Source: Isoetes taiwanensis
Taxonomy: Eukaryota; Streptophyta; Lycopodiopsida; Isoetales; Isoetaceae
Length of the DNA stretch: 64,000 nucleotides
Assembly: GCA_021234155.1 (NCBI GenBank)
Contig: JAJEKV010000073.1
Location: 2,388,001 to 2,452,000 of the forward strand
Direction: 5' to 3'
The notes below the pieces were generated by a model. The model was given only the letters and a program-made list of their open reading frames with translations. It ran no database searches and had not been told where the DNA came from. Shown in pieces: positions 1 through 64,000 of the stretch (within the stretch, counting starts at the first letter, position 1; every line of letters starts with the position of its first letter). The position numbers were made by a program, and so were the translations under genes.

Positions 1-1160
1 ACAAGTTGGAACATGTATTAGTAAAGACCATGTTATTTAGTGACCCTATGTGTTAAAGGCCATAGATTTCTTCAATGTGACAACCCCCCGTTTTGGTTTT
101 AAACGGTTGGCTCAGACCACTGAATGAGATTTTAGAGCGATTTGGAGCATCAGATGGTGCAAGGTGCCACCATGAGAGTACACAAACATATATGTTGCTT
201 GGGAATACTTTTTTTTTTTTAGCACGCCAGCCTAACCAAGCGTGCAACCCTCCTTGCAATTCTAGACTATCCACGTAGCAATCCCAAATCAGCAAAATGT
301 GAGGTGGCATGTCCTGCACCTTTAGATGCTCTCTTTTACAAATCAATGGCCGAGAAAATTAGAAAATTGGCTAAAAAAAGCCACGGAGATGGAGAAGGTT
401 ACCTCGCTGGGTCGAGCCTCTGCGTTCCCATTTTCCCTAAAACCAGAAAGGGTGGTTTCCAACAGCGAAACCCCTTCTTTCCTTTGAAACGCCTTTTCCC
501 TCCATTTTTTTAGGCGGTGGAATTTAGAACGTTTAGATGCTATGGCATCTCCAGGACAGTTGTTTGAGCGTTTTCAATGCCTGTTCGTCTTGGTGCAAGG
601 TACGATATGCATCTGATTTCCTATGTTTTTCTTTTCTTAATCTTTTGAGTTTGCTTATTTCTGGCATGCCATATCTTGCATTCTTGCAGGTTTCTTGCCA
701 GATCTATAGTTGAAGTTGAACCCTGTTCTTAAGCTTCTCCGACCTAAGGCGAGATAGGTTGGATTTGATCTTATACCAAAAGGCAAACTTCTTTTTTGCC
801 CTTCCTATGTTCTCTTCCATTTTTCCTGTTTCGGCTCCTTCTGTGCATGCAATTTTGGGCAGATCTACCCCTCGAACTTCCACATGCAGGCAGAATATAA
901 GCAATCACGAGTTTAAGCCAAAATAATTGGCCTTGAAGCAGTTGGTTTTGGTCTGCCAAGACCGTGTGGAGTGCCTTTCTGCCCTGAGGCAACGGATTTC
1001 GAACTGAGGCAACGGATTTGGCACGCTTTTGATTTCTGTTACAAGCATTCCTCTTTCTGATTTTGGGCAGCAGAAAGGTATAAGGTATGTCTCATCTATT
1101 TATATTGCATTTGAAGTATTAGTTGCCATTCAGGCTGCTAGTTGATTTAGCAGAGGCTAA
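1..1160. other. No supported gene
   Basis: AT-rich sequence with short ORFs on both strands and no recognisable protein. A short open stretch from the ATG at 542 runs into a good donor (CAAG then GTACG) at 599/600 and could be a first exon of about 19 codons. No downstream exon could be linked to it, so it is mentioned only as a possibility. Confidence 0.5.
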
Positions 1161-1181
1161 TCAGATCTTCAAAGCTGCTAT

Positions 1182-1588
1182 GAACAAAAGGGGATTCAAG
1201 ATTGCTAAAGATGTTAATCAGCCAAGGACATTCTCTTGGCATTGTGTCAGCATGTAACATGTAGGTTGCAGCTAAAATAAAATATGAAAATCATTTATAT
1301 AAGTTATTTCTAATGTTACTGTCAGTTGATTGGGCATACACCAATGATTTATTGGAATGAAATCGTGGAAGATATTGCATAGATAGCTGCCAAACTCGAA
1401 TTTATGCAGCCTTGCGGTAGCACTAAGAACAGGTATGGCTGTTTGTTCTAGTATTCCAAGCTCTCATGGTATGATATTCAGAATACTGGTAGATAGAATG
1501 ATGAAATAACTGACTGAACATGGTGAGCAAGACACGTTATGCTATGATTGTTGATGCTGAAGCTAAAGGTGCAATTAGCCCTGGAAAG
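1182..1588 (+). pseudogene. Cysteine synthase (O-acetylserine thiol-lyase) fragment, decayed
   Basis: Three exon-like blocks in family order match the N-terminal part of plant O-acetylserine(thiol)lyase, the PLP enzyme making cysteine from O-acetylserine and sulfide. At 1198-1221 the frame reads KIAKDVNQ. At 1325-1432 it reads LIGHTPMIYWNEIV, then an in-frame TAG at 1380-1382, then IAAKLEFMQPCGSTKNR and a donor. At 1535-1588 it reads RYAMIVDAEAKGAISPGK followed by a GT donor. The family's usual forms are LIGNTP, IAAKLE, SVKDR and EKGLITPGK. The next expected exon, with the PTSGNTG PLP-phosphate loop, was not found. This is a 5' gene fragment with a stop, so a pseudogene. The match is from remembered family motifs and I consider it good. 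Confidence 0.72.
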
Positions 1589-2029
1589 GTTTGTACCATC
1601 TGATCAATATGTTTGGAAGATGAGATTCCACAAAAATTGCATCATGCCTATTAAGTACCCTATGATTGCACCAGGCCTTTCACTATGTTTCTACTTTCAA
1701 AATTAACATACCCTGCTGAAACATTCTAGTAAATGCATTGTTACAATCATGCTTTGAGGCTTTAAGGAAAATGTTTTATTTTAAACTTTTGTGAAATACT
1801 TAAGACTATTTGCTTCATAACTCATGTAATCTATTTCTCTTTTCACTCTGGAGGTATCAGTTGGAAGCATTAAAGTGTCTTCATCCTTTTGTTATTCAGG
1901 ATGTAATTTAACAGGTTACGAAAGACCCTCAACATGGAAGTTGACCAATTAAAAACTATAAGCCAAATATCATTTCTCCTGGAATACCATAAATGTGAAT
2001 GGGACTTACCTTGAAGCCATGGTTATATG
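1589..2029. other. No supported gene
   Basis: AT-rich sequence between the cysteine synthase fragment and the pentatricopeptide-repeat fragment. I looked for the missing PLP-loop exon here and did not see it. Confidence 0.4.
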
Positions 2030-2515
2030 GGCAGGAATTTCAAGAATCAGTGGTTCGAACAAATGCCTCAATGTAATGTAATTTCATGGAACACTACAAT
2101 TATGGGCATCTTGAGCACGTCTTGAAACTCTTTGCAGGAATGTCTGTGAGAAATGCCGTTACATGGAATTCTATAATTGGAGGTTTTATTAAGAGGGGCC
2201 AGCTCAAGCACGCTCTTAAACTCTTTTAGCTAATGCCTGAAAGAAGCGTGGTCTTCTATAATTTCATGATAGCTGCTTTTGGTCAGTAAGGTCAAGTCAT
2301 GAGGCTTGTATACTATCTCAGCAAATGCCACAATGTGATGTAGCTTCCTACAATGCTATGATGTTAGCGTTTGTTGAGGGCTGCCAACTTAATGAAGCAT
2401 TAGATCTCTTTAAACAAATGCCTTATAAGGATGTCATTTCATGGACTGCTATAATTGTAGCTTATGGTCATCGTGGGAAACTTACCCCAGCTGCATTTTT
2501 AGAATATGCTGCAAT
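2030..2515 (+). pseudogene. PLS-class pentatricopeptide repeat protein, fragment
   Basis: About five successive repeats of roughly 31 residues are readable but spread over frames with stops. Examples are QMPQCNVISWNT, MSVRNAVTWNSIIGGF, MPERSVVFYNFMIAAFG, MPQCDVASYNAMMLAFVEG and MPYKDVISWTAIIVAYG. The MPxxDVxSWNxII signature is typical of the short S/SS repeats of plant organelle RNA-binding and editing factors. In-frame stops follow KLF (2228 area) and AFGQ, and the last repeat is the only one open for more than 60 codons. No E/DYW domain and no start are present, so this is a relic of an internal part of such a gene. Confidence 0.75.
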
Positions 2516-2559
2516 TAGCACATTCCAGGACACAACATTATGACACAACATTTTGAGCT

Positions 2560-2948
2560 ATTTCTGAGCCTCATACCAATTTGTCAAAATGTCAATTATG
2601 GTATTTGCAACAAAAATATCTTTATCCAACCACATTTTGCACACATGTCAATTATGGTATTTGCAACAAAAATATCTTTATCCAACCCTTTTTCTGTAGC
2701 TTTCTTGTGTATGGCATTCCAGGTTACCACATTCCGCACTAATAGCTTATCAAAACTTCTCGTGCTTCTACACGTGAGCAACATTTGGAATACACGTTAA
2801 TAACATTAATAACAGTACTTCCGACAAGTGGGTTCCTATCAAATCCTCTTCTCATTTCATGTTCAATATACCCTAAGATAAAGATAAGACACGTCAAAGG
2901 CATGTTGAGCATCATACAACATTGTACATGCTGCACAAACAATGGCAA
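2560..2948 (-). pseudogene. Pentatricopeptide repeat fragment, opposite strand
   Basis: Minus-strand reading gives RNVVTWNAI, then GLDKDIFVANTIIDMCAKCG, and in another frame GFDRNPLVGSTVINV with YSKC and EAREV. These are hallmarks of the P/L repeats of PLS-class pentatricopeptide proteins (VVTWNAI; GLxxDxFVxNxLIDMYAKCG). The frames are disrupted and one block is duplicated in tandem. It lies tail-to-tail with the plus-strand fragment at 2030-2515, so the two come either from different genes or from an inverted rearrangement. Confidence 0.62.
2591..2690. repeat. Two-copy tandem repeat, 56-bp period
   Basis: A block starting GTCAATTATGGTATTTGC at 2591 recurs at 2647 with the first ~40 bases unchanged. 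It duplicates part of the minus-strand repeat-protein fragment (the DIFVANTIIDM region), so the duplication occurred within that sequence. Confidence 0.85.
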
Positions 2949-2949
2949 C

Positions 2950-4070
2950 CACTATTGAATAGCATTAAGTCTAAATGAATGATTCTAAGCTTAAATGCCT
3001 GGTAAATTTGACCTTGCCTAAATGAAAACCTAACTAGCCTTACCTTGCTAAAACCTTCTAGTGTAGTATAATATAATATATATCTAGCGATCATCATGAC
3101 CCTATGCAACTCCTGACGGATCCATCTATCAAAATAAATATTTTAATTGAAGATTATATTTTTGGCTCTTATGGATTCACACCAACAAAAGCAACCATTG
3201 GCTAACCTTGCGAGTTCAAGTCGGCGAGCATATTCAAACAAGATAAAATACTCACAAAACCTAATGTAATTCATGTAATAGTTGTATCCAATTCTTGGCC
3301 TCATTCAATTGACTTGGGGCATAAATTTATGATAAAGCATGTAATGAACTTCCTTTCTTGCAAGGTGAACTTTATGTATCTTTAAAAGATAATATAAGCA
3401 TATAACATATGCTCTGGTCCTGTTATTTTTCTATTCTACGTAATGGATCAGTGCATGGCTTGGTAGTTCATGGACTTATTCTTTTAATGATCCTCTGCAA
3501 TTTATTCACCCTTCTCTCAATTCTCGACACAACACTTCTCTATCTCATCGTGCATTCTTCAAATGGCCAAGAGCCCATTACTGAAAAACATTTAACTAGA
3601 ACGTCGATCAATATGCTCAAGACAACGTTTGTTTACATTTAACTGATTTTTTCATTTGTTTTGACCACCATAATTCACAAATAATAACATAGTTCACCAG
3701 ATAGTCTGTAAATGCTGCATGTATCCTATCATATGGTGTTCATCATAAACGCCCGTCGAAGGTACCATAAAGTTTTAGTATTTTGAAACATCTTTATTGA
3801 GGTCTATGTCATCATCATGTGGATATTTACAACCCCAAAACACGCTTGTAGCTAAGACATATGAGATACAATTACTTCTACGTAGTATATTTTTCCTAAA
3901 AGATTCTATTCATGCACTAATATTGAAATTTTGAAAAGGACGTAAATGACATTTCATTATCTTTTGGTATCCAATTTAATTCAGTGTATATTACTTTGCC
4001 CTTATTTTCCTGCGCCTTTATTTTCTATGGCCTCTGGCGTGCCTTTTTGCTAGTTTTTTTTTTTTGGCGA
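2950..4070. other. No supported gene
   Basis: AT-rich intergenic sequence with scattered ORFs under 80 codons, none with recognisable composition or splice context. I see nothing else in it. Confidence 0.5.
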
Positions 4071-4281
4071 TGTCATATTCTAAAATCTTAGGCAAAGTCA
4101 TATAGAGGTTCGATATTCCCTCAAAACCTTAGGTGAAATTGTTGTTTCATATTTCAAAATCATAGGCGCCTCCAATCATAAATGGCTATAAGCGAAACGA
4201 GAGGTGCTCAAAGGCTCCAATATACGATCTGCGTCGTAGGATCAACGAATTCGATGACTGTGTTAGTCCAGGGTGAACCTT

Positions 4282-4341
4282 GTTTAGAATATATAGCAAA
4301 ATAACAGGGGGTTTAGAATATGTAGCAAAATAACAGGGGGT
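4282..4341 (+). repeat. Two-copy tandem repeat, 29-bp period
   Basis: The unit beginning GTTTAGAATATATAGCAAAA at 4282 repeats at 4311 with one base change (TATAGC to TGTAGC). Confidence 0.8.
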
Positions 4342-4454
4342 TCCAGGAGGATTTGATACGGATATAAAAATAAGAATTCTTGAAACCATAGACCATCCTA
4401 AAACAATTGAATGGGTTGTTATAAAAAAAAACATAGATTCAAGATAAAAAATAA

Positions 4455-4535
4455 TCACCTTAACTCATTAGGTACATTGGTTAAAGTAGTCTTATTAAGA
4501 CATTGAGTTATTTTGGTAGAGGTTCAAGCCTCCGT
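4455..4535 (+). repeat. tRNA-derived SINE-like head
   Basis: The sequence has an A-box-like block (ACTCATTAGGTACATTGG, about 4463-4480) and, ~40 bases later, a B box (GAGGTTCAAGCCTCC at 4519-4533) with T-arm symmetry GAGG/CCTC. The spacing suits an internal RNA polymerase III promoter. No full cloverleaf can be drawn and the downstream part is repeat sequence, so a SINE relic is more likely than a tRNA gene. Confidence 0.5.
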
Positions 4536-4661
4536 ATTTCATATTCTAAAATCTTAAGCAAAGTCATATAGAGGTTTGATATTCCCTCAAAATCTTAGGT
4601 GAAATCGTATTTCATATTTCAAAATCATAGGCGCCTCCAATCATAAATGACTATAAGCGAA

Positions 4662-6257
4662 AGTCGACGAATGTGGTAGTCCAGGGTGCACTTCATTTAG
4701 TCGATTATGCAGAAGGGCTGACACAAAAGCCCTAATATTTGCTCAGGTTACATCCCTGGATGACTTCTAATGCATGGAATAAACGTAGAAGAATCCGAGA
4801 AGATGGCTCTGCATTTAAGGTTCCTCTGTAGGATGTAACTGTTACAGAGAGGTAAATTTTTTTTACCCGTCTGATGCATTTCTCCAGATCGCAGCATGGA
4901 TAGATAATACCAGAAAATAAATAAGAAAATTGGGGAATCAATGTGTTATAACCTCCAGCTTTTTCGTCCTCAGTGCCTTCTACTCCAGGAATTTTTTCTG
5001 TGCTCACGCCATCTAGCTCGAATTTTCCTTTCTGAAAACAGATGATGTTTTATGATGCTTGGCTTCAAACAACTCCTACCCGATTGCCCAAATCTAACAC
5101 CAAGGTCGTCTTGGCTCGTCCAAAGCTGTCACTGCCACAGAAGCTCAATTTTCTGCAAGCAGCTCTAAAAGGCTATTGCACGAGGGCCGCATGCCTCTAA
5201 AAATAAAAAATAGATAAAAAAAAATTGGATATAGTTAAATAAATTGTTCGACAACCATTGGATCATTTTAGCCGAATTAAATCTAGGGTCCATAAATGGT
5301 GCACTCTAAAAATACTATTTAGTACACCTCAATGAATACAATGTCAAAATCATAGAAAAACCATGTGAAAAAGTGTATAAAAATATATAAGTAACCCCTT
5401 GTTATTGTGCTAGATATTTATAATGTGGTTTGTGCGCTTGACTAGCTATGGGTGAACAAAATTTCCTTCTACAAATTGTACTTGGAAAAAAAACACAAAT
5501 CTTGGTGAAATAACATTGGCCATGATTCGCCTAGATTCCTACAAGAAAAATTCATGTCTAGAAAACATTCGCCAGCATATCTAATCTTCTAAGTCTATGA
5601 TTTGCCCGATCTTTTAAATTATGATGCCACAAATTTTGCTTTAAGGACAACCCTACACATCGCTCTTCTATATATGTTCTTATTATATGTCGATCTTTTT
5701 CCTTTAAGAATATGAATAATGTTTTGGCTATCTATGTATATATCTAAAGATTGATATACATAGTATTCTTGAATAAAGATGTCAAGTCCTCTAAGTGAAT
5801 CGAGGCCAAATCTAATAAAATTGAGATGAAAGTCTTTATCGGACAACAGGTTAAAGACCTCTAAATGAACTGAAGCTATTCCTTGTAGAACTGAAAAATT
5901 TTAGCCTAAAGGGCTGGATTTAGAAATTTTTAGCCTAAAGGGCTGGAGTTGAATATTTCTGATTGTGGATTCAATCAAGGTTGTAACCATGGACTTGGTT
6001 ATGTCAATCTGCCATATAATTTCTTGATCGAGGACAATCAATCACGGGAAGGGGAGGAATTGATATGGTGGTGCTCGGGGGAGCAGTTGTTGAGTAAGAA
6101 AGAGAAAGAAAGTAAAATGACCAATCCGTTTAAAGCCAATATTTGCCCAGTTATAGATTGTATGGTTCGCTAAAGTTAATCAAAAGGGCAAAGGTTTATA
6201 AGGTTTAAATATCTTGTGAAAAGGGGCAACTATTTCTAAAAACGTTAGGTCTATTTT
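4662..6257. other. Gene-free stretch with small repeats
   Basis: No recognisable gene. It holds one copy of a dispersed repeat (5287-5418) and a short tandem block around 5898-5948 in which TTTTAGCCTAAAGGGCTGGA occurs twice just upstream of the LINE. The 5' end of the LINE may lie in 5950-6257, but I could not fix it. Confidence 0.5.
5287..5418 (+). repeat. Dispersed repeat, copy 1
   Basis: About 130 bases containing GTGCACTCTAAAAATACTAT and ending TTATTGTGCTAGATATT closely match 18,491-18,624. No coding capacity or terminal inverted repeats were seen, so the element type is unknown. Confidence 0.75.
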
Positions 6258-8196
6258 ATGGAAAACGGCAAGACCTTTTTCATTAGGCTTTATAAGGGCG
6301 GCAACGGATCAGTTGTGGGGCAGACAACAGCGGCTTCTAGAGCGACCAACTTGGCGACATCCACGACATCTACAGTAGGTTCTAGACCATCACCGACAGT
6401 GGCAGAACCAATTCTGGCCATCAGAGGCAATTTCGACCATCATCGATCTTATCTGAGCAATTTGGTCCAATGCGCCTTGTGTCCAGCAGATCCTTCTTCT
6501 ACTAATCTTAAACTATTCAGTTCTACTTGCAGGCTAATCCAAGCCAGATTTGTGAAACTCTTAGTTATCTCAGTGATCTTGTGGAAACCCAAATCCTTAG
6601 CCTTCTGCCTTCCGCCCCTCAGGCACCCCTCAGACCATAGCCCACACCCAGGCCCGACTACTGCTCACGCATGCCCCCAAGCTACCGATCCCAGACAGGA
6701 TAAGCCTGCCCAGGAGGATCAAGCGGATGGTCCCCCACGTAAACGGCTCCGACCAGACGGCAAGAACAAGGGAGAGACCACTTCCATGAGGAGAGAGGCA
6801 CGAGCAAAGGCCCAATCAGCAAGATCGACTGAGAGGAAGCTGATTATTGTTCAGACCCGATGGCAGACCAGGCACAGACGAGATCCTTGAAAAACCTGGA
6901 GGTAGGAATCGCAGGCAACAGGACCCGAATTGCAGACCTAGAGATCCAATCCTCGAGGCCCCATGTTCTCAGAAGACAACTGGCAGCAGAGAGATAGCGG
7001 ATGGTAGAGATGGAGACCCGGGCACAGCAACTGGAAGACGGCATCCATTTGGCACACTTCGAAAGACAACAACAGAAGCAAGATCTTGTTGACCTGCGGG
7101 CTCGTGTGGACTCCCTCTCCACCATCATAGAGGCCATGGCACAAGATAGACAGCGTGCCGATCAGGAGACAAGGGCAACCGTCTCCCACCTCCAATCGGA
7201 AGCCGCGGAGGCTGCCACCACCATGTTAGACATGCAGACTGCCTTTGAAGCGAGTCAGTCAGAGTTGAGAGAGCTTTAGAGGAAGGCCGACGCACGAGAC
7301 CAAGAGCTGCAGGAGCTTAGGGCAACCGTCGTCCAGCAAGGCAAGGGCCGTCATGCGGAAGCCCATGAACAATTACGGCGATGCACACATGAATTGGCAA
7401 GGCAGCAGCAATTCCAGCAGGAGCTGAGCTCTCGACTACAGAGAGCAGAGGCTGCAGCACGGGATATGACAGATCCACATACCCGGGGGCCTGCAAGACG
7501 TCGACCAGGGCAGCCCAACGCTGCGTCACAAAGCTGCCTCATGCAACCACCACCCCACTACAGGTCAGAACACACGCCCCGCACATGCAAACAACAAATG
7601 CCGCAACAACCACCACGAGCCCGACAACCTCAGAGTTCCAAGAGCGAAGACGCAGGAGCCACAATGTGGTGGTACACGGTCTGAAAGAGGAGGTAGGAGA
7701 GCACCTCATCAACTGGCTCCAGATACAGATCCTGGCCCGGATGACATTCCACACACTGGTACACATTGCTAGGGCGACACACCATGGAGCCCAGCGCTCT
7801 GAACGTCCCCGGGTAGTCATCTTCACAGTCAGGGACGCGCAAGAGCGAGCAGCCATCTTACGCCAAAGCAGGCAGTTGAAGGGGACTGCCCTGTACGTAG
7901 ACCGGGATCTGACTCCAGCACAACAGGAGGACCGCAGGCATGAGTTGGAGAAAGTTAAGAATGTCCGCACACAGGGAGGTGCAGCATGGCTGGTTCGGGA
8001 AAAGATGCAGATCTTCAAACAACTTAATACTGATGCAAGCGCCTCAAATGCTCGAGGCCCTTTAGTCGAGATCCCATCTGCACATCCTACCACAATGGCC
8101 TCACCTGCCACTGCCAACATGCCAAATGCCACCTCCACCACCATCCCCTCTGATGCCACCACCAAACCTACTGCTACAGCTCCTGCCAGCAAATAG
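6258..8196 (+). pseudogene. LINE ORF1, RNA-binding/coiled-coil protein (broken)
   Basis: Three consecutive open segments in different frames make up the region before the endonuclease. 6258-6890 is Pro/Arg/Lys-rich with a basic patch (PPRKRLRPDGKNKG). 7001-7684 is a long Gln/Glu/Arg-rich coiled coil (LVDLRARVDSLSTIIEAM; ELSSRLQRAEAAARDM) broken by one TAG at 7277-7279. 7585-8196 continues in another frame with VVVHGLKEEVGEHLINWL and a VVIFTVRDAQERAAIL strand-helix block resembling an RRM-like or C-terminal ORF1 domain. The last stop lies just before the ORF2 start. The role, nucleic-acid chaperoning of the LINE RNP, is inferred from position and composition. Confidence 0.6.
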
Positions 8197-8205
8197 GGAT
8201 TGTGC

Positions 8206-9573
8206 ATGCGCATGGTCTCTTGGAATTGTCGGGGCTTCCCATGGCAGAAGGAAGACAGTCTCAACTCAGTTGCTGCTGATATGGACCTCATCTTCCTCAT
8301 GGAAATATGGGAGCATGCTGGACATAGACTACCCGACTTGCCAGGATACCATCGCTACTCTGTCTTCAATGAATGCACAGGAAAGCGGGGACACGGAGGG
8401 GTCGCCTGCTACTACCGAACAACTCTGGCACGGTCAGTTTCCCTGTGTAAGATAGACAAACATAATAGGTACCTGTGGGTGCGCATGCAGAATTGCAGTG
8501 GTAGCCCTCTCTTTGTGGCGGCCTGCTACTTCCCACATGCCGAGAGCAACTTTTATCACAACGATCCGGATGTGGATAGGCTGCAGCCCTATGTCGATCT
8601 ATACGATGACATGCAACACCACAGGCAGGAGGGTGGGATCATGCTCGTTGGAGACTTCAATGCCCGCACTGGCACGGAACAGGCGATGCGATTTGACCAT
8701 CTGACAGATGATGTGTTGCAGCTGAGCCCTTCAGAAGGATATTGGCCACGGGCATCAGCTGACACTCAGGTCTCGCGCTATGGGACGCAGCTGTTGCTGC
8801 TCTGCAGTATTTTTGACCTAGTGATTTGCAATGGGCTGGCACAGTGGCCATCCTCTAGCCAGCACACTTGCACGCAGGAGAACCAGGGGGGTGGGTTCAG
8901 CGTGGTAGACTATGTTCTGGTGGCCGAGCAGGACATGCACCTCGTCAAATATTTTCAAGTGGGAATAGCTGGTAGGGATGAGGAGGTGGACTCAGACCAC
9001 CTACCGCTCTACTTGCACCTGGCTTGGCAGGTTGCCTCATACGCCTATCCAACACCTCCTCATCTGCCCCAGCTCAGACTGGACTATGAGCGCGCTCCCA
9101 CTTACTCCCAGATGCTTACAGAGGATCTGGCAAGCATCTCACAATGCTCAACGGTGGAGCAGCAGGCGGGCAAGCTCATTGATGTCCTCGGGGCTGCTAC
9201 AGAGAGGTGTTTTGGGAGAAGTCGCCCCCGACAAACCTCAAGGGCTACAACCTTTCCACGTAACCGGTGGTTCGATGCCGAGTGCAAAGAACGCAAACGC
9301 TGGCTCTGCCAAGTCATAGACCCTGAGCTACGCCCGGATGCAGTCAAACAATACCTCACTTTCCTCAAGGCTACAAAGGCTAGGTACATCGCGGCCCATC
9401 AACAGGAAATGTTCTTCCTCCTGGAACGTCATCCCAGGACCTTCTGGCAGAGAGTGCTCAGGAGACCAGTTCCGCCCACGGGAAACATCACTCCAGACCA
9501 GTGGGGGCAATACTACAACAGCTCTACAATCTGGAGGGGGCACGGGCAGCATTACCCCCCCAGCAGGGCCTAG
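8206..9573 (+). CDS. LINE ORF2 N-terminal part: APE-type endonuclease (ORF ends before RT)
   Basis: An ORF of about 455 codons starts at the ATG at 8206 (or 8212), ten bases after the ORF1 stop. It encodes an exonuclease-endonuclease-phosphatase fold that nicks target DNA for target-primed reverse transcription. Motifs in order: MVSWNCRG (N), DLIFLMEIWEH (metal-binding Glu), GGIMLVGDFNARTG (Asp/Asn), VVDYVLVAEQ (Asp) and SDHLPLYLHL (catalytic Asp-His). All expected active-site residues are present. The TAG at 9571-9573 ends the frame; the RT continues in other frames, so ORF2 as a whole is a pseudogene. Confidence 0.85.
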   Translation: MRMVSWNCRGFPWQKEDSLNSVAADMDLIFLMEIWEHAGHRLPDLPGYHRYSVFNECTGKRGHGGVACYYRTTLARSVSLCKIDKHNRYLWVRMQNCSGSPLFVAACYFPHAESNFYHNDPDVDRLQPYVDLYDDMQHHRQEGGIMLVGDFNARTGTEQAMRFDHLTDDVLQLSPSEGYWPRASADTQVSRYGTQLLLLCSIFDLVICNGLAQWPSSSQHTCTQENQGGGFSVVDYVLVAEQDMHLVKYFQVGIAGRDEEVDSDHLPLYLHLAWQVASYAYPTPPHLPQLRLDYERAPTYSQMLTEDLASISQCSTVEQQAGKLIDVLGAATERCFGRSRPRQTSRATTFPRNRWFDAECKERKRWLCQVIDPELRPDAVKQYLTFLKATKARYIAAHQQEMFFLLERHPRTFWQRVLRRPVPPTGNITPDQWGQYYNSSTIWRGHGQHYPPSRA

Positions 9574-10540
9574 TACTAGCAATCACAGAGGTGGAGTTAA
9601 CGCAAAGGCTGCAACGTCTAGCCAATGGGAAAGCACCAGACCTTGATGGCATGCATGCAGAGCTACTCAAGTGGGCAGGCCACCCATAGCACCGGTACTG
9701 ATGGACACGTTCAACAAGGCATTACGGGAAGGTTTTCCCCCGCAATGTACCACTAGCAGGGTTGTCCCAATCTACAAGGCAGGAGACCCGCATTTTTCGG
9801 CCAATTCGGACCATCATGATCAGCTCAGTGTTTGCAAAGCTCCTCGCCGGTATCCTCCAGCGGCAATTGACAGGATGGGCAGAAGCAGCAGAAGTGCGGG
9901 CACTCACTCAGGCAGGATTCAGGCCGAGGCACTCCACGATAGATCATATCTTCACACTGGGGGCTCTGGTTGAGGACAGCAGGTACCATCGGCAGGATAT
10001 GTATTGCTGCTTCATAGACTTCGCCAAGGCTTTTGACGCGGTGCCTCGGGAAAAGCTATGGGCAAGATTGCAGCAGCTAAACGTCCCTGCCGAACTGCAG
10101 AACGTGGTGTACATGTTATATGAGACGTGCATCGGCCGGCTGCAACCAGCGGGCCGACCATTCAAGAGCAGTATTGGGGTCCGTCAAGGGTGCCCTCTCT
10201 CTCCCACACTATTGGGCCTGTATATTGATCAGCTGGAGAGCTGGCTTGCTGATAATGGAGGCACTGAGGCCCACATCCTACATCAGATCATCAGGTAGCT
10301 AATCTATGCTGACGATGTGGACCTCCTGGCACACACTCGGGCAGATATGCAATGCCATCTCGATGTCCTGGACACATTTTGCCAGATGACTGACATACGC
10401 GTCAACTTAGCCAAAACCAAGGTGGTTCTGATATCGTCTGCACGCCAGCCATCACCTCCAATCCTCACTTATCGTGGCCAAAATATTGAAGTGGTACCGC
10501 TTACAAATATTTGGGGATGGAGTTTCCATCGGCCATGAAC
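9480..10540 (+). pseudogene. LINE reverse transcriptase domain (broken ORF2)
   Basis: RT fingers and palm are readable across three frames. RLANGKAPDLDGMHAELLKW (9610-9675) is followed by VVPIYKAGDP, then from 9790 IRTIMISSVFAKLLAGILQR, QAGFRPRHSTIDHIFTL, CFIDFAKAFDAVPREKLW (motif A, catalytic Asp) and VRQGCPLSPTLLGLYID (motif B). An in-frame TAG at 10,296-10,298 sits immediately before LIYADDVDLLAH (motif C, YADD), and the frame then continues to about 10,520. The active-site residues survive but at least two frameshifts and one stop separate them. Confidence 0.85.
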
Positions 10541-11460
10541 TGGGACAATTCCATCCGGCTGCGAGCCACAGCAGGTTGGAAGGCACTCTATGCAATGGAG
10601 AACAATAGCTACAAGGAAGAGCGTTATGATTGGGCCCATCAATCACACCTATTCAGGTGCTAGTAGAACCAATGCTTTTGTACGGAGTCAAGGTTTGGGG
10701 CCCAGTGATTTCCCTCGCCACTTGGAACGACTTGGAGCAGGTGCAAAAAGCTTTCTTGGCACGAGCCCGGGGGGTGAAGTCCACAGTTCCATACTAGATA
10801 CTGTTGCAGGAAACGGGTTTCTTGCCTCTTCAAAGAGGAGCCCTTGACAGACACATCTCTACTTTCAGAAGGTGGTCAGCATGGACGATATTCGTCTCCC
10901 TCACCTTGCTTACACTATGGCAATGGGGCCTCAATGCCTAAAAGCCTGCTGGCGGGAAAAGAAGGCTCAGTGGCTGGCCAGATGGAATATGCGGGAGCAC
11001 ATGTGCGTCCAAATGCAAACGGAGGCAGACCGCTACAGTCTTAGACAGTACCTTGACACATGCTTCCTCAGTAAGCTATGGAATGCCAGCACCCTTGAAC
11101 AGGTCAAGACGACATATTATCAATGCCACATAAATCCCAGGATGGAGCGGGGCCCGCAATGCTACCTGGGCACTGCTCTACCCATGAAAAAGTGCAGATC
11201 CATTGCCTCTATCCGCATAGGTGCACACCATCTCTGGATTGAGACAAGGAGATGGGTTGGGGAGCCGCGTCAGGAGAGGCTTTGTCAACGCTGCAAGGTT
11301 GGAGCTGTGGAAGAAGAGTTGCCCAGCATATGATGACATTCGGACACGCTATGCTGAGCTGGTTCATCCTGATAAACCCCTACATGAGATGCTGAGCACG
11401 AGCTCAGTACGGAGGTTGGGCTCATACATTCAAGAGATCATGGATCGCCGAGATGCATGC
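10541..11460 (+). pseudogene. LINE ORF2 C-terminal region with Cys-rich motif
   Basis: After another frameshift the thumb region and C terminus are readable. There is a tract from 10,872 (PHLAYTMAMGPQCLKACW) to RLCQRCKVGAVEEE, then in the next frame CPAYDDIRTRYAELVHP. Together these give the C-x2-C...C arrangement seen complete in the second LINE copy (CRICDTGKVEDENH...CPMY at 20,280-20,345). This zinc-finger-like end is thought to aid nucleic-acid binding in LINE ORF2 proteins. The reading frame is lost exactly in the zinc-finger segment. Confidence 0.75.
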
Positions 11461-11654
11461 ACATATTTCTGTCTATATTTGTATTTTTTTTTTGTATCTG
11501 TACAGTTTGATAGCAAACCTATTCCTGTCATGGTTTTTCCTCCAAACAACCCTTTAATGGTGGGGAGGGGGTTTTTTTTAACCCGGGCAGTAATACGCTT
11601 GCTGTGCCTCTTGTTTGGTCCCATGGGCCAATTGGTCTCCGTGGACGATAAAAA

Positions 11655-11674
11655 CTCTATTCTATTCTATTCTT
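11655..11674 (+). repeat. (ATTCT)n tail of the LINE
   Basis: Pentanucleotide repeats close the LINE 3' untranslated region directly after ACGATAAAAACT. The same repeat ends the LINE fragments at 20,736-20,760 and, on the opposite strand, at 40,326-40,343, which identifies it as a true family 3' end and not a chance microsatellite. Confidence 0.8.
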
Positions 11675-12399
11675 AAAATTGAGTATTGCTAAAGAAGAGT
11701 CTTTAGTGTTGAATTGTTTTTCCTATATTTTCCTTCTTCCTATAAACTCAGTCTTTCTCTGGAACCCTCTTGCTCTGGAACAACCTGGTTAGGTGAAGAG
11801 CTTATCCGTGAAGACTGGACTTTGTTGATTAGAGTTAATTTTTGCTTGATGGAACTCACTGTGTAATTCTTATTTTGTTATAAAGTCTTGAATCTGTATC
11901 AGACATCTTGGGTATCATCAAAGCCATGACAATGCCTCTATGTTGGTTTGTATCTGTTAGGAACAAAGCCAATGTAATCAAGGATAAATATTGTTTTTAA
12001 AGTCTAAACTATGTTTTTTTACTTTTCTGTATCTTTACAATGCTTACAACAATTTCCACTTTTTGTAGGCATTTAAAATTCTGTACAATGATTTGCATTT
12101 TTATTCTATAGACTTGTAGAGGCATGGAATCTCCTCAATGTTTATTCATGTTTATTTGAGTGTTTATTTTATATTTTGCTGGAACGTCTATCTTTAACGA
12201 GATGGATAATATCCTTGAGGATGCTTTGAACTATGTGATCAAAGTTATTTTAAGCACATTTAGTGGAAAAGCTGAAGAGCATTTGCAAGCGTCTGATAGA
12301 AGCACAATTTCATTAAATTTGGACAATACCTGAAGTTATGGACTATTTTTGAAAACCTTGTTTCCTTGACTCAATTTTCATATACTAACATACATCCCT
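11675..12399. other. No supported gene
   Basis: AT-rich flank downstream of the LINE. I see no gene, repeat or element boundary in it. Confidence 0.5.
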
Positions 12400-13400
12400 A
12401 GCGGGCACAGCATTTGCTTCGGCAACAAGCACATGAATCTTGACAGTGTTGGGTAGCTACTTCTTATTGGAAGAAGCCCAAGCATAAGCGATAGTCTCTA
12501 TCTCAATGCGTTCACTAGTAGTGTTGGCTTCCATCTCTTCTCAGTTGACATAATTGGATGTGCTACTATAAACATACCCTTCTTCAGTTCTTTGAATCGA
12601 TTGAATTTCGGTATAGGTTTATCCTTCCATGGACCAACGTTCCTCGCGGTAATGGCTTGATGCTTTGTGGTACATGACGGGCCATTCTCAAACTCAAAAA
12701 CTACAGGCCCAGTGTGCCGGTCAACCTCTCATCATCATCAAAGATGTGCACACATTTTTGAAAGATATAAAAGACATGAAAGATATGAAATCACATACCT
12801 ATTTTTGTTTTCTACAAATGAATCGTCCAGTTGCAAGAGAAATTTCTCTGTAAGACCTTTATGGATGGCTCGTCTTGGGGATCCTCATATTCTACAACGA
12901 GTTCATCAGTATACTTAGAATAGATAGTGCCAACGTCGATGAAAGTGCCTTTCTTATCACAAAGTGTAGTAGCTCAAGTCTGGAAGCTTTGGCATTGTAG
13001 TAGTCCATATATAATGTAGTCGTCCAAAAATAGGAATCCTTGGGTATTCAACACACCCATAGTGTTCAATGCTAGAAACTGGTCACAGACTAGCATCCCA
13101 GTTTGAAAAGGACACAAAACCCTTCCCCGAAGGTATTGTGATGCCATGCCTGCCAGATTTCACATTCTAATCATTCAAGGTATACCTGGTTAATGGTGTT
13201 ACCCCATTACATCTTCTACCCGCCTTCCTTTAGAGTGTGAAGGTGCTGGCTCAAAGTCAATTTGATGCACAACATCATGGTTGTAGAGTCCTTTGCCTCC
13301 CCTAGAGTGTCGGCAAAGTCCATGGGCAAGAGACCCTTTGGCAACCAGACGCCCACCTCTAAATATAAGGAACCCTTTGGTTGCGGATCTTCAATCCTAG
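12400..13400 (-). pseudogene. Unidentified coding-like relic
   Basis: Minus-strand translation shows several long open tracts with protein-like composition, in order from 13,390 down: LYLEVGVWLPKGLLPMDFAD, MGVLNTQGFLFLDDYIIYG, GTFIDVGTIYSKYTDELVVE followed by YEDPQDEPSI, then FEFENGPSCTTKHQAITARN and KELKKGMFIVAHPIMSTE. They are interrupted by stops and frame changes. I do not recognise the family. Strongly alternating open tracts on one strand over ~1 kb argue for an old gene, possibly transposon- or virus-derived, but this is inference only. Confidence 0.4.
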
Positions 13401-13562
13401 AAACTGGTCACACACGGCGAAAGATATATCATTACAAATAGGGCGGCCGCCTTGTTTCAAGCACAAAACACATGAAAATCCTATGAAAACTTGGTAATAA
13501 TGTCTTTAAAACAGAAAGAGAGAGAGATTGACCCTCATTGATCAGCCCTTTGGTGTGTCAAA

Positions 13563-13608
13563 ATTGGGCACCCGCCCAATTTGAGGGCCTTTTTTTTTTT
13601 TTTTTTTA
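13563..13608. repeat. Palindrome plus T-tract, CGCCCAAT family
   Basis: AAATTGGGC and GCCCAATTT form inverted arms around a 4-base spacer, followed by TGAGGGCC and a run of about 18 T. The same arrangement recurs at 15,822-15,865. Confidence 0.7.
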
Positions 13609-15821
13609 TGTTATGTACACGAACCTGGTTAACATGTGTGTTAAAAAATGCTGAACAAGTTGTGCCTAGAATATGCTTGTGCCTTGTGCCTGCGTAAAGG
13701 CAAACCCAACCTATTGAGCATTATGTGCTAAGAAACATAGAACATGCAGGTGACTTGAATACATGCAAAAGGAAAACCTCATTTATTGGGAAAGATTCAC
13801 AAGTGCAGAATATGCAAAAACTTGATGTGCCCTACTAACATATCCTACTGAAAATAAACCCATTGGGTATTGTCCTATTTTTGAATTAAGGACCTAGTAG
13901 CATATTTACACCTCCTAAATGGATAATTTTACTTCTATGGCTTTTGTAGCCATTAAACATACTGAAAATAACGGACCCTTTTGAATTTAATACGAGATTC
14001 TAGGGTTGAAAAATCTTTTTCGGAGAATTGGAAGATCTTGATTGTTATAGCACTGGCATGCACAGCAGTGGCAGAGCTAAGACCCATTGAGCAAAATTAA
14101 ATATTGACATCTATAATAATTAATTTAATATGTGGAAAAAGCACATGAAAAATGGGCTTGAATACTTCACGGAAGGAAATATGGCATAGCCAAACTTAGG
14201 GTTTGCGCACAGCCTGCGGCCTATGCATACTTCTTGTATGGAACCGGGAGAGATTTTGTGAACATCTGGTTACTTGATCTAGCCGCCATGGCTCAGAAGA
14301 AGAGTATGGAATTAGAATAAGAGGTGCTACTGCATACAGAAGACTAAGCAACGAAATTCTTGGGCTGGAATTAGAGACTTTGTATGAATAAAAAGGAGAG
14401 GAAAAGAGGCTATGAAGCCAAACGTTAAAACAGAGATGGCTTGCATGCCATTTGGCATCACGGCTGCTAGTCTGCAACCCATTCAAGAGATGAAAAAGTG
14501 GGTCGAATACTTGATTAGAAGAAATATGGCATAGCCGCACTTGATAGCCAGAGAGATTTCGTCTGGAGCTGGATGGTGCAAGGAAAATATGGCCTCTGAA
14601 CGATATGTTTTGAGATGATCTATTATCTGACGAAGATTAACTGCAGGTATGGCTTTGTGTTTCTATTCTTATGATCAAAGCATGACACGAAAGATTAAGA
14701 AAAACATGTAAATGTCTGCTGACTGTAGAGTATTTCCTCTGCTTATGCTTATATTTATTTTCTCTGCTCTCTATTTAAGAACAGATGCAGATAATAGGAA
14801 GGGTCTTATAACCATTCTTTAGTGGATAAGCTTTTCTTTATATTTAAAATGAGCTACAGATGGTAAAGAATAACATAGAGTTAAGAAAAGACAGTTGCCA
14901 TCACATATCTATTGTTCTAGCAGATGAACAATATATTGTCCTAGAAATGGTGTACAATATCTTTTTCTAGAAATCCGAATCTTATATCTGCCAAAGGTAA
15001 CAGATATGTAAGGTTTTGGATAAAATGCTTTCTTTTGATTTTTACATTCTTAGTAGGCTGTTACTAATCAAGAGCAAAAGGTACAATGGGTGAGAGGCGA
15101 TAAGCCAAGAAATACCCAATGTACCTTTTGGCCCTTGTATCATATCGCTAATGTTTACATGATTGGCTGCAGGTACGTGGTATTTCTTCTCCCATTGTGC
15201 TCCTTTTTGCTGTTATGGTGGGTTTTAGCTCAAACGGATGTATGGATCAAGAAAAAGCATGGTGAACTGGACTGCTTACTCAAGCGGAAAAAAAAATTGT
15301 CTTGAAGGCTTCAAGCTACAGGATATTGCTGCAGAAGCTCACTTTTTATGGAACTCTAAAGAGTAAATAGATGGATTACAAACATTCTGATGGTAAGCAA
15401 ATGTTATGTTTTGCTTTACTTTCCATATAGAAAAGACCAGATGATATTTCTGTCATGGCATTGTGTTATTAAACTGATCCACGTGAGAAAACAAAGTAGA
15501 AATGACTGGCATGCAATTTGGCATTCATGCATGTTGTGTAAAAGTTTATGTTAAGTTTCTGAATGCAGGTTTTGAACAACCCCTTTGTAAAGAGTTTTCT
15601 TTTGGAAAATAAAAGATATTATAAGACTAAAGTCATGTGACTTTTTGACCACAGTAGGATGTCCCATCTATGACTAGCTCGGTTATTGTATGGAATGATA
15701 AGGCTACTGAGGGATTGACTGATGTAGCTAGAACTGCTAGTAGGGTTGTTGCCTGAACTAGTTGTCTCCGGGTTTTTTTTTTTCCTCCCTTTCGGCTGAC
15801 CAAAGTAGGAGTTGGGCCAAT
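13609..15821. other. No supported gene
   Basis: AT-rich sequence with ORFs up to ~110 codons that show no recognisable family. A forward stretch at 15,155-15,305 encodes a short hydrophobic segment (VVFLLPLCSFLLLWWVLAQ) followed by a basic tail. It begins next to an acceptor-like CAG and may be an isolated exon, but nothing links to it. A short direct repeat (GAAATATGGCATAGCC) occurs near 14,176 and 14,521. Confidence 0.4.
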
Positions 15822-15890
15822 CAAATTGGGCGTCCGCCCAATTTGAGGGCCCTTTTTTTTTAGATTTTTGGCCCTCAAATTGGCTACCAG
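15822..15890. repeat. Perfect palindrome of the CGCCCAAT family with T-tract
   Basis: CAAATTGGGCG (15,822-15,832) and CGCCCAATTTG (15,835-15,845) are perfect 11-base inverted arms separated by TC. They are followed by AGGGCCC, a T-tract and then GGCCCTCAAATTGG, which inverts the right arm again. Confidence 0.85.
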
Positions 15891-16680
15891 ACGTACACTT
15901 TTGAATGTGTTCACCATTTGCAGATTGGGCACCATATCTGTTCACCTCCAAACACCCATCTGGCCCGAGCTAATAGCATACTAAATTACTAATCCAATTC
16001 AGACCCTACACATCTTCATTAGTAATTTCAATAATAAGAGTTCCTTACCTCATCTTGAAGCCTAACGTTACGTCTGTAACAATGCAGGCTGTAATATGCC
16101 AAGAAAAGCCAAAGGAGATGAATGCTCCATGAGACATTAAAATTATACTAAAAATACTCCAGAATGGCATCAAAGCTACAACAAAGCATGGAGGTAGTAG
16201 CGCATTACACCAGCGCATGATACATGCTAGTGAAAAGACCAAAACTTACCTTGTGGCGGCAAAGCGAATGGTCGAGAGCCGCAATGACGGATGGCGAGAT
16301 GCTTGAAATGTGGAAGAGATAGCAAATGGTTGGCAGTATTGAGTTGAGGGGGAAAACTCAAATTCAAATTTGAATTTGAATTTGAACGACCGTGAATAGT
16401 CACGTGGCAACTTTATTTTGAATTTGAAATGGGCGTGAAAAGGCGGGTTGTTTCATGACGCGTTATGGGCCCACCGAATATGCCCTGGACCTTTCACTAC
16501 GGGCATGCCACTTGTCCATCATGCATGCAACTTCTTTTGCATGTGCTGTTCAAATGTTAGAAGCTCATTTTGAAAGGTGCAAGATTGCTGTGTGCTCCCC
16601 TGGGACGAAGGCGCCCATCATCTAGAAGATAGTTTTTAGTGTTTTTGCATGTCCGAGACTGCCAAAGGTGAGTGCATCTC
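15891..16680. other. No supported gene
   Basis: No recognisable gene. Around 16,364-16,386 a short TTTGAA/TTCAAA array occurs, and several GGGC-rich segments follow. I see nothing else. Confidence 0.4.
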
Positions 16681-16682
16681 CT

Positions 16683-16717
<35 letters not shown>

Positions 16718-16722
16718 TTTTT
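16681..16722 (+). repeat. (TTTA)n microsatellite
   Basis: About ten uninterrupted tetranucleotide units. Confidence 0.95.
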
Positions 16723-16787
16723 GTATAGTTTGTTCTTTGGACATGCTCTATATGTCCACATTTCCCTTGCGTTTTCCATATACATGC

Positions 16788-17045
16788 TCACACGAGGGGT
16801 GACTCTGGGCAACGAGAGCTGTTGAATAGGCATATTCACGACTTATTCTTTGATTTGGACCGTAGATAGCAATCGTCATTTGTGGAGTATGCTCGTACAA
16901 GTTTTTTTTATACTGTATAATGAGAGTTGCGAAATACTATAAAGTTTGAGGCAATGTACTCAATTGTGTTGATTTCATGCATGTATTATACTGTTTTAGG
17001 GGGTATAAAAGGAGCTCTCGTTGCCCCAGAGTCACCCCCATGTGA
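16788..17045. mobile_element. MITE-like element with ~32-bp terminal inverted repeats
   Basis: The left arm 16,788-16,820 (core GGGGTGACTCTGGGCAACGA) is the reverse complement of the right arm 17,013-17,045 (core TCGTTGCCCCAGAGTCACCC), with one indel and few mismatches. The 258-bp interval has no coding capacity, which fits a miniature inverted-repeat transposable element. I could not define a convincing target duplication, so the superfamily is unassigned. The left flank (ACATGCTCTATATGTCCACA) resembles 18,650-18,700. Confidence 0.6.
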
Positions 17046-18240
17046 ATATGCACCAAAACCAAAGGGGGTTTTAGGGGGAATTTAATTTAAAGTGTTGGAT
17101 GTAATGGTTTGTGTTAACTAACAAATTTTTTGGCCCCTTCGGGGCCTTGGAGATGGGTTAGAGATGGATGAAGAAAGTTGATGTATCCAACCAACCATAA
17201 TGACAACACATTAATAAGGTCTTCGCCATGTGCAGGTGGTGGTTGCGCTGATGGTGGCAGGACTAATTGAACTTGATCATCATATTATAGGGTTCTCTGG
17301 TATAGTAATAATGTTTGGATCAACATCGTGTTGACTTCAGGTGTCAGAGGAATGTCATGTGGAATTGATGGATTGCAGATTCTATAGTCTGCATTTGGTT
17401 AGACTGATATTAATTTAGAAAATAGAACTTTAATAGTGAAATAAAATTGAATGAAATAAAAGCTTTTGACACTGATATGCTCTACAATAATGTTTTATTC
17501 ACAAACCATTGCATGAACATCAACGTTACTCTGCAGTAACAATTGGTGAGGTTCATAAAGAATCAGTGACACTTTCTCATGGGTTGCCTGACTTTGGTTT
17601 AACAGGTGAAGAGAATCAGCCAATTTGGTGATGTGGAGTAGGTTTCCTATAATGGTCGGTGAAGCGTGATCAAGGGTAGAGGTTTTGAAGCAAGCTTGTT
17701 CTGTTAGCGTTCCACGTGTTGTTACTCACAATGAAACCATTGTTTATCAATCCATATGATTTTGGATGCTCTATCTCTAGCTTAAAGGTAATGCATGATT
17801 CACCTGCTGGTTCGATTAAAGTTCCAAACCTACAACATAAATGCATTCTTGTAGCCACCGTTTGACTGATCTGCATGATTCAAAAAAGGGCGTGAAATAA
17901 TTCGCTTGTTGTGTGCACAAGAATCCGTTTGTTGATTGAAGCTAAAGGCTGGCTGCTATGAACAATCCGGCAGGCCAAGAATATCCAAGAGTTGGAAGCA
18001 AACAGAGGGCCTAAACTCTAGACTCTTTTTGAATCTGTAGCAAATCTTAGAACAGATAAAGGGAAGGAAACAAAGGCAGGTTTTGCAGCACTACATTATA
18101 GAACCAGGAAACCAATACCTTGTAGAAAAAACCAATATGCTAACTGAAGAAACATTAAAAAACAAATACCTTTGTAAGTGTGAGCAAAAAATCCACCTTG
18201 TGTAGCAAAAATCCACTCCGGCAACAAGAATCCAAGAGGG
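17046..18240. other. No supported gene
   Basis: AT-rich sequence with no recognisable coding region. Scattered ORFs of ~65 codons have no supporting context. Confidence 0.45.
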
Positions 18241-18241
18241 C

Positions 18242-18422
18242 AAGTACACATGCACACACATGCACACATGCACATGCACATGCACTTGCACTTGCACATG
18301 CACAGTACACATGCACATGCATACACATGCATATACATGCACATGCACGTGCACATGCACCTGCATACACATGCACACACATGCACATGCACGTGCACAT
18401 GCACATGCCATACACATGCGCA
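18242..18422. repeat. Alternating purine-pyrimidine CACATG/CATGCA tract
   Basis: About 180 bases built from ACATGC and ACAC units, with almost strict alternation of purine and pyrimidine and occasional breaks such as CACTTGCAC. Open frames on both strands here are by-products of the repeat (Cys-Met-His-rich translations) and are not genes. Confidence 0.9.
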
Positions 18423-18490
18423 GTGTTCATGCGCAAACATATGCAGAGAAAGACAACAACCCTCGGATTGTTCCAACCAACGAAAATCAA

Positions 18491-18624
18491 CGGCCCATAA
18501 AGGGTGCACTCTAGAAATACTATTTAGTACACCTAGACGAATACAACAACGAAATCATAGAAAAACCATGTGAAAAAAACGTATAAAAATCTAAAAGTAA
18601 CCCCCTGTTATTGTGCTAGATATT
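18491..18624 (+). repeat. Dispersed repeat, copy 2
   Basis: Matches 5287-5418 over ~130 bases with scattered substitutions, sharing GTGCACTCTA, ACTATTTAGTACACCT and TTATTGTGCTAGATATT. Confidence 0.75.
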
Positions 18625-18910
18625 ATCTACATTTCTCTTGCATTTTCTATGTACATGCTCTATATGTCTACATTTCCCTTGCTTTTTTCATGCATAACCA
18701 TTTTGTTGAACTTTAGCTAGAAATATTTGATTCACATGAAAAGCATTAATAAAAAATGATTTAACTGTGCGCAAATAGATACACATGATAACAAAATTTA
18801 ATAAGGAAGGATTGAAATGTGCACTAGCTAACATATTAGATATACTGGAATCTGAAGCAACATTTGACATATTATCAGTTATATATTCAGTCCAGTCATT
18901 GTGACTAAAA

Positions 18911-19292
18911 TCTGGTGATCGCCGAATTTGAAGGCCCAAACAACTGAGAATTTTGTGTTTTTAACCTCTTTATGATTTATTTTGTTTGCTCGTCTTTCTC
19001 TTGTCTGTATGGAAATCTGGCGACCGCCCAATATGCAAGCCATTAAGAATTGTCTTTGTCTCTTGTCTGTAAGGATTGTCTTTGTCTCTTGTCTGTATGG
19101 AAATCCGGTGACCGCCCAATATGCAGGCCATTAAGAACTGTAATCCTTCCTGCCTTGTCTCTTGTCTCTACAGAAATCCAGGGACCGCCCAATATGCAGG
19201 CCATTAAGAACTTTAATGGCTGTATAACTGCAACTACGTTTTCCATGCTCTTTGAGGCAATTCCTAGTGCACAAATCTGGCGGGCGCCCAAT
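18911..19292 (+). repeat. Irregular array of AAATCYGG-CGCCCAATWTG units
   Basis: Five units share the pattern AAATCTGG, a few bases, then CGCCCAATATG or a variant, starting near 18,911, 19,014, 19,101, 19,174 and 19,273. Three are followed by CAGGCCATTAAGAA or a close variant. TTGTCTCTTGTCTGTAAGG and its variants separate the middle units. This is a short diverged tandem array related to the palindromes at 13.6 and 15.8 kb. Confidence 0.7.
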
Positions 19293-20099
19293 TTGCTGTA
19301 TACAGTTTGAGTGGAGAAGGGCCATTAGCTTCATATCGGACTGCACAGAAGGGTCAAAATTCAAAAAAATGTCCTTGAATTAACGATTTTGCAACAAAGA
19401 CAGTATTAGATGGGTTCATGGCAGCCGGATTCTTAGCTGCATCTCCGATAAAACGCTGTGTCTGTGAAGGCCACAAATGAAAGAGTGCTTCTGCTGCCTT
19501 GTTCACTGGGGATTACTTCAATCCTTTCATGGTGCCAAACTCGTCCCTAGATCAATTCCTTGGGCAGGGCCTTCTGCCATATCTTCTATCTTCTGCCAAA
19601 TCAGAGGATGGGAGGAAGAAATTCAAGAGATCCCTAATCCTGGAAGTTCTTAAGAATAAAAAATAAAACTAACTTCCACAAGCTTCATCTTCTGAACCGC
19701 AGTACCCGAGCTTGGCCCTAACGCAGTACCTGAGATGCCTCTGCTCCGGAACCCTTTATTGCAGATCGGAATGCCCTTAAACCTCTGCCCCTTCAATCCG
19801 GCCCTGCACATCCCGTGCCTATTCATTGCCTGAAACTGCCATAGCTCATTGCTGAAACGCCACCATGGAATTGCCTGCAATCATTCCCCTGCCATAGCTC
19901 CTCCTGCAAGCGTCTCCTCCTGTGAGCTTCTCGTTAGGGTTAGGCATGAGGGTTAGGTTAGGTTAGATGTAAAATGATTTTTTCTTTGCTTACATTTATT
20001 CGTTTAGTTATGGAATAATTGAATTCATTTTGCATATTGCCCCATTAGGCAACACTTCTATGACATTAAATCTGACATTCTTGAATGTCATTGGACGTG
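19293..20099. other. No supported gene
   Basis: No recognisable gene. A few TTAGG-type units occur near 19,932-19,965. Confidence 0.45.
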
Positions 20100-20760
20100 A
20101 AGCTAGTCTTAAATACAGCGGTCGCCCAATCCAGAACAGCAGAGAGGGCAACAGATGTACCGAGACAATCTGCTAGGGAAGACCAAGAGAGACGTCCTGG
20201 CGAGATTTAGGATGGGGAGCCACGATCTAAGAATTGAAAAGGACAGATGGAGGAAAATAGAGAAGGACGACCGGATATGTAGAATATGTGACACTGGGAA
20301 AGTAGAGGATGAGAATCACCTGCTCAATGAGTGCCCGATGTACGATAACGTCAGAAACAAATACAGAAACATAAGATGGGGACAACCAGTACACACCCTG
20401 ATGATAAGGGCAGAAATAATGAGAGATCTGGCAGATGCAATCCAGGAGATGATGACCAGGCACCGAGAGGCCCACAAAGAAAAAGGGCTTACAATATGAA
20501 CCGCCCAAGAGGCGGGGCATAGACGCCCACAAAATGCTCAGTTAAAAGCTGATTGATAACGACGCATCACTGCACGGCCATGATGTCGATTAAAAAGCGG
20601 GGTGCCGGTACTAATAGAAACTAAGGAAGCCTTCAGAAAAGGCTACAATAAACCAGCGTGATGTGTTAGTAGCGACCGTAAGGGAGCTCGCCCATGCTAC
20701 ATCAGTCCAGGGGCCTCAGGGCACAAGGGACAATAATTCTATTCTATTCTATTCTATTCT
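20100..20760 (+). mobile_element. 5'-truncated LINE, same tail family
   Basis: Only the end of ORF2, the 3' untranslated region and a clean (ATTCT)5 tail (20,736-20,760) are present, as expected for incomplete target-primed reverse transcription. The 3' untranslated region (for example AGGCTACAATAAACCAGCGTG) matches, inverted, 40,326-40,560. The 5' boundary is placed just after another CGCCCAAT motif at 20,123-20,130 and is approximate. Confidence 0.85.
20155..20499 (+). pseudogene. LINE ORF2 C-terminal zinc-finger segment
   Basis: This open 114-codon tract contains ICRICDTGKVEDENHLLNEC followed by PMYDNVRNKYRNI, a complete C-x2-C...H...C motif, then a helical end. It is the intact version of the motif broken in the 6.3-11.7 kb LINE. 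It lacks the rest of ORF2, so it is a fragment, not a gene. Continuing protein-like sequence upstream of 20,155 is expected from the truncation. Confidence 0.8.
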
Positions 20761-20764
20761 ATTA

Positions 20765-21040
20765 ACTCACAAACTAACTCATTTTGATATTATATAATAT
20801 CCTTCCTAAATATAGATAGATAGATAGTAGTTTTAACGTCACGCCACTAGGCAGCATCCAACTGGACATGTGACCACACACCACACTACATTGCTCGGTT
20901 GGGCCCTGCCCCCAACCACCTTACATTGCGTCTGTTGGGATTTGACCCCCAACAGTACCGAGTGCGATTCTGGGCGGTCTCGAACTCGAGACCACATTGC
21001 TAAGGAACTAGTGTGTTACCACTAGATCAATATATGATTA
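20765..21040 (-). mobile_element. tRNA-derived SINE
   Basis: Read on the minus strand from ~21,032, the sequence begins GATCTAGTGGTAACACACTA (A-box region), followed by GGTCTCGAGTTCGAGACC (B box, 20,976-20,993). This is a normal RNA polymerase III head, then a ~150-base body and a tail of TATC units ending near 20,818. It sits directly after the LINE tail, so one inserted beside or into the other. It is not a functional tRNA gene, because the acceptor stem does not close. Confidence 0.6.
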
Positions 21041-22161
21041 CTAGCAAAACAATTTTTTTTTTGGAATTACAGACTTTTTGGAATGCATTATCCGGCAACT
21101 TCCCGAGTGAACTTGCTCATAAACTTTCATTGTGTTGGTTTTCGGCTAAACGTAGCCACAACAAACGTCGGGATTAATACACCGCTTGCCCACGCTAAGA
21201 TTTTGGCCTACTCTGTGGCGCACCTGCCGCCGTACTACACCTAAATAGCTCAAAGAAAAACACTAGGCGGCCTGCGTATTTGCAACTCTCTGGGCTAGGA
21301 AGAGCTAGAAGAGGCAAAAAACACAAAATACCCAGGTATGTTTTCGAGGAAACTGCTTCCTGTGTACTATTAGCGAATTTGCAAATAGCTTCTTATTAGA
21401 GCTTTTGGCAAGATTTCTGGCCCGAAAGATATGTTTTGCAAGGTGAAGTCGGTTCTACAGAGTACCCACATCCCCTTTTACCAGGTTGCAGATTGAATCA
21501 AATCATGGATTAGAATTCTGCTTACTATGATTGAATCAAATCATGGATTAGGAATTTGCTTGCTATACTCGAAATCTGGCATCCCCCGAGGTGCGATTGA
21601 AAAAAGCGATCAAATAGAACAAAGATTGAATCAAACACCGTGATTGAATATGTGGATTGAGCGCCTAATTTGCACTAGAACTTAAAATCTGAGAATTTTC
21701 TATCGGCCAACACCTATTAATCAACAGGGAAAAAAAGTCTGACATGCTATTTAAAGGCCTCTGTTCGAAGATGTGTTCTTTGATGTGTTCTGTGCTGCCC
21801 TTATACACCTCTATCGTTCGCTTAGCGAACCCCTCTATCCTTCGCTTAACGAACCCCTCCACGTTGTCTGCATAGTTAGAGCTCTAGATCAGAGATAACA
21901 AGAGGCAAACCAATAGAATATCCAGGTATGTATTGAACATAATTACTTTCTTTATGCCCTCAAATCTCTTCACGATTCCTGAAATCTTCACCACCACTCA
22001 TCCTTAGCTTGCTCAGATGACCCAGCTTTAATTCAAGCCATCAAATCTGATGCAGGATTCAAAAACTAAAACAGAGTGCATGTGTTTCTAAGTCGATAGG
22101 CCAGGTTAATCTAACAAAAAAAATGCTGAAAGCAAGCTAAAATCACATTGCCAAATATGGT
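21041..22161. other. Gene-free stretch with small tandem repeats
   Basis: No gene seen. A 38-bp unit (GATTGAATCAAATCATGGAT onwards) is repeated at 21,491 and 21,529. Around 21,813-21,860 a ~25-bp unit with the palindrome TTCGCTTAGCGAA is repeated. Confidence 0.5.
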
Positions 22162-22163
22162 TA

Positions 22164-22176
22164 GGGTATGGTCGCC
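22164..22176 (+). repeat. Left terminal inverted repeat of the pogo-like element
   Basis: GGGTATGGTCGCC, preceded by TA at 22,162-22,163. Confidence 0.85.
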
Positions 22177-22928
22177 ATGTTCCGCGCACTTAAGGGGCAA
22201 ATTGTCCTTAAACACCCGGTTTTCACCCAAATTTCGATCTGTCAATTTATTGGGATACCTAATGTTGTCCTCAACAACTTCCCCGAAGACAATTTTCCGA
22301 AATTCAATCTCCATCGAAAGTTATGGTGGCCTAAAGAAGGGGGGGTCAAACGTCCACCCTCGCCTGTCCCCAAACCACACTTCGCGGTACCCGAGGCCCT
22401 CTTTAGCGGCCTTTATTGCGTGCTAGCGCGCGGGAGGTGCCACCTACCGCGCACATGTTGCCACCTATCGCGCAATTGCTGGATCTGCACGCCACGCCCG
22501 CTCCCACTTCAGAGGCCACATCTCATTATTAGTGGCGGGCCTAGGTGCCGTATACGAGGCCTAGGTCGCCAGCTACCAATACGTATGGTACCGGCGTTCG
22601 AGGTACCGCCAACGGTAACCGTTGGTCTTTTGGCCCACTTCCGCCAGAATTCGAGGCGAATTTCTCCACTCTAACTCCAATTCTTGACCCAATTTGGCCC
22701 GAACATTCCTGGCCATGTCCGGATGCCAATTAATTCGGCTGTAAATGGCCCATCATTGCAGTTAAGCCCTTAAATTGAGCGATCGAGCAGGGGGGAAGAT
22801 ACGCCATTCCTTTCAAGCATCCGGGTTTCTGAAGCGTCTGAGGTATGTTCTCAGGTTCTGATATGTTTTTTGTTTCTTATCTTCCATTGATCTTGTGCTT
22901 TGTCGTTGTGTTACAGGGTTTAGGCGCC

Positions 22929-23171
22929 ATGGATGCACGACGAACCAGTTATCCCGGGTCCGGCGGGAGGTGGGACATAGTGAGGGGTGGCGGGTATGAT
23001 CCGTCCAAGAGAGCTCGCCCTGCTCCGAGCGCGCCATCCTCCCCTGTTAGCTCCTCCTCGACCTCTACCACTCCTAACTCTTTCAAGATTAGGAACTGTT
23101 TGGTGACCAGAGATCACAATCGGCCTGGCTTGTCGGTTCTTACGTCAAAGATCAAGTATCGCCCGAAATAG
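22929..23171 (+). CDS. Small basic/Ser-rich protein within the pogo-like element
   Basis: This 80-residue ORF starts at an ATG in strong plant context (GCGCCATGG). The sequence is rich in Ser, Pro, Arg and Thr (SAPSSPVSSSSTSTTPNSF) and ends TSKIKYRPK. A plausible 5' leader intron (donor AGGTATGTT at 22,842, acceptor GTTACAG ending 22,916) lies just upstream. It converges on the transposase. Low-complexity disordered composition gives no family. It could be an accessory transposon ORF or captured host sequence; expression is unproven. Confidence 0.45.
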   Translation: MDARRTSYPGSGGRWDIVRGGGYDPSKRARPAPSAPSSPVSSSSTSTTPNSFKIRNCLVTRDHNRPGLSVLTSKIKYRPK

Positions 23172-23730
23172 TCTCTCAAGTTGAGCGGGCTCGTTCCGAG
23201 ACTGACCTGATCCACTGCCAAATCGTAATCACTGAAGGCGACCATGTGCTATTCCAAAGCCCCGTTGGTTAATTTTGCTGCTGCCCCCTTTGTACAGAAA
23301 GGCCCCCCCTGGACGATCCTCGCCTCCTCTTCCTTCATGTTGTGAAACGGCCCTTCGGGCATATTTTGTGCAGCCTGAGGGCTCAATTTTGTCTGAACAT
23401 TATTTTTGTGTAATGGAATGATCCTGTTTTTACTGTCACTGTTGCGGTTCATTGCTGTTCATTGTTTATGTTCACTTCTACTGTTATTTATTTATGGTTG
23501 TGTTCGTGTCGGGTCCATGCAACAGCAGAATGTGCAACAATCACTATTTTAATCAGTTCACTATCTTAGTCATAAATCTTGTACAACAAGTTCACTATTT
23601 TCCTTCATATATTATGTACAATAAGTTGTCGACATGCTTAATTGTCTTGGGTTTCATCCGAGTCTTCGGATACCTGTGCACATTGTCTGTTAATAGCAGT
23701 GCCAAATAAAAGGTGAACTGAATATTAAGA

Positions 23731-24015
23731 TTACAACGTGACCAAACATACCTGGCTATCAGCGGGTGTAGCTATGAATGAGGCCCCCTCTCCAAACCTT
23801 GGAGTTGGCTGGGTGACTCGAGCCATGTCAGCCCTCCATATCCTTGCAAACCCAACATCCATCTCCTTTGCACGGCTCACAATTCCAGGGTCTACCCCAA
23901 TTTCCACCATTTCCCTGATAATCCTTGCCTTGTCTATTGCGGCAACTTTGGTCATGCTCGGGTCCCGAATTGGTGCGGCAAGATAGTTCACCCATCCCCC
24001 GGGTGTCGGTCTCAT
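23731..24015 (-). pseudogene. Minus-strand ORF after the transposase, unknown
   Basis: The tract reads with protein-like composition on the same strand as the transposase (AAIDKARIIREMVEIGVDPG; AKEMDVGFARIWRADMARV). It immediately follows the transposase C-terminal tail and may be its continuation after a frameshift. I do not recognise a domain. Confidence 0.35.
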
Positions 24016-26295
24016 TGAGTTGCCGCGTGACCAATGTCAGCATGTTGCTGTGGAGCAGGCAAGTTCCACCTCTTCATTGGGGAATTGAGTGTGTTGATTG
24101 GGTTTGCTACAGGCCTAACAAGAGGTATGCAACCCTCGATACTTACGTGATGCAAATGACCAGGATCACCCGAGCAGATATGTGTGTCATCTAAACTGCA
24201 CATGACTTGCTCTTCATCAGCATCATCCAATGGTTGGGAGTTCATGTCTACACAGGGACTAGAAGGTACAGCAGGTTGAAGAGTCTGGTCAATTCCTGGG
24301 GACGTCTGATTTACAGCAATGGGTGCCCCAAGTGGACTTAACCCTTGTCTAATCCTAAGCCTGTTCCTCACCTGTAATCTTCTTGTCTTAACCTCCTCGC
24401 TCAACACCCTTTGAAAACCAAATATGGATGCCACTCTAGACATCCCCCTTGGGTACATAAACTCCCTAAGCCTTGCAGCACTTGCAGCTTCCCTTGCATC
24501 AGCCAACTTCCTCATCTCTCTCTCCTCCCTATTAGCTTGTGCCCTCTTGGCAGCCTCCTCCCTTTCAGCCTTCCTCCTTGCAGCCTCAACCTTCCTTCTT
24601 GTCGCGGTTTGCTCCAATTTCAATTTTCGGCCTCGCCCTTCTAGCACATTCGCTCTCAATGCCTCACAAAAACCATCACTTGATCTCCCTCCCAGATCTG
24701 GGGCAAAGCCTCTCTTCCTTGCCCTTATGGTCTGTGATGGCATGCCATATGTTTGAGATCCTCCAACATCATTGGCATGCACCTGACTCATTACAGCAGC
24801 ACCTTCAATGGGCAATTCATGGTTAGGTTCCACATGGCCAGCTTGTGGCACTTGATCACCAACTGGATTGTGTGGCATTTGGTCATTTACGCACTTCATT
24901 TGGGAGTTGTCTGGTAAGGCCTCCCATAGCTGGTGCACTTCGCCATGTCAAAGGCCTCCACTTGTGCCATATCTCGATGATGGTAATCTTCTCCGCCTTG
25001 CTCTGGCCTCTTTGTAATGTCTTCAACATGCACCCTCCCAAACCTGGTACATTCTTGACTGGCTTAACCTTTTCTGGTCAAAGGGCGGATACGGTTGCCC
25101 TAAAACCTGCCTTGATGTTCGGGGTGTGAGGCCGCATGCAATTGTTGGGAAATCAATTACGCTATCTCCTCCTTCTTTGGTTCTGCCCTCCCTTTGCTTA
25201 CCATGTAGGCAGCTCTATGCCTCTTGAATTTGCCTTAAAAGGGGGCAAAGCATGCCACATCTAGAGGCTAAAGTCTATGAGATGTGTGTGGAGGCAATAA
25301 GGCAAAGTGGATGCCCTTCTCTTTTGCCTCCAATATGACTTCCAGCTCTACATGACTGCCATGACCATCCAATATGATAAGGTGAGGCTGGTCTGGGGAT
25401 ACACCACCTGGAACTCTTGCTGCAAAATGTGACAGCCATGACTTAAACAGTTCTGATGTCATCCAAGCCGAAGATTGCACAGCCTGAATGGCACCTTCTT
25501 CACATCTTGCAATATGATCTTGCCTCATGCGATTACCTTTAAAAATATACATGTTGGGGATCCTGTACCCCTCAAGATTAACACAAACCAAAATAGTAAC
25601 CCATTCCCTATTGTTCATAACTACCTCACTCACCCTATTCCCCCCTTTCTAGCTATGATTTTCAACCCCTTCACTTTCCCTCGCCTGAATTCCAGTCTCG
25701 ACAGCATTCCATATCCTTGAGGCGGGGAATGCAAATTCAGCATAAATCTGCTTAAGCCCGGCATAGAAGTTGTCGAGGTTCTCCTGTGTCATGGCACGGG
25801 CCCTGGCCACATCTAGGGTTTTGGACTCCTTAGAGCCACTTGGGGTGTCTTTGTTTAAAGAGCTTCCACCACTTCGCACTGGTACTCGGATTCACCACAT
25901 GAGCCCCCGCTCTAGCCATCTCTTTGCCTTTTCCTTGACAACAGATAGTGTGACCCCCATCCCTTGCTCGCCATGCTAAGGGCCCAATTGACGAGCTCCT
26001 CCTCTTGGAGAGTTGTCAATATCGTGGATGATTTGTTTGCTTGTGGCTTGTTCGACCGTATAACCAATCCACGATTGTGGACTCGGTATACCGGACCTCC
26101 TAGAAGCCTCTCTAATTGAAATGCCATATTAAACACCTCTTCGAGGATGTCGAGCATTTGCTCTTTCGTCCATTGACCTCTCCTACTCGGCCTCATTGGC
26201 ATTGGGTGGTAGCAAAGACGACTGTGGTGCCCTCCTCTTTGTCCCGGGCGTGAGACCCTCTTGGATGATGCCGGTCTCCCCGGTACCCCTTTCAA
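24012..26295 (-). pseudogene. Pogo/Tigger/jerky-type transposase, catalytically dead
   Basis: Domains are readable in order on the minus strand. A helix-turn-helix region (RRGQWTKEQMLDILEEV) is followed by a CENP-B-type helix-turn-helix (LTTLQEEELVNWALSMASKG; later WWKLFKQRHPKWL), then a DDE nuclease with RIWNAVETGIQ (25,690-25,720), HLIILDGHGSH and ALLPPHTSHRL-stop-PLDV (stop 25,268-25,270), and APFKG...KRHRAAY. The C-terminal tail has a Lys/Arg/Glu coiled coil (24,012-24,938, open for ~300 codons). The canonical NADETG has Val for the first catalytic Asp (codon GTC at 25,700-25,702), and the Gln of LQPLD is a TAG. Frameshifts near 25,640 and 25,880 and stops at 24,940-25,270 confirm a dead gene. 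Confidence 0.85.
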
Positions 26296-26783
26296 AGATC
26301 GGTTCTCTTCGTGCCCTCGTCGAAACCATGGCTACCTTCGTGTTCTTTCACGGACCTCCTCTCGATAACATTTGAACCGCGGAAAGGAGGGCGAGATTTT
26401 ATGGCCATGGAAGCCATAGCGGGTGTCGGAGAATTCAATTTCGAAGAATGCAATCGAGTGCAAGCTTTGGGCGCCAAATCATTTCAAACCCGCATTGAAT
26501 TCGTTTCAAATCGGCATGCTCGGGGTATTTTCTTCAACACGGACGTGGTCATCTAGTGCACGAGCATGGTCACCCAGGGCACGGTGCCAGGGACATTCAA
26601 GTCACGACAGAGGTCATTGCAGGCACGGATGATGGAACCTGGTGTCTCGGTTGAAGGAAACCTAGATAATGACACCTGGCCACAAACCGACGACACCTGG
26701 ACGGGGATACCCATGGCTGCCTGGCGATAACCAGTGTAGGGACGGGGGGTTTACCGTCGCTCCGAGGTGGGGTCACGGCAGCA

Positions 26784-26796
26784 GGCGACCATACCC
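26784..26796 (-). repeat. Right terminal inverted repeat of the pogo-like element
   Basis: GGCGACCATACCC followed by TA at 26,797-26,798; exact inverse of 22,164-22,176. Confidence 0.85.
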
Positions 26797-26798
26797 TA

Positions 26799-27860
26799 GC
26801 TATAACCCAATGGCATAAGAAGCCGGTTATCACAAGTCTCCTTCTTGGAAACCCATCACTGCCATTTATGCCCCAAATACTGTTTTCGTTTTTCGCTTTT
26901 TTTTCCCCTGCCATAGCCCAATTCAGATCAGAGCTTGATTTTTTTTTGCAGAAACACCAATTGGGTTCATATTCTTAATTAAGAACACGATCTTGGCAAA
27001 AGTTATGAAACGGATCTTAACCTCAAATATGACCTCTTAACCTCTCAAATCTTAACCTCTGTTCTAAGCTACCAGAGCTAGATGTGGAATGTTGATGCAG
27101 AAACCCAAACATTAAAAGATATGAAGCCATACTTGTTCAGATGATGGTGGAAAAGATGTAAGCATCCGTTCATATGATTCAGAGCTTCTAAATGAATACA
27201 GACCCGAAGCAACCGCTCAAAAGCTAGGAATCATCCAGCGAATCTGATAACCATACTTATGTGTTCGATGCAGCGGCAAGGCTTGAGGTGAGGAGCAGCA
27301 TGCTCTGCGCCCGCTGCCAGGCATCGAAGTTGCAGGAGAAGATGCACTCAATTACCAGGGCTTGAGCTTTAGTTCCAAAGACACATTATAGTTAGTTACT
27401 GTAGCAAGGGTTAATAGCCTTATTGTTTAGAATTTCTCTAACATAAGGATGCGCAAAACTGGAGTGGCTTAACACATTTTATAATATATAAAATATAGAG
27501 ATAGATACTAAAGGAGTAGAAAAGATTTGCCATTTATTACAAACTATGACCCACATCAACTCACACGTTTTTCAAGAGTCCACATGACAGCAAGGGAGCA
27601 TAAAGGGGAGAAAATATTTCCCAAGGGGTGGAAACGATTTTATGGATTTGGCATATTAATGTCTTGAATTGACTAATGCCTTCAAATTATATTTTACAAA
27701 AAATTACAATAACAATTATTTATAATTTCTTAGGGGACCCTTGGAGACCCCATATTTTCTCTAATGATTATCTACAACCAAGCATGAAGATTTTACTAGT
27801 CAGTTGCGGCTCTTTCCTTCCTCTTCTACTTAATTATATCATTTTGAAGGGTGCCACAGT
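26799..27860. other. No supported gene
   Basis: AT-rich sequence after the pogo-like element. I see no gene or boundary. Confidence 0.45.
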
Positions 27861-27864
27861 TTTA

Positions 27865-28032
27865 CTTTTGCTTCCCACAAAAGTTTTTTTTAATACGGGC
27901 TAATGACCAAGGTTGCAAGGGGGGGATGTGTGCATCCTTGGTCACCTTCTTTTGCTTCCCACAAAAGTTTTTTTTAACACGGGCACATGACCAAGGTTGC
28001 AAGGGGGGGATGTGTGCATCCTTGGTCACCTT
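27865..28032 (+). repeat. Two-copy tandem repeat, 84-bp period
   Basis: Units start at 27,865 and 27,949 (CTTTTGCTTCCCACAAAAG). They differ at a few bases (AATACGGGCTAATG against AACACGGGCACATG). Each unit contains the inverted pair CCAAGG...CCTTGG around GGGGGGATGTGTGCAT. Because 84 is a multiple of three, both strands stay open through it. Confidence 0.9.
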
Positions 28033-28307
28033 CTGAGTATTTGTATATGACATTTTATATATTGTATTTTTTGGTTCTCTTTTATTGAGAGACCAACGTT
28101 TTTTTTGGGGGGGGGTCTTCCTTAAACATCTCCCTTTTAACTAAGTTTAGATTCTATAAATAGATTACCTTTCCTACATGTATACATGGTCATACTATTG
28201 ACATACTATTGAATACTATTCTATTGCTTTTGAGATTTTTCGCATGCTTTTTTACCTAGATTCAATATATCTCAAGCCTACAATATCTTAAGCCTACAAG
28301 TGCTGGG

Positions 28308-29789
28308 CTAAGCAGCATCTTCAAAGACAAGGGCAGATGTCAGGGCACGACTTCTAGATTTTAACCAAGAAAATAACAGTGCTGTGGTTGGGGACTCTAA
28401 TACACCGCCCCAGTAAGCTTGTTTCTCTGGGTGGAATTTAGACTCCGGATCTGTAGCAATATTGCCTAGGCAACGGATTAACATACAGACCTGGAACTTG
28501 ACCTTGATTACAGGCATGTCCTTGCAATCTCCACAAGAAATTTGCCAGTGTTCCTTGGAAAATCCCTCCATTTCATCAACTATTTGTTGTGCCACGGTTT
28601 GATCATACTGCATTGCTCCAATGTAGCATCTTTTTAAGAAATCTAGAAGGTGCAGTACAGGACGCATAGGCCATGCATTTGACTCTGTAAAGTTTAGCTC
28701 CTTCAATGAATTGCTAGTGCTTTGAAACATCCCCATTATAACTGACGGATCCTGTTCTTCCATTGCCCTTTGCAAGCGTGTAGGAAGCTCTTGTTTGAGA
28801 ATTATGCACCCACACTTTCTCTCGCTTCCAAGCATAGCTTCTGTGTTGATTATGACCCTCCTGGCCTTCATCAAATCAGCAACAGCAACGGAGTGATTTA
28901 CGACAAAAATTGCTATATTAGTTCTATATGCAGACCATATAGTCTCTAGTTTCAGGCCAAAGGATGTAACCTTCAGAAGCCATACAATGCCTACAAGAAA
29001 ACTCCTTGCAATGAATCTCACAATACCAAAACAAATTACATGTATAATAAGCTCTAGGGCTTCGAACTTTCTCACTTCATCTTCCCACCAATAGTAGCAA
29101 GTTCCAAGAGGAAGACCATCTGCTATTAAGTCCTTGATGAAGGACTTGATATCCTTAAACCAAGACATTTGCAGTATATCAACTAGCGGTTCACTCTGCT
29201 TTATGTGCTGAAATCCACGGTCTAAACGTACAATACAAGCTGGCAGAACACCATTTAAGGAAACCACAAAAACCCCTGTGTTTATGCAGCAAAGAAGGAT
29301 TTTCCATCTAACCTTCTCGTTAGAGTTCAGAACTATACTGGAAGAAAATGCCAAAAGGCATAGTATTGCAATCCTAACCACGCCAGATCCTTGATCCCAA
29401 CCCTTCATATGTATGTGGGTGTGGGTCATTCTGGCCAAGTGTTTGCAAACGCCAGTTGATTGCAGGTGTTGCCGTAAGTGCGTGGACCACTCTGTGTCCT
29501 GCAGGGGCTCGGAAGATTCAAAAGCAGCTGTTAAAATTTGATCCAAGCGATCAAAACCCTCCTCAGCGTGATCAGGAACAGATCCGTTCTTGAGCTCCTT
29601 CCAAATGCAAAAAAATTCCTGGGATCTGCAACAACAGACCATGACGAAAGAAGGAAGCAGTAACTGCAGTTTCAAGATGCCATCAAATTGGAGGGCAGAG
29701 AGGCAGAAGACGAATTCGTTTATTCTGCAAATGATGCGGGGGAGGGTTGCAGCAGTGTATGCTTTGGGACCGTGGAAGCGAGAAGCCAT
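28308..29789 (-). CDS. Orphan multi-pass membrane protein, 493 residues
   Basis: This is the longest intact ORF with gene-like features in the window. The ATG at 29,789 is in excellent plant context (GCGGCCATGGCTTCT). The frame is open further upstream, but without a better ATG. The protein starts MASRFHGPKAYTAATLPRII and has predicted hydrophobic segments: residues ~30-60 (FCLSALQFDGILKLQLLLPS, FVMVCCC), ~140-160 (VVRIAILCLLAFSSSIVL), ~172-195 (ILLCCINTGVFVVSLNGVLP) and ~268-300 (LIIHVICFGIVRFIARSFLV, GIVWLLKVTSFGL). A long soluble, helical C-terminal half contains CGDCKDMP and ends at residue 493. I do not recognise the family. No introns are needed. It may be a host orphan gene or part of a gene family in this genome. 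Confidence 0.6.
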   Translation of the reverse strand: MASRFHGPKAYTAATLPRIICRINEFVFCLSALQFDGILKLQLLLPSFVMVCCCRSQEFFCIWKELKNGSVPDHAEEGFDRLDQILTAAFESSEPLQDTEWSTHLRQHLQSTGVCKHLARMTHTHIHMKGWDQGSGVVRIAILCLLAFSSSIVLNSNEKVRWKILLCCINTGVFVVSLNGVLPACIVRLDRGFQHIKQSEPLVDILQMSWFKDIKSFIKDLIADGLPLGTCYYWWEDEVRKFEALELIIHVICFGIVRFIARSFLVGIVWLLKVTSFGLKLETIWSAYRTNIAIFVVNHSVAVADLMKARRVIINTEAMLGSERKCGCIILKQELPTRLQRAMEEQDPSVIMGMFQSTSNSLKELNFTESNAWPMRPVLHLLDFLKRCYIGAMQYDQTVAQQIVDEMEGFSKEHWQISCGDCKDMPVIKVKFQVCMLIRCLGNIATDPESKFHPEKQAYWGGVLESPTTALLFSWLKSRSRALTSALVFEDAA

Positions 29790-30242
29790 GGCCGCTATGA
29801 AACCCCAAAAAGACCTCAAATTGCCTCCCCACTGCAGACGTGAGTACTGCAGCGAACGCAACTACCGCCAAATGACTTGCATACACTCCTCCAAAACCAT
29901 TTATTACATTCTTTACTGTCTCCCATGGCCTGCTCAACCCCTTTGTTGCTTCTACCACTCCCAACACTACAATCACCACCACTATTAGCACCACTCTTGC
30001 CATCCACATCTTCTCTGTCCTAACGAAGGTTATGTTAGGGAGCAAAATATTTCCTCCACGATTTCAGGAGTGGCGCTGCTGAAGACTTAGCCCTGCAAAC
30101 TCAGCCAGAAGCTTTATGTGGGACTCACAAGAGAGTTTTTGTTCCCTATGCTGCTTCAGCGCAGGGGCTATTTTCAGCTACTGATTGCTTTCCTCCCTGC
30201 AACGGGCAGTGGACAGCGCCTCCTCTGAAGCTCTTGAGCGGG

Positions 30243-30292
30243 GCTGAAAACTAAGCTGACCCAATCTTGGCTGGGTCAGCTTAGTTTTCAGC
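30243..30292. repeat. Perfect 21-bp inverted repeat, 8-base loop
   Basis: GCTGAAAACTAAGCTGACCC (start of the left arm 30,243-30,263) is perfectly inverted at 30,272-30,292 (TGGGTCAGCTTAGTTTTCAG...), with an 8-base spacer. It lies ~450 bases upstream of the 493-residue protein's start, probably in its promoter or leader. No homology to a transposon end was recognised. Confidence 0.9.
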
Positions 30293-30360
30293 CGACCCAG
30301 CCAGATTTCTCCATGTGCACGCTCTGCAATATATAGCCAGGACCGTTGAGCTCCAACCAC

Positions 30361-30366
30361 TATATA
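30361..30366 (-). promoter_or_regulatory. Possible TATA box for the 493-residue protein gene
   Basis: On the minus strand CTCTTCTCTATATAGTGG gives a TATATA core next to a pyrimidine patch, about 570 bases before the ATG at 29,789. A second CTATATAG occurs at 30,391-30,398. This is suggestive only, because the leader would be long. Confidence 0.25.
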
Positions 30367-30401
30367 GAGAAGAGAGAGATAGTATTTTTACTATATAGTC
30401 T

Positions 30402-30555
30402 AAACAGGCACTCTTCATCATCCAACTAGGCGCTTCTTTCTCTTGATTCCTCTGTGCCTTAAATTTGAACATTGCAATAAACAGGCACTCTTCATCATCC
30501 AACTAGGCGCTTCTTTCTCTTGATTCCTCTGTGCCTTAAATTTGAACATTGCAAT
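30402..30555 (+). repeat. Exact two-copy tandem repeat, 77-bp period
   Basis: The unit beginning AAACAGGCACTCTTCATC at 30,402 is repeated at 30,479, and by eye the two 77-base copies are identical. It lies just upstream of the possible promoter of the orphan membrane-protein gene, suggesting a recent duplication. Confidence 0.92.
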
Positions 30556-32148
30556 GCCATTCAAGGGGCCTTTGACCCTTCAAAGAACGGTGTCTTTTTT
30601 TTGGCCATGCAAATGAATGGCAAGAGGAAAAAAATGCCATTCAATTTGAAGGGTTTCACAAATGTCACCCTTCGCTTAAAAAATAAATAAATATTTTCTA
30701 GCATATATTCTTATTTTTATAGTTTTTCTTTGTCATCACTCATTTTTATTCATGTATTTCCAGAAGACAAGGATGAAATAAAATCCCCACCCCCGACCCT
30801 AGAAGAGTCCTTCCCCAATTGGAACAAAATACCATTATCTAAACATATATAAGGCAGTTGGGTTTTTTGTTTGAACCTAATATTTTTTCGCCAGAAAAAG
30901 ATGTGAGCATGCCACCTGTCCTTGAAAAAAAAAAGCATAAATGAAAATTAAATAAATAATGGCGACACAGGCTTTCTTGCTTCCGAAGCAATCCCCTGCT
31001 CTACTCTATGCATTTACTCTCCAAGCAATCCGTCGCCATGGATCCGGTTTCTTGCTATGGCGACATACCTTGGCGATGTTGCGCCCATTCATAAGCGCTT
31101 GCATTTCAAGGGTCCATCGATGAAGATCCGGTTGTGGCAAATCGGCAGATAATAGATGAGATTTTGAAACCGATTCTTTGGGTCAACTCGGTGATCCGGT
31201 TAGGTATGGTTATTCCATATATTATTCGTCCACGAAGCGGTTATGCACGGTGTGGAAATGGTCATATCCATGAAGATTTGTTCTTCCGGGCGGAAGAAAT
31301 TTCTTTTCGCCAAAGCATGGATTAGAATTGAAAAAACAGGAATGATAGGGGGTAATGCGGTATGATCTCATACTCTTTCATAATGGATGGGCACGGGCAT
31401 TACAATAATCATGAGAGCAGAGCGGTGGGTTAGATGATTTATTCAGTACAATTACAATGGGCAATGGGGGTACAGGGTTTCTTCCCAGATGGGTCTACCA
31501 CGCTACCTAACCTTAAGTTGTATGCACCGGATGCAACAGAGCTTATCTTGGTATATCTCTCAGATGGGTTACGTAAAAAAGACAATGTGTTTACCTTCTA
31601 TTCTATTCTATTCTTCTAAAACCGTGCATTTCATGCTTTTAGACAAGCAAGGCAAAAAAAAAAATGCCGGGACCCAAATCCATGGAAGCATCTCTAGACA
31701 AGTGCCCAAGCTTGCCATTAATAATATTTATCCTTGCCCGAGCTCAGGTGGCACATCGACACCACCGTCAAGCCCGGCATTTTCGCATCCTCTTCGATGC
31801 TTTGAGAATTTCATATAAATGATCTTAGGTGTCATATTATCAATTGCGCGTGCTTTTCATATGCTTTGCTTCATATTTATTTATTACGGTTCCCCAAAAT
31901 GAAGTGGGTTCCTTCAAGAACTTATCTAAATGGAGGCTACATGTGACCATCAACTCAAGATCCATCTCGCATATGATCCGCATTCTTCTAGGCGATAGAA
32001 ATGGTTCACAAATGGATGCTTTTGATGGCTTTAGTGTTTATATTATCATATGCATTTGGAACCTGAGACCCACAAGATGGTAAAAGCAATGGCCATTAAC
32101 GCCGCTATGTGGGTGTAAGAAGTTAATTAGCCATCATAATCGGCGTCC
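30556..32148. other. No supported gene; contains one pentanucleotide tract
   Basis: No recognised gene. An open tract at 31,134-31,325 (NRQIIDEILKPILWVNSVIR) is unidentified. At 31,596-31,614 there is a (TTCTA)n run preceded by AAAGACAATG, similar to the end of the LINE family (GGGACAAT then (ATTCT)n), so a very diverged LINE 3' end may lie at ~31,400-31,614. Confidence 0.4.
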
Positions 32149-32740
32149 TTTGCTTTCTGCAGTTGTTGCTCTTAAGACTCTCTACGCCCGGTTTGTAGTC
32201 GCCTCCTCTTTTGGGATGGAATTCCTCCAAAGCGGAGACCCATGCGGGATTTATGACAAGGAGTCCAATGCTGCTCGAAACAAACATTGTTGCAATGTAA
32301 GTAATTAGGTTGTATAACACAATGCACATTTGTTTATCTAATCAAATATCAATTTCAATGTATATTGTGATCTCGGGACGTCTTCCCAACCTCAAGCTTC
32401 GCGGTTCTTTGGGTACTTCATTGACCAAGTTCAACAATCTCTTAATTCTGTAAGGCACTTTTCCCACACTCAAATGTATCTTCTCAACTTTTCTTCTTAG
32501 ACTACATGCCAAACATTGTAATTTCAGAGACCTGAGCAACAATCATCTCGGTCAAATGATACCATTTCAGTTGCCTCCACGTTTACAAGAGTTGTAAGAA
32601 CATCACACTCTCCTCCTCGTTTTACCCATCTGGCAGCTCATATAGTTATGGTACTATTCAGGTATCTTGGAAATAAAGTCCTAATTGGGGACATTCGGTT
32701 GCATGAATACAGGAGCTTGGTGAGAGTCTTGGTTTTTCAG
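32149..32740 (+). pseudogene. Leucine-rich-repeat receptor N-terminal exons (STRUBBELIG/SRF-like), fragment
   Basis: Successive small exons with correct splice signals encode an LRR ectodomain. Exon a (acceptor TTTCTGCAG at ~32,162) reads VVALKTLYARF...LQSGDPCG and ends at GTAAGT (~32,297). Exon b (~32,375-32,449) reads LPNLKLRGSLGTSLTKFNNL. Exon c (~32,544-32,604, after TTTCAG) reads DLSNNHLGQMIPFQLPPRLQ, joining in frame to give LxILDLSNN. Exon d (~32,664-32,731) reads YLGNKVLIGDIRLHEYRSL. The VxALxxLY...GDPCG start and IPFQLPPxLQxL wording resemble the SRF receptor family of plants. No kinase domain follows before the Helitron, so the gene looks truncated. Confidence 0.6.
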
Positions 32741-33861
32741 ACAACAATGTGCAACTCATACATCGTGCAATATCACCGTGAGGTATGTTCATTGGATTTG
32801 CTTTTATTTCTTTTGTTTTGTTCTTCATTGTGTCTTTCCAAATGTTGGCGATCTTTGTCACTTCTTCTATAGCATAATAGTCGGCTTCATTTGGATATAC
32901 AATTAACATTGGACAAAGTGCTACAAGCAATTCGTATGGGAAATTTCATTATCATTTATGTACTCTACTTTGCAGTCAAATATTGTGGTTACCTGTTATG
33001 TGTATTATCTTTGATTATAGTTTTTTTTTTTTCGGTCATTATGAGACACTAATGATGGAATACCCAGGTTACTCCAACCATTACGTGGACAATCTCTGGA
33101 ATCCCTAAAACTTTCTGGCCAGGCCATATAGGTATAAATCGATGCTATTTCTTGCCACTCTCTATAGAGGATCATTATGTGTTTTAAAGCGGAGTTAGAT
33201 AATAGAATCTATTCTAGTTCTTAATGACAGCTAAAATTTGAGTTTCCAATATTTGTGCTATGAGTCGAGCTCTCTATTTCAAGATGTTATGATGTTATGT
33301 TAAGGTGGTTGCTACCAGTTCCAGAAATTCTGGGCTATATCTTTGTTTGGCTTTTTCTATTTGTGATTTATAGAAGGGTTGTTGCTCATATTTTTCGCTG
33401 TTCTTTCTCTGATATGCGTTTCATTTCTAACTGGTGTTACTTAACGAAAGAAAATGTCTCATGCTCAGTAATAGAAAGCTGCATTTAATCATTCTGCGTG
33501 TAAAAGATCCTCCTTTTTCTAATGCGGTATATTTCTCCTTGCAGATATATGCTTCCAGGTTAGTCAAGATTGGGTGCAGTTGGCATAAGCACATTGCTGA
33601 AATTTTGTTGATTTGCTTCATGCAAGCTTCTCTCGGAGGTTCTTTTTCTGTCCCCAATATGTTTCTTGAGTATGTTGACATGAGGCGCATTAGCTTGGAC
33701 GTTTGAGAACAGAGTTCTGTTCTATCTACATTAATTCTTTGGAAATATATAGTTATTGTGTATTATATCGATGGTCTCAGATCTGAAGCGTAATTGCACA
33801 AAATCAAATGTGCGTGTTGTCTCTATATTTTGCTTTATTGGTTGTTTGTTTTATATGTTAG
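32741..33861. other. No clear gene
   Basis: Possible further exons of the leucine-rich-repeat gene lie here (for example LQPLRGQSLESLKLSG near 33,070-33,125), but they do not join convincingly. The rest is AT-rich. Confidence 0.35.
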
Positions 33862-34230
33862 GCATTGGGGTCATCATTACACATTGGCAATAAACATGCT
33901 CAAGCCCATCCACATGCGCGTCTCGGATTTGTTTGTCTAAGTGAATTGGCATGATAGGGTCAGAACGTTTAAGTACCAAAGCAATGAGGTATGATTGGAG
34001 AAACAAATTATTTGTTTGTTAACATCCGAATAAGTAGTGTGGTGCATCATTGGATATTGGGGACTTCATCACACATTGGCAATATACATGCTCAAGCACA
34101 TCCACATGTCACGTCCCGCATTTGTTTATCTAAGTAAATTGGCATGATAGGCCTGTAGCATTTAAGGACCAAAGCAATGAGATATTCTTGGAGAAATAGA
34201 TTAAGCCGGTTTTGTTTGTTAACATCCGTG
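33862..34230 (+). repeat. Direct repeat pair, ~170 bp each
   Basis: 33,862-34,028 (CATTGGGGTCATCATTACAC onwards) recurs diverged at 34,053-34,230. Both copies contain CACATTGGCAATA, ACATGCTCAAGC, AATTGGCATGATAGG, CCAAAGCAATGAG and TGTTTGTTAACATCCG. Confidence 0.75.
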
Positions 34231-35400
34231 GTCGTATTTTGTCTCTCCTTCCGGGTTTCTTTGGTATTCCCATTGTCTAGGGTGGCATTTTAAAGTATAT
34301 TTGTTCTACTTTCGATTTTGAAGTGCAATCGGTATTCGGACTCACCAAAGTATCATATTGTAGAGAGCACATATGTGCAAAACTTAAGAAAGGACAGACT
34401 TTTGAACCGGAGACGATTAGTTATAATGGAAAAGGAAGATTAGCAGAAGAAGACCCAAAAAATGTGTTGGAGGAGATGGTTAAGCATTTGTTGGCCAGGG
34501 ATAAAATTAAACAACGATATCTAACAATTTAATTGAGAAAGTAGCAAACATTTGAAACTATTTTGTTCTGATACTTTTATATGGGACTAGATGTTTACGA
34601 CATGTTACAACATAAGTTTTGCATAGTGGAATCACCTCTCTTTTTTTTCAACCGACCCTAAAGTGTAAATGGAAAAAAAAAAGCTTATATGAGGAAACCA
34701 TGGAACAAAATCCATGTTCTCAATCCTCGTCTATTCTATGGGCAGAAAAACACGAGACAAGAACATGATGTAAGTCCCCTGCTTCTCAAATTCATACCCA
34801 CACAAATCCGACGTACATAAGTCAATACAAGGGAATCTACTTACACAAATTCTTCACTATTAGGTCTTGCATTTCAAGAAATTTTTTCGCACCATTCCAA
34901 AGGTATATAAATCTGAGTATCTTTTGCGGCGGCCCTCATGAATTTTCTTTTGCAGTGGTACATTTTGCACTATTTTCTTTTACACCCAATATCTTTTGCG
35001 CCGTGTCGAACAAAAGAAATGTTCGCGGCGGCCTTGGCCGCCGCGATAAATTTCTTGTTATAATTAATGAGATACCACGAAATCAATACCACACCAGGTA
35101 ACATTAAACATTTAAGAAAAAAGAGTCTTGAAAAAATTGTTGACGAGCGACAAACTCAAATTGGTGTACATGTACACAAATTGATGCCTTCAAAGGAATG
35201 GCATCTTGACAAAATTGTCATTCAACATGAATTGCAACTCTAAAAGTTGCCCTTCAAAACAATGGAGGTACCACCATTCAATTTTAAGGCTTGCAGTGAG
35301 TGATGGTGCCCTACCCGTGCAATTACTGGATACGTGGCAGAGTTATAGCTAAAATTGACTCTGAATTTTGAAAACACGCCACAGAGTTATTGCTTGCTAT
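34231..35400. other. No supported gene; GC palindrome at 35,024
   Basis: An unidentified open tract at 34,323-34,532 (GRLAEEDPKNVLEEMVKHLL) is helical and charged and may be an isolated exon. CGCGGCGGCC-TT-GGCCGCCGCG at 35,024-35,045 is a perfect GC palindrome within AT-rich DNA. Earlier copies of GCGGCGGCC (34,929) and GCGCCG (35,000) suggest a small GC-motif repeat. Confidence 0.45.
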
Positions 35401-35544
35401 CCTCTCCTTATCTTCTAGAGTATTTAGAACATGGCTTCTCAGAGAGCCGTGTTCCATCAATTTTGAGAAGCCGTGTTCTAAATACTCAAGAAGATAAGGA
35501 GAGGGCGGAGCCACAGTCTAAATACTCTAGAAGATAAGGAGAGG
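35401..35544. repeat. 41-bp near-perfect inverted repeat plus a third half
   Basis: The left arm 35,401-35,441 (CCTCTCCTTATCTTCTAGAG onwards) and right arm 35,464-35,504 are inverted with 39 of 41 bases pairing around a 22-base loop. A third partial copy in the right-arm orientation follows at 35,518-35,544. The transcript would fold as a long hairpin. Confidence 0.9.
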
Positions 35545-36715
35545 ACCTTCTTTTTAGTTGGTCCTACTGCCATTGGTCTCGTCGACAAAATAAAACTATT
35601 CTAATTTACTCTATGCTTATTATATGGTGGATAGGAATGTTACCAGCGATGATCATTTGTTTGGGTGGGACCATAAGTTGCATAGACTGGTTTGTCTCGT
35701 CCTGAAAATTAATTCAATTCAAGTCTTTATTACCCTCATGTAACCAATCAACCAATATTGGACTACCCACTAGTCATTTTTTGAGCATTTAAGACAAGCA
35801 CATATTCACTTTATATATGCAAAACAACACTGTACACTAGAAGAAAATACCTACCTATTTGAAATGTTTTTTACATTAAATTAATATCTATATATAATAC
35901 TAAAGCCGTTTTGGGATAATTTGTGCGCACTTTTAGCCGTTGATTTTTTTGTTTTATTTTGGTTCCTTGGATTTACAGTTTTGTTTCGCGGGCAGTGTGG
36001 AATAGGATTCCACTCAAACGTAACCTGAAGACGATCTCTCCTTTTCATTCTGGTGCAAGCATTTGTGGGTCGCCTTCTAAATTTGTCGTGGGCGTTGATC
36101 TGGCACATAATGCCATAAGATAAGTCAAGGTAACTTTTTTTGCTTGCTTTCATTCTTCTAAAGTTACAGATTTTACTAGATATTTTTTCTTGATTCCTTG
36201 CATGAAATGGGAGGCAGTTCCTTGCCAGTCCCGAATGTTGGATTGGCATGGAGTTTTTAGGCCAATTACTAATGCTGGATGGGAATGGATTCTACAAACA
36301 GAAGAAAAGGAAAAAGGGAGATGTTGTTGGTGAAAGGTTAGTCCGACATCCTGTTAGGCAATGAAGGCTTGATCCTTTCCCTCATTTTTGCCTCTGTTAT
36401 TTTGTTCTTTACATTTGAATTTATGTGTGAAGATGCGGCTTGTGATTGCTAAAACTTTATGTTTTGTTTGGAAGGAGGCTTGATATTACTTGAAGCGGGT
36501 TCCAGGGAAATCTAGCACTTCTTGATCTTTCCTCTCCCTTGGAAGGCCTACAGGGGCAAGCCAAAATATTTCTTCGCATCCAGTCATGACCCGCAAGGTA
36601 TGTAGCCTTATTTTCCGTATTGTTTATTCTCTTCATTTGTCATATATCTGTGCAACAACGACCCACTCATTTGTTTAACAGGACTATAGAAAGTGTTGGC
36701 GAGAAGAACTTGAAG

Positions 36716-37665
36716 CCTTCTTATAGATTTGTGCAAGAATTTATGCATATCTTTCATGCCTTTATTTCCATCTCTATGTTTACTACTCTCTTTCTAATTT
36801 ATATTATGCATATACATATCTGTAGAGTGAGACCTAATAGTGAGGTGCTTGCAATTATTGGCAAAACTGTGACTGTTCAAACATGAAAGGAAATTGTGAG
36901 TGAGCAGCGATGTCCCATCATTTCTGACATCGAATTTCTCTTAAGTGAATGCTTTTGTTGAGTTAAAATTTCATTACCGACCATGGATAGGAAATCATTT
37001 GAATTCTTTTAGTCTGGCTATGGCCGACCTAACTGCCTGAGGTCCTTGCCATGGCCGGATAAGGAGATATGCTATTAGGCCCTCGCCATGGCAGAATAAG
37101 GAGATATGTTATTATGGAATCAATGTCCTGGAATCTCGGTATATCATCGTGGTTCAAGAAATTCCAAGTCAGTGTTAAAAACAGTCTGTTGAATTCGAAA
37201 TATAAATTTCTAGATGTTGAGCTGTAGGGAAGCAAAAGTTTGGATATCATGCCACACCTGGGTGATGCTTAATATGTAAGTACCCCTCACATCACACAAT
37301 GACTCTTAAAGGTTTTCTTAAGAAGTTAAGATTCTTGCCACATTCACATGGCTAAAGTGATAGCAGACCAAGGCACTGAAGTAGATAAAATGTCTTATTA
37401 CCATTTAGTCTCTACAAGCAAGCACCATATCCATTTGATCTTAAGATTGAACAGATTGTGAAAATATTCATTTTGTGACAATTTCATGCTTGAATTAACA
37501 TTGGGTAAACATACCATATTTGATTCTTTGTGCAGGCTATGAGGTAGGTCTGCCCTTCTTATAGATTTGTGCAAGAATTTATATATATCTTTCATGCCTT
37601 TATTTCCATCTTTATATTTATTACTCTCTTTGTAATCTATATTATGCATATGCATATCTGTACAG
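36716..37665 (+). repeat. Direct repeat pair inside the Helitron
   Basis: About 112 bases at 36,718-36,829 (CTTCTTATAGATTTGTGCAA onwards) recur at 37,555-37,665 with few changes. A smaller pair (GCCATGGCCGGATAAGGAGA / GCCATGGCAGAATAAGGAGA) occurs at 37,049 and 37,087. Confidence 0.8.
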
Positions 37666-38592
37666 ATGCTTTTCAAAAGCTTGCTACTCATTATATTTGG
37701 CCTAAAGAGATGTGTGCCATTCTGCATGCCAGCATGTAAATGACAAGGTAAACTTTTTTTAATCTTATACATTGTCTGCCTTGAAGCCCAATGCAGTGAC
37801 CAAGATGAAACTAATCATATTGTACTATGCAGCATCCATAAAATACTGTTATGAATGTTGTTATATCGTACTTTATTGTTTAAACATCAAAATCATAATT
37901 ACTAACTTGAGCTTTATGGCTTTGTGTGTAATGCAGCTTTCTCTTGGATATTTGCCAAGCATTTATTGGAAGCTGGCTCACCTAGTCAATACTATGCCTA
38001 AATCAATTGAGGGAAGAACTTTTGTGTGTTGCATGTAAGTAATGTATGTTGAGAAACAATAATGGAGATCATGATGATTTTTAAGCAAATATCTGTTAAT
38101 TTGTTCAGCTGTATGTTTTGAGCCCTCCGCAAAATGCAGGACACATGTATTGGCACTTTCTAAATACAATGGCTTATGTTATGGCCAGCAGATGCCAATG
38201 AGCTTGTCTCTGATTTTTACAGAAAAGTCTTAAAGCCTATGCTACAGAAATGTCGTTATGGTTATGGTAGATTGCTCAAGACGTATCAATGTTGAGCTTG
38301 AAGCAACTTTGACATGTTTACCCGTAGTGAAGAAATACCCTATTTCTATTTATTTTCTTACGAATCCATAGACAAGAATCCATAAATAAGGTTTGGGAAT
38401 GAGAATGGAGCAATATTAGTGCTCTTTGAGAATGAAAAGAGGATATTTTGTTTAACCTTTGGACCATTAAAATTTCCTTCTTTTGGTGACAAGCTTTAAG
38501 GATATGTGGCATATCAATGAAAAGCAAAGCATCACATTCCACAAACTTGTAAAATAAGTCGGAGTTAATTTTGGGCTGGTGAACGTTAACAG

Positions 38593-38776
38593 AACAATAT
38601 GTTTTGTAAAGGTCGTGTAAAAACACAATAACTGTGTGCCAAAAGACTACTCATTCAGGTGGAATTCCTTCTAGAAGAAGGAATAACAATATGTTTTGTA
38701 AAGGTCGTGTAAAAACACAATAACGATGTGCCAAAAGACTACTCATTCAGGTGGAATTCCTTTTAGAAGAAGGAAA
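38593..38776 (+). repeat. Two-copy tandem repeat, 92-bp period
   Basis: Units start at 38,593 and 38,685 (AACAATATGTTTTGTAAAGG) and differ at a few positions (CTGTGTG against CGATGTG; CTTCTAG against CTTTTAG). It lies inside the Helitron. Confidence 0.9.
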
Positions 38777-39639
38777 AATTGGTGCAATAGAAAAGTACAT
38801 CGAAAACTTAAGAACTTAATAAGAAGAGGCCCATTATCGTATTTTCAACTCCATAAACATTGATATAATCTCCATGGAAGTTTGAGAAACAATGGAAATT
38901 CTCAACGTTGCGATATGGAATTGAAACAATTCCTCAAATACTATATACGCATTTTTGAAGTTGCGAAGTCCCATATGCCATACCTTATTCATCTCCCAAA
39001 CGTCATTCTTTGAGCTTCAATATACTACAAATAGATTACATAATGATCATAAGTGAATTATTTATATTCAGTTTCAAACTATAGGCATTCATGGGATGCA
39101 GGAGACAACTTAACAGGTCAAGGTAATGCATCACTTATATTATTTTTTCAAAAGACGTTGGTATTACCGAGATCTTTGTTGTTATTATTGTTTATTTAAT
39201 ATGAGTTTTGGAATTATGCTCGATGAAAAGCCCAGCAACGTTAGGCACTTTTTCTAGTTATAATATAATTTTAGAATAACATTTCAAATCAATATACCGT
39301 GTTGTAATTGATGGGTCAAATGAAACACATCACAAATTTGAAACACGTTTCAAGTTTGTAATGCGTTTCAAACGTGTAGTGCATTAATGCATTTACGTTT
39401 TTTATATGCATTTTAATGAATTGAATATAAAATCTTTACTAATCTGTCAACGTGTTTCAAAAATGCGACTACTACTAGAAATAGTTAAAGGTTTTAAAAC
39501 TAGAAGGATGTCTCAAAAGAATAAAACATAAAATATGTTGCATGATGCAAATTTTCAAAAGACTGTATGAAACAAAAGTACAAAATGTTACAAAGCCATC
39601 AGCAAGCAAGTTTGTTTAGAAGACTGTTATAAAGCTATC

Positions 39640-40980
39640 AGCAGGCATAGCTGCCTGCATCACCACTTCCATCGTAATCATCATCATAATTTTGACTTCC
39701 AAGAATGTCATCATTTTCAGTATTATGTATTGGATCTTCAGTATCCCCTTCTACTTCCATATCATGCAAGAATAGGAGTTGCTCAACTGCCAAATATGTA
39801 CATGAAATTTGCTGATAAAAACTTCAAGCTAATTTTGAAAAGCTAAGAAACTTGTACCTTTTGATCATTCTCCTCTATTGGCCATTTTCCATGTCTGGTT
39901 AAATGCTTTTGCACCTCGACAACGTGGAGGCAATCGAAAAATCTTTCTTCTCCTCTAGATGGAGCTCGATCATACATTGAAAACTGCAAGAAGTAAAAGA
40001 CGATAATTAATTTTCAGGACGCACAAATCTAGTTCAAAACATGATCATTCCTTTGCTTCCACCTTTAGTGCCCTTTCCATCCCTTTGTCTATAAAGGAAA
40101 AAACTTTGTAAAGTATTGGACTAAAAGTTTAAAATCAAAGCATACTCACCCTTGTACATAACATTGTTGCAAAAATTCTATCCTTTCCCCCATATAAAAC
40201 CTTTCTGCCTCTGTACAACTGCCATGCCTCAGGATGATCTTCCAATTGAGGAGGACACTTGTCATACTTTTTATTGACAACTTTATGGAGCAACCTAAAT
40301 CGAAGAAGCCAGCAAAAGGTAATTTAGAATAGAATAGAATATAATAGACATTATTGTCCCTTGTGCCGTGAGGCCACTGGACTTATGTAGCATGGGCGAG
40401 CTCCCGAATGGGTGCTACTAGCGCATCACGCTGGTTTATTGTAGCCTTTTCTGAAGGCTTCCTTTTTTTCTATTAACACCGGCATCCCGGTTTGAATCGG
40501 CATCATGGTCGTGCATTGATGCGTCGTTATCAATCAGCTTTAAGCTGAGTATTTCTTGGGCAGCAGCTAAGAACGTAATCAAAAGATAATTTAAAAATAA
40601 ACATAGCGTATTGATTTAAGAACTTACCGGAAATTTCTTGAGATAACTTGTAAGACAAATCTTTTGTTCCATCTTTCTCCATGCCACTCTCATAATTCTC
40701 AAAGTAACCTGCATCACTTAAAACTTGGATTCAACTTCATAAAACCTAATAATCATGTTTTTGAAGGATAACTATAAAATATACTATTAAAAAAGAAAGA
40801 GTAATCACGGCATCAATATGTTCTTGTCTCTGATGTCTCATATCCAAATGAGGATTCTTCCAAAAAATTACTTCTCTTGCTGCCCTGCATATATTTCTTG
40901 AGACTTCTTGTGCACCTGCACTATAGAATGGGTCGTCTTGCAAATTAACAGCTAGAGGAACCACTTTTCGTTACGTCTCC
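39640..40980 (-). pseudogene. CACTA Transposase_24 (Ptta/EnSpm) type protein, fragment with introns
   Basis: Minus-strand exons carry the hallmark of the Ptta/EnSpm family: NKKYDKCPPQLEDHPEAWQL followed by YRGRKVLYGGKDRIFATMLC (40,285-40,148). Upstream are RQEHIDAV and VTLRIMRVAWRKM segments (40,640-40,960). Downstream are DRAPSRGEERFFDCLHVVEV and QKHLTRHGKWPIEEND (~39,980-39,870), then an acidic tail (EVEGDTEDPIHNTENDD, 39,780-39,660). In CACTA elements this protein accompanies the tnp2 transposase, here on the same strand upstream. A LINE 3' fragment is inserted at 40,326-40,560, apparently in an intron. Frames are incomplete, so it is called a pseudogene. Confidence 0.65.
40326..40560 (-). 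mobile_element. LINE 3' end, minus orientation
   Basis: The reverse complement reads like 20,525-20,760: GCTGATTGATAACGACGCAT, AGGCTACAATAAACCAGCGT, GGAGCTCGCCCATGCTACAT, CACAAGGGACAATAAT, then (ATTCT)n represented here as AGAAT units at 40,326-40,343. It is only the 3' untranslated region, a severely 5'-truncated insertion inside the Transposase_24 gene. Confidence 0.88.
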
Positions 40981-41140
40981 TCTTCGATGATCACAGCATC
41001 GAGCGAGTACACAAAATTTGCCAATCTGAAATGTCGCATTTACATACAATGAAATTGCCTACAAGAAGTGTAGAACATGCACAAATAAAAAAACTTCATG
41101 GAAAATACAACCTAAAGATGCAATACACATATAAAACTAA

Positions 41141-41400
41141 CACTACAAGAGGATAGGCTTTTTGTGTCAAGCCCTGCGTCACTACCTTTTAAGGTTCGTC
41201 AGATTTGTGTCAGAAGCTTTAAAGTGACACAAATTAATTTGACTGCGTCAATACTTGTGTCAATATAGTTGTATCAACAACAACGTCATTTTTGTCACAT
41301 ATTTGTGTCAAAATTTTATTATTTTTTCATTAGCATTTGTAATGACGATTACATCACGTATTGTGAAAGGATTGTGACATAATTTAAGTAAGAATAACAA
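41141..41400 (+). repeat. CACTA terminus and subterminal repeats
   Basis: CACTACAAGAGGATAGGC begins at 41,141, with the same 11-base start (CACTACAAGAG) as the element at 57,496. About 260 bases of TGTGTCA/TGACACA-rich subterminal sequence follow. It lies 3' of the tnp2 gene, as expected for an element end. The matching opposite end was not found between 45 kb and 57 kb, so this element is probably truncated or rearranged. The Transposase_24 fragment lies outside this end and may belong to another copy. Confidence 0.7.
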
Positions 41401-41414
41401 TAAGTTTATGTCCA

Positions 41415-44330
41415 CTATAACATCGCTAGTTCTAAAGTTTTAATATCTGATGGTTGAGGTAATGAATCATTTGCACCTTCATTATCCCATATAGGTGTAG
41501 TATTGCCTTCGATGGTATCGAAGTGTGATACATCAACGTCCCTTTCTATTACAAGTGTGAAATCCTCTGCTATATGCTCTGGTTGCCGATCTTCATCATC
41601 AGATATTGGCTCAATGTTGTCTTCAATTGCAGGATTTCCAATCACACGACGAGATCTTGATTGAGAATGTATAACGATCCACCAATCATTATTGTCAGGA
41701 TCTGGATGAAAGAAGACTTGCTCAACTTGATTTGGAAAAACAAATGGCTCATCCATATCCACTAGCACTTTTGTGGAGTCAATCTCCATGAATCCAGAAG
41801 CATGTTTTTATTGTTCTTCCACGACCTCTATAAACAACTCTGAACCACTTTGTTTTCAAGACATTTACATGAAATGTCCGATATTTTAACTCAATGATAT
41901 TGGATATGGTTCCAACATAGCATAATTCACCATCAATAAGGTTACGATCCCTACTGCTTGCTTGACTCTTTTGCTCAAAGTGTGCCATGATTCCAGAGTC
42001 AAAAGTAACTCTATGTTTATCAACATTACTGTTACGGAAGTGTTGTCCATAAATCGCGCCTAAATAACAAAAGTGTAATTAGCAAAATCAAGTTTTCCAA
42101 ACTTATTATATTTTCCAATATATGATTTTTTGATGAAAGAAAATAAATACTTTCATTTCATACCTTTTATTGCATCCAATAGCAATCTCGTAATCATCAT
42201 CTGGAATGACTTGTCCACTATCTCTTGCTTCATCCATACGAGCTAATAACCAATCATTGGTCATGGTGTCTGCCAAAGCACATTGTTCAATTGTTGAACC
42301 CCGTCTGTGTGAGCCATTCCTTCGTGCTTCCTCCTTTGCACGTTCATACATGTCTCGCCAAGGTTGCAAAGTTGTTGTGTTATTTATGATGAAGGCATTT
42401 ACAGAACGAAACATTTCATCAGTTAGATTCTGCTCCACACCATTGCCTTGTAAAACTTCCGATATAATCTCATCCGCCTCTTTTTCCTCCCACATTTTAA
42501 GTCCATCCGGATTGCATGCAATGGTCACATCATTCAAGAAGAAAAGAGTTTCTTGTATGAGATGACCTTCGGCCATACACCCTTCTGGCTTAGCCATTTG
42601 GCGTACAAATCCTTTGAGCACCTTCATATAATGCTCGAGGAAGAACATCCATCGTGCAGGGGCAGGTCCAGCTAATTTAATCTAATTTGGAATGTGTATT
42701 AATAAGTGCACCTACATCAATGTCATCATCTCATCTCATTAGTTAGAAAAATATATGCATGTCAACATGGAAAAAAATGGGCGTAAGGATAATGTCATAC
42801 TTGTAGATCTAAGAAGCTAGTAGGGAACTCCTTTTCAATATCACATAAAAGTAAAATAGCCATCTTTGTAATCTCAGAGACATCAATTTCCTTTGAGGAT
42901 ACCCATCTCACGAATTTTCCTAATCGGTATATGATACTCCTTATTGCCGGTGTTAAATAGTTTCCAATGACGCATGGAAGAATATGCTACAACAACAAAC
43001 AATAGTTCAACGCGTGCAACTATGTAATTCCAATCATTAAAAGTGAAGAATAAATTACCTGAAGAAATTTGTGCCAATCCCTATTTGTCCAACGTTTTGA
43101 TGGCAGCATCGCCTCACGCCCACGTGCATGATGCTCTTCAGGCAAATATTTCTTGTGACCAAAGTATATTTGCTTCTTGAGATGTTTGGATCTATACGAT
43201 GTTAGGCTAGTTCCACATGAAGAACAACCACATGCTCCACTCGTTTGTAGACCTGTTGTGTTACAAATAACAAAATTTTTACTATGATTTTTGAACAATC
43301 CAAAGATTTCTAAACCATGCCATTTGTAAATAGAACTTACCGGATGCCACAGAAAAGCCTGGATAGTCATGAATAGTGAAACGTAGCATACCATGTAGCG
43401 TGAAATCATGTGGCTCTCTTGAAATATCATACATATGAATCCTCTTCCATAACAATTCCAATTCCTCTATCAAAGGTTCCATATAGACATCCATATTTTT
43501 AACTTGATATTTTCCTGCAAAATGCATACACGTTTATTGGTAAATGGATTTGAACGACTTCAACAACTGCATCTTCTCCATTCAATTCAAGTCAAATCAT
43601 TTCAATTCAATTCATATTTATAGATAGCTATTGAGTAAAAGCAAAATAAGTACCTGGAACAATCAACGTCAACATGATATGACCAGGTTTGGTAACCATC
43701 CACGGTGGAATATTATAGTTCACAACAGCTATTGGCCACACACTATGTTTTGATGACATAGATCCCCAGGGGCATATTCCATCGAGTCCTAGTCCAAGTC
43801 TAATATTGCGAGACTCCAATTTAAATTGTGGCCGTTTTTCTTCGATATTTTTCCACGACTCTCCATCTGCAGGCATCCTCATTTTTCCATCAGTACTACG
43901 GTTATTTGCATGATAATCCATAAATGAGGCAAGGGATGAAGATCGAAACATATGACGTAAACGAGGAATGATAGGCATGTATCGCAATGTTTTCCTTGCC
44001 ACCTTCGACAGAGACGATGTTGTTGCTCCAACCAACTTTATGTTGAAGGTTCAAAATTAGCAAACACGTGGCAAGATGAGACACGCGCGCATTTGGATAC
44101 AATGGGGTTGTCGCCTCATTGTGTAGGAATTCTGCCTTATCCCTAAATCCATTGTCAAACTCGTGATTTCCATCATCATAATCTTCTACCTGTTCAGTAA
44201 TTGAAAAATAATTTGTAATGGTCTCATGTATCACGTCTCCGCCAATGAAAGTACTGTTTAAATTTGATGGTTCTCCATTCAATGATTCGTCACCGGAAAA
44301 CTGAATATATAACATCATGGAGTAGTTGCC
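41415..44330 (-). pseudogene. CACTA/EnSpm tnp2-type transposase, broken
   Basis: Exons in order: EATTPLYPNARVSHLATCLL with LNLQHKVGWSN (~44,130-44,040); LRHMFRSSSLASFMDYHANN, then KMRMPADGESWKNIEEKRP (~43,960-43,830); ESRNIRLGLGLDGICPWGSM, HSVWPIAVVNYNIPPW (43,810-43,690; DDE-type Asp in LDG); MDVYMEPLIEELELLW, TLHGMLRFTIHDYPG (~43,500-43,360); GLQTSGACGCSSCGTSL, KKYLPEEHHARG; GFVRQMAKPEGCMAEGHLIQ (~42,600); and a DUF4216-type end (VYRGRGRTIK; DEPFVFPNQVEQVFFHPDPD, ~41,800-41,680). Order and wording match the Transposase_21 and DUF4216 domains. Frame changes and missing exons make it nonfunctional. Confidence 0.85.
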
Positions 44331-44463
44331 ATGTTATGTTAGAGGTGCTATTATATAATAGAACAAATAATAGAACAAATGCATATATTAAATAATGATT
44401 CAACACACCATGCAAAATGTTGAAGGAAAATAAAGCCATACTTATAATATCAAAGTCTACTAA

Positions 44464-45139
44464 CTACACATTTTTTCTGTCCTTATGAGGCCTTCCACGA
44501 GGAACCATAATAGGACCCCCATCTCTAAGACGTTGAACTCTACGAGGAATGGGCCTTTTCCAATTATAATGAATTAACAACTCCTCACCAGGTTTTAAGC
44601 TACGTGTAGCACAAACAAGAACATAGGTCCCAACAATGGGACCGTCCATGTATTGTGGAATAGGTTCAATGCAATCTACTTCCACAAATTCTGCATTAGG
44701 AAGCACACCATAAATGCCACAAGCACTATTAATTAATCCTGTAACGTTGCCATGCAATTGTGGCCTCCCATCTCTCTCAATGATGCTGCATTTGATGCAA
44801 TCCCATATGTTGACATGCTTGGCATCCATAAAGCCAATTCGTCTGCTCAAGCCGATATTCTTCGTCACTTTGTTGCGGCCTATTTTGCCACATGCCATAT
44901 CTTGCCTCATGTTCTTGTCGAACATGATAAGAGCGTGTAGCGCTACCACGACATGTATTGCACCAACAGCTTTCACAGTTGAGGTGCAATGCCTCAACGG
45001 GGTTATTTCTAGGTTTCTTTCTGTGTCTTCGGCGGGTCGATAAAGAAGATGAAGATGAAGACGAAGGTGAAGACGAGGCTGCACCGCCTGGTAAATAATC
45101 ATTTCCACTGCTGCTATTGCTTGTGCCACTATTGTTCAT
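44464..45139 (-). pseudogene. 5' end of the CACTA gene region with zinc-binding start and SET-domain segment
   Basis: From the ATG at 45,139 the frame reads MNNSGTSNSSSGNDYLPGG, a Ser run and a basic patch, then HLNCESCWCNTCRG...HVRQEHEARYG, similar in layout to the transposase-associated Cys/His domain that starts tnp2 proteins. After a frame change near 44,880 the other frame continues IERDGRPQLHGNVTGLINSA, VLPNAEFVEVD and YVLVCATRSLKPGEELLIHY through NWKRPIPRR to a stop at 44,464. This strongly resembles the C-terminal half of a SET domain (NxxRxxNxxxxPNAEF...A.R.IkpGEELLxxY). The N-terminal SET half is not seen. Capture of a host SET exon, or a transposon-borne SET domain, are both possible. 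Confidence 0.6.
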
Positions 45140-46300
45140 AGTGAGAAAACAACTGCGAAAATGCCAACAAAAACATGAATGTGCTAAAAAGTTGCAATAC
45201 GCCAATATAAACCTAGTAAGATCTATATATTGCAAAATGTTACAACCACCATAATGGAAAAATAGCAACAATGCCAACATGCAACAAGAAATTAGAAATT
45301 GTAATGAATGTTAGCAACTGAGAAATTAACTCAAAAATTAGCTAGTTTGTCACTAAAAATATGAATATAATGACCTTAGCAATGTTATTAACCTCCGAAA
45401 TAATGACCTTATTAACCTTCAAAGTATACTTTTATGAAGACTCTAGCAATATTATATTATTAACTTTAAAAATACTCAAGATGCTTATATCAATGATTCA
45501 AACCATTGCCTACCTATGTTTCAATATTTTTCTACCTAGGGTCAATATTTTCTATAGACTCACCAGTTTTATAAACTCAAGGGTATTAACTTTTCTATGG
45601 TTCAATGGTTCGATTTGAACGAGTTACCTAAGGGTACTTTATTTTACAATGGTTCGATTTGAAGACATCTCGAGTTACCTAAGGGTACTTGATTTTACAA
45701 TGGTTCGATTTGAAGACATCTGAATTTACCTAAGAAGACCACCGGAAGCTCAACCGACGAGATTGGATGGGAGGGAAACAAGATTCCATTGAATGTATTG
45801 GATAGGAGGGAAACAAGATTCCATTGACTGAATGTATGAACCCACCGAAAATGAAAATGCATTCCAAGATTAGAAACAAAACCTGGCGGCAAACTTGGTT
45901 CAGTCTCAAATTCGACCACTCTCTCGGATTCGACCTCTCTGCTCTCCTGCTGTATCGGCCATCTAGCGCCTCTAGCTTGCTTCCTAGAAGTTCTTCAATC
46001 AAACCAGTAAGTTTCTATTGCATCTATACTTTCCATTTTAAGCATTGGTTGTGACTGTTTCAGTGGCTGGAGGGCGAGACAAAGGTAAGGGCAAAGTCCA
46101 TGCTGGGGATGAAAGTGACGACCATGCGAGAGAGGATCGTTTGACCAGGTTTTTTGATAATATGCCAAGTGATTTGTACCAAGACTTCTTTGACGAGATG
46201 GAGAAACGAGTAAGAAGAGATGGAGAAACGAGTAAGAAGAACTCTTGAAATTAAGGAGAAGGAACCGAGAAACAGCCAAGAACAACAAAGAAGAGAAGAT
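45140..46300. other. Gene-poor stretch with small tandem repeats
   Basis: 45,621-45,715 holds a two-copy tandem repeat of 51-bp period (GAGTTACCTAAGGGTACTT onwards). 45,770-45,830 duplicates GGGAGGGAAACAAGATTCCA. A forward tract at 46,045-46,248 (MPSDLYQDFFDEMEKRVRRD) is protein-like but unidentified, possibly an exon of a degraded gene. Confidence 0.45.
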
Positions 46301-46323
46301 TCAGTTGATAGGTGAGTTATGAG

Positions 46324-47464
46324 CTATTTAAATGCATTTGTGGTTGCATCCTGTTTGCCATAAAATACTCTTTTTCCAATGTTGTTGCAAGTAAGGCTGG
46401 CTCCTGATTTAGAGGCCCTTTTGGTTATAGACCTTTCATGAGTCTTGTATACAAATCCCTGTTGTGAAATCAAGAGGCCGCTCCATGTAGAGGTGTTCAT
46501 GCTAATCACCATGCCAAAGCTTCCAAACCCTACTGGCTGCCAAAGCAATTACTGCGTGAACAGTAGCCGTCCTGACTACTAGAGCAAACACCAATGTTGG
46601 TCCTTGCAATATGCAATGTTCTATTCTCTTCTACTAAAAGCATATCTAATGCATGAGCAAAACTCAATAGATTAGAAAGGACCAACCAAACATTTGGTCT
46701 TGCTGCGCTTTTTGGTGGATTTTGGGAGCTGGAAAATATCTCTGATATGTCTGACCAAAGATGATAGGCTGAATCATCAAGAGCTGGAAAATATCTCTGA
46801 TATGTCTGACCAAAGATGATAGGCTGAATCATCAAGATTATTATCTGTAAAAGAATAGTTCTATTTTCCTCAATGTTTGCTTGCAGAGGGCTCCTTGTTG
46901 GTGCTGCAGTGCAGTGTAAGTATTTGCATGGGGCTGTAGAATAGGGTGTTGGACTGTTTTCAGAAAAGGATGCTGGACAAAGCGATTGTTAATCTTTGAT
47001 TCTACATCACAGAAAATAGTGCTTGCATTGAAGCTGAGGCAGGGTCCATTAGAAGATTTCAAGCTTGCATTTGCTTCTATGGTTACACTACCGGATTCTA
47101 AACAGCTGCATAACCCTTTACCTGTGCAGATTCCATATGTTCCACAAGTCATGGGAAGCTGACATGAGCTACTCGTAGTGCTAGATTGAGCATAATCTTT
47201 CTGCCATGTTGAGCTTGAATCCAGATAATACGAAACAAAATCTCCATCACTATTCAACCTCAAAAACTGTAAAGTTCCTTTTAAACTAGATGCAACCTGC
47301 CATGTCTGCCCTGTATATGTTACAGCAGCTTGGCAGCTCATTAAGGCCTGATCTATTGTTCCTTCAGAAACTAAGCTCTTCACAAAATAGGGCTGAGCAG
47401 TTTTGCCAGAAGAATTGAGCATTTGCAGCAGGGTGTAAAATCGGTACTGGGTAGCAGAAATCAT
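46324..47464 (-). pseudogene. G-type lectin receptor-like kinase ectodomain, fragment
   Basis: The minus-strand ORF 47,464-46,841 has TWQVASSLKGTLQFLRLNSD, GDFVSYYLDSSSTWQKDYAQ, then CQLPMTCGTYGICTGKGLCS with C. This is the S-locus glycoprotein/EGF region of plant G-type lectin receptor kinases (LxLxxDGxxxxY...W...CxLPxxCGxYGIC...C.C). It continues, broken, to 46,324, with a 55-bp exact tandem duplication (46,726-46,835) and readable tracts such as SSSQDGYCSRSNCFGSQ. No kinase domain and no complete lectin start are present. This is a host gene fragment. Confidence 0.65.
46726..46835 (+). repeat. Exact two-copy tandem repeat, 55-bp period
   Basis: GAGCTGGAAAATATCTCTGA onwards at 46,726 is repeated at 46,781. 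The two 55-base copies are identical by eye and lie within the lectin-receptor fragment. Confidence 0.93.
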
Positions 47465-47612
47465 CGTCCGGACGCCGCTTACAAGTGCTTAAAATCGGTG
47501 TGTTTTAAACACGACGTGCGTGATTGAAGTATTGACATGTAGGGTGCGCGCCCGTCAAATGATAGGCTGAGAGAATCATGAACATGTTTGGTGCCGGAAA
47601 CATGAATGCCTG

Positions 47613-47642
47613 TAGCCCGCCATATTCCTGGATGGCGGGCTA
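47613..47642. repeat. Perfect 11-bp GC-rich inverted repeat, 8-base loop
   Basis: TAGCCCGCCAT (47,613-47,623) and ATGGCGGGCTA (47,632-47,642) pair perfectly. It lies immediately upstream of the transposase-like gene at 47.65 kb, and its role is unknown. Confidence 0.88.
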
Positions 47643-47649
47643 ACCCATC

Positions 47650-50492
47650 TTGAATTCAAGCAAAATGGAGGGACTAATTGTTTCCAAGAATTGCACGAAC
47701 GAAATTCAACAATTTGCCCTCACCAATTTTGCAATACACGTAACCGGGATAGATGAAACCCAATTCCTCTCCCCGTTCAATTCTGAGCCATTGATGCAAA
47801 GCAAGGAAAGAGATCGAGAGGCAGAGATTGTATGCAAAGAAGGTAGCAATGAAGAAGAATTCCCCTTCTAAAGATTCGCCTTCAAAGAAGAATAAGAAAT
47901 TGAGACTAAGTGAGAAATTTCAGGAGAAATTTATGAAGTATTCAACCAAATTAGTACAAATGTTGATGACAATGACAAAGGCCGCATCCTTGATCTTCTT
48001 CTTTGGAGGGCAAGGGATTTACCAATTGCTTCTATAAAGAAATCTAAGCAAAGGTTACTATGGCCGAGCAAATGGTGAAGAATTTGAAGGAAACAATGCA
48101 AGAACATAAGTTTGAGAGGAATCATGACATGCTTAGGTGCAAAGGAAGTCCACCCCGATAATGGCAAAGACAACGGTACAAATGGTGTCAAGCCATTGAA
48201 TCAAGCGAAGGGGCAGATTGCTTTCGGCATCCCCAGAAAAACAATTTCAAATGCTTTTCAAAGAAGGGTGCAAGCTAACAAAGGGGAAGGACCTTGGTCA
48301 ATGTTCAGGAGGAGGAAGCGGATGGATAGCATGTTAGATTACAATAGAGAAGCTGTTATCAAGTTCTGGACAGAAAATACAAGAGTTTCTCCATACAAGA
48401 AAGATGTGAGGAAGTATGTAACAGAGACAAGAATAAAGATGGAACATCCAATTCACCTTCTTGAAGTCAGCCAAGTAAGTATTCATCCTATATTGTAGGG
48501 TTCATTATATGTAGCATTTATTTGGCATTCACACGATTTCCCTGCAGTTGCAATTCTACCTCAGGTTTAGGGAGGAGAATCCTCATATCAAAATTGCATT
48601 GCAGACTTTTGAGAGGTTGAAACCGAGTTTTGTAAGGAGGATGCGTGAGAGGCATACATCTTTGTTGCATTTACCACTTGAAATTTGAATACATCATGGG
48701 GATTGAACAAACATGAGAAAATCGGGTGGAGTTCATGACAATTGCAATTGCCTTTGTGAGATTTGTGGCCCCGCCCGAGAATGTGCAGCCAAGGAGCATA
48801 CAATCAAGTGCACCCGGTGATTTATGGAGACAAGTGGTGCGGCAAAGGTGATGATGAGGAGTGGTTTGATCATAACTGCTTGATGTTGGCGTGTAAAAAA
48901 TGTGGGTTGGATAGAATTAGAAAATGTCCACAGGAAATGGATGGCACGGGTTTAGTACTAGTTACTTGGAAGACATTTGAAAAGCAAACACGTGGACCCG
49001 GAGACGAGGAGAATTCAGGGGATCCAAGAAAGGCTTTGAGGTACAAAACCTGTCTTGAGATTAGTCTGAAGGAGAGAAGTCCCAAAGAGTTTCAAGAGGA
49101 AGTGAAGAAGGTAATATCAGATTTTGTTCCACACAATTACATAGCACATTGGCGGTGCCAATCGGTTTAAAGCGAGCAGGTGTCTCATCATTTCGAAGAT
49201 ACAATTGTATCGTTATTGACTTTGCAGAAAAATTACAGCATCAAGATCCGAATGAGCCCGATCAATGCACCGGCATACGCAGACCAAGTTTCTATACTTG
49301 TTCACATAACATATAGACATGACAAAAGTGCCGATATTCCAGTTCTCGCGGGCATGTAAGAAGAGGGGTCCAAAGAAGAAAAAAAAGAACAGAAGGTTGG
49401 AGCAGATCAGGAATAGACTCAACAATGGTAGGAAGATCATAAAAGAGACTCACTTTCACATTTCTGATGATAAAGTGCATGACTCATTATTTGTGGAACA
49501 CTGCCTAGAAAAGCATGTTGCATGGCTTAAGGAACAGGAAATAGAGTATGAGAAGCATTGGGTTTGGAGTGATGGCTGCTCATCACAATTCAAGTCAGGA
49601 AAACCTTTTTTTTTTCTTAGGCAGGTACTTCATAATCAATGACAAGGAAATAGTGTGGAACTATTTTGCCACTGCTCATGGTAAAGGTGAACACGATGGT
49701 GTAGGTGCTGTTATCAAAAGGCTGCTAAGTAAGGAACAACTCAAACCCAATGGTGTGCAACTGAGGCATGCTAAAGATATTGTAAAATTTCTGTGTACAT
49801 ATTTCAGCAGTCTACCAGTCGATGAAACAGATGAGATCAAAAGATATTTTTGGGAAATTGAACCTGCTGTTGTGGCAAACATGGAAGAATATGAAATTGA
49901 AACACTCAAAGGCACAAAGAAGATTCATCAGATCGGACACTGTCGGCCGAGGGAGTAGACCAAACAGGCTTGCTCATAGATGCATCATGTTTCGCCTTTC
50001 GTTTTGCATGGATCACAATTGGGACTCTGCATCAATACGTAGTAGATTTGGAAAGTGGGAGGTGACCCGACTTAAAACCAGGAGTTGAGAAGAAAAAGGA
50101 GACTCTTGAACAAGCCAATGAATGGATCGGTAATTTGGTAGAGGTAGGTGACAATTTTGCGGTGAATGCGAGGAGGTAGACAATTAGGAGGGGGTGTGGA
50201 CTTCTACATCCTCAAGTGCACGTAACCCAAATGCACACTTGAAGATTCATACAAAGATGGATGGGGGCAAAAATTTGGAGTGCATGAGGTTATCTTAAGT
50301 GGATTGCATTATCAATTCTTGGGTAATTTCAAGTATATATTGCTCACTAAACAACCCGAAGCCTCCATGCACAGCCATGTGGTAAGATATCCTAAAATTG
50401 ATATGGAAAAAATAGAAGGCATGGATTACATGTATGTAATTTCACAGGAGACCCATGAAAAAATTATGGCCAGTCTCCCAATAACAATGTAA
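47650..50492 (+). pseudogene. Transposase-like gene of an uncharacterised family (DFAE / SDGC-QFK / HGKG-DGVG motifs), broken
   Basis: The forward reading contains, in order: a Lys-rich start (KKNSPSKDSPSKKNKKLRLS, 47,848 on); GAKEVHPDNG...RRRKRMDSMLDYNREAVIKF (48,130-48,370); a Cys-rich region CEICGPARECAAKEHTIKC, GDDEEWFDHNCLMLACKKCG (48,757-48,910); VIDFAEKLQHQDPNEP (49,212 on); VHDSLFVEHCLEKHVAWLKE, VWSDGCSSQFKSGKPFF (to 49,610); and, after a frame change at a ten-T run (49,606-49,615), IVWNYFATAHGKGEHDGVGA, VIKRLLSKEQLKPNG, with a C-terminal block ending 50,492 (KYILLTKQPEASMHSHVVRY). Acidic residues in DFAE and SDGC are placed like a DDE nuclease. Similar HGKG..DGVG proteins of unknown function occur in animals and plants, from memory. 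Function is therefore inferred. Confidence 0.6.
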
Positions 50493-50919
50493 TTCTTTGA
50501 CACTTAACGAAATTGATGTGATTCTTTTCAAGGGATTTGTTGTTCCAGCACCTAAGCACGTAAGCACATATTTTTATATATATTAACAATAGTGAGGATG
50601 CACAAGGGTGGTGTGCATGGACACGTACTTCGAAATGAAGATTGAATTGTTGTTTATAAGAATGTAGAGTTGTGACATTGGAATAAGGTTCAATTATTTA
50701 TTTTGGTACCATCACTATCCCAACATTCTTGGCAAAATTATATTGTCAATGCATTTCCACGATGTGACATGTGTCAATTCGACTGGTCATACGAAATATT
50801 TAAGCCTGGTTACGAATTAATTGTTCTGGCGCGTGTGAGGTTTATCGTACACTGACGCGCCTAAGCACAGGACTTAAGCAGTAGGCGCCTAAGCGTAAGC
50901 TCTTCTCACAAGCTCACGC

Positions 50920-51011
50920 TCCGCCAATTCCTCTGCACTCCGCCTCCCAATTCCTCCGCACTCCGCCTCCCAATTCCTCATTCCGCCCATTCCGCATTCC
51001 GCCCATTCCGG
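50920..51011 (+). repeat. Short tandem repeat, CCTCCCAATTCCTCCGCACT type
   Basis: About four partial units of TCCGCACTCCGCCTCCCAAT and CATTCCGCCCATTCCG occur just before the acidic ORF start at 51,013. Confidence 0.8.
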
Positions 51012-51012
51012 C

Positions 51013-51480
51013 ATGAAGCGAGGAAGATCAGAGGAGCCGGAGGTCACCTCGAAGAGGCGCTTACTAAGCGTCGAAGAGGTGTTCCCTCTACTCTTCCCGC
51101 CTCTGCCGGAAATTCTTGTTGCCTCTGCTGCCTCCTCTCCTGCCCACTCTACTGCCTCCCAGTTTGAGGAGGAATCTGATTCCGATTCCTCATCTGGAAT
51201 CAGAAAATGAGGAATCGGAAATGAATTCGCAGGAATATGTCACTGCTGTTATGCAGGGATGGATAGGGGACTCAGAAGAAGAGGACGAGTCCGAGAAAGA
51301 AGAAGAAGACGAAGAGGAAGAAGAAGAAGAGGAAGAGGAAGAAGAGGAAGCCGACTTGGAGGAGTTCAGGGCGGTCCTTAAAGGTACATGCATTTTCATT
51401 TGTTTTCTGTTTTCAATTTTTCGTTTGTTTAATCTTTCATTTTCATTTGTTGCAGATGGAAAATGAAGATGCATAAGCAG
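51013..51480 (+). pseudogene. Acidic low-complexity protein, frameshifted
   Basis: The ATG at 51,013 opens MKRGRSEEPEVTSKRRLLSV, then stops after DSDSSSGIRK at 51,210. A second frame continues SEMNSQEYVTAVMQGWIGDS followed by a long Glu/Asp run (51,275-51,360) and DLEEFRAVLK, with a donor at 51,384 (AAAGGTACATG) and an acceptor near 51,453 (TTGTTGCAG). This looks like a former nuclear acidic protein, broken by one indel. No family is recognised. It is divergent from the minus-strand gene at 52.3-54.9 kb. Confidence 0.4.
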
Positions 51481-51489
51481 ATGAAGATG

Positions 51490-51600
51490 AAGAAGACACC
51501 TCCCTTCCCCCCCCTCCCTTGAAGAAGACACCGATGAAGAAGACACCCCCCTTTGAAGAAGACACCCCCTGTCCTCAAGAAGACACTGGCCTCAGGGCCG
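51490..51600 (+). repeat. GAAGAAGACACC repeat
   Basis: Several copies of a 12-base GAAGAAGACACC-type unit with C-runs. No protein is supported. Confidence 0.6.
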
Positions 51601-51776
51601 AATTTTTTTGTAAAAATTTTGTATATAACGTTTTTTGTACACTGGCCTGGGGGCCTTTTTTTATAAAAAATCTTGTTTCCATCAAACGATTTTGTAACTT
51701 TGTTTCTATCTTTGTTTCATTAAAATCTCTTCTTCTTCTATCAAATGTTATTTTTGTCTATCTATCACATTTATGA

Positions 51777-52334
51777 AGTTCGAATTCCTGTGCAGTCCAT
51801 TCAGATTCTGCTTGAATGTAACAGTGCTCTAGCTCTTTAATTAGTTTCAAACACTAAGCATTTTAATCGGGCCAAAGAGCGATTGCTGAGTAAGCACTGG
51901 AACACACGAGCACTTATGCAATAAACAGCTACCTTCAAACAGTTATATACCTTAACAATAAGCACTGCCATTAAGACTCATACCAGAGTAGCACTTGCAG
52001 GCAAATTTTTTTTTTAAGCACTTGATAAGTTTTAAGCATCCCTTTCAGTCAGCATTGAAGTAGATATAAACAATATAGCAAAAACTTATAGACAAGTCTG
52101 CATTGAACTACAAAAACAATATAGCAAAAAGATTCTTAAATTAAGATAAAAATGATACATGAAAAGTGTAGGATTCCTTGGCATCCATAAATGACAAACA
52201 GGCCAATAATTATGGAGAATGACAATCGTCATCACCATAAACCTTCTCCAATTCCTCCTTCACAAACCCAAGCAGCAAGAATCGTTTTCCGAGAAAGTCT
52301 TTCCAAGCATAGCTTCATAATCTTTCCATCTATC
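51777..52334. other. No supported gene
   Basis: AT-rich stretch between the acidic ORF and the FCP1-like gene. I see nothing in it. Confidence 0.4.
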
Positions 52335-54903
52335 TTAGGCGGGGCTTGTATCGTGTGTGTTCTTCACCGGTGACTTCATTTCTTCCCTCGGCCTTGGCCT
52401 GCAGATATTTCTTCTATCTTTGGGGTGAGTAATCGTTAGCACTTCATCATGGACATCCATCTTGAATGCGTGGTGTACCCAGAAATTTTGTGGACTCAAG
52501 CTAAGGTAAGACTTGTATAATGAATCATCAAGAAGCAAAGTCTTACCTTTGAAACTTGGGTATGACTCATATATTTTCCCAAGTGGCTTCATCATGATCG
52601 ACTGACCTGGGTTTGTTAGGGTGGTGAAAACCGGGTGCACACATTTTTCCCCGTCCCCCATACAAATTGAAATCTGTCCCTCAAATCTGGACATAGTACT
52701 TGCAACACATCTTCCACATTAGAGAGTTGCATTGATGACCATATACCAACACAACACTTCGTAACAAAGTCTTCAAGAAGAGCATTGCTTCCGGGTGCGA
52801 ATATCACTTTTTTTCGCTAGTGTATGTCATTGTCAATCCCCGCCCAAGCGTATGTGTTCATTTGCACCAAATGTTTTACCAACACACCATTTAAATCCAA
52901 GACAATGAGTTTATCTTTTTTGTTGCCAAATCAATATTTAGTACGTTGGAACATCCGAATACCTACACAACAGAATTACTACATGAATAAATAGATGAAG
53001 ATGAAAATGAAAAAGGGGTTGAATGTGGAAACCTTTTCGTATCAACAAAGCAGGATTCTCGACCTAACAGAATCAACTGGTAATCCCTACGATTGAATGC
53101 AACAAAAGAAAATCAATAATATTCAATGTCTTAAGCAACACGATTTACGGGCTTGCCCAAAGAATGCCCACACCGACCCTCCGTGGTTCTCGCAGGGCAG
53201 CAATCACTTTTGAACATCGGGCTCACGAAACTTGAGGCCCCGATTACGCATTTTCTTCGTAACACACGCCGATAGGTGTGGTGTCATGATTGAGGCGCTT
53301 CACGCATCTTTTGCATAGCTACTTCTTGTTCTCTTTCTTGGAGCCCGAACAACTTCTTTGCTATCCTCCGGCTTACCCCTCTTTGTTCTTACCCCCTTTC
53401 CTTTTGATAAATATTCACCCAAGTTGCCCTCATCCGATGGAATTACTCCCTCAACTTCCTTAGGTGCTTCAAGTGTGTACAATCGGTCTGTTGTTTTTCC
53501 ACTGGCGGTGCTTTGTGTTTTACAACCGATGTTGTGTTTCTGACTTCTTCTATAGCTTCTTGGGATGACTTCTTGGACTGGTGGTGGTGGTTCTCATTGT
53601 TGCATTCAAATCGATCCCACAATTGATACTCCTATAGGACTTTTGCGGTGTTGTGCATCTTCAAATGGCACCATTGTCCTTCTTTGAACCCCGAGCGGTG
53701 AGACCTCAATTGCGTGGACGGATTAACACATCCTTTTTGGTGTACTATTTGAAGCACCGCAACATGGCCAAAACCTAGCTCGTCAAATACACCCTCCGCA
53801 CCTTTCGGGCAACCATGAATACATTGTCCTCCTCTCAACAATGAACAACAAGCTATATGATACTCATGTTGGCAATTCATTGCTAAACTTAACTGTAAGC
53901 TTTAGTGAATTCCGCACCACATGCCGAACATGTATAAAATGGATCTTCCACTAACAACTTATCTCAGATAATAGTAGAGATGCTAAATGTTGCGTGAGTA
54001 TCCATTTTCAGCTTCCACAAATTGTTTATGTAGAAATGCGTAAGTCTCTCGTTGTTCTTCAAGAACTTTTAACTCCTCCTCAAGTTTGAGTTTACGTTTG
54101 ACCCGCTCATTAACGGATGTAGGGTTCATTGCTTTTTGTACCTTGTTCCCGTGCCAAGTTTCCATCCGGACGACCGCTCCAAATCTTTAATTTACGCCTC
54201 CAACTCACATGTTGGATTAAGCTTGAACTCCTCCCGTTTTGTAGCCAAATCATTTGTGGTCTGTCTTAAACTATTTTCAGCCTCTTCCAACATCATTTTT
54301 TCGTAATTGAGAGACCTTCTCATTGCCTTTTCAGCTCACTTCCCTCGCTTCCAGATTCTTTGTGATAAGTAAAACTGATTTTCCAATCTCCTCATGATTG
54401 CATTCTCTAAGGTTTTTATGTTTTCATCACATGCACCGATCTCATTTGATCCAAATTTTGCCACCTTTGGCTTTTGCCTTCATTTCGCTTTTCCTAACAT
54501 GTGCTACAACAACATCCGCCTCTATTTTTACTTGTCTATTGTTGTGGTATCTTTGGCATTGCACAAACAACCAAATGCAGCCCGGATTTACTTTGTGTTC
54601 CTCAGGTGCAAGTATTGATCTAGTGCAATTTTCAAACGCAAAAGCAAGGGCCAGTTGCTTTCTTACTTCTTTGTTGTGAGAATTCTTGTAGATTTTTCGG
54701 CAGAGTGTTTCCAACTTCTCTTGAAGATGCTCCTTTGCATAGTGCCATTTTATCTTTCCCTTGTTCAACTTCTTTGTCCAAACAGAATCCCAATCTCGAT
54801 TCGTGACATTATTTTCCAACCAAGCTTCTTCCTCATGGGGCTTCACCCCCGAATTGCACAGACCTCTGATGCTGTGAAAATCATCCGCGCTCCATGCCTC
54901 CAT
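52335..54903 (-). pseudogene. Coiled-coil / zinc-finger / FCP1-like phosphatase gene, broken
   Basis: Minus-strand parts in order: MEAWSADDFHSIRGLCNSG (ATG at 54,903), helical DWDSVWTKKLNKGKIKWHY and a basic coiled coil to ~54,000 (KLEEELKVLEEQRETYAFLH); a Cys/His finger FYTCSACGAEF plus NCQHEYHIACCSLLRGGQCI (53,900-53,800); a Lys-rich linker (53,480-53,300); then KLIVLDLNGVLVKH (52,916-52,873), APGSNALLEDFVTKCCVGIW, SSMQLSNVEDVLQVLCPDL, MMKPLGKIYESYPSFKGKTL and LLDDSLYKSYLSLSPQNFWV to the end. The last block is the NLI-interacting/FCP1 HAD fold (D-x-N-G start; LLDDS motif III). The nucleophile motif is DLNG, with Asn for the second Asp, as also seen in some plant members. At least two indels and stops break the frame. 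Confidence 0.65.
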
Positions 54904-55001
54904 CGTCAACAGTGAAACACTGATCTGAGTTTTCGCGCCCAGGGGAAAACGAGGGAGAAGGGCGTGACGGGCTTCGACGTCCGCGAGTTTCAGCACTTAA
55001 A

Positions 55002-55640
55002 GTGCTTAAACGCTTCGCCAAAAGTTGTACCCCACTAGCGATTTTACACCCAGCAATCTCAGAGGAAGGTACAATCTTTTCTAAGGATTTGGATGACCTT
55101 AGGCTTAAGATAAAATCTCAGAAAGAAGAATTGAAAGCAAAAAAGAAGGAGATGAAAATGTTGGAGGAGGATATGAAAGGTAAGAAAAAATTGAAAGTTT
55201 AGTTTCGGCTGAGCAGGATGATGAAGGTAATAATACCGTTCCTATTGTTGATACAGTTGCTTCATCCAGTGGCAGAAACTTTATCCTCTCTTAGCATACA
55301 AGGTATTACCACAACATTAACTGACAACTCCTCACTTTTATTGCAAGCAATGGCCATGGTTGAGCAGGGACATACCGTGCCGTTACCGTGTAGATTAAAT
55401 TTTGCAGGTTTTAGCAACCCTGTTTTGAAGCCCTTGTCTCAGAATCATCAAAACAGTGGAAAGATAGAAATTTGCATGGGGGGTAAGTGTATGGGTAAAC
55501 TTGCAGTGGCCCTAATGTAAGGTTGAGTAATCATCAAATATATAGTGGTGTTAATCCTAACGATGCAGATTTGATCTTGCAACATGAAATCCAACTTTCT
55601 GGACAGGCTCAGTTTCCTTGGATTGCCGATTGAAGACCTC
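55002..55640 (+). pseudogene. Exons of an unidentified gene
   Basis: The first exon is a charged coiled coil (SKDLDDLRLKIKSQKEELKA, KKKEMKMLEEDMKG) ending at a good donor (AAAGGTAAGA, 55,178/55,179). A 78-base intron leads to the acceptor TTGATACAG (55,256), then VAETLSSLSIQGITTTLTDN through RLNFAGFSNPVLKPLSQNHQ, GKIEICMG and, after a one-base frame change near 55,490, VRLSNHQIYSGVNPNDADL followed by LQHEIQLSGQAQFPWIAD and stop. I do not recognise the family. The intact splice sites but shifted frame suggest a recently decayed or captured host gene. Confidence 0.45.
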
Positions 55641-56395
55641 ATTGCTTCTACAGGTTATTAGTTCCTTTAATTTTTTGCCTTGGCATAGTGCTTGAAATGT
55701 TTAATGGAAAAGGATTGAGCATATGACAATAGTGATGGACCAGAGGCGCAGTAAGAAGTAAAGGAATTATTGGTTGCAAGAAGTAGTTTCAAGCCTTCAC
55801 TGAAAGTTTGAATTGCTTTATTCTACTTGGTATATTGATTCTGATTGTATATATGCTAATATTGAGTACCCTAAAAAGGCTTTCCACCTAATTTCCAACA
55901 TGAGTTTAGTTGGTTCAGTTGAGGATTTCTTAAATGCCATGTTCTGAAGGAGATTGCTAGCGAATTAGACATGGGCTATATCAGAAGCTAGGCCATTATT
56001 TCCTGGCAATCATTTTCAATTTCGTAAGAAAAAAAGACTGGAATAAAGCACGGTAGACAAACAAGTAGTACACATTCTTGCTTTCAGCTTCATGATGGCC
56101 ATGGTTTGCCAATATCAATTATACAGATTTTATTGGTTGGAACTTGAAGGTGTCTATAACAATTGGAGCAGTGAAAAGATCAGCTTCAATCCTTGTGCTT
56201 AGAGTCGGGGATGCATGCATCATATAAGTATGAGTATGGTTTTGTATGTTATGCTGTTTTTGCTAGGCATATTACATGCAATTAGCAGGCTTGTATTGTT
56301 TATAGAACTTCTTTACTATATTAATTGGTAAGGATTACGTATTTTGATCAATTTCTTTGATGTTCTAGTTCAATGATTGAACCTTTCCAATTGAC
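55641..56395. other. No supported gene
   Basis: Intron-like AT-rich sequence between the two groups of exons. I see nothing else in it. Confidence 0.35.
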
Positions 56396-56680
56396 GATCT
56401 AGTACGCAAGATAAAAGAGGATGGCGGATATACAGTATGGAAGAAGAAAATGATTGCGAAAGGTTATGAAGTACATAAGGTATAGAAAAAATGATAATTT
56501 TCATTTGAATTATTATTTCATTGCTGAAAAATTATACGCTATCATTTATGTTTGCAGCATAAAGCTAGTGATTACGTGAAGAAACCTAGCCCTGGCGTTG
56601 TGTTCAAGAAGAAGATCAAACAAGAAAAAGGAAACTTGAAGAACCAACAACCGATCTATCTTGATTTCGAGGAGGTTAGT
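56396..56680 (+). pseudogene. Exons of an unidentified gene, SPGVVFK module
   Basis: A forward tract reads VRKIKEDGGYTVWKKKMIAK then GYEVHK before a donor at ~56,478. After a ~75-base intron (acceptor TTTGCAG near 56,558) it reads HKASDYVKKPSPGVVFKKKI followed by KQEKGNLKNQQPIYLDFEE and a donor at 56,673. The phrase DYVKKPSPGVVFKKK is shared with minus-strand DYIKGTSPGVVFKTK at 58.7 kb. The family is unknown. Confidence 0.45.
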
Positions 56681-56699
56681 AATCTCATTTTTTAGATAA

Positions 56700-57495
56700 T
56701 GCCCCTGTAATTGTCAAAATGAACATGAATTTAGATGAATATGCTGCTGGCAATATGACATATATGATAGCAGGCTGCCTACCATCACGCTTCAAATGTC
56801 TCATGCAGATACCTCAATATTTAATATATTGTCTTCCAGTGCTCGGGACACGTGAAACTCAAGTATTGGCTGAATGTAACCACATCAGAAGCTAAATTCG
56901 GCCTTTTAGAAAGTGTATAAGGCTTCCAGCTCTATTTTAGAAGGGTATATTTTGCATGTAGGCTACATCTTCTGGACTGGAAGGAGAATATTCCTGGTAA
57001 GATGGATGGATGGTTTGCAATCTATAAAACAAAATGAATTCAGAATCCTTTGATATTTTTAGCCTGGCCAACACTACTTTGATGGAAGAAAGTCTAGTCA
57101 CAGGAAAAAATGTAACCAGCTTCCACTCCCACAATCTCTTGAAATGGTATCTCCTGCCAGTAGACGATACTGATTAATACATTTCTACAAGTTTGATTAT
57201 TTACAGGCTTGTGCCAGCCATAGCCTGGGCCCACAAGCCCACTTTTGAGCAGATTTGCTAAGGACGATTACATGGAATGAGAATTATGTATGAGAGAATT
57301 GTCTCAAACTAAAACTAAAACAAATAACTTTTTATGTTAAAAGTACTTCAGTAGAATGATCTATCATTCAAACTTAACGTAATGTTCTTTTCTTCGTCGA
57401 GTAATTTGATTGGGATTGAGTTTTTTATCATTACTCGTGCAATTAAACCATTTTTCCTTTCTTTGTATACATGCATGATGCAACCATTGGGCTCA
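56700..57495. other. No supported gene
   Basis: AT-rich sequence up to the CACTA element. I see nothing in it. Confidence 0.4.
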
Positions 57496-57524
57496 CACTA
57501 CAAGAGAAATGTACCTATAGTGTC
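57496..57524 (+). repeat. Left CACTA terminal repeat
   Basis: CACTACAAGAG... with TATAGTGTC at 57,516-57,524; preceded by TCA. Confidence 0.85.
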
Positions 57525-57858
57525 TAGTGTAATGTCAACTTTTTTGACACAAACAGAACCTGTCAAAACCCAATTATTGTCACAGCCTTGCCACTATACT
57601 TGTCGTGATCATTTGTCACAAGCATGCCACAATAGCGTCAAATGTTGTGTCAAACTTGTGGCTTCAATTTATGACATAATATTGACACAAAAGCAATTTG
57701 GAACTATATGGCAGTCTAGAAAATGGCGAACTTGTGACAATATTTTAACAACATTGTGATAAATAAATAGAAGTCCATATGAACACTATTACATCAACAT
57801 TATCGCAAGCTAGTGACAAAGTAGTAGCTATAATTCATCCACAATAAGACAATCAATA

Positions 57859-57880
57859 AGAATAGAATAGAATAGAATAT
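57859..57880 (-). repeat. (ATTCT)n tract inside the CACTA element
   Basis: AGAAT units on the plus strand with no recognisable LINE 3' untranslated sequence next to them. It may be an extremely short LINE insertion or a simple microsatellite. Confidence 0.7.
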
Positions 57881-58365
57881 AAGAAAATTTGTGACCCATT
57901 TTGTAGCTAACAAATAGCTAGTGTTGTGACCACATTGTGATAAATAAATAAAGATTATACCAACTACATAGCATCAACATCATGGCAATGTAGTGACAAT
58001 ATAGTAGCTATATTTCCAACAACTAATAAGAAATTTTGTGACTAGTTTGGTGTCATTTTTCATTGTTGTGATGATAGATAAATAAACAATTGATAACAAT
58101 TTCTATGAGTTTTGTGTCTAGGTAATAGTTAATTTAAGACTATTTATGCATTGTATCTTGTGTCAAAAGGATAAACATCTAAGTTTTTTTTTTTTTTGCT
58201 TGAATAACAAATATTCTGATTTCTGAAATTCGATAACAAGAAAGCCAAAGTAATAAAGTTTCATTGATCAACAATGAATTTCCAACATAACAAATGCCCA
58301 TAAAAAATGAGTTGAGGCAAGTGTATTAAATATTAATGTCAAAAAAAATAATCAATATCGCCAAT

Positions 58366-58710
58366 TCAATGCTCTCTATTTGTTGGTTCATCTCCATGAT
58401 CCTCTTCATTTGCATTGCCTTCATGACCTTCATTGTCTTCTTTGTTGTTATCCTGTTGATTATATTTGTAAAGCATATTGTTAGAAATTTCATAACTATA
58501 TATCAATAATAGAGCTTCCTCTCTTACCTCATCAGAATCATCCACATAACATATAGCCTGAATGTAAAAAAAAGTACAAGTGTAAGAACAATGTATGAAT
58601 ACGACGTTGAAATGACAAAATGTACAAATATACTTACATTCAATGGTTCTTTTCCTTTTTGATTTTGTCTTAAATACTACACCCGGGCTTGTTCCCTTGA
58701 TATAATCCAT
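58366..58710 (-). pseudogene. Exon pair with SPGVVFK module and acidic tail
   Basis: The minus strand reads MDYIKGTSPGVVFKTKSKRK, then an intron-like AT stretch and AICYVDDSDEVREEALLLIY, ending in NKEDNEGHEGNANEEDHGDE and stop at 58,366. The first exon shares its wording with the plus-strand exon at ~56,600. It lies downstream of the captured PRAF fragment on the same strand and may have been fused to it in the element's transcript. Confidence 0.4.
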
Positions 58711-58739
58711 AGCCTTGTGCTAAGGTAGAAATTGATAGT

Positions 58740-61181
58740 GATGAGAAAGGCACAGATGCTGCACCTATGTTCTGCTCGACTGGATGGTGTAGACCATTTG
58801 GTATATCAAGTCGGTACAATGCCGATGGAACAGGACGATGTGCTCCTGGAGCTCAGCCAGATCCTTAAGCTGAAAAATTAGAATAAAACATTAATAAAAC
58901 TGGAAAACCCCACTACATGGAGATTTATATGAACACGAGCCCGTTGAATTTGTTACTTAAAGCGAAACAAGTAATTGCAAAGCAGATCAGGAGTTTATGA
59001 ACAACTTAAGAGAGATTGGTTTGAAAAGGTCAGCAGATGCCTTTGAAGCCATCGATTGACAAAATCACAAATTTTATAAGAAAACACAGACAGGAAAATT
59101 ATCCATATCACCCATCCCAGATTAACGACATTTCAACATGTTTTTGTGTACCAACCTCAGGTCTTTGAAGTGACTTGATCACCTCCTTTTGCAGCTTTGC
59201 ATTTTGTTTGTTTCAAAGCAGTTGCCATAGAAAAACGATCTTGGATGTGTTGAGCATCGCGTTGCAACTCTCGATCTTGAAGATCACATCTTTGTGATAG
59301 CTTTTCCACCTGCTAAAACAAGTCAACAATATCTCTGAGGCCTCAGAGAAAATGCACTGCCACAATTTAAATAAATCCTCCAATCCTTTGAGTTTATAAA
59401 GCTCCAAGAACAACCTAGTATGCATGAAATTGCCCTTGTAAACTAAAGGGTTATTGAATTTGTTATATTTTATATGCATTAGTGGACATGACATCTACAC
59501 AGTTGAAAACCTTACGGTAGATAAAAGCCCGATTTAGCATCCCCGAGTATGAACATGTTACCCGTGTCCGTAATCTTGACACTTCTTGGGTTAGGCTTTC
59601 ATTCTTCCGCTTTAAATCATCAACAAAATTCCTTGGGGATGTAAGGCCTCCAACCTGTTGGTGTAGGAGTTGTTGCTCGAGGTGGACTACCCCTTCTTGA
59701 AACCGGGTGATACCGCCCTTGAGCCAATTCTCGATGGAGGAATTGATGTCGGCACCACATTTCCATTAAATGCTATTGGAGCAGAACGCCACCCCAAGGA
59801 AACAGCCCATTTGGAGCTGGGGGAAACTCGACTAGAGGAGTCCGGCTTTTTGGGTCTTTTTTCGATGAGGTTTTGCCTTCCATTATCTTAGGCTGCTCCA
59901 CAAATGAAAGCCTTCAACATAGGAGCCCGTGACTTTACCGTTTTTCAAGTCAAACTTAGCATAACCTTCTTTAGCATCAACTTTGGGTGCACCACCACTA
60001 CCTTTCTTAGGCTGGGGGTATTAGATCGCAATCCGTGTTCACTCCCTTTCCGAGTTTTAAAAAGCAAGGTTCACAGACTTGGTAACGCTTACTTGATTCG
60101 GTGCTAGTGCCGCATTGACGGCCTTCTTTGCACTACAGAATGTCATGATGGTAGGCCACGCTTGTAGCAATTATGGCGCTTCTTTGTAAAACCAAAAGGG
60201 CTCCCACATCCTAAGCAAGTACTTTGTATTGAACCCGCAAAGACTTTACGCAAAACAAATAGCGGCTGTAAAACTTGCTCCACATGCAATATTCTTAACT
60301 TGCTTATCTTTTAATGCCTCCACAAGGGTAGGAATACTCCCTGTCATCAGCGTCTCCATGGCCAAGCCTTCCATTAGCACCCTTGCCCCATGTATACACC
60401 TCGCCTTTGATGTCAAAGCAAAGAACATGATAAGCACCACGGGCAATTTCTTCAACAAATGACTTTCCAAGCTTCCCTTGCAAAAGGCCGGGGACCATAC
60501 CCTTGGTCAAGGATCTCCAAGCTGCCCATAGACCGAACTACCCATTGTAAAAATTTGACCGAGGTTGTCAACGCCACCATTAAGCTATGCCCACAAGCAA
60601 CTTGTCGGAAATTGTAGTCCACAAGAGCTGCCACACATGTCGGAACAAGTTTTTCTTCCTTGTCACCATGGCCAAGACGCCCCTTTGTCGCCATCACCCC
60701 AAGTGAAAAGTTTTTCCCGATGAGCGGTTATTTGTAACCGAGTAACCCACCATGACCTCAACATCTGCTGTATGCTATGCCATGCCCCACAAGCTGCTCT
60801 AACTGTTTTCAAACCCTTCAAAGATTCCACCTCCCTAGGAGCAGATACACTTTTTTTATCCCCATGTCCAAGAGCACCAAATGTGCCATCTCCAAACGTG
60901 AATAGCTGACCAGCTGAAGTTACTAACACAGTGTGCCAGGGGCCACAAGCAATGAATGCAACACGGTTTCCTTCTAGAGGACCACCAACTCGCTTTGGTG
61001 TCCAATGGCTTATATGGTTACCATGTCCTAAAAGTCCAAAATTGTGAGTACCATCACCCCAGGTATAAAGGTCCCCTGAGAGAGTAACAGCGCAGCTATG
61101 ATACTCACCAGAGACAAACTCAACATTGGTATTAACCAAAGCATCCACAATCTGCGGATTAGAAACATCCACATCAACCAA
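58740..61181 (-). pseudogene. Captured PRAF-type RCC1/FYVE/coiled-coil gene, C-terminal two thirds
   Basis: RCC1 propeller blades are readable in order: VDVDVSNPQIVDALVNTNVE (61,180 on), [117 protein letters not shown] and [20 protein letters not shown] (60,250). A decayed FYVE finger follows (TKKRHNCYK ~60,180; SAKKAVNAALAPN; VCEPCFLKL), then the coiled coil LKRKNESLTQEVSRLR (~59,610), CDLQDRELQ with TKCKAAK (59,280-59,200), and LKDLAE (58,870). This order is that of plant PRAF proteins (PH-RCC1-FYVE-BRX), which bind phosphoinositides. Multiple frameshifts and stops are present, and the PH and BRX ends are missing. Confidence 0.85.
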
Positions 61182-61253
61182 GATGGGGTTGGGGCTGGGG
61201 CCCTAGGTTTCATAGACATGCAAATGGCAAAGGCGAATCACGGAATCAAAAGC

Positions 61254-62150
61254 TTACCTGATAATGACGAACAGAAGGGGGTTAGAGTAGTGATGGTTAG
61301 TGATATGAAAAAACAAATTTTGAAGCGGCATCTGGGGATGCCAAACAAATGTGACTTTGAGCTGTATACTTGGGCTATGTAAACTGTGACTTGAGCTGTC
61401 TATGATTTCCAAGCAGCCATCATATTGTTTCCTGTCTATGATTTCCAAGCAGCCAGCAGAATCGAACTGTCCAATATCGCCAATATAAAACCAGTGCATC
61501 AAAAAGCAAGAAGCAAGAACTGAGCCTGCGATCAAAAAGCCAGTAAGCACTACGACAAAGCTCAAAAATAAATATAAAGCAATCTTGTATTTACCTGGAT
61601 GCCATGCTCGAGACAATAAAGCTCCCAGCAAGCTTTGCCGACCACCCATTTCTGCTTTTTGGCGAAGCTTCGTTATTAGAGATTTCTTTTTACTGGCAAG
61701 CTTTAAAATTGTAAGCAAGATCCCACAAAATGTTGTATATTAGTAAAAACTATTACTATAGAAAAACAACTCAAAAGACAAAAATCTTTCCTTACATGCT
61801 AAACAGAGAATCAGAAGAAGTGCTTGCACTGCAAAACACAGAACAAAAAGTATTTACAAAACAAAGGCTTATTGACAAGAAAATGAAATATGGGAAGAGG
61901 AGAGATACCTGCCAATGAGAAGCTTCTTGCCAATGAAGACCTTGGCCCTGTAAGCCTTCTTTTTGGCGGTTCTTCCATAAATCTGAAGAATCAGAATGCA
62001 ATTCAATTGTTTAAACTTAGCACGTATAATGTAACAAAGACATGCAAAAAATCCAACATATAAATCTCGTACCAGTAACTCGCTTTGCAGAGACGACCAT
62101 TTTCCTGATTTCGTACAGAATGCCACACTCGGGACTCCTAAAAGACCCAT
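61254..62150 (-). pseudogene. Captured exons of a second gene
   Basis: Minus-strand exon-like segments have consensus splice sites: SPECGILYEIRKMVVSAKRV (~62,150-62,075, donor CTGGTACGAG); IYGRTAKKKAYRAKVFIGKK with LLIG (61,983-61,912, between TTCTTCAG and CAGGTATCTC); ASKKKSLITKLRQKAEMGGR, LLGALLSRAWHP (to 61,596, donor CAGGTAAATAC); and a further donor CAGGTAAGC at ~61,258. The phase relations are plausible but the gene is not recognised. Lying between the right CACTA end and the PRAF fragment on the same strand, it indicates multi-gene capture. Confidence 0.45.
61398..61461 (+). repeat. Short tandem duplication, ~36-bp period
   Basis: CTGTCTATGATTTCCAAGCA at 61,398 is repeated at ~61,431. 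Confidence 0.75.
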
Positions 62151-62479
62151 ATAATTCACTTACATCATATTACGACAATGATCACTATTGGATTCATGAA
62201 TGGCATTTGAAAACCATTAATTTGCTAAACTGCCTGCAACATTATTACCATCTAAAAATCACAGGCGGTGCATGCAAAAAAAGGGGGAAAAAAACAGACC
62301 TGTGCATGCAAATACTACAGCGGGCTTGAAGAAACTGGGTTTCCTTATCCGTTGCTTCTCATTGGCAATGAAAATGAAATGTGAGAAGAGGTCCATGAGG
62401 GCAGCCGAAATCAGCAAAAGGGGCAGACAGGCGCTGGATATCCAACAAGAAGTGCCAAATTAAAAATTCGCGAATGAGA

Positions 62480-63170
62480 TATTCCCGCCTGCAGCTTCTC
62501 CCGCCCGCCTGAGGCATTTTTGCAAGAAATGGATAACATAAGAAATAGGACAACTTTTTAGGGTTTTTGTATAGGGATTTGGCAAGGACAAAACAACTTA
62601 GAACAATTTTTTGTAACCTTTTGTTGACATGCGCATGATGATGTGGCATGCCATTGGTGACATGTCATGCCAAGTAAGCAATGCCAACTTTTGACTAGGC
62701 CAAAAATAAAATAAAAATGTGCAACTCTGGTTTTCCATGGGCTGATGTGACTGGTGACGTGGCAAGATATGGGTGATGTGGACATGATGATGATCCTATG
62801 CACACTCTCGGGCACGTTTGTCTCCATCCTGATGCAAAAAATATAGGGTTCACGTTATGGGCTGCTGCCTTGCCACAAGTGGTCGGGATTTGGCAGCGCA
62901 TGTCGTTACCCTTATGGCACCAAAAAATAGCATGGAAAAGATGATGTGGCACTCCAAGTGGTGACATGGCATGCCAAGCAAGCAAGTGACTAGGCCAAAA
63001 ATGAATAGATGTACATCTTTGGTCTTTTCATTGGGTGATGTTGGCAAATTTTGGATGACATGGCGAGATGTCGGTGACGTGGACGTGATGGCTAGGACTT
63101 TATGCAAGAAATATGACAACCTTTGGATTTTTTTGGTAGAGGAGTTTGGCAAGGAATAGAAAAGAGGGAA
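62480..63170 (+). repeat. Diverged tandem pair, ~300-bp period
   Basis: 62,636-62,830 and 62,940-63,160 share blocks in order: GATGATGTGGCA, GGTGACATG-CATGCCAAG, GACTAGGCCAAAAAT, GGTGACGTGG and TTTGGCAAGGA. The copies lie just inside the right CACTA end and include ATGTGGCA/GTGACGTGG motifs repeated several times. Confidence 0.7.
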
Positions 63171-63640
63171 CTTTAAGAACTTAAAGTGTTGGTTGTCTTC
63201 TCAGTCTAACAAAGGCCAAGATTTTTATGGTACCGCCTCACCAGAGGGGAGAGGCATTATGTTATAAATCTCATAGAAATGTTATAATGATGGAGTTATA
63301 AATTTGTTAAAAAATTGTTGCAACAACCAACTTAAATTGCAATATAAAGTTGACAAAATGCTCCTCAAAGTTCCGTTAAGATATTAGATGAAATTTTGGA
63401 TAATCGTTTGTTATAAGTCTTAAAAAAAAGTTGGCACAACTTAGCTTAAATATTGTTCAAAAGTTGTTGCAAAAACCTACTTAACATGCGATAGAAAGTT
63501 GACAAAAGGAGGTCATTGCTTTGACAAAAGATTTGACACTATGTAGTAGACACAATGTTGACACAACACAAGCACTTTGTGTCAAGATAGTAGTAGTCGA
63601 CACAAATTTGTCACTACGCATAGGACTTGTCACAAGGGTT

Positions 63641-63668
63641 GACACTATACCCCCATCCTCTTGTAGTG
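63641..63668 (-). repeat. Right CACTA terminal repeat
   Basis: Inverse of CACTACAAGAGGATGGGGGT followed by ATAGTGTC; TCA follows on the plus strand at 63,669. Confidence 0.85.
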
Positions 63669-63741
63669 TCAAACCAGACCAATTTTGCACATATGAACAC
63701 TAGAAAAATGACAAAAATTGAAAGTAGAATTGCCACACAGA

Positions 63742-63912
63742 GACTTGCGATTTGGACACAAATCTGACAATGGTATTATATATGCTCATAAAAATTGACA
63801 TATATATGTCACAAAAGGATCTAAAACAGACTTGCAATTTGGACACAAATCTGACAATGGTATTATATATGCTCATAAAAATTGACATATATATGTCACA
63901 AAAGGATCTAAA
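63742..63912 (+). repeat. Two-copy tandem repeat, 87-bp period
   Basis: GACTTGCGATTTGGACACAA at 63,742 and GACTTGCAATTTGGACACAA at 63,829 begin two near-identical units rich in TGACATATATATGTCACA, a palindrome-like motif resembling CACTA subterminal repeats. It may be the subterminal region of a further element extending beyond the window. Confidence 0.88.
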
Positions 63913-64000
63913 AATTGACAAAATTTTGTTACTCAAACATTACAAAATTTGTCATACCTATTGCCTATATAAATGTTACAATCATGTTGCAAAATAAAAT

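Follow-up and report, generated by a model that had tools for sequence, protein, structure and literature searches.

The SET-transposase locus

The window, by which is meant the whole stretch of 64,000 nucleotides of Isoetes taiwanensis DNA that was analysed, carries on its minus strand the remains of a CACTA transposon in which the C-terminal half of a SET domain lies directly before exons of the transposase. The original prediction had placed the SET half at 44464-45139 and the same-strand tnp2 exons immediately after it, and both statements are borne out by the features of the locus:

44843..45139, minus strand: exon 1, with an ATG, a Ser-rich stretch and a transposase-associated-like zinc finger (CWCNTC...H...H); open reading frame 44777-45310
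44464..44842, minus strand: SET exon, C-terminal half, ending in a separate TAG stop; Pfam SET at 44563-44775
44010..44300, minus strand: first tnp2 exon; acceptor 44301/44300, phase 0, placed by eye by comparison with the acceptors of the relatives L015 and L016
43628..44050, minus strand: tnp2 frame, PF02992 positions 1-82, E=1.4e-30
43282..43533, minus strand: tnp2 frame, PF02992 positions 80-140, E=1.5e-12
43020..43466, minus strand: tnp2 frame, PF02992 positions 135-187, E=4.6e-7
42106..42681, minus strand: DUF4218 part of the transposase, E=1.2e-12
41415..41807, minus strand: DUF4216-like part of the transposase, E=2.8e-5 (below the cut-off)
41141..41171, plus strand: 3' terminal inverted repeat CACTACAAGAGGATAGGCTTTTTGTGTCAAG; near-identical ends close L015 and L016

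The minus-strand frame 44464-45135 encodes 223 amino acids followed by the TAG stop and contains the motifs LINSA, VLPNAEFVEVD and LKPGEELLIHY. Residues 121-191 (window 44775-44563) match positions 51-105 of the 105 positions of the Pfam SET profile with E=3.6e-4 and 21.3 bits, slightly below the Pfam gathering score of 22.4 and marginal when taken alone. The profile search that had been recommended for this region, with Pfam SET, Transposase_21 and DUF4216, found all three, SET and DUF4216 below the cut-off, and the doubt that the segment might bear no similarity to SET is dispelled by these matches. The Cys/His start of the segment had been likened to the transposase-associated (TA) domain. 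The likeness stands (see below), with the correction that the finger lies in the open reading frame 44777-45310, different from that of SET.

Comparison with L015 and L016 explains the change of frame. In the window copy, 618-634 bp are missing between exon 1 and the middle of the SET domain (junction 44843/44842), including the splice donor of exon 1, and a second gap of 37 bp lies within the SET exon at 44773/44772; these gaps join exon 1 to mid-SET out of frame. Further downstream, a gap of 291-292 bp (about 290 bp) at 44009 corresponds to the exon that comes next in L015 and L016, and gaps of 444-464 bp (relative to L016 and L015) near 43076 and of about 870 bp near 41440 were also found. 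The window element is an internally deleted, probably dead member of its family.

The CACTA end at 41141 closes the element on its 3' side, and the CACTACAAGAGGATAGGCTTTTTGTGTCAAG end occurs in 27 exact copies genome-wide, including the window's own (reversed control, 0). No 5' end of the window element was established. A CACTA end at 63668 was considered and rejected, as its sequence is that of a different family of high-copy ends and the flanking triplets differ (TAA vs TCA); among the ends listed of the 173 in that family, no pairing with type-A ends was seen by eye. This end (63651-63668, minus strand) represents a separate CACTA-like family with 173 ends genome-wide at ≤1 mismatch (control, 0). 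A further CACTACAAGAG-type terminus (CACTACAAGAGAAATGTACC) at 57496-57507 on the plus strand perhaps marks another insertion. The surroundings also contain a 92-bp tandem pair (38593-38776, 96% alike), a 51-bp tandem duplication 0.5 kb upstream of exon 1 (45620-45721, 98% alike) and an identical 55-bp tandem duplication 1.6 kb upstream of exon 1 (46726-46835).

The SET domain and its motifs

Full-length relatives in the same genome settle the identity of the domain. Five of six exceed the Pfam cut-off of 22.4 (24.4-29.6 bits, E 9.5e-7 to 3.9e-5), namely L051 (9.5e-7, profile positions 1-104), L015 (2.2e-6), L047 (5.9e-6), L022 (2.4e-5) and L034 (3.9e-5), and the sixth, L018, falls just under it (E=2.0e-4, 22.2 bits). 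Because these relatives exceed the cut-off, the match in the window is not due to chance. In alignment A4, whose 12 members include some near-duplicates, each member is matched at E≤0.01 (best 8.8e-8) by Pfam SET and by that family alone. Compared with the PDB, the A4 profile retrieved 13 sequences at E<1, with a weak best E of 0.012, among them KMT2A/2B and EZH2, an effector SET of Legionella and a chain deposited as 'Eukaryotic huntingtin interacting protein B'; all 13 we take to be SET proteins, in part from the names given by the depositors. The narrower A1 profile yielded six sequences at E<1, of which one, a hexon-interlacing protein, is not a SET protein, and a single-sequence phmmer search of the PDB with L022 gave no match.

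The canonical cofactor and catalytic motifs of SET domains are GxG, RFINHSCxPN (with NHxC) and GEELxxDY. Three motifs show no variation across the 12 sequences of A4, namely A-G-x-x-L, G-N-x-A-x-x-I-N-S-S and E-x(4)-Y; the Tyr of the catalytic position and the cofactor-motif Asn are among the residues retained. The His of NHxC is replaced by Ser in all 12, and for this reason catalytic activity is not assured; the effector SET aligned from the PDB likewise lacks the His.

A stretch before SET is conserved in L018, L022, L034 and others, reading GCWEGxLPxMLEEFxYWG in clades A and B, and contains no Pfam domain; F-x-Y-W-G-x-x-Y is the sole part of it common to all 12 members of A4. Behind SET, the window copy has the tail VPRGRPHKDRK (44473-44505, minus strand), an AT-hook-like motif, where the B clades have VPYGRK or VPLGRP.

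Copies and clades in the genome

The genome from which the window comes (1,658,258,908 bases in 1110 contigs) was searched with SET proteins of three clades. The window segment found at least 151 matches (150 of 717 candidates scored), a clade C SET at least 154 (150 of 1852) and a clade B2 SET at least 156 (150 of 1359); the three lists overlap, the numbers are lower bounds, and pieces of one copy may have been counted apart. Many of the listed copies contain stops. Type A copies are mostly >80% identical to the window segment, those of B1-B3 about 46-57% and those of C about 38%; for clade D, a comparison of L051 with L015 gave about 39% identity to type A. Between clades the SET sequences are about 30-60% identical, with invariant motifs. 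A one-off capture of a SET exon by the window copy was rejected in view of the number of genomic matches, their division into several diverged clades and their linkage with tnp2. Scans of viral contigs and prokaryote genome contigs with two short patterns each revealed no relatives; distant relatives may escape such scans because the patterns are few and short.

Linkage of SET with tnp2 and a complete element

Linkage was determined on every eighth tnp2 match, beginning with the fourth, of 150 listed (167 reported), using a SET profile made from clades A-D. A SET match, in some cases partial, was present on the sense strand within 2.6 kb upstream in 12 of the 19 sampled tnp2 matches; at E<1e-3, the antisense and shuffled controls each gave 0/19. 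The other seven had no SET inside 2.6 kb. L060 and L071 lack SET and have a TA domain shortly before tnp2 (PF13963, E=5.7e-7 and, below the cut-off, E=2e-5), and L070 has a tnp2 of similar type, with no TA domain seen. A TA-like exon is still present in L072 and L075, which have no SET, the clade C-like L066 has a listed SET about 6 kb upstream, and the sequence of L074 is cut just before tnp2. The second doubt attached to the original prediction, that all other CACTA copies might lack the segment with a clear separate insertion boundary, is answered by the many other copies that carry SET, although there is a SET-less lineage. A cruder tally against a short Pfam SET list of 72 matches paired 6 of 150 tnp2 matches. 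Some copies used elsewhere in this study were picked, L028-L047 from the matches of the window segment on account of their long open frames, and L020, L021, L023 and L024 because a tnp2 was already listed nearby; neither their intactness and dN/dS nor their linkage with tnp2 is unbiased, and the sample of 19 provides the unbiased linkage figure.

A complete element of 14,172 bp (C1018:35784377-35798548) has an identical terminal inverted repeat of 44 bp, is flanked by the target site duplication TAA/TAA and encloses both a SET ORF and tnp2 exons. In the AGxGL stretch its SET, L017, is unlike L018 and L019 in a way that suggests a frameshift; its tnp2 matches PF02992 with E=2.8e-29. The 31-base end of this element occurs in 85 exact copies genome-wide (reversed control, 0). 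Neighbouring ends that face inward at a distance of <60 kb form 11 pairs, of which 4 (14, 22, 26 and 58 kb) enclose one of the 21 SET places taken in from the clade B2 list and 7 enclose none. For L019, L021 and L022, a 5' end like that of the complete element was absent from the 7-9 kb inspected. Assignment to CACTA/EnSpm rests on the tnp2-type transposase in the window and on the terminal inverted repeat and 3-bp target site duplication of one relative. In the scanned frames of the window and L017, no Harbinger-type transposase was detected; the transposase domains matched were of the tnp2 type.

Sequence identities in SET and in tnp2 go together: the two matrices are correlated across 12 loci (Mantel r=0.873, p=0.0001). 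The original prediction had left a choice between capture of a methyltransferase exon and a family-wide accessory domain. Linkage in 12/19 sampled matches, occurrence in diverged clades, an element bounded by terminal repeats and target site duplication, and low dN/dS in B2, B3 and one pair of A (see below) favor the accessory domain.

Gene structure

A single polypeptide comprising SET and transposase is not supported, because a conserved stop follows the SET tail and tnp2 begins at a fresh splice acceptor. In 26 A/B ORFs, the stop lies 4-15 residues past a conserved GRK or GRP, and TAA, TAG and TGA are all used. The 30 SET ORFs were taken from stop to stop, which makes a terminal stop a matter of construction and only its place and kind informative.

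Splice sites, all read by eye, agree in phase. The donor of exon 1 is AG|GT in phase 0 in ten copies of the SET lineage (L015-L019, L021-L023, L072 and L075, with L009 and L016 counted as one place) as well as in L060 and L071, the two copies that lack SET; L010 and L013 carry the mutated form GAGATA. Before the SET exon, 18 of 20 copies have an AG acceptor in phase 0; at the spot inspected in L046 and L047, none was seen. The tnp2 exon likewise opens at AG in phase 0 in 13 copies of the SET lineage (L001, L002, L015-L019, L021-L024, L051 and L072, with L002 placed by its tnp2 only) and in L060 and L071; in L019 and L072 a stop follows this acceptor. In L060 and L071, the intron between TA and tnp2 has the same phase and, by manual count, about 70 nt, too few to accommodate a SET exon. 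In 5 of 11 copies (L015, L016, L023, L024 and L051), an in-frame ATG is located a short way upstream of the conserved tnp2 start, and an independent start of tnp2 is therefore possible in them; this ATG is absent from L001, L002, L017, L018, L021 and L022.

An hhalign comparison of the exon 1 finger with the TA domain found in the SET-less copies gave a probability of 85 and E=6e-6, with profiles built from only 6 and 2 sequences; Pfam itself made no TA call on the finger of the window or of the SET-lineage relatives scanned. The arrangement suggests that the SET exon is an alternative terminal exon inside the first intron of the transposase gene, served by a common zinc-finger exon.

Selection and history

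NG86 dN/dS of the SET region, calculated from pairs that are not independent of each other, had a median of 0.134 in B2 (119/120 pairs) and 0.152 in B3 (5/6 pairs) and was 0.105 in A (1/1 pair). The preceding linker in B2 gave 0.49 (91 pairs). In B1 (0.60, 6/6 pairs) and C (0.55, 5/6 pairs), both with low dS, the SET exon looks relaxed. These medians omit pairs in which dS was not estimable or was ≤0.02, i.e., 1/120 in B2, 1/6 in B3, 1/6 in C and all A-B3, B2-B3 and B3-C pairs, and the choice of part of the ORFs for their long open frames favors low values. With this bias in mind, the SET exon looks to have been preserved by selection.

The SET tree and the tnp2 tree each separate A/B from C and D, with several low supports; in the tnp2 tree, which is unrooted, the SET-less lineage makes up a third branch. 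This topology is consistent with a single gain of SET before clades A-D split. The putative host-gene SET domains L053 and L054, with which the transposon SET was compared, scored 9-12 bits against the transposon SET profile, and no host parent gene was found.

Proposed mechanism and alternatives

Observed are the domain, its linkage with tnp2, its conservation, its separate stop and the phase-matched splice signals. In the reading we prefer, at just short of even confidence, the window contains a broken copy of a CACTA (EnSpm) lineage with a SET exon, in which one gene would encode a self-targeted, anti-silencing methyltransferase. The fuller account, offered with somewhat less assurance, is that the lineage gained the SET exon in the first intron of the transposase gene before the clades diverged and that splicing yields a transposase and a self-targeted histone methyltransferase, which share the finger and are kept by selection. 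The SET exon would occupy a phase-0 intron that separates the exon of the TA zinc finger from those of tnp2. With TA joined to SET, the product would be a TA-SET protein that ends at the stop of the SET exon; with SET skipped, it would be an ordinary TA-transposase. Because both proteins would have the same N-terminal finger, the SET enzyme would reach the element's own ends. Bound there, TA-SET is predicted to methylate histones or another lysine target on the chromatin of the element, and the mark may keep the element expressible against host silencing, by analogy with transposon-encoded anti-silencing factors. Judged from sequence, such elements may be equipped with a chromatin-modifying enzyme of their own.

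The assumption of one gene can be questioned. SET and tnp2 might be two independent genes with separate starts, as suggested by the SET ORF's own stop and by the ATG ahead of tnp2 in L015, L016, L023, L024 and L051. Arguing against this arrangement, which we regard as rather doubtful, are the copies without such an ATG and the position of the TA finger in front of SET, which would leave the transposase without a finger, unlike that of the SET-less L060 and L071. Much more improbable is a passive capture, in which a host SET exon was taken up once and carried along without function. The broken window copy, the many listed copies with stops and the dN/dS of about 0.6 in B1 and C would fit a functionless passenger, but not the low dN/dS in A, B2 and B3, even though the picking bias applies to it, nor the congruence of SET with tnp2, the presence of SET in diverged clades and the invariance of its motifs at about 30-60% identity between clades.

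The action of a functional SET protein could also differ from that proposed. SET enzymes can write repressive marks, and a finger common with the transposase would direct them to the element ends, such that the protein might act as a repressor that controls copy number: silencing marks on the copies would limit transposition and the host would survive. This we consider improbable; the matches in the PDB, with KMT2/MLL-type and effector SET domains above EZH2, are too weak to decide on the kind of mark. Alternatively, SET may methylate a non-histone target, e.g., the transposase, or serve as a non-catalytic module that binds chromatin or protein. The Ser in place of the NHxC His throughout A4 and the conserved F-x-Y-W-G-x-x-Y before SET, outside any Pfam domain, would agree with such a role. 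It is nevertheless unlikely, given the invariant Tyr, Asn and A-G-x-x-L and the aligned effector SET, which also lacks the His.

An anti-silencing SET protein would have consequences beyond this element. To our knowledge, few plant cases of transposon-encoded anti-silencing have been described. With a multi-clade plant CACTA family that has a conserved SET exon and a seemingly shared finger exon, self-written histone marks would become testable, and the diverged clades offer natural variants for such tests. Some annotated SET genes in genomes of this kind may be transposon genes.

Comparison with known systems

Ordinary CACTA/EnSpm transposons encode tnp2 (Transposase_21) with DUF4218, DUF4216 and Transpos_assoc. 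The elements share with them tnp2, DUF4218 and DUF4216, the CACTA termini and the 3-bp target site duplication and differ from them by the SET exon added between the TA-like finger and tnp2. SET on DNA transposons is already known; for SET in CACTA/EnSpm, no report was found among the open-licence papers listed, and neither 'CACTA' nor 'SET domain' occurs in the main text of the Isoetes taiwanensis genome paper (PMC8566536). PMC12730594 cites Kojima and Jurka (Repbase Reports 2014) for a SET histone methyltransferase encoded by Phytophthora transposons of the HarbingerS and MuDR types. These are likewise DNA transposons with a SET protein, but they belong to other transposase superfamilies and another host group. 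The same paper describes fungal DNA transposons, including EnSpm, that encode TET/JBP dioxygenases, proposed to provide an escape from silencing, and names the VANDAL (MuDR) anti-silencing protein of plants. The fungal elements also bring an epigenetic enzyme, but it is a dioxygenase that acts on methylcytosine in fungi, in place of the SET domain found here.

VANDAL supplies the working model for the SET-CACTA elements. The VANDAL protein is a transposon-encoded, sequence-specific anti-silencing factor of plants; that system is not known to include a SET enzyme. SETMAR combines SET with a transposase in one locus, as here, but it is a single domesticated host gene, SET fused to a mariner transposase, and not a mobile family. 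For two proteins from one CACTA transcription unit there is the precedent of En/Spm, which produces TNPA and TNPD by alternative splicing; in the family studied here, the second product would be the SET protein.
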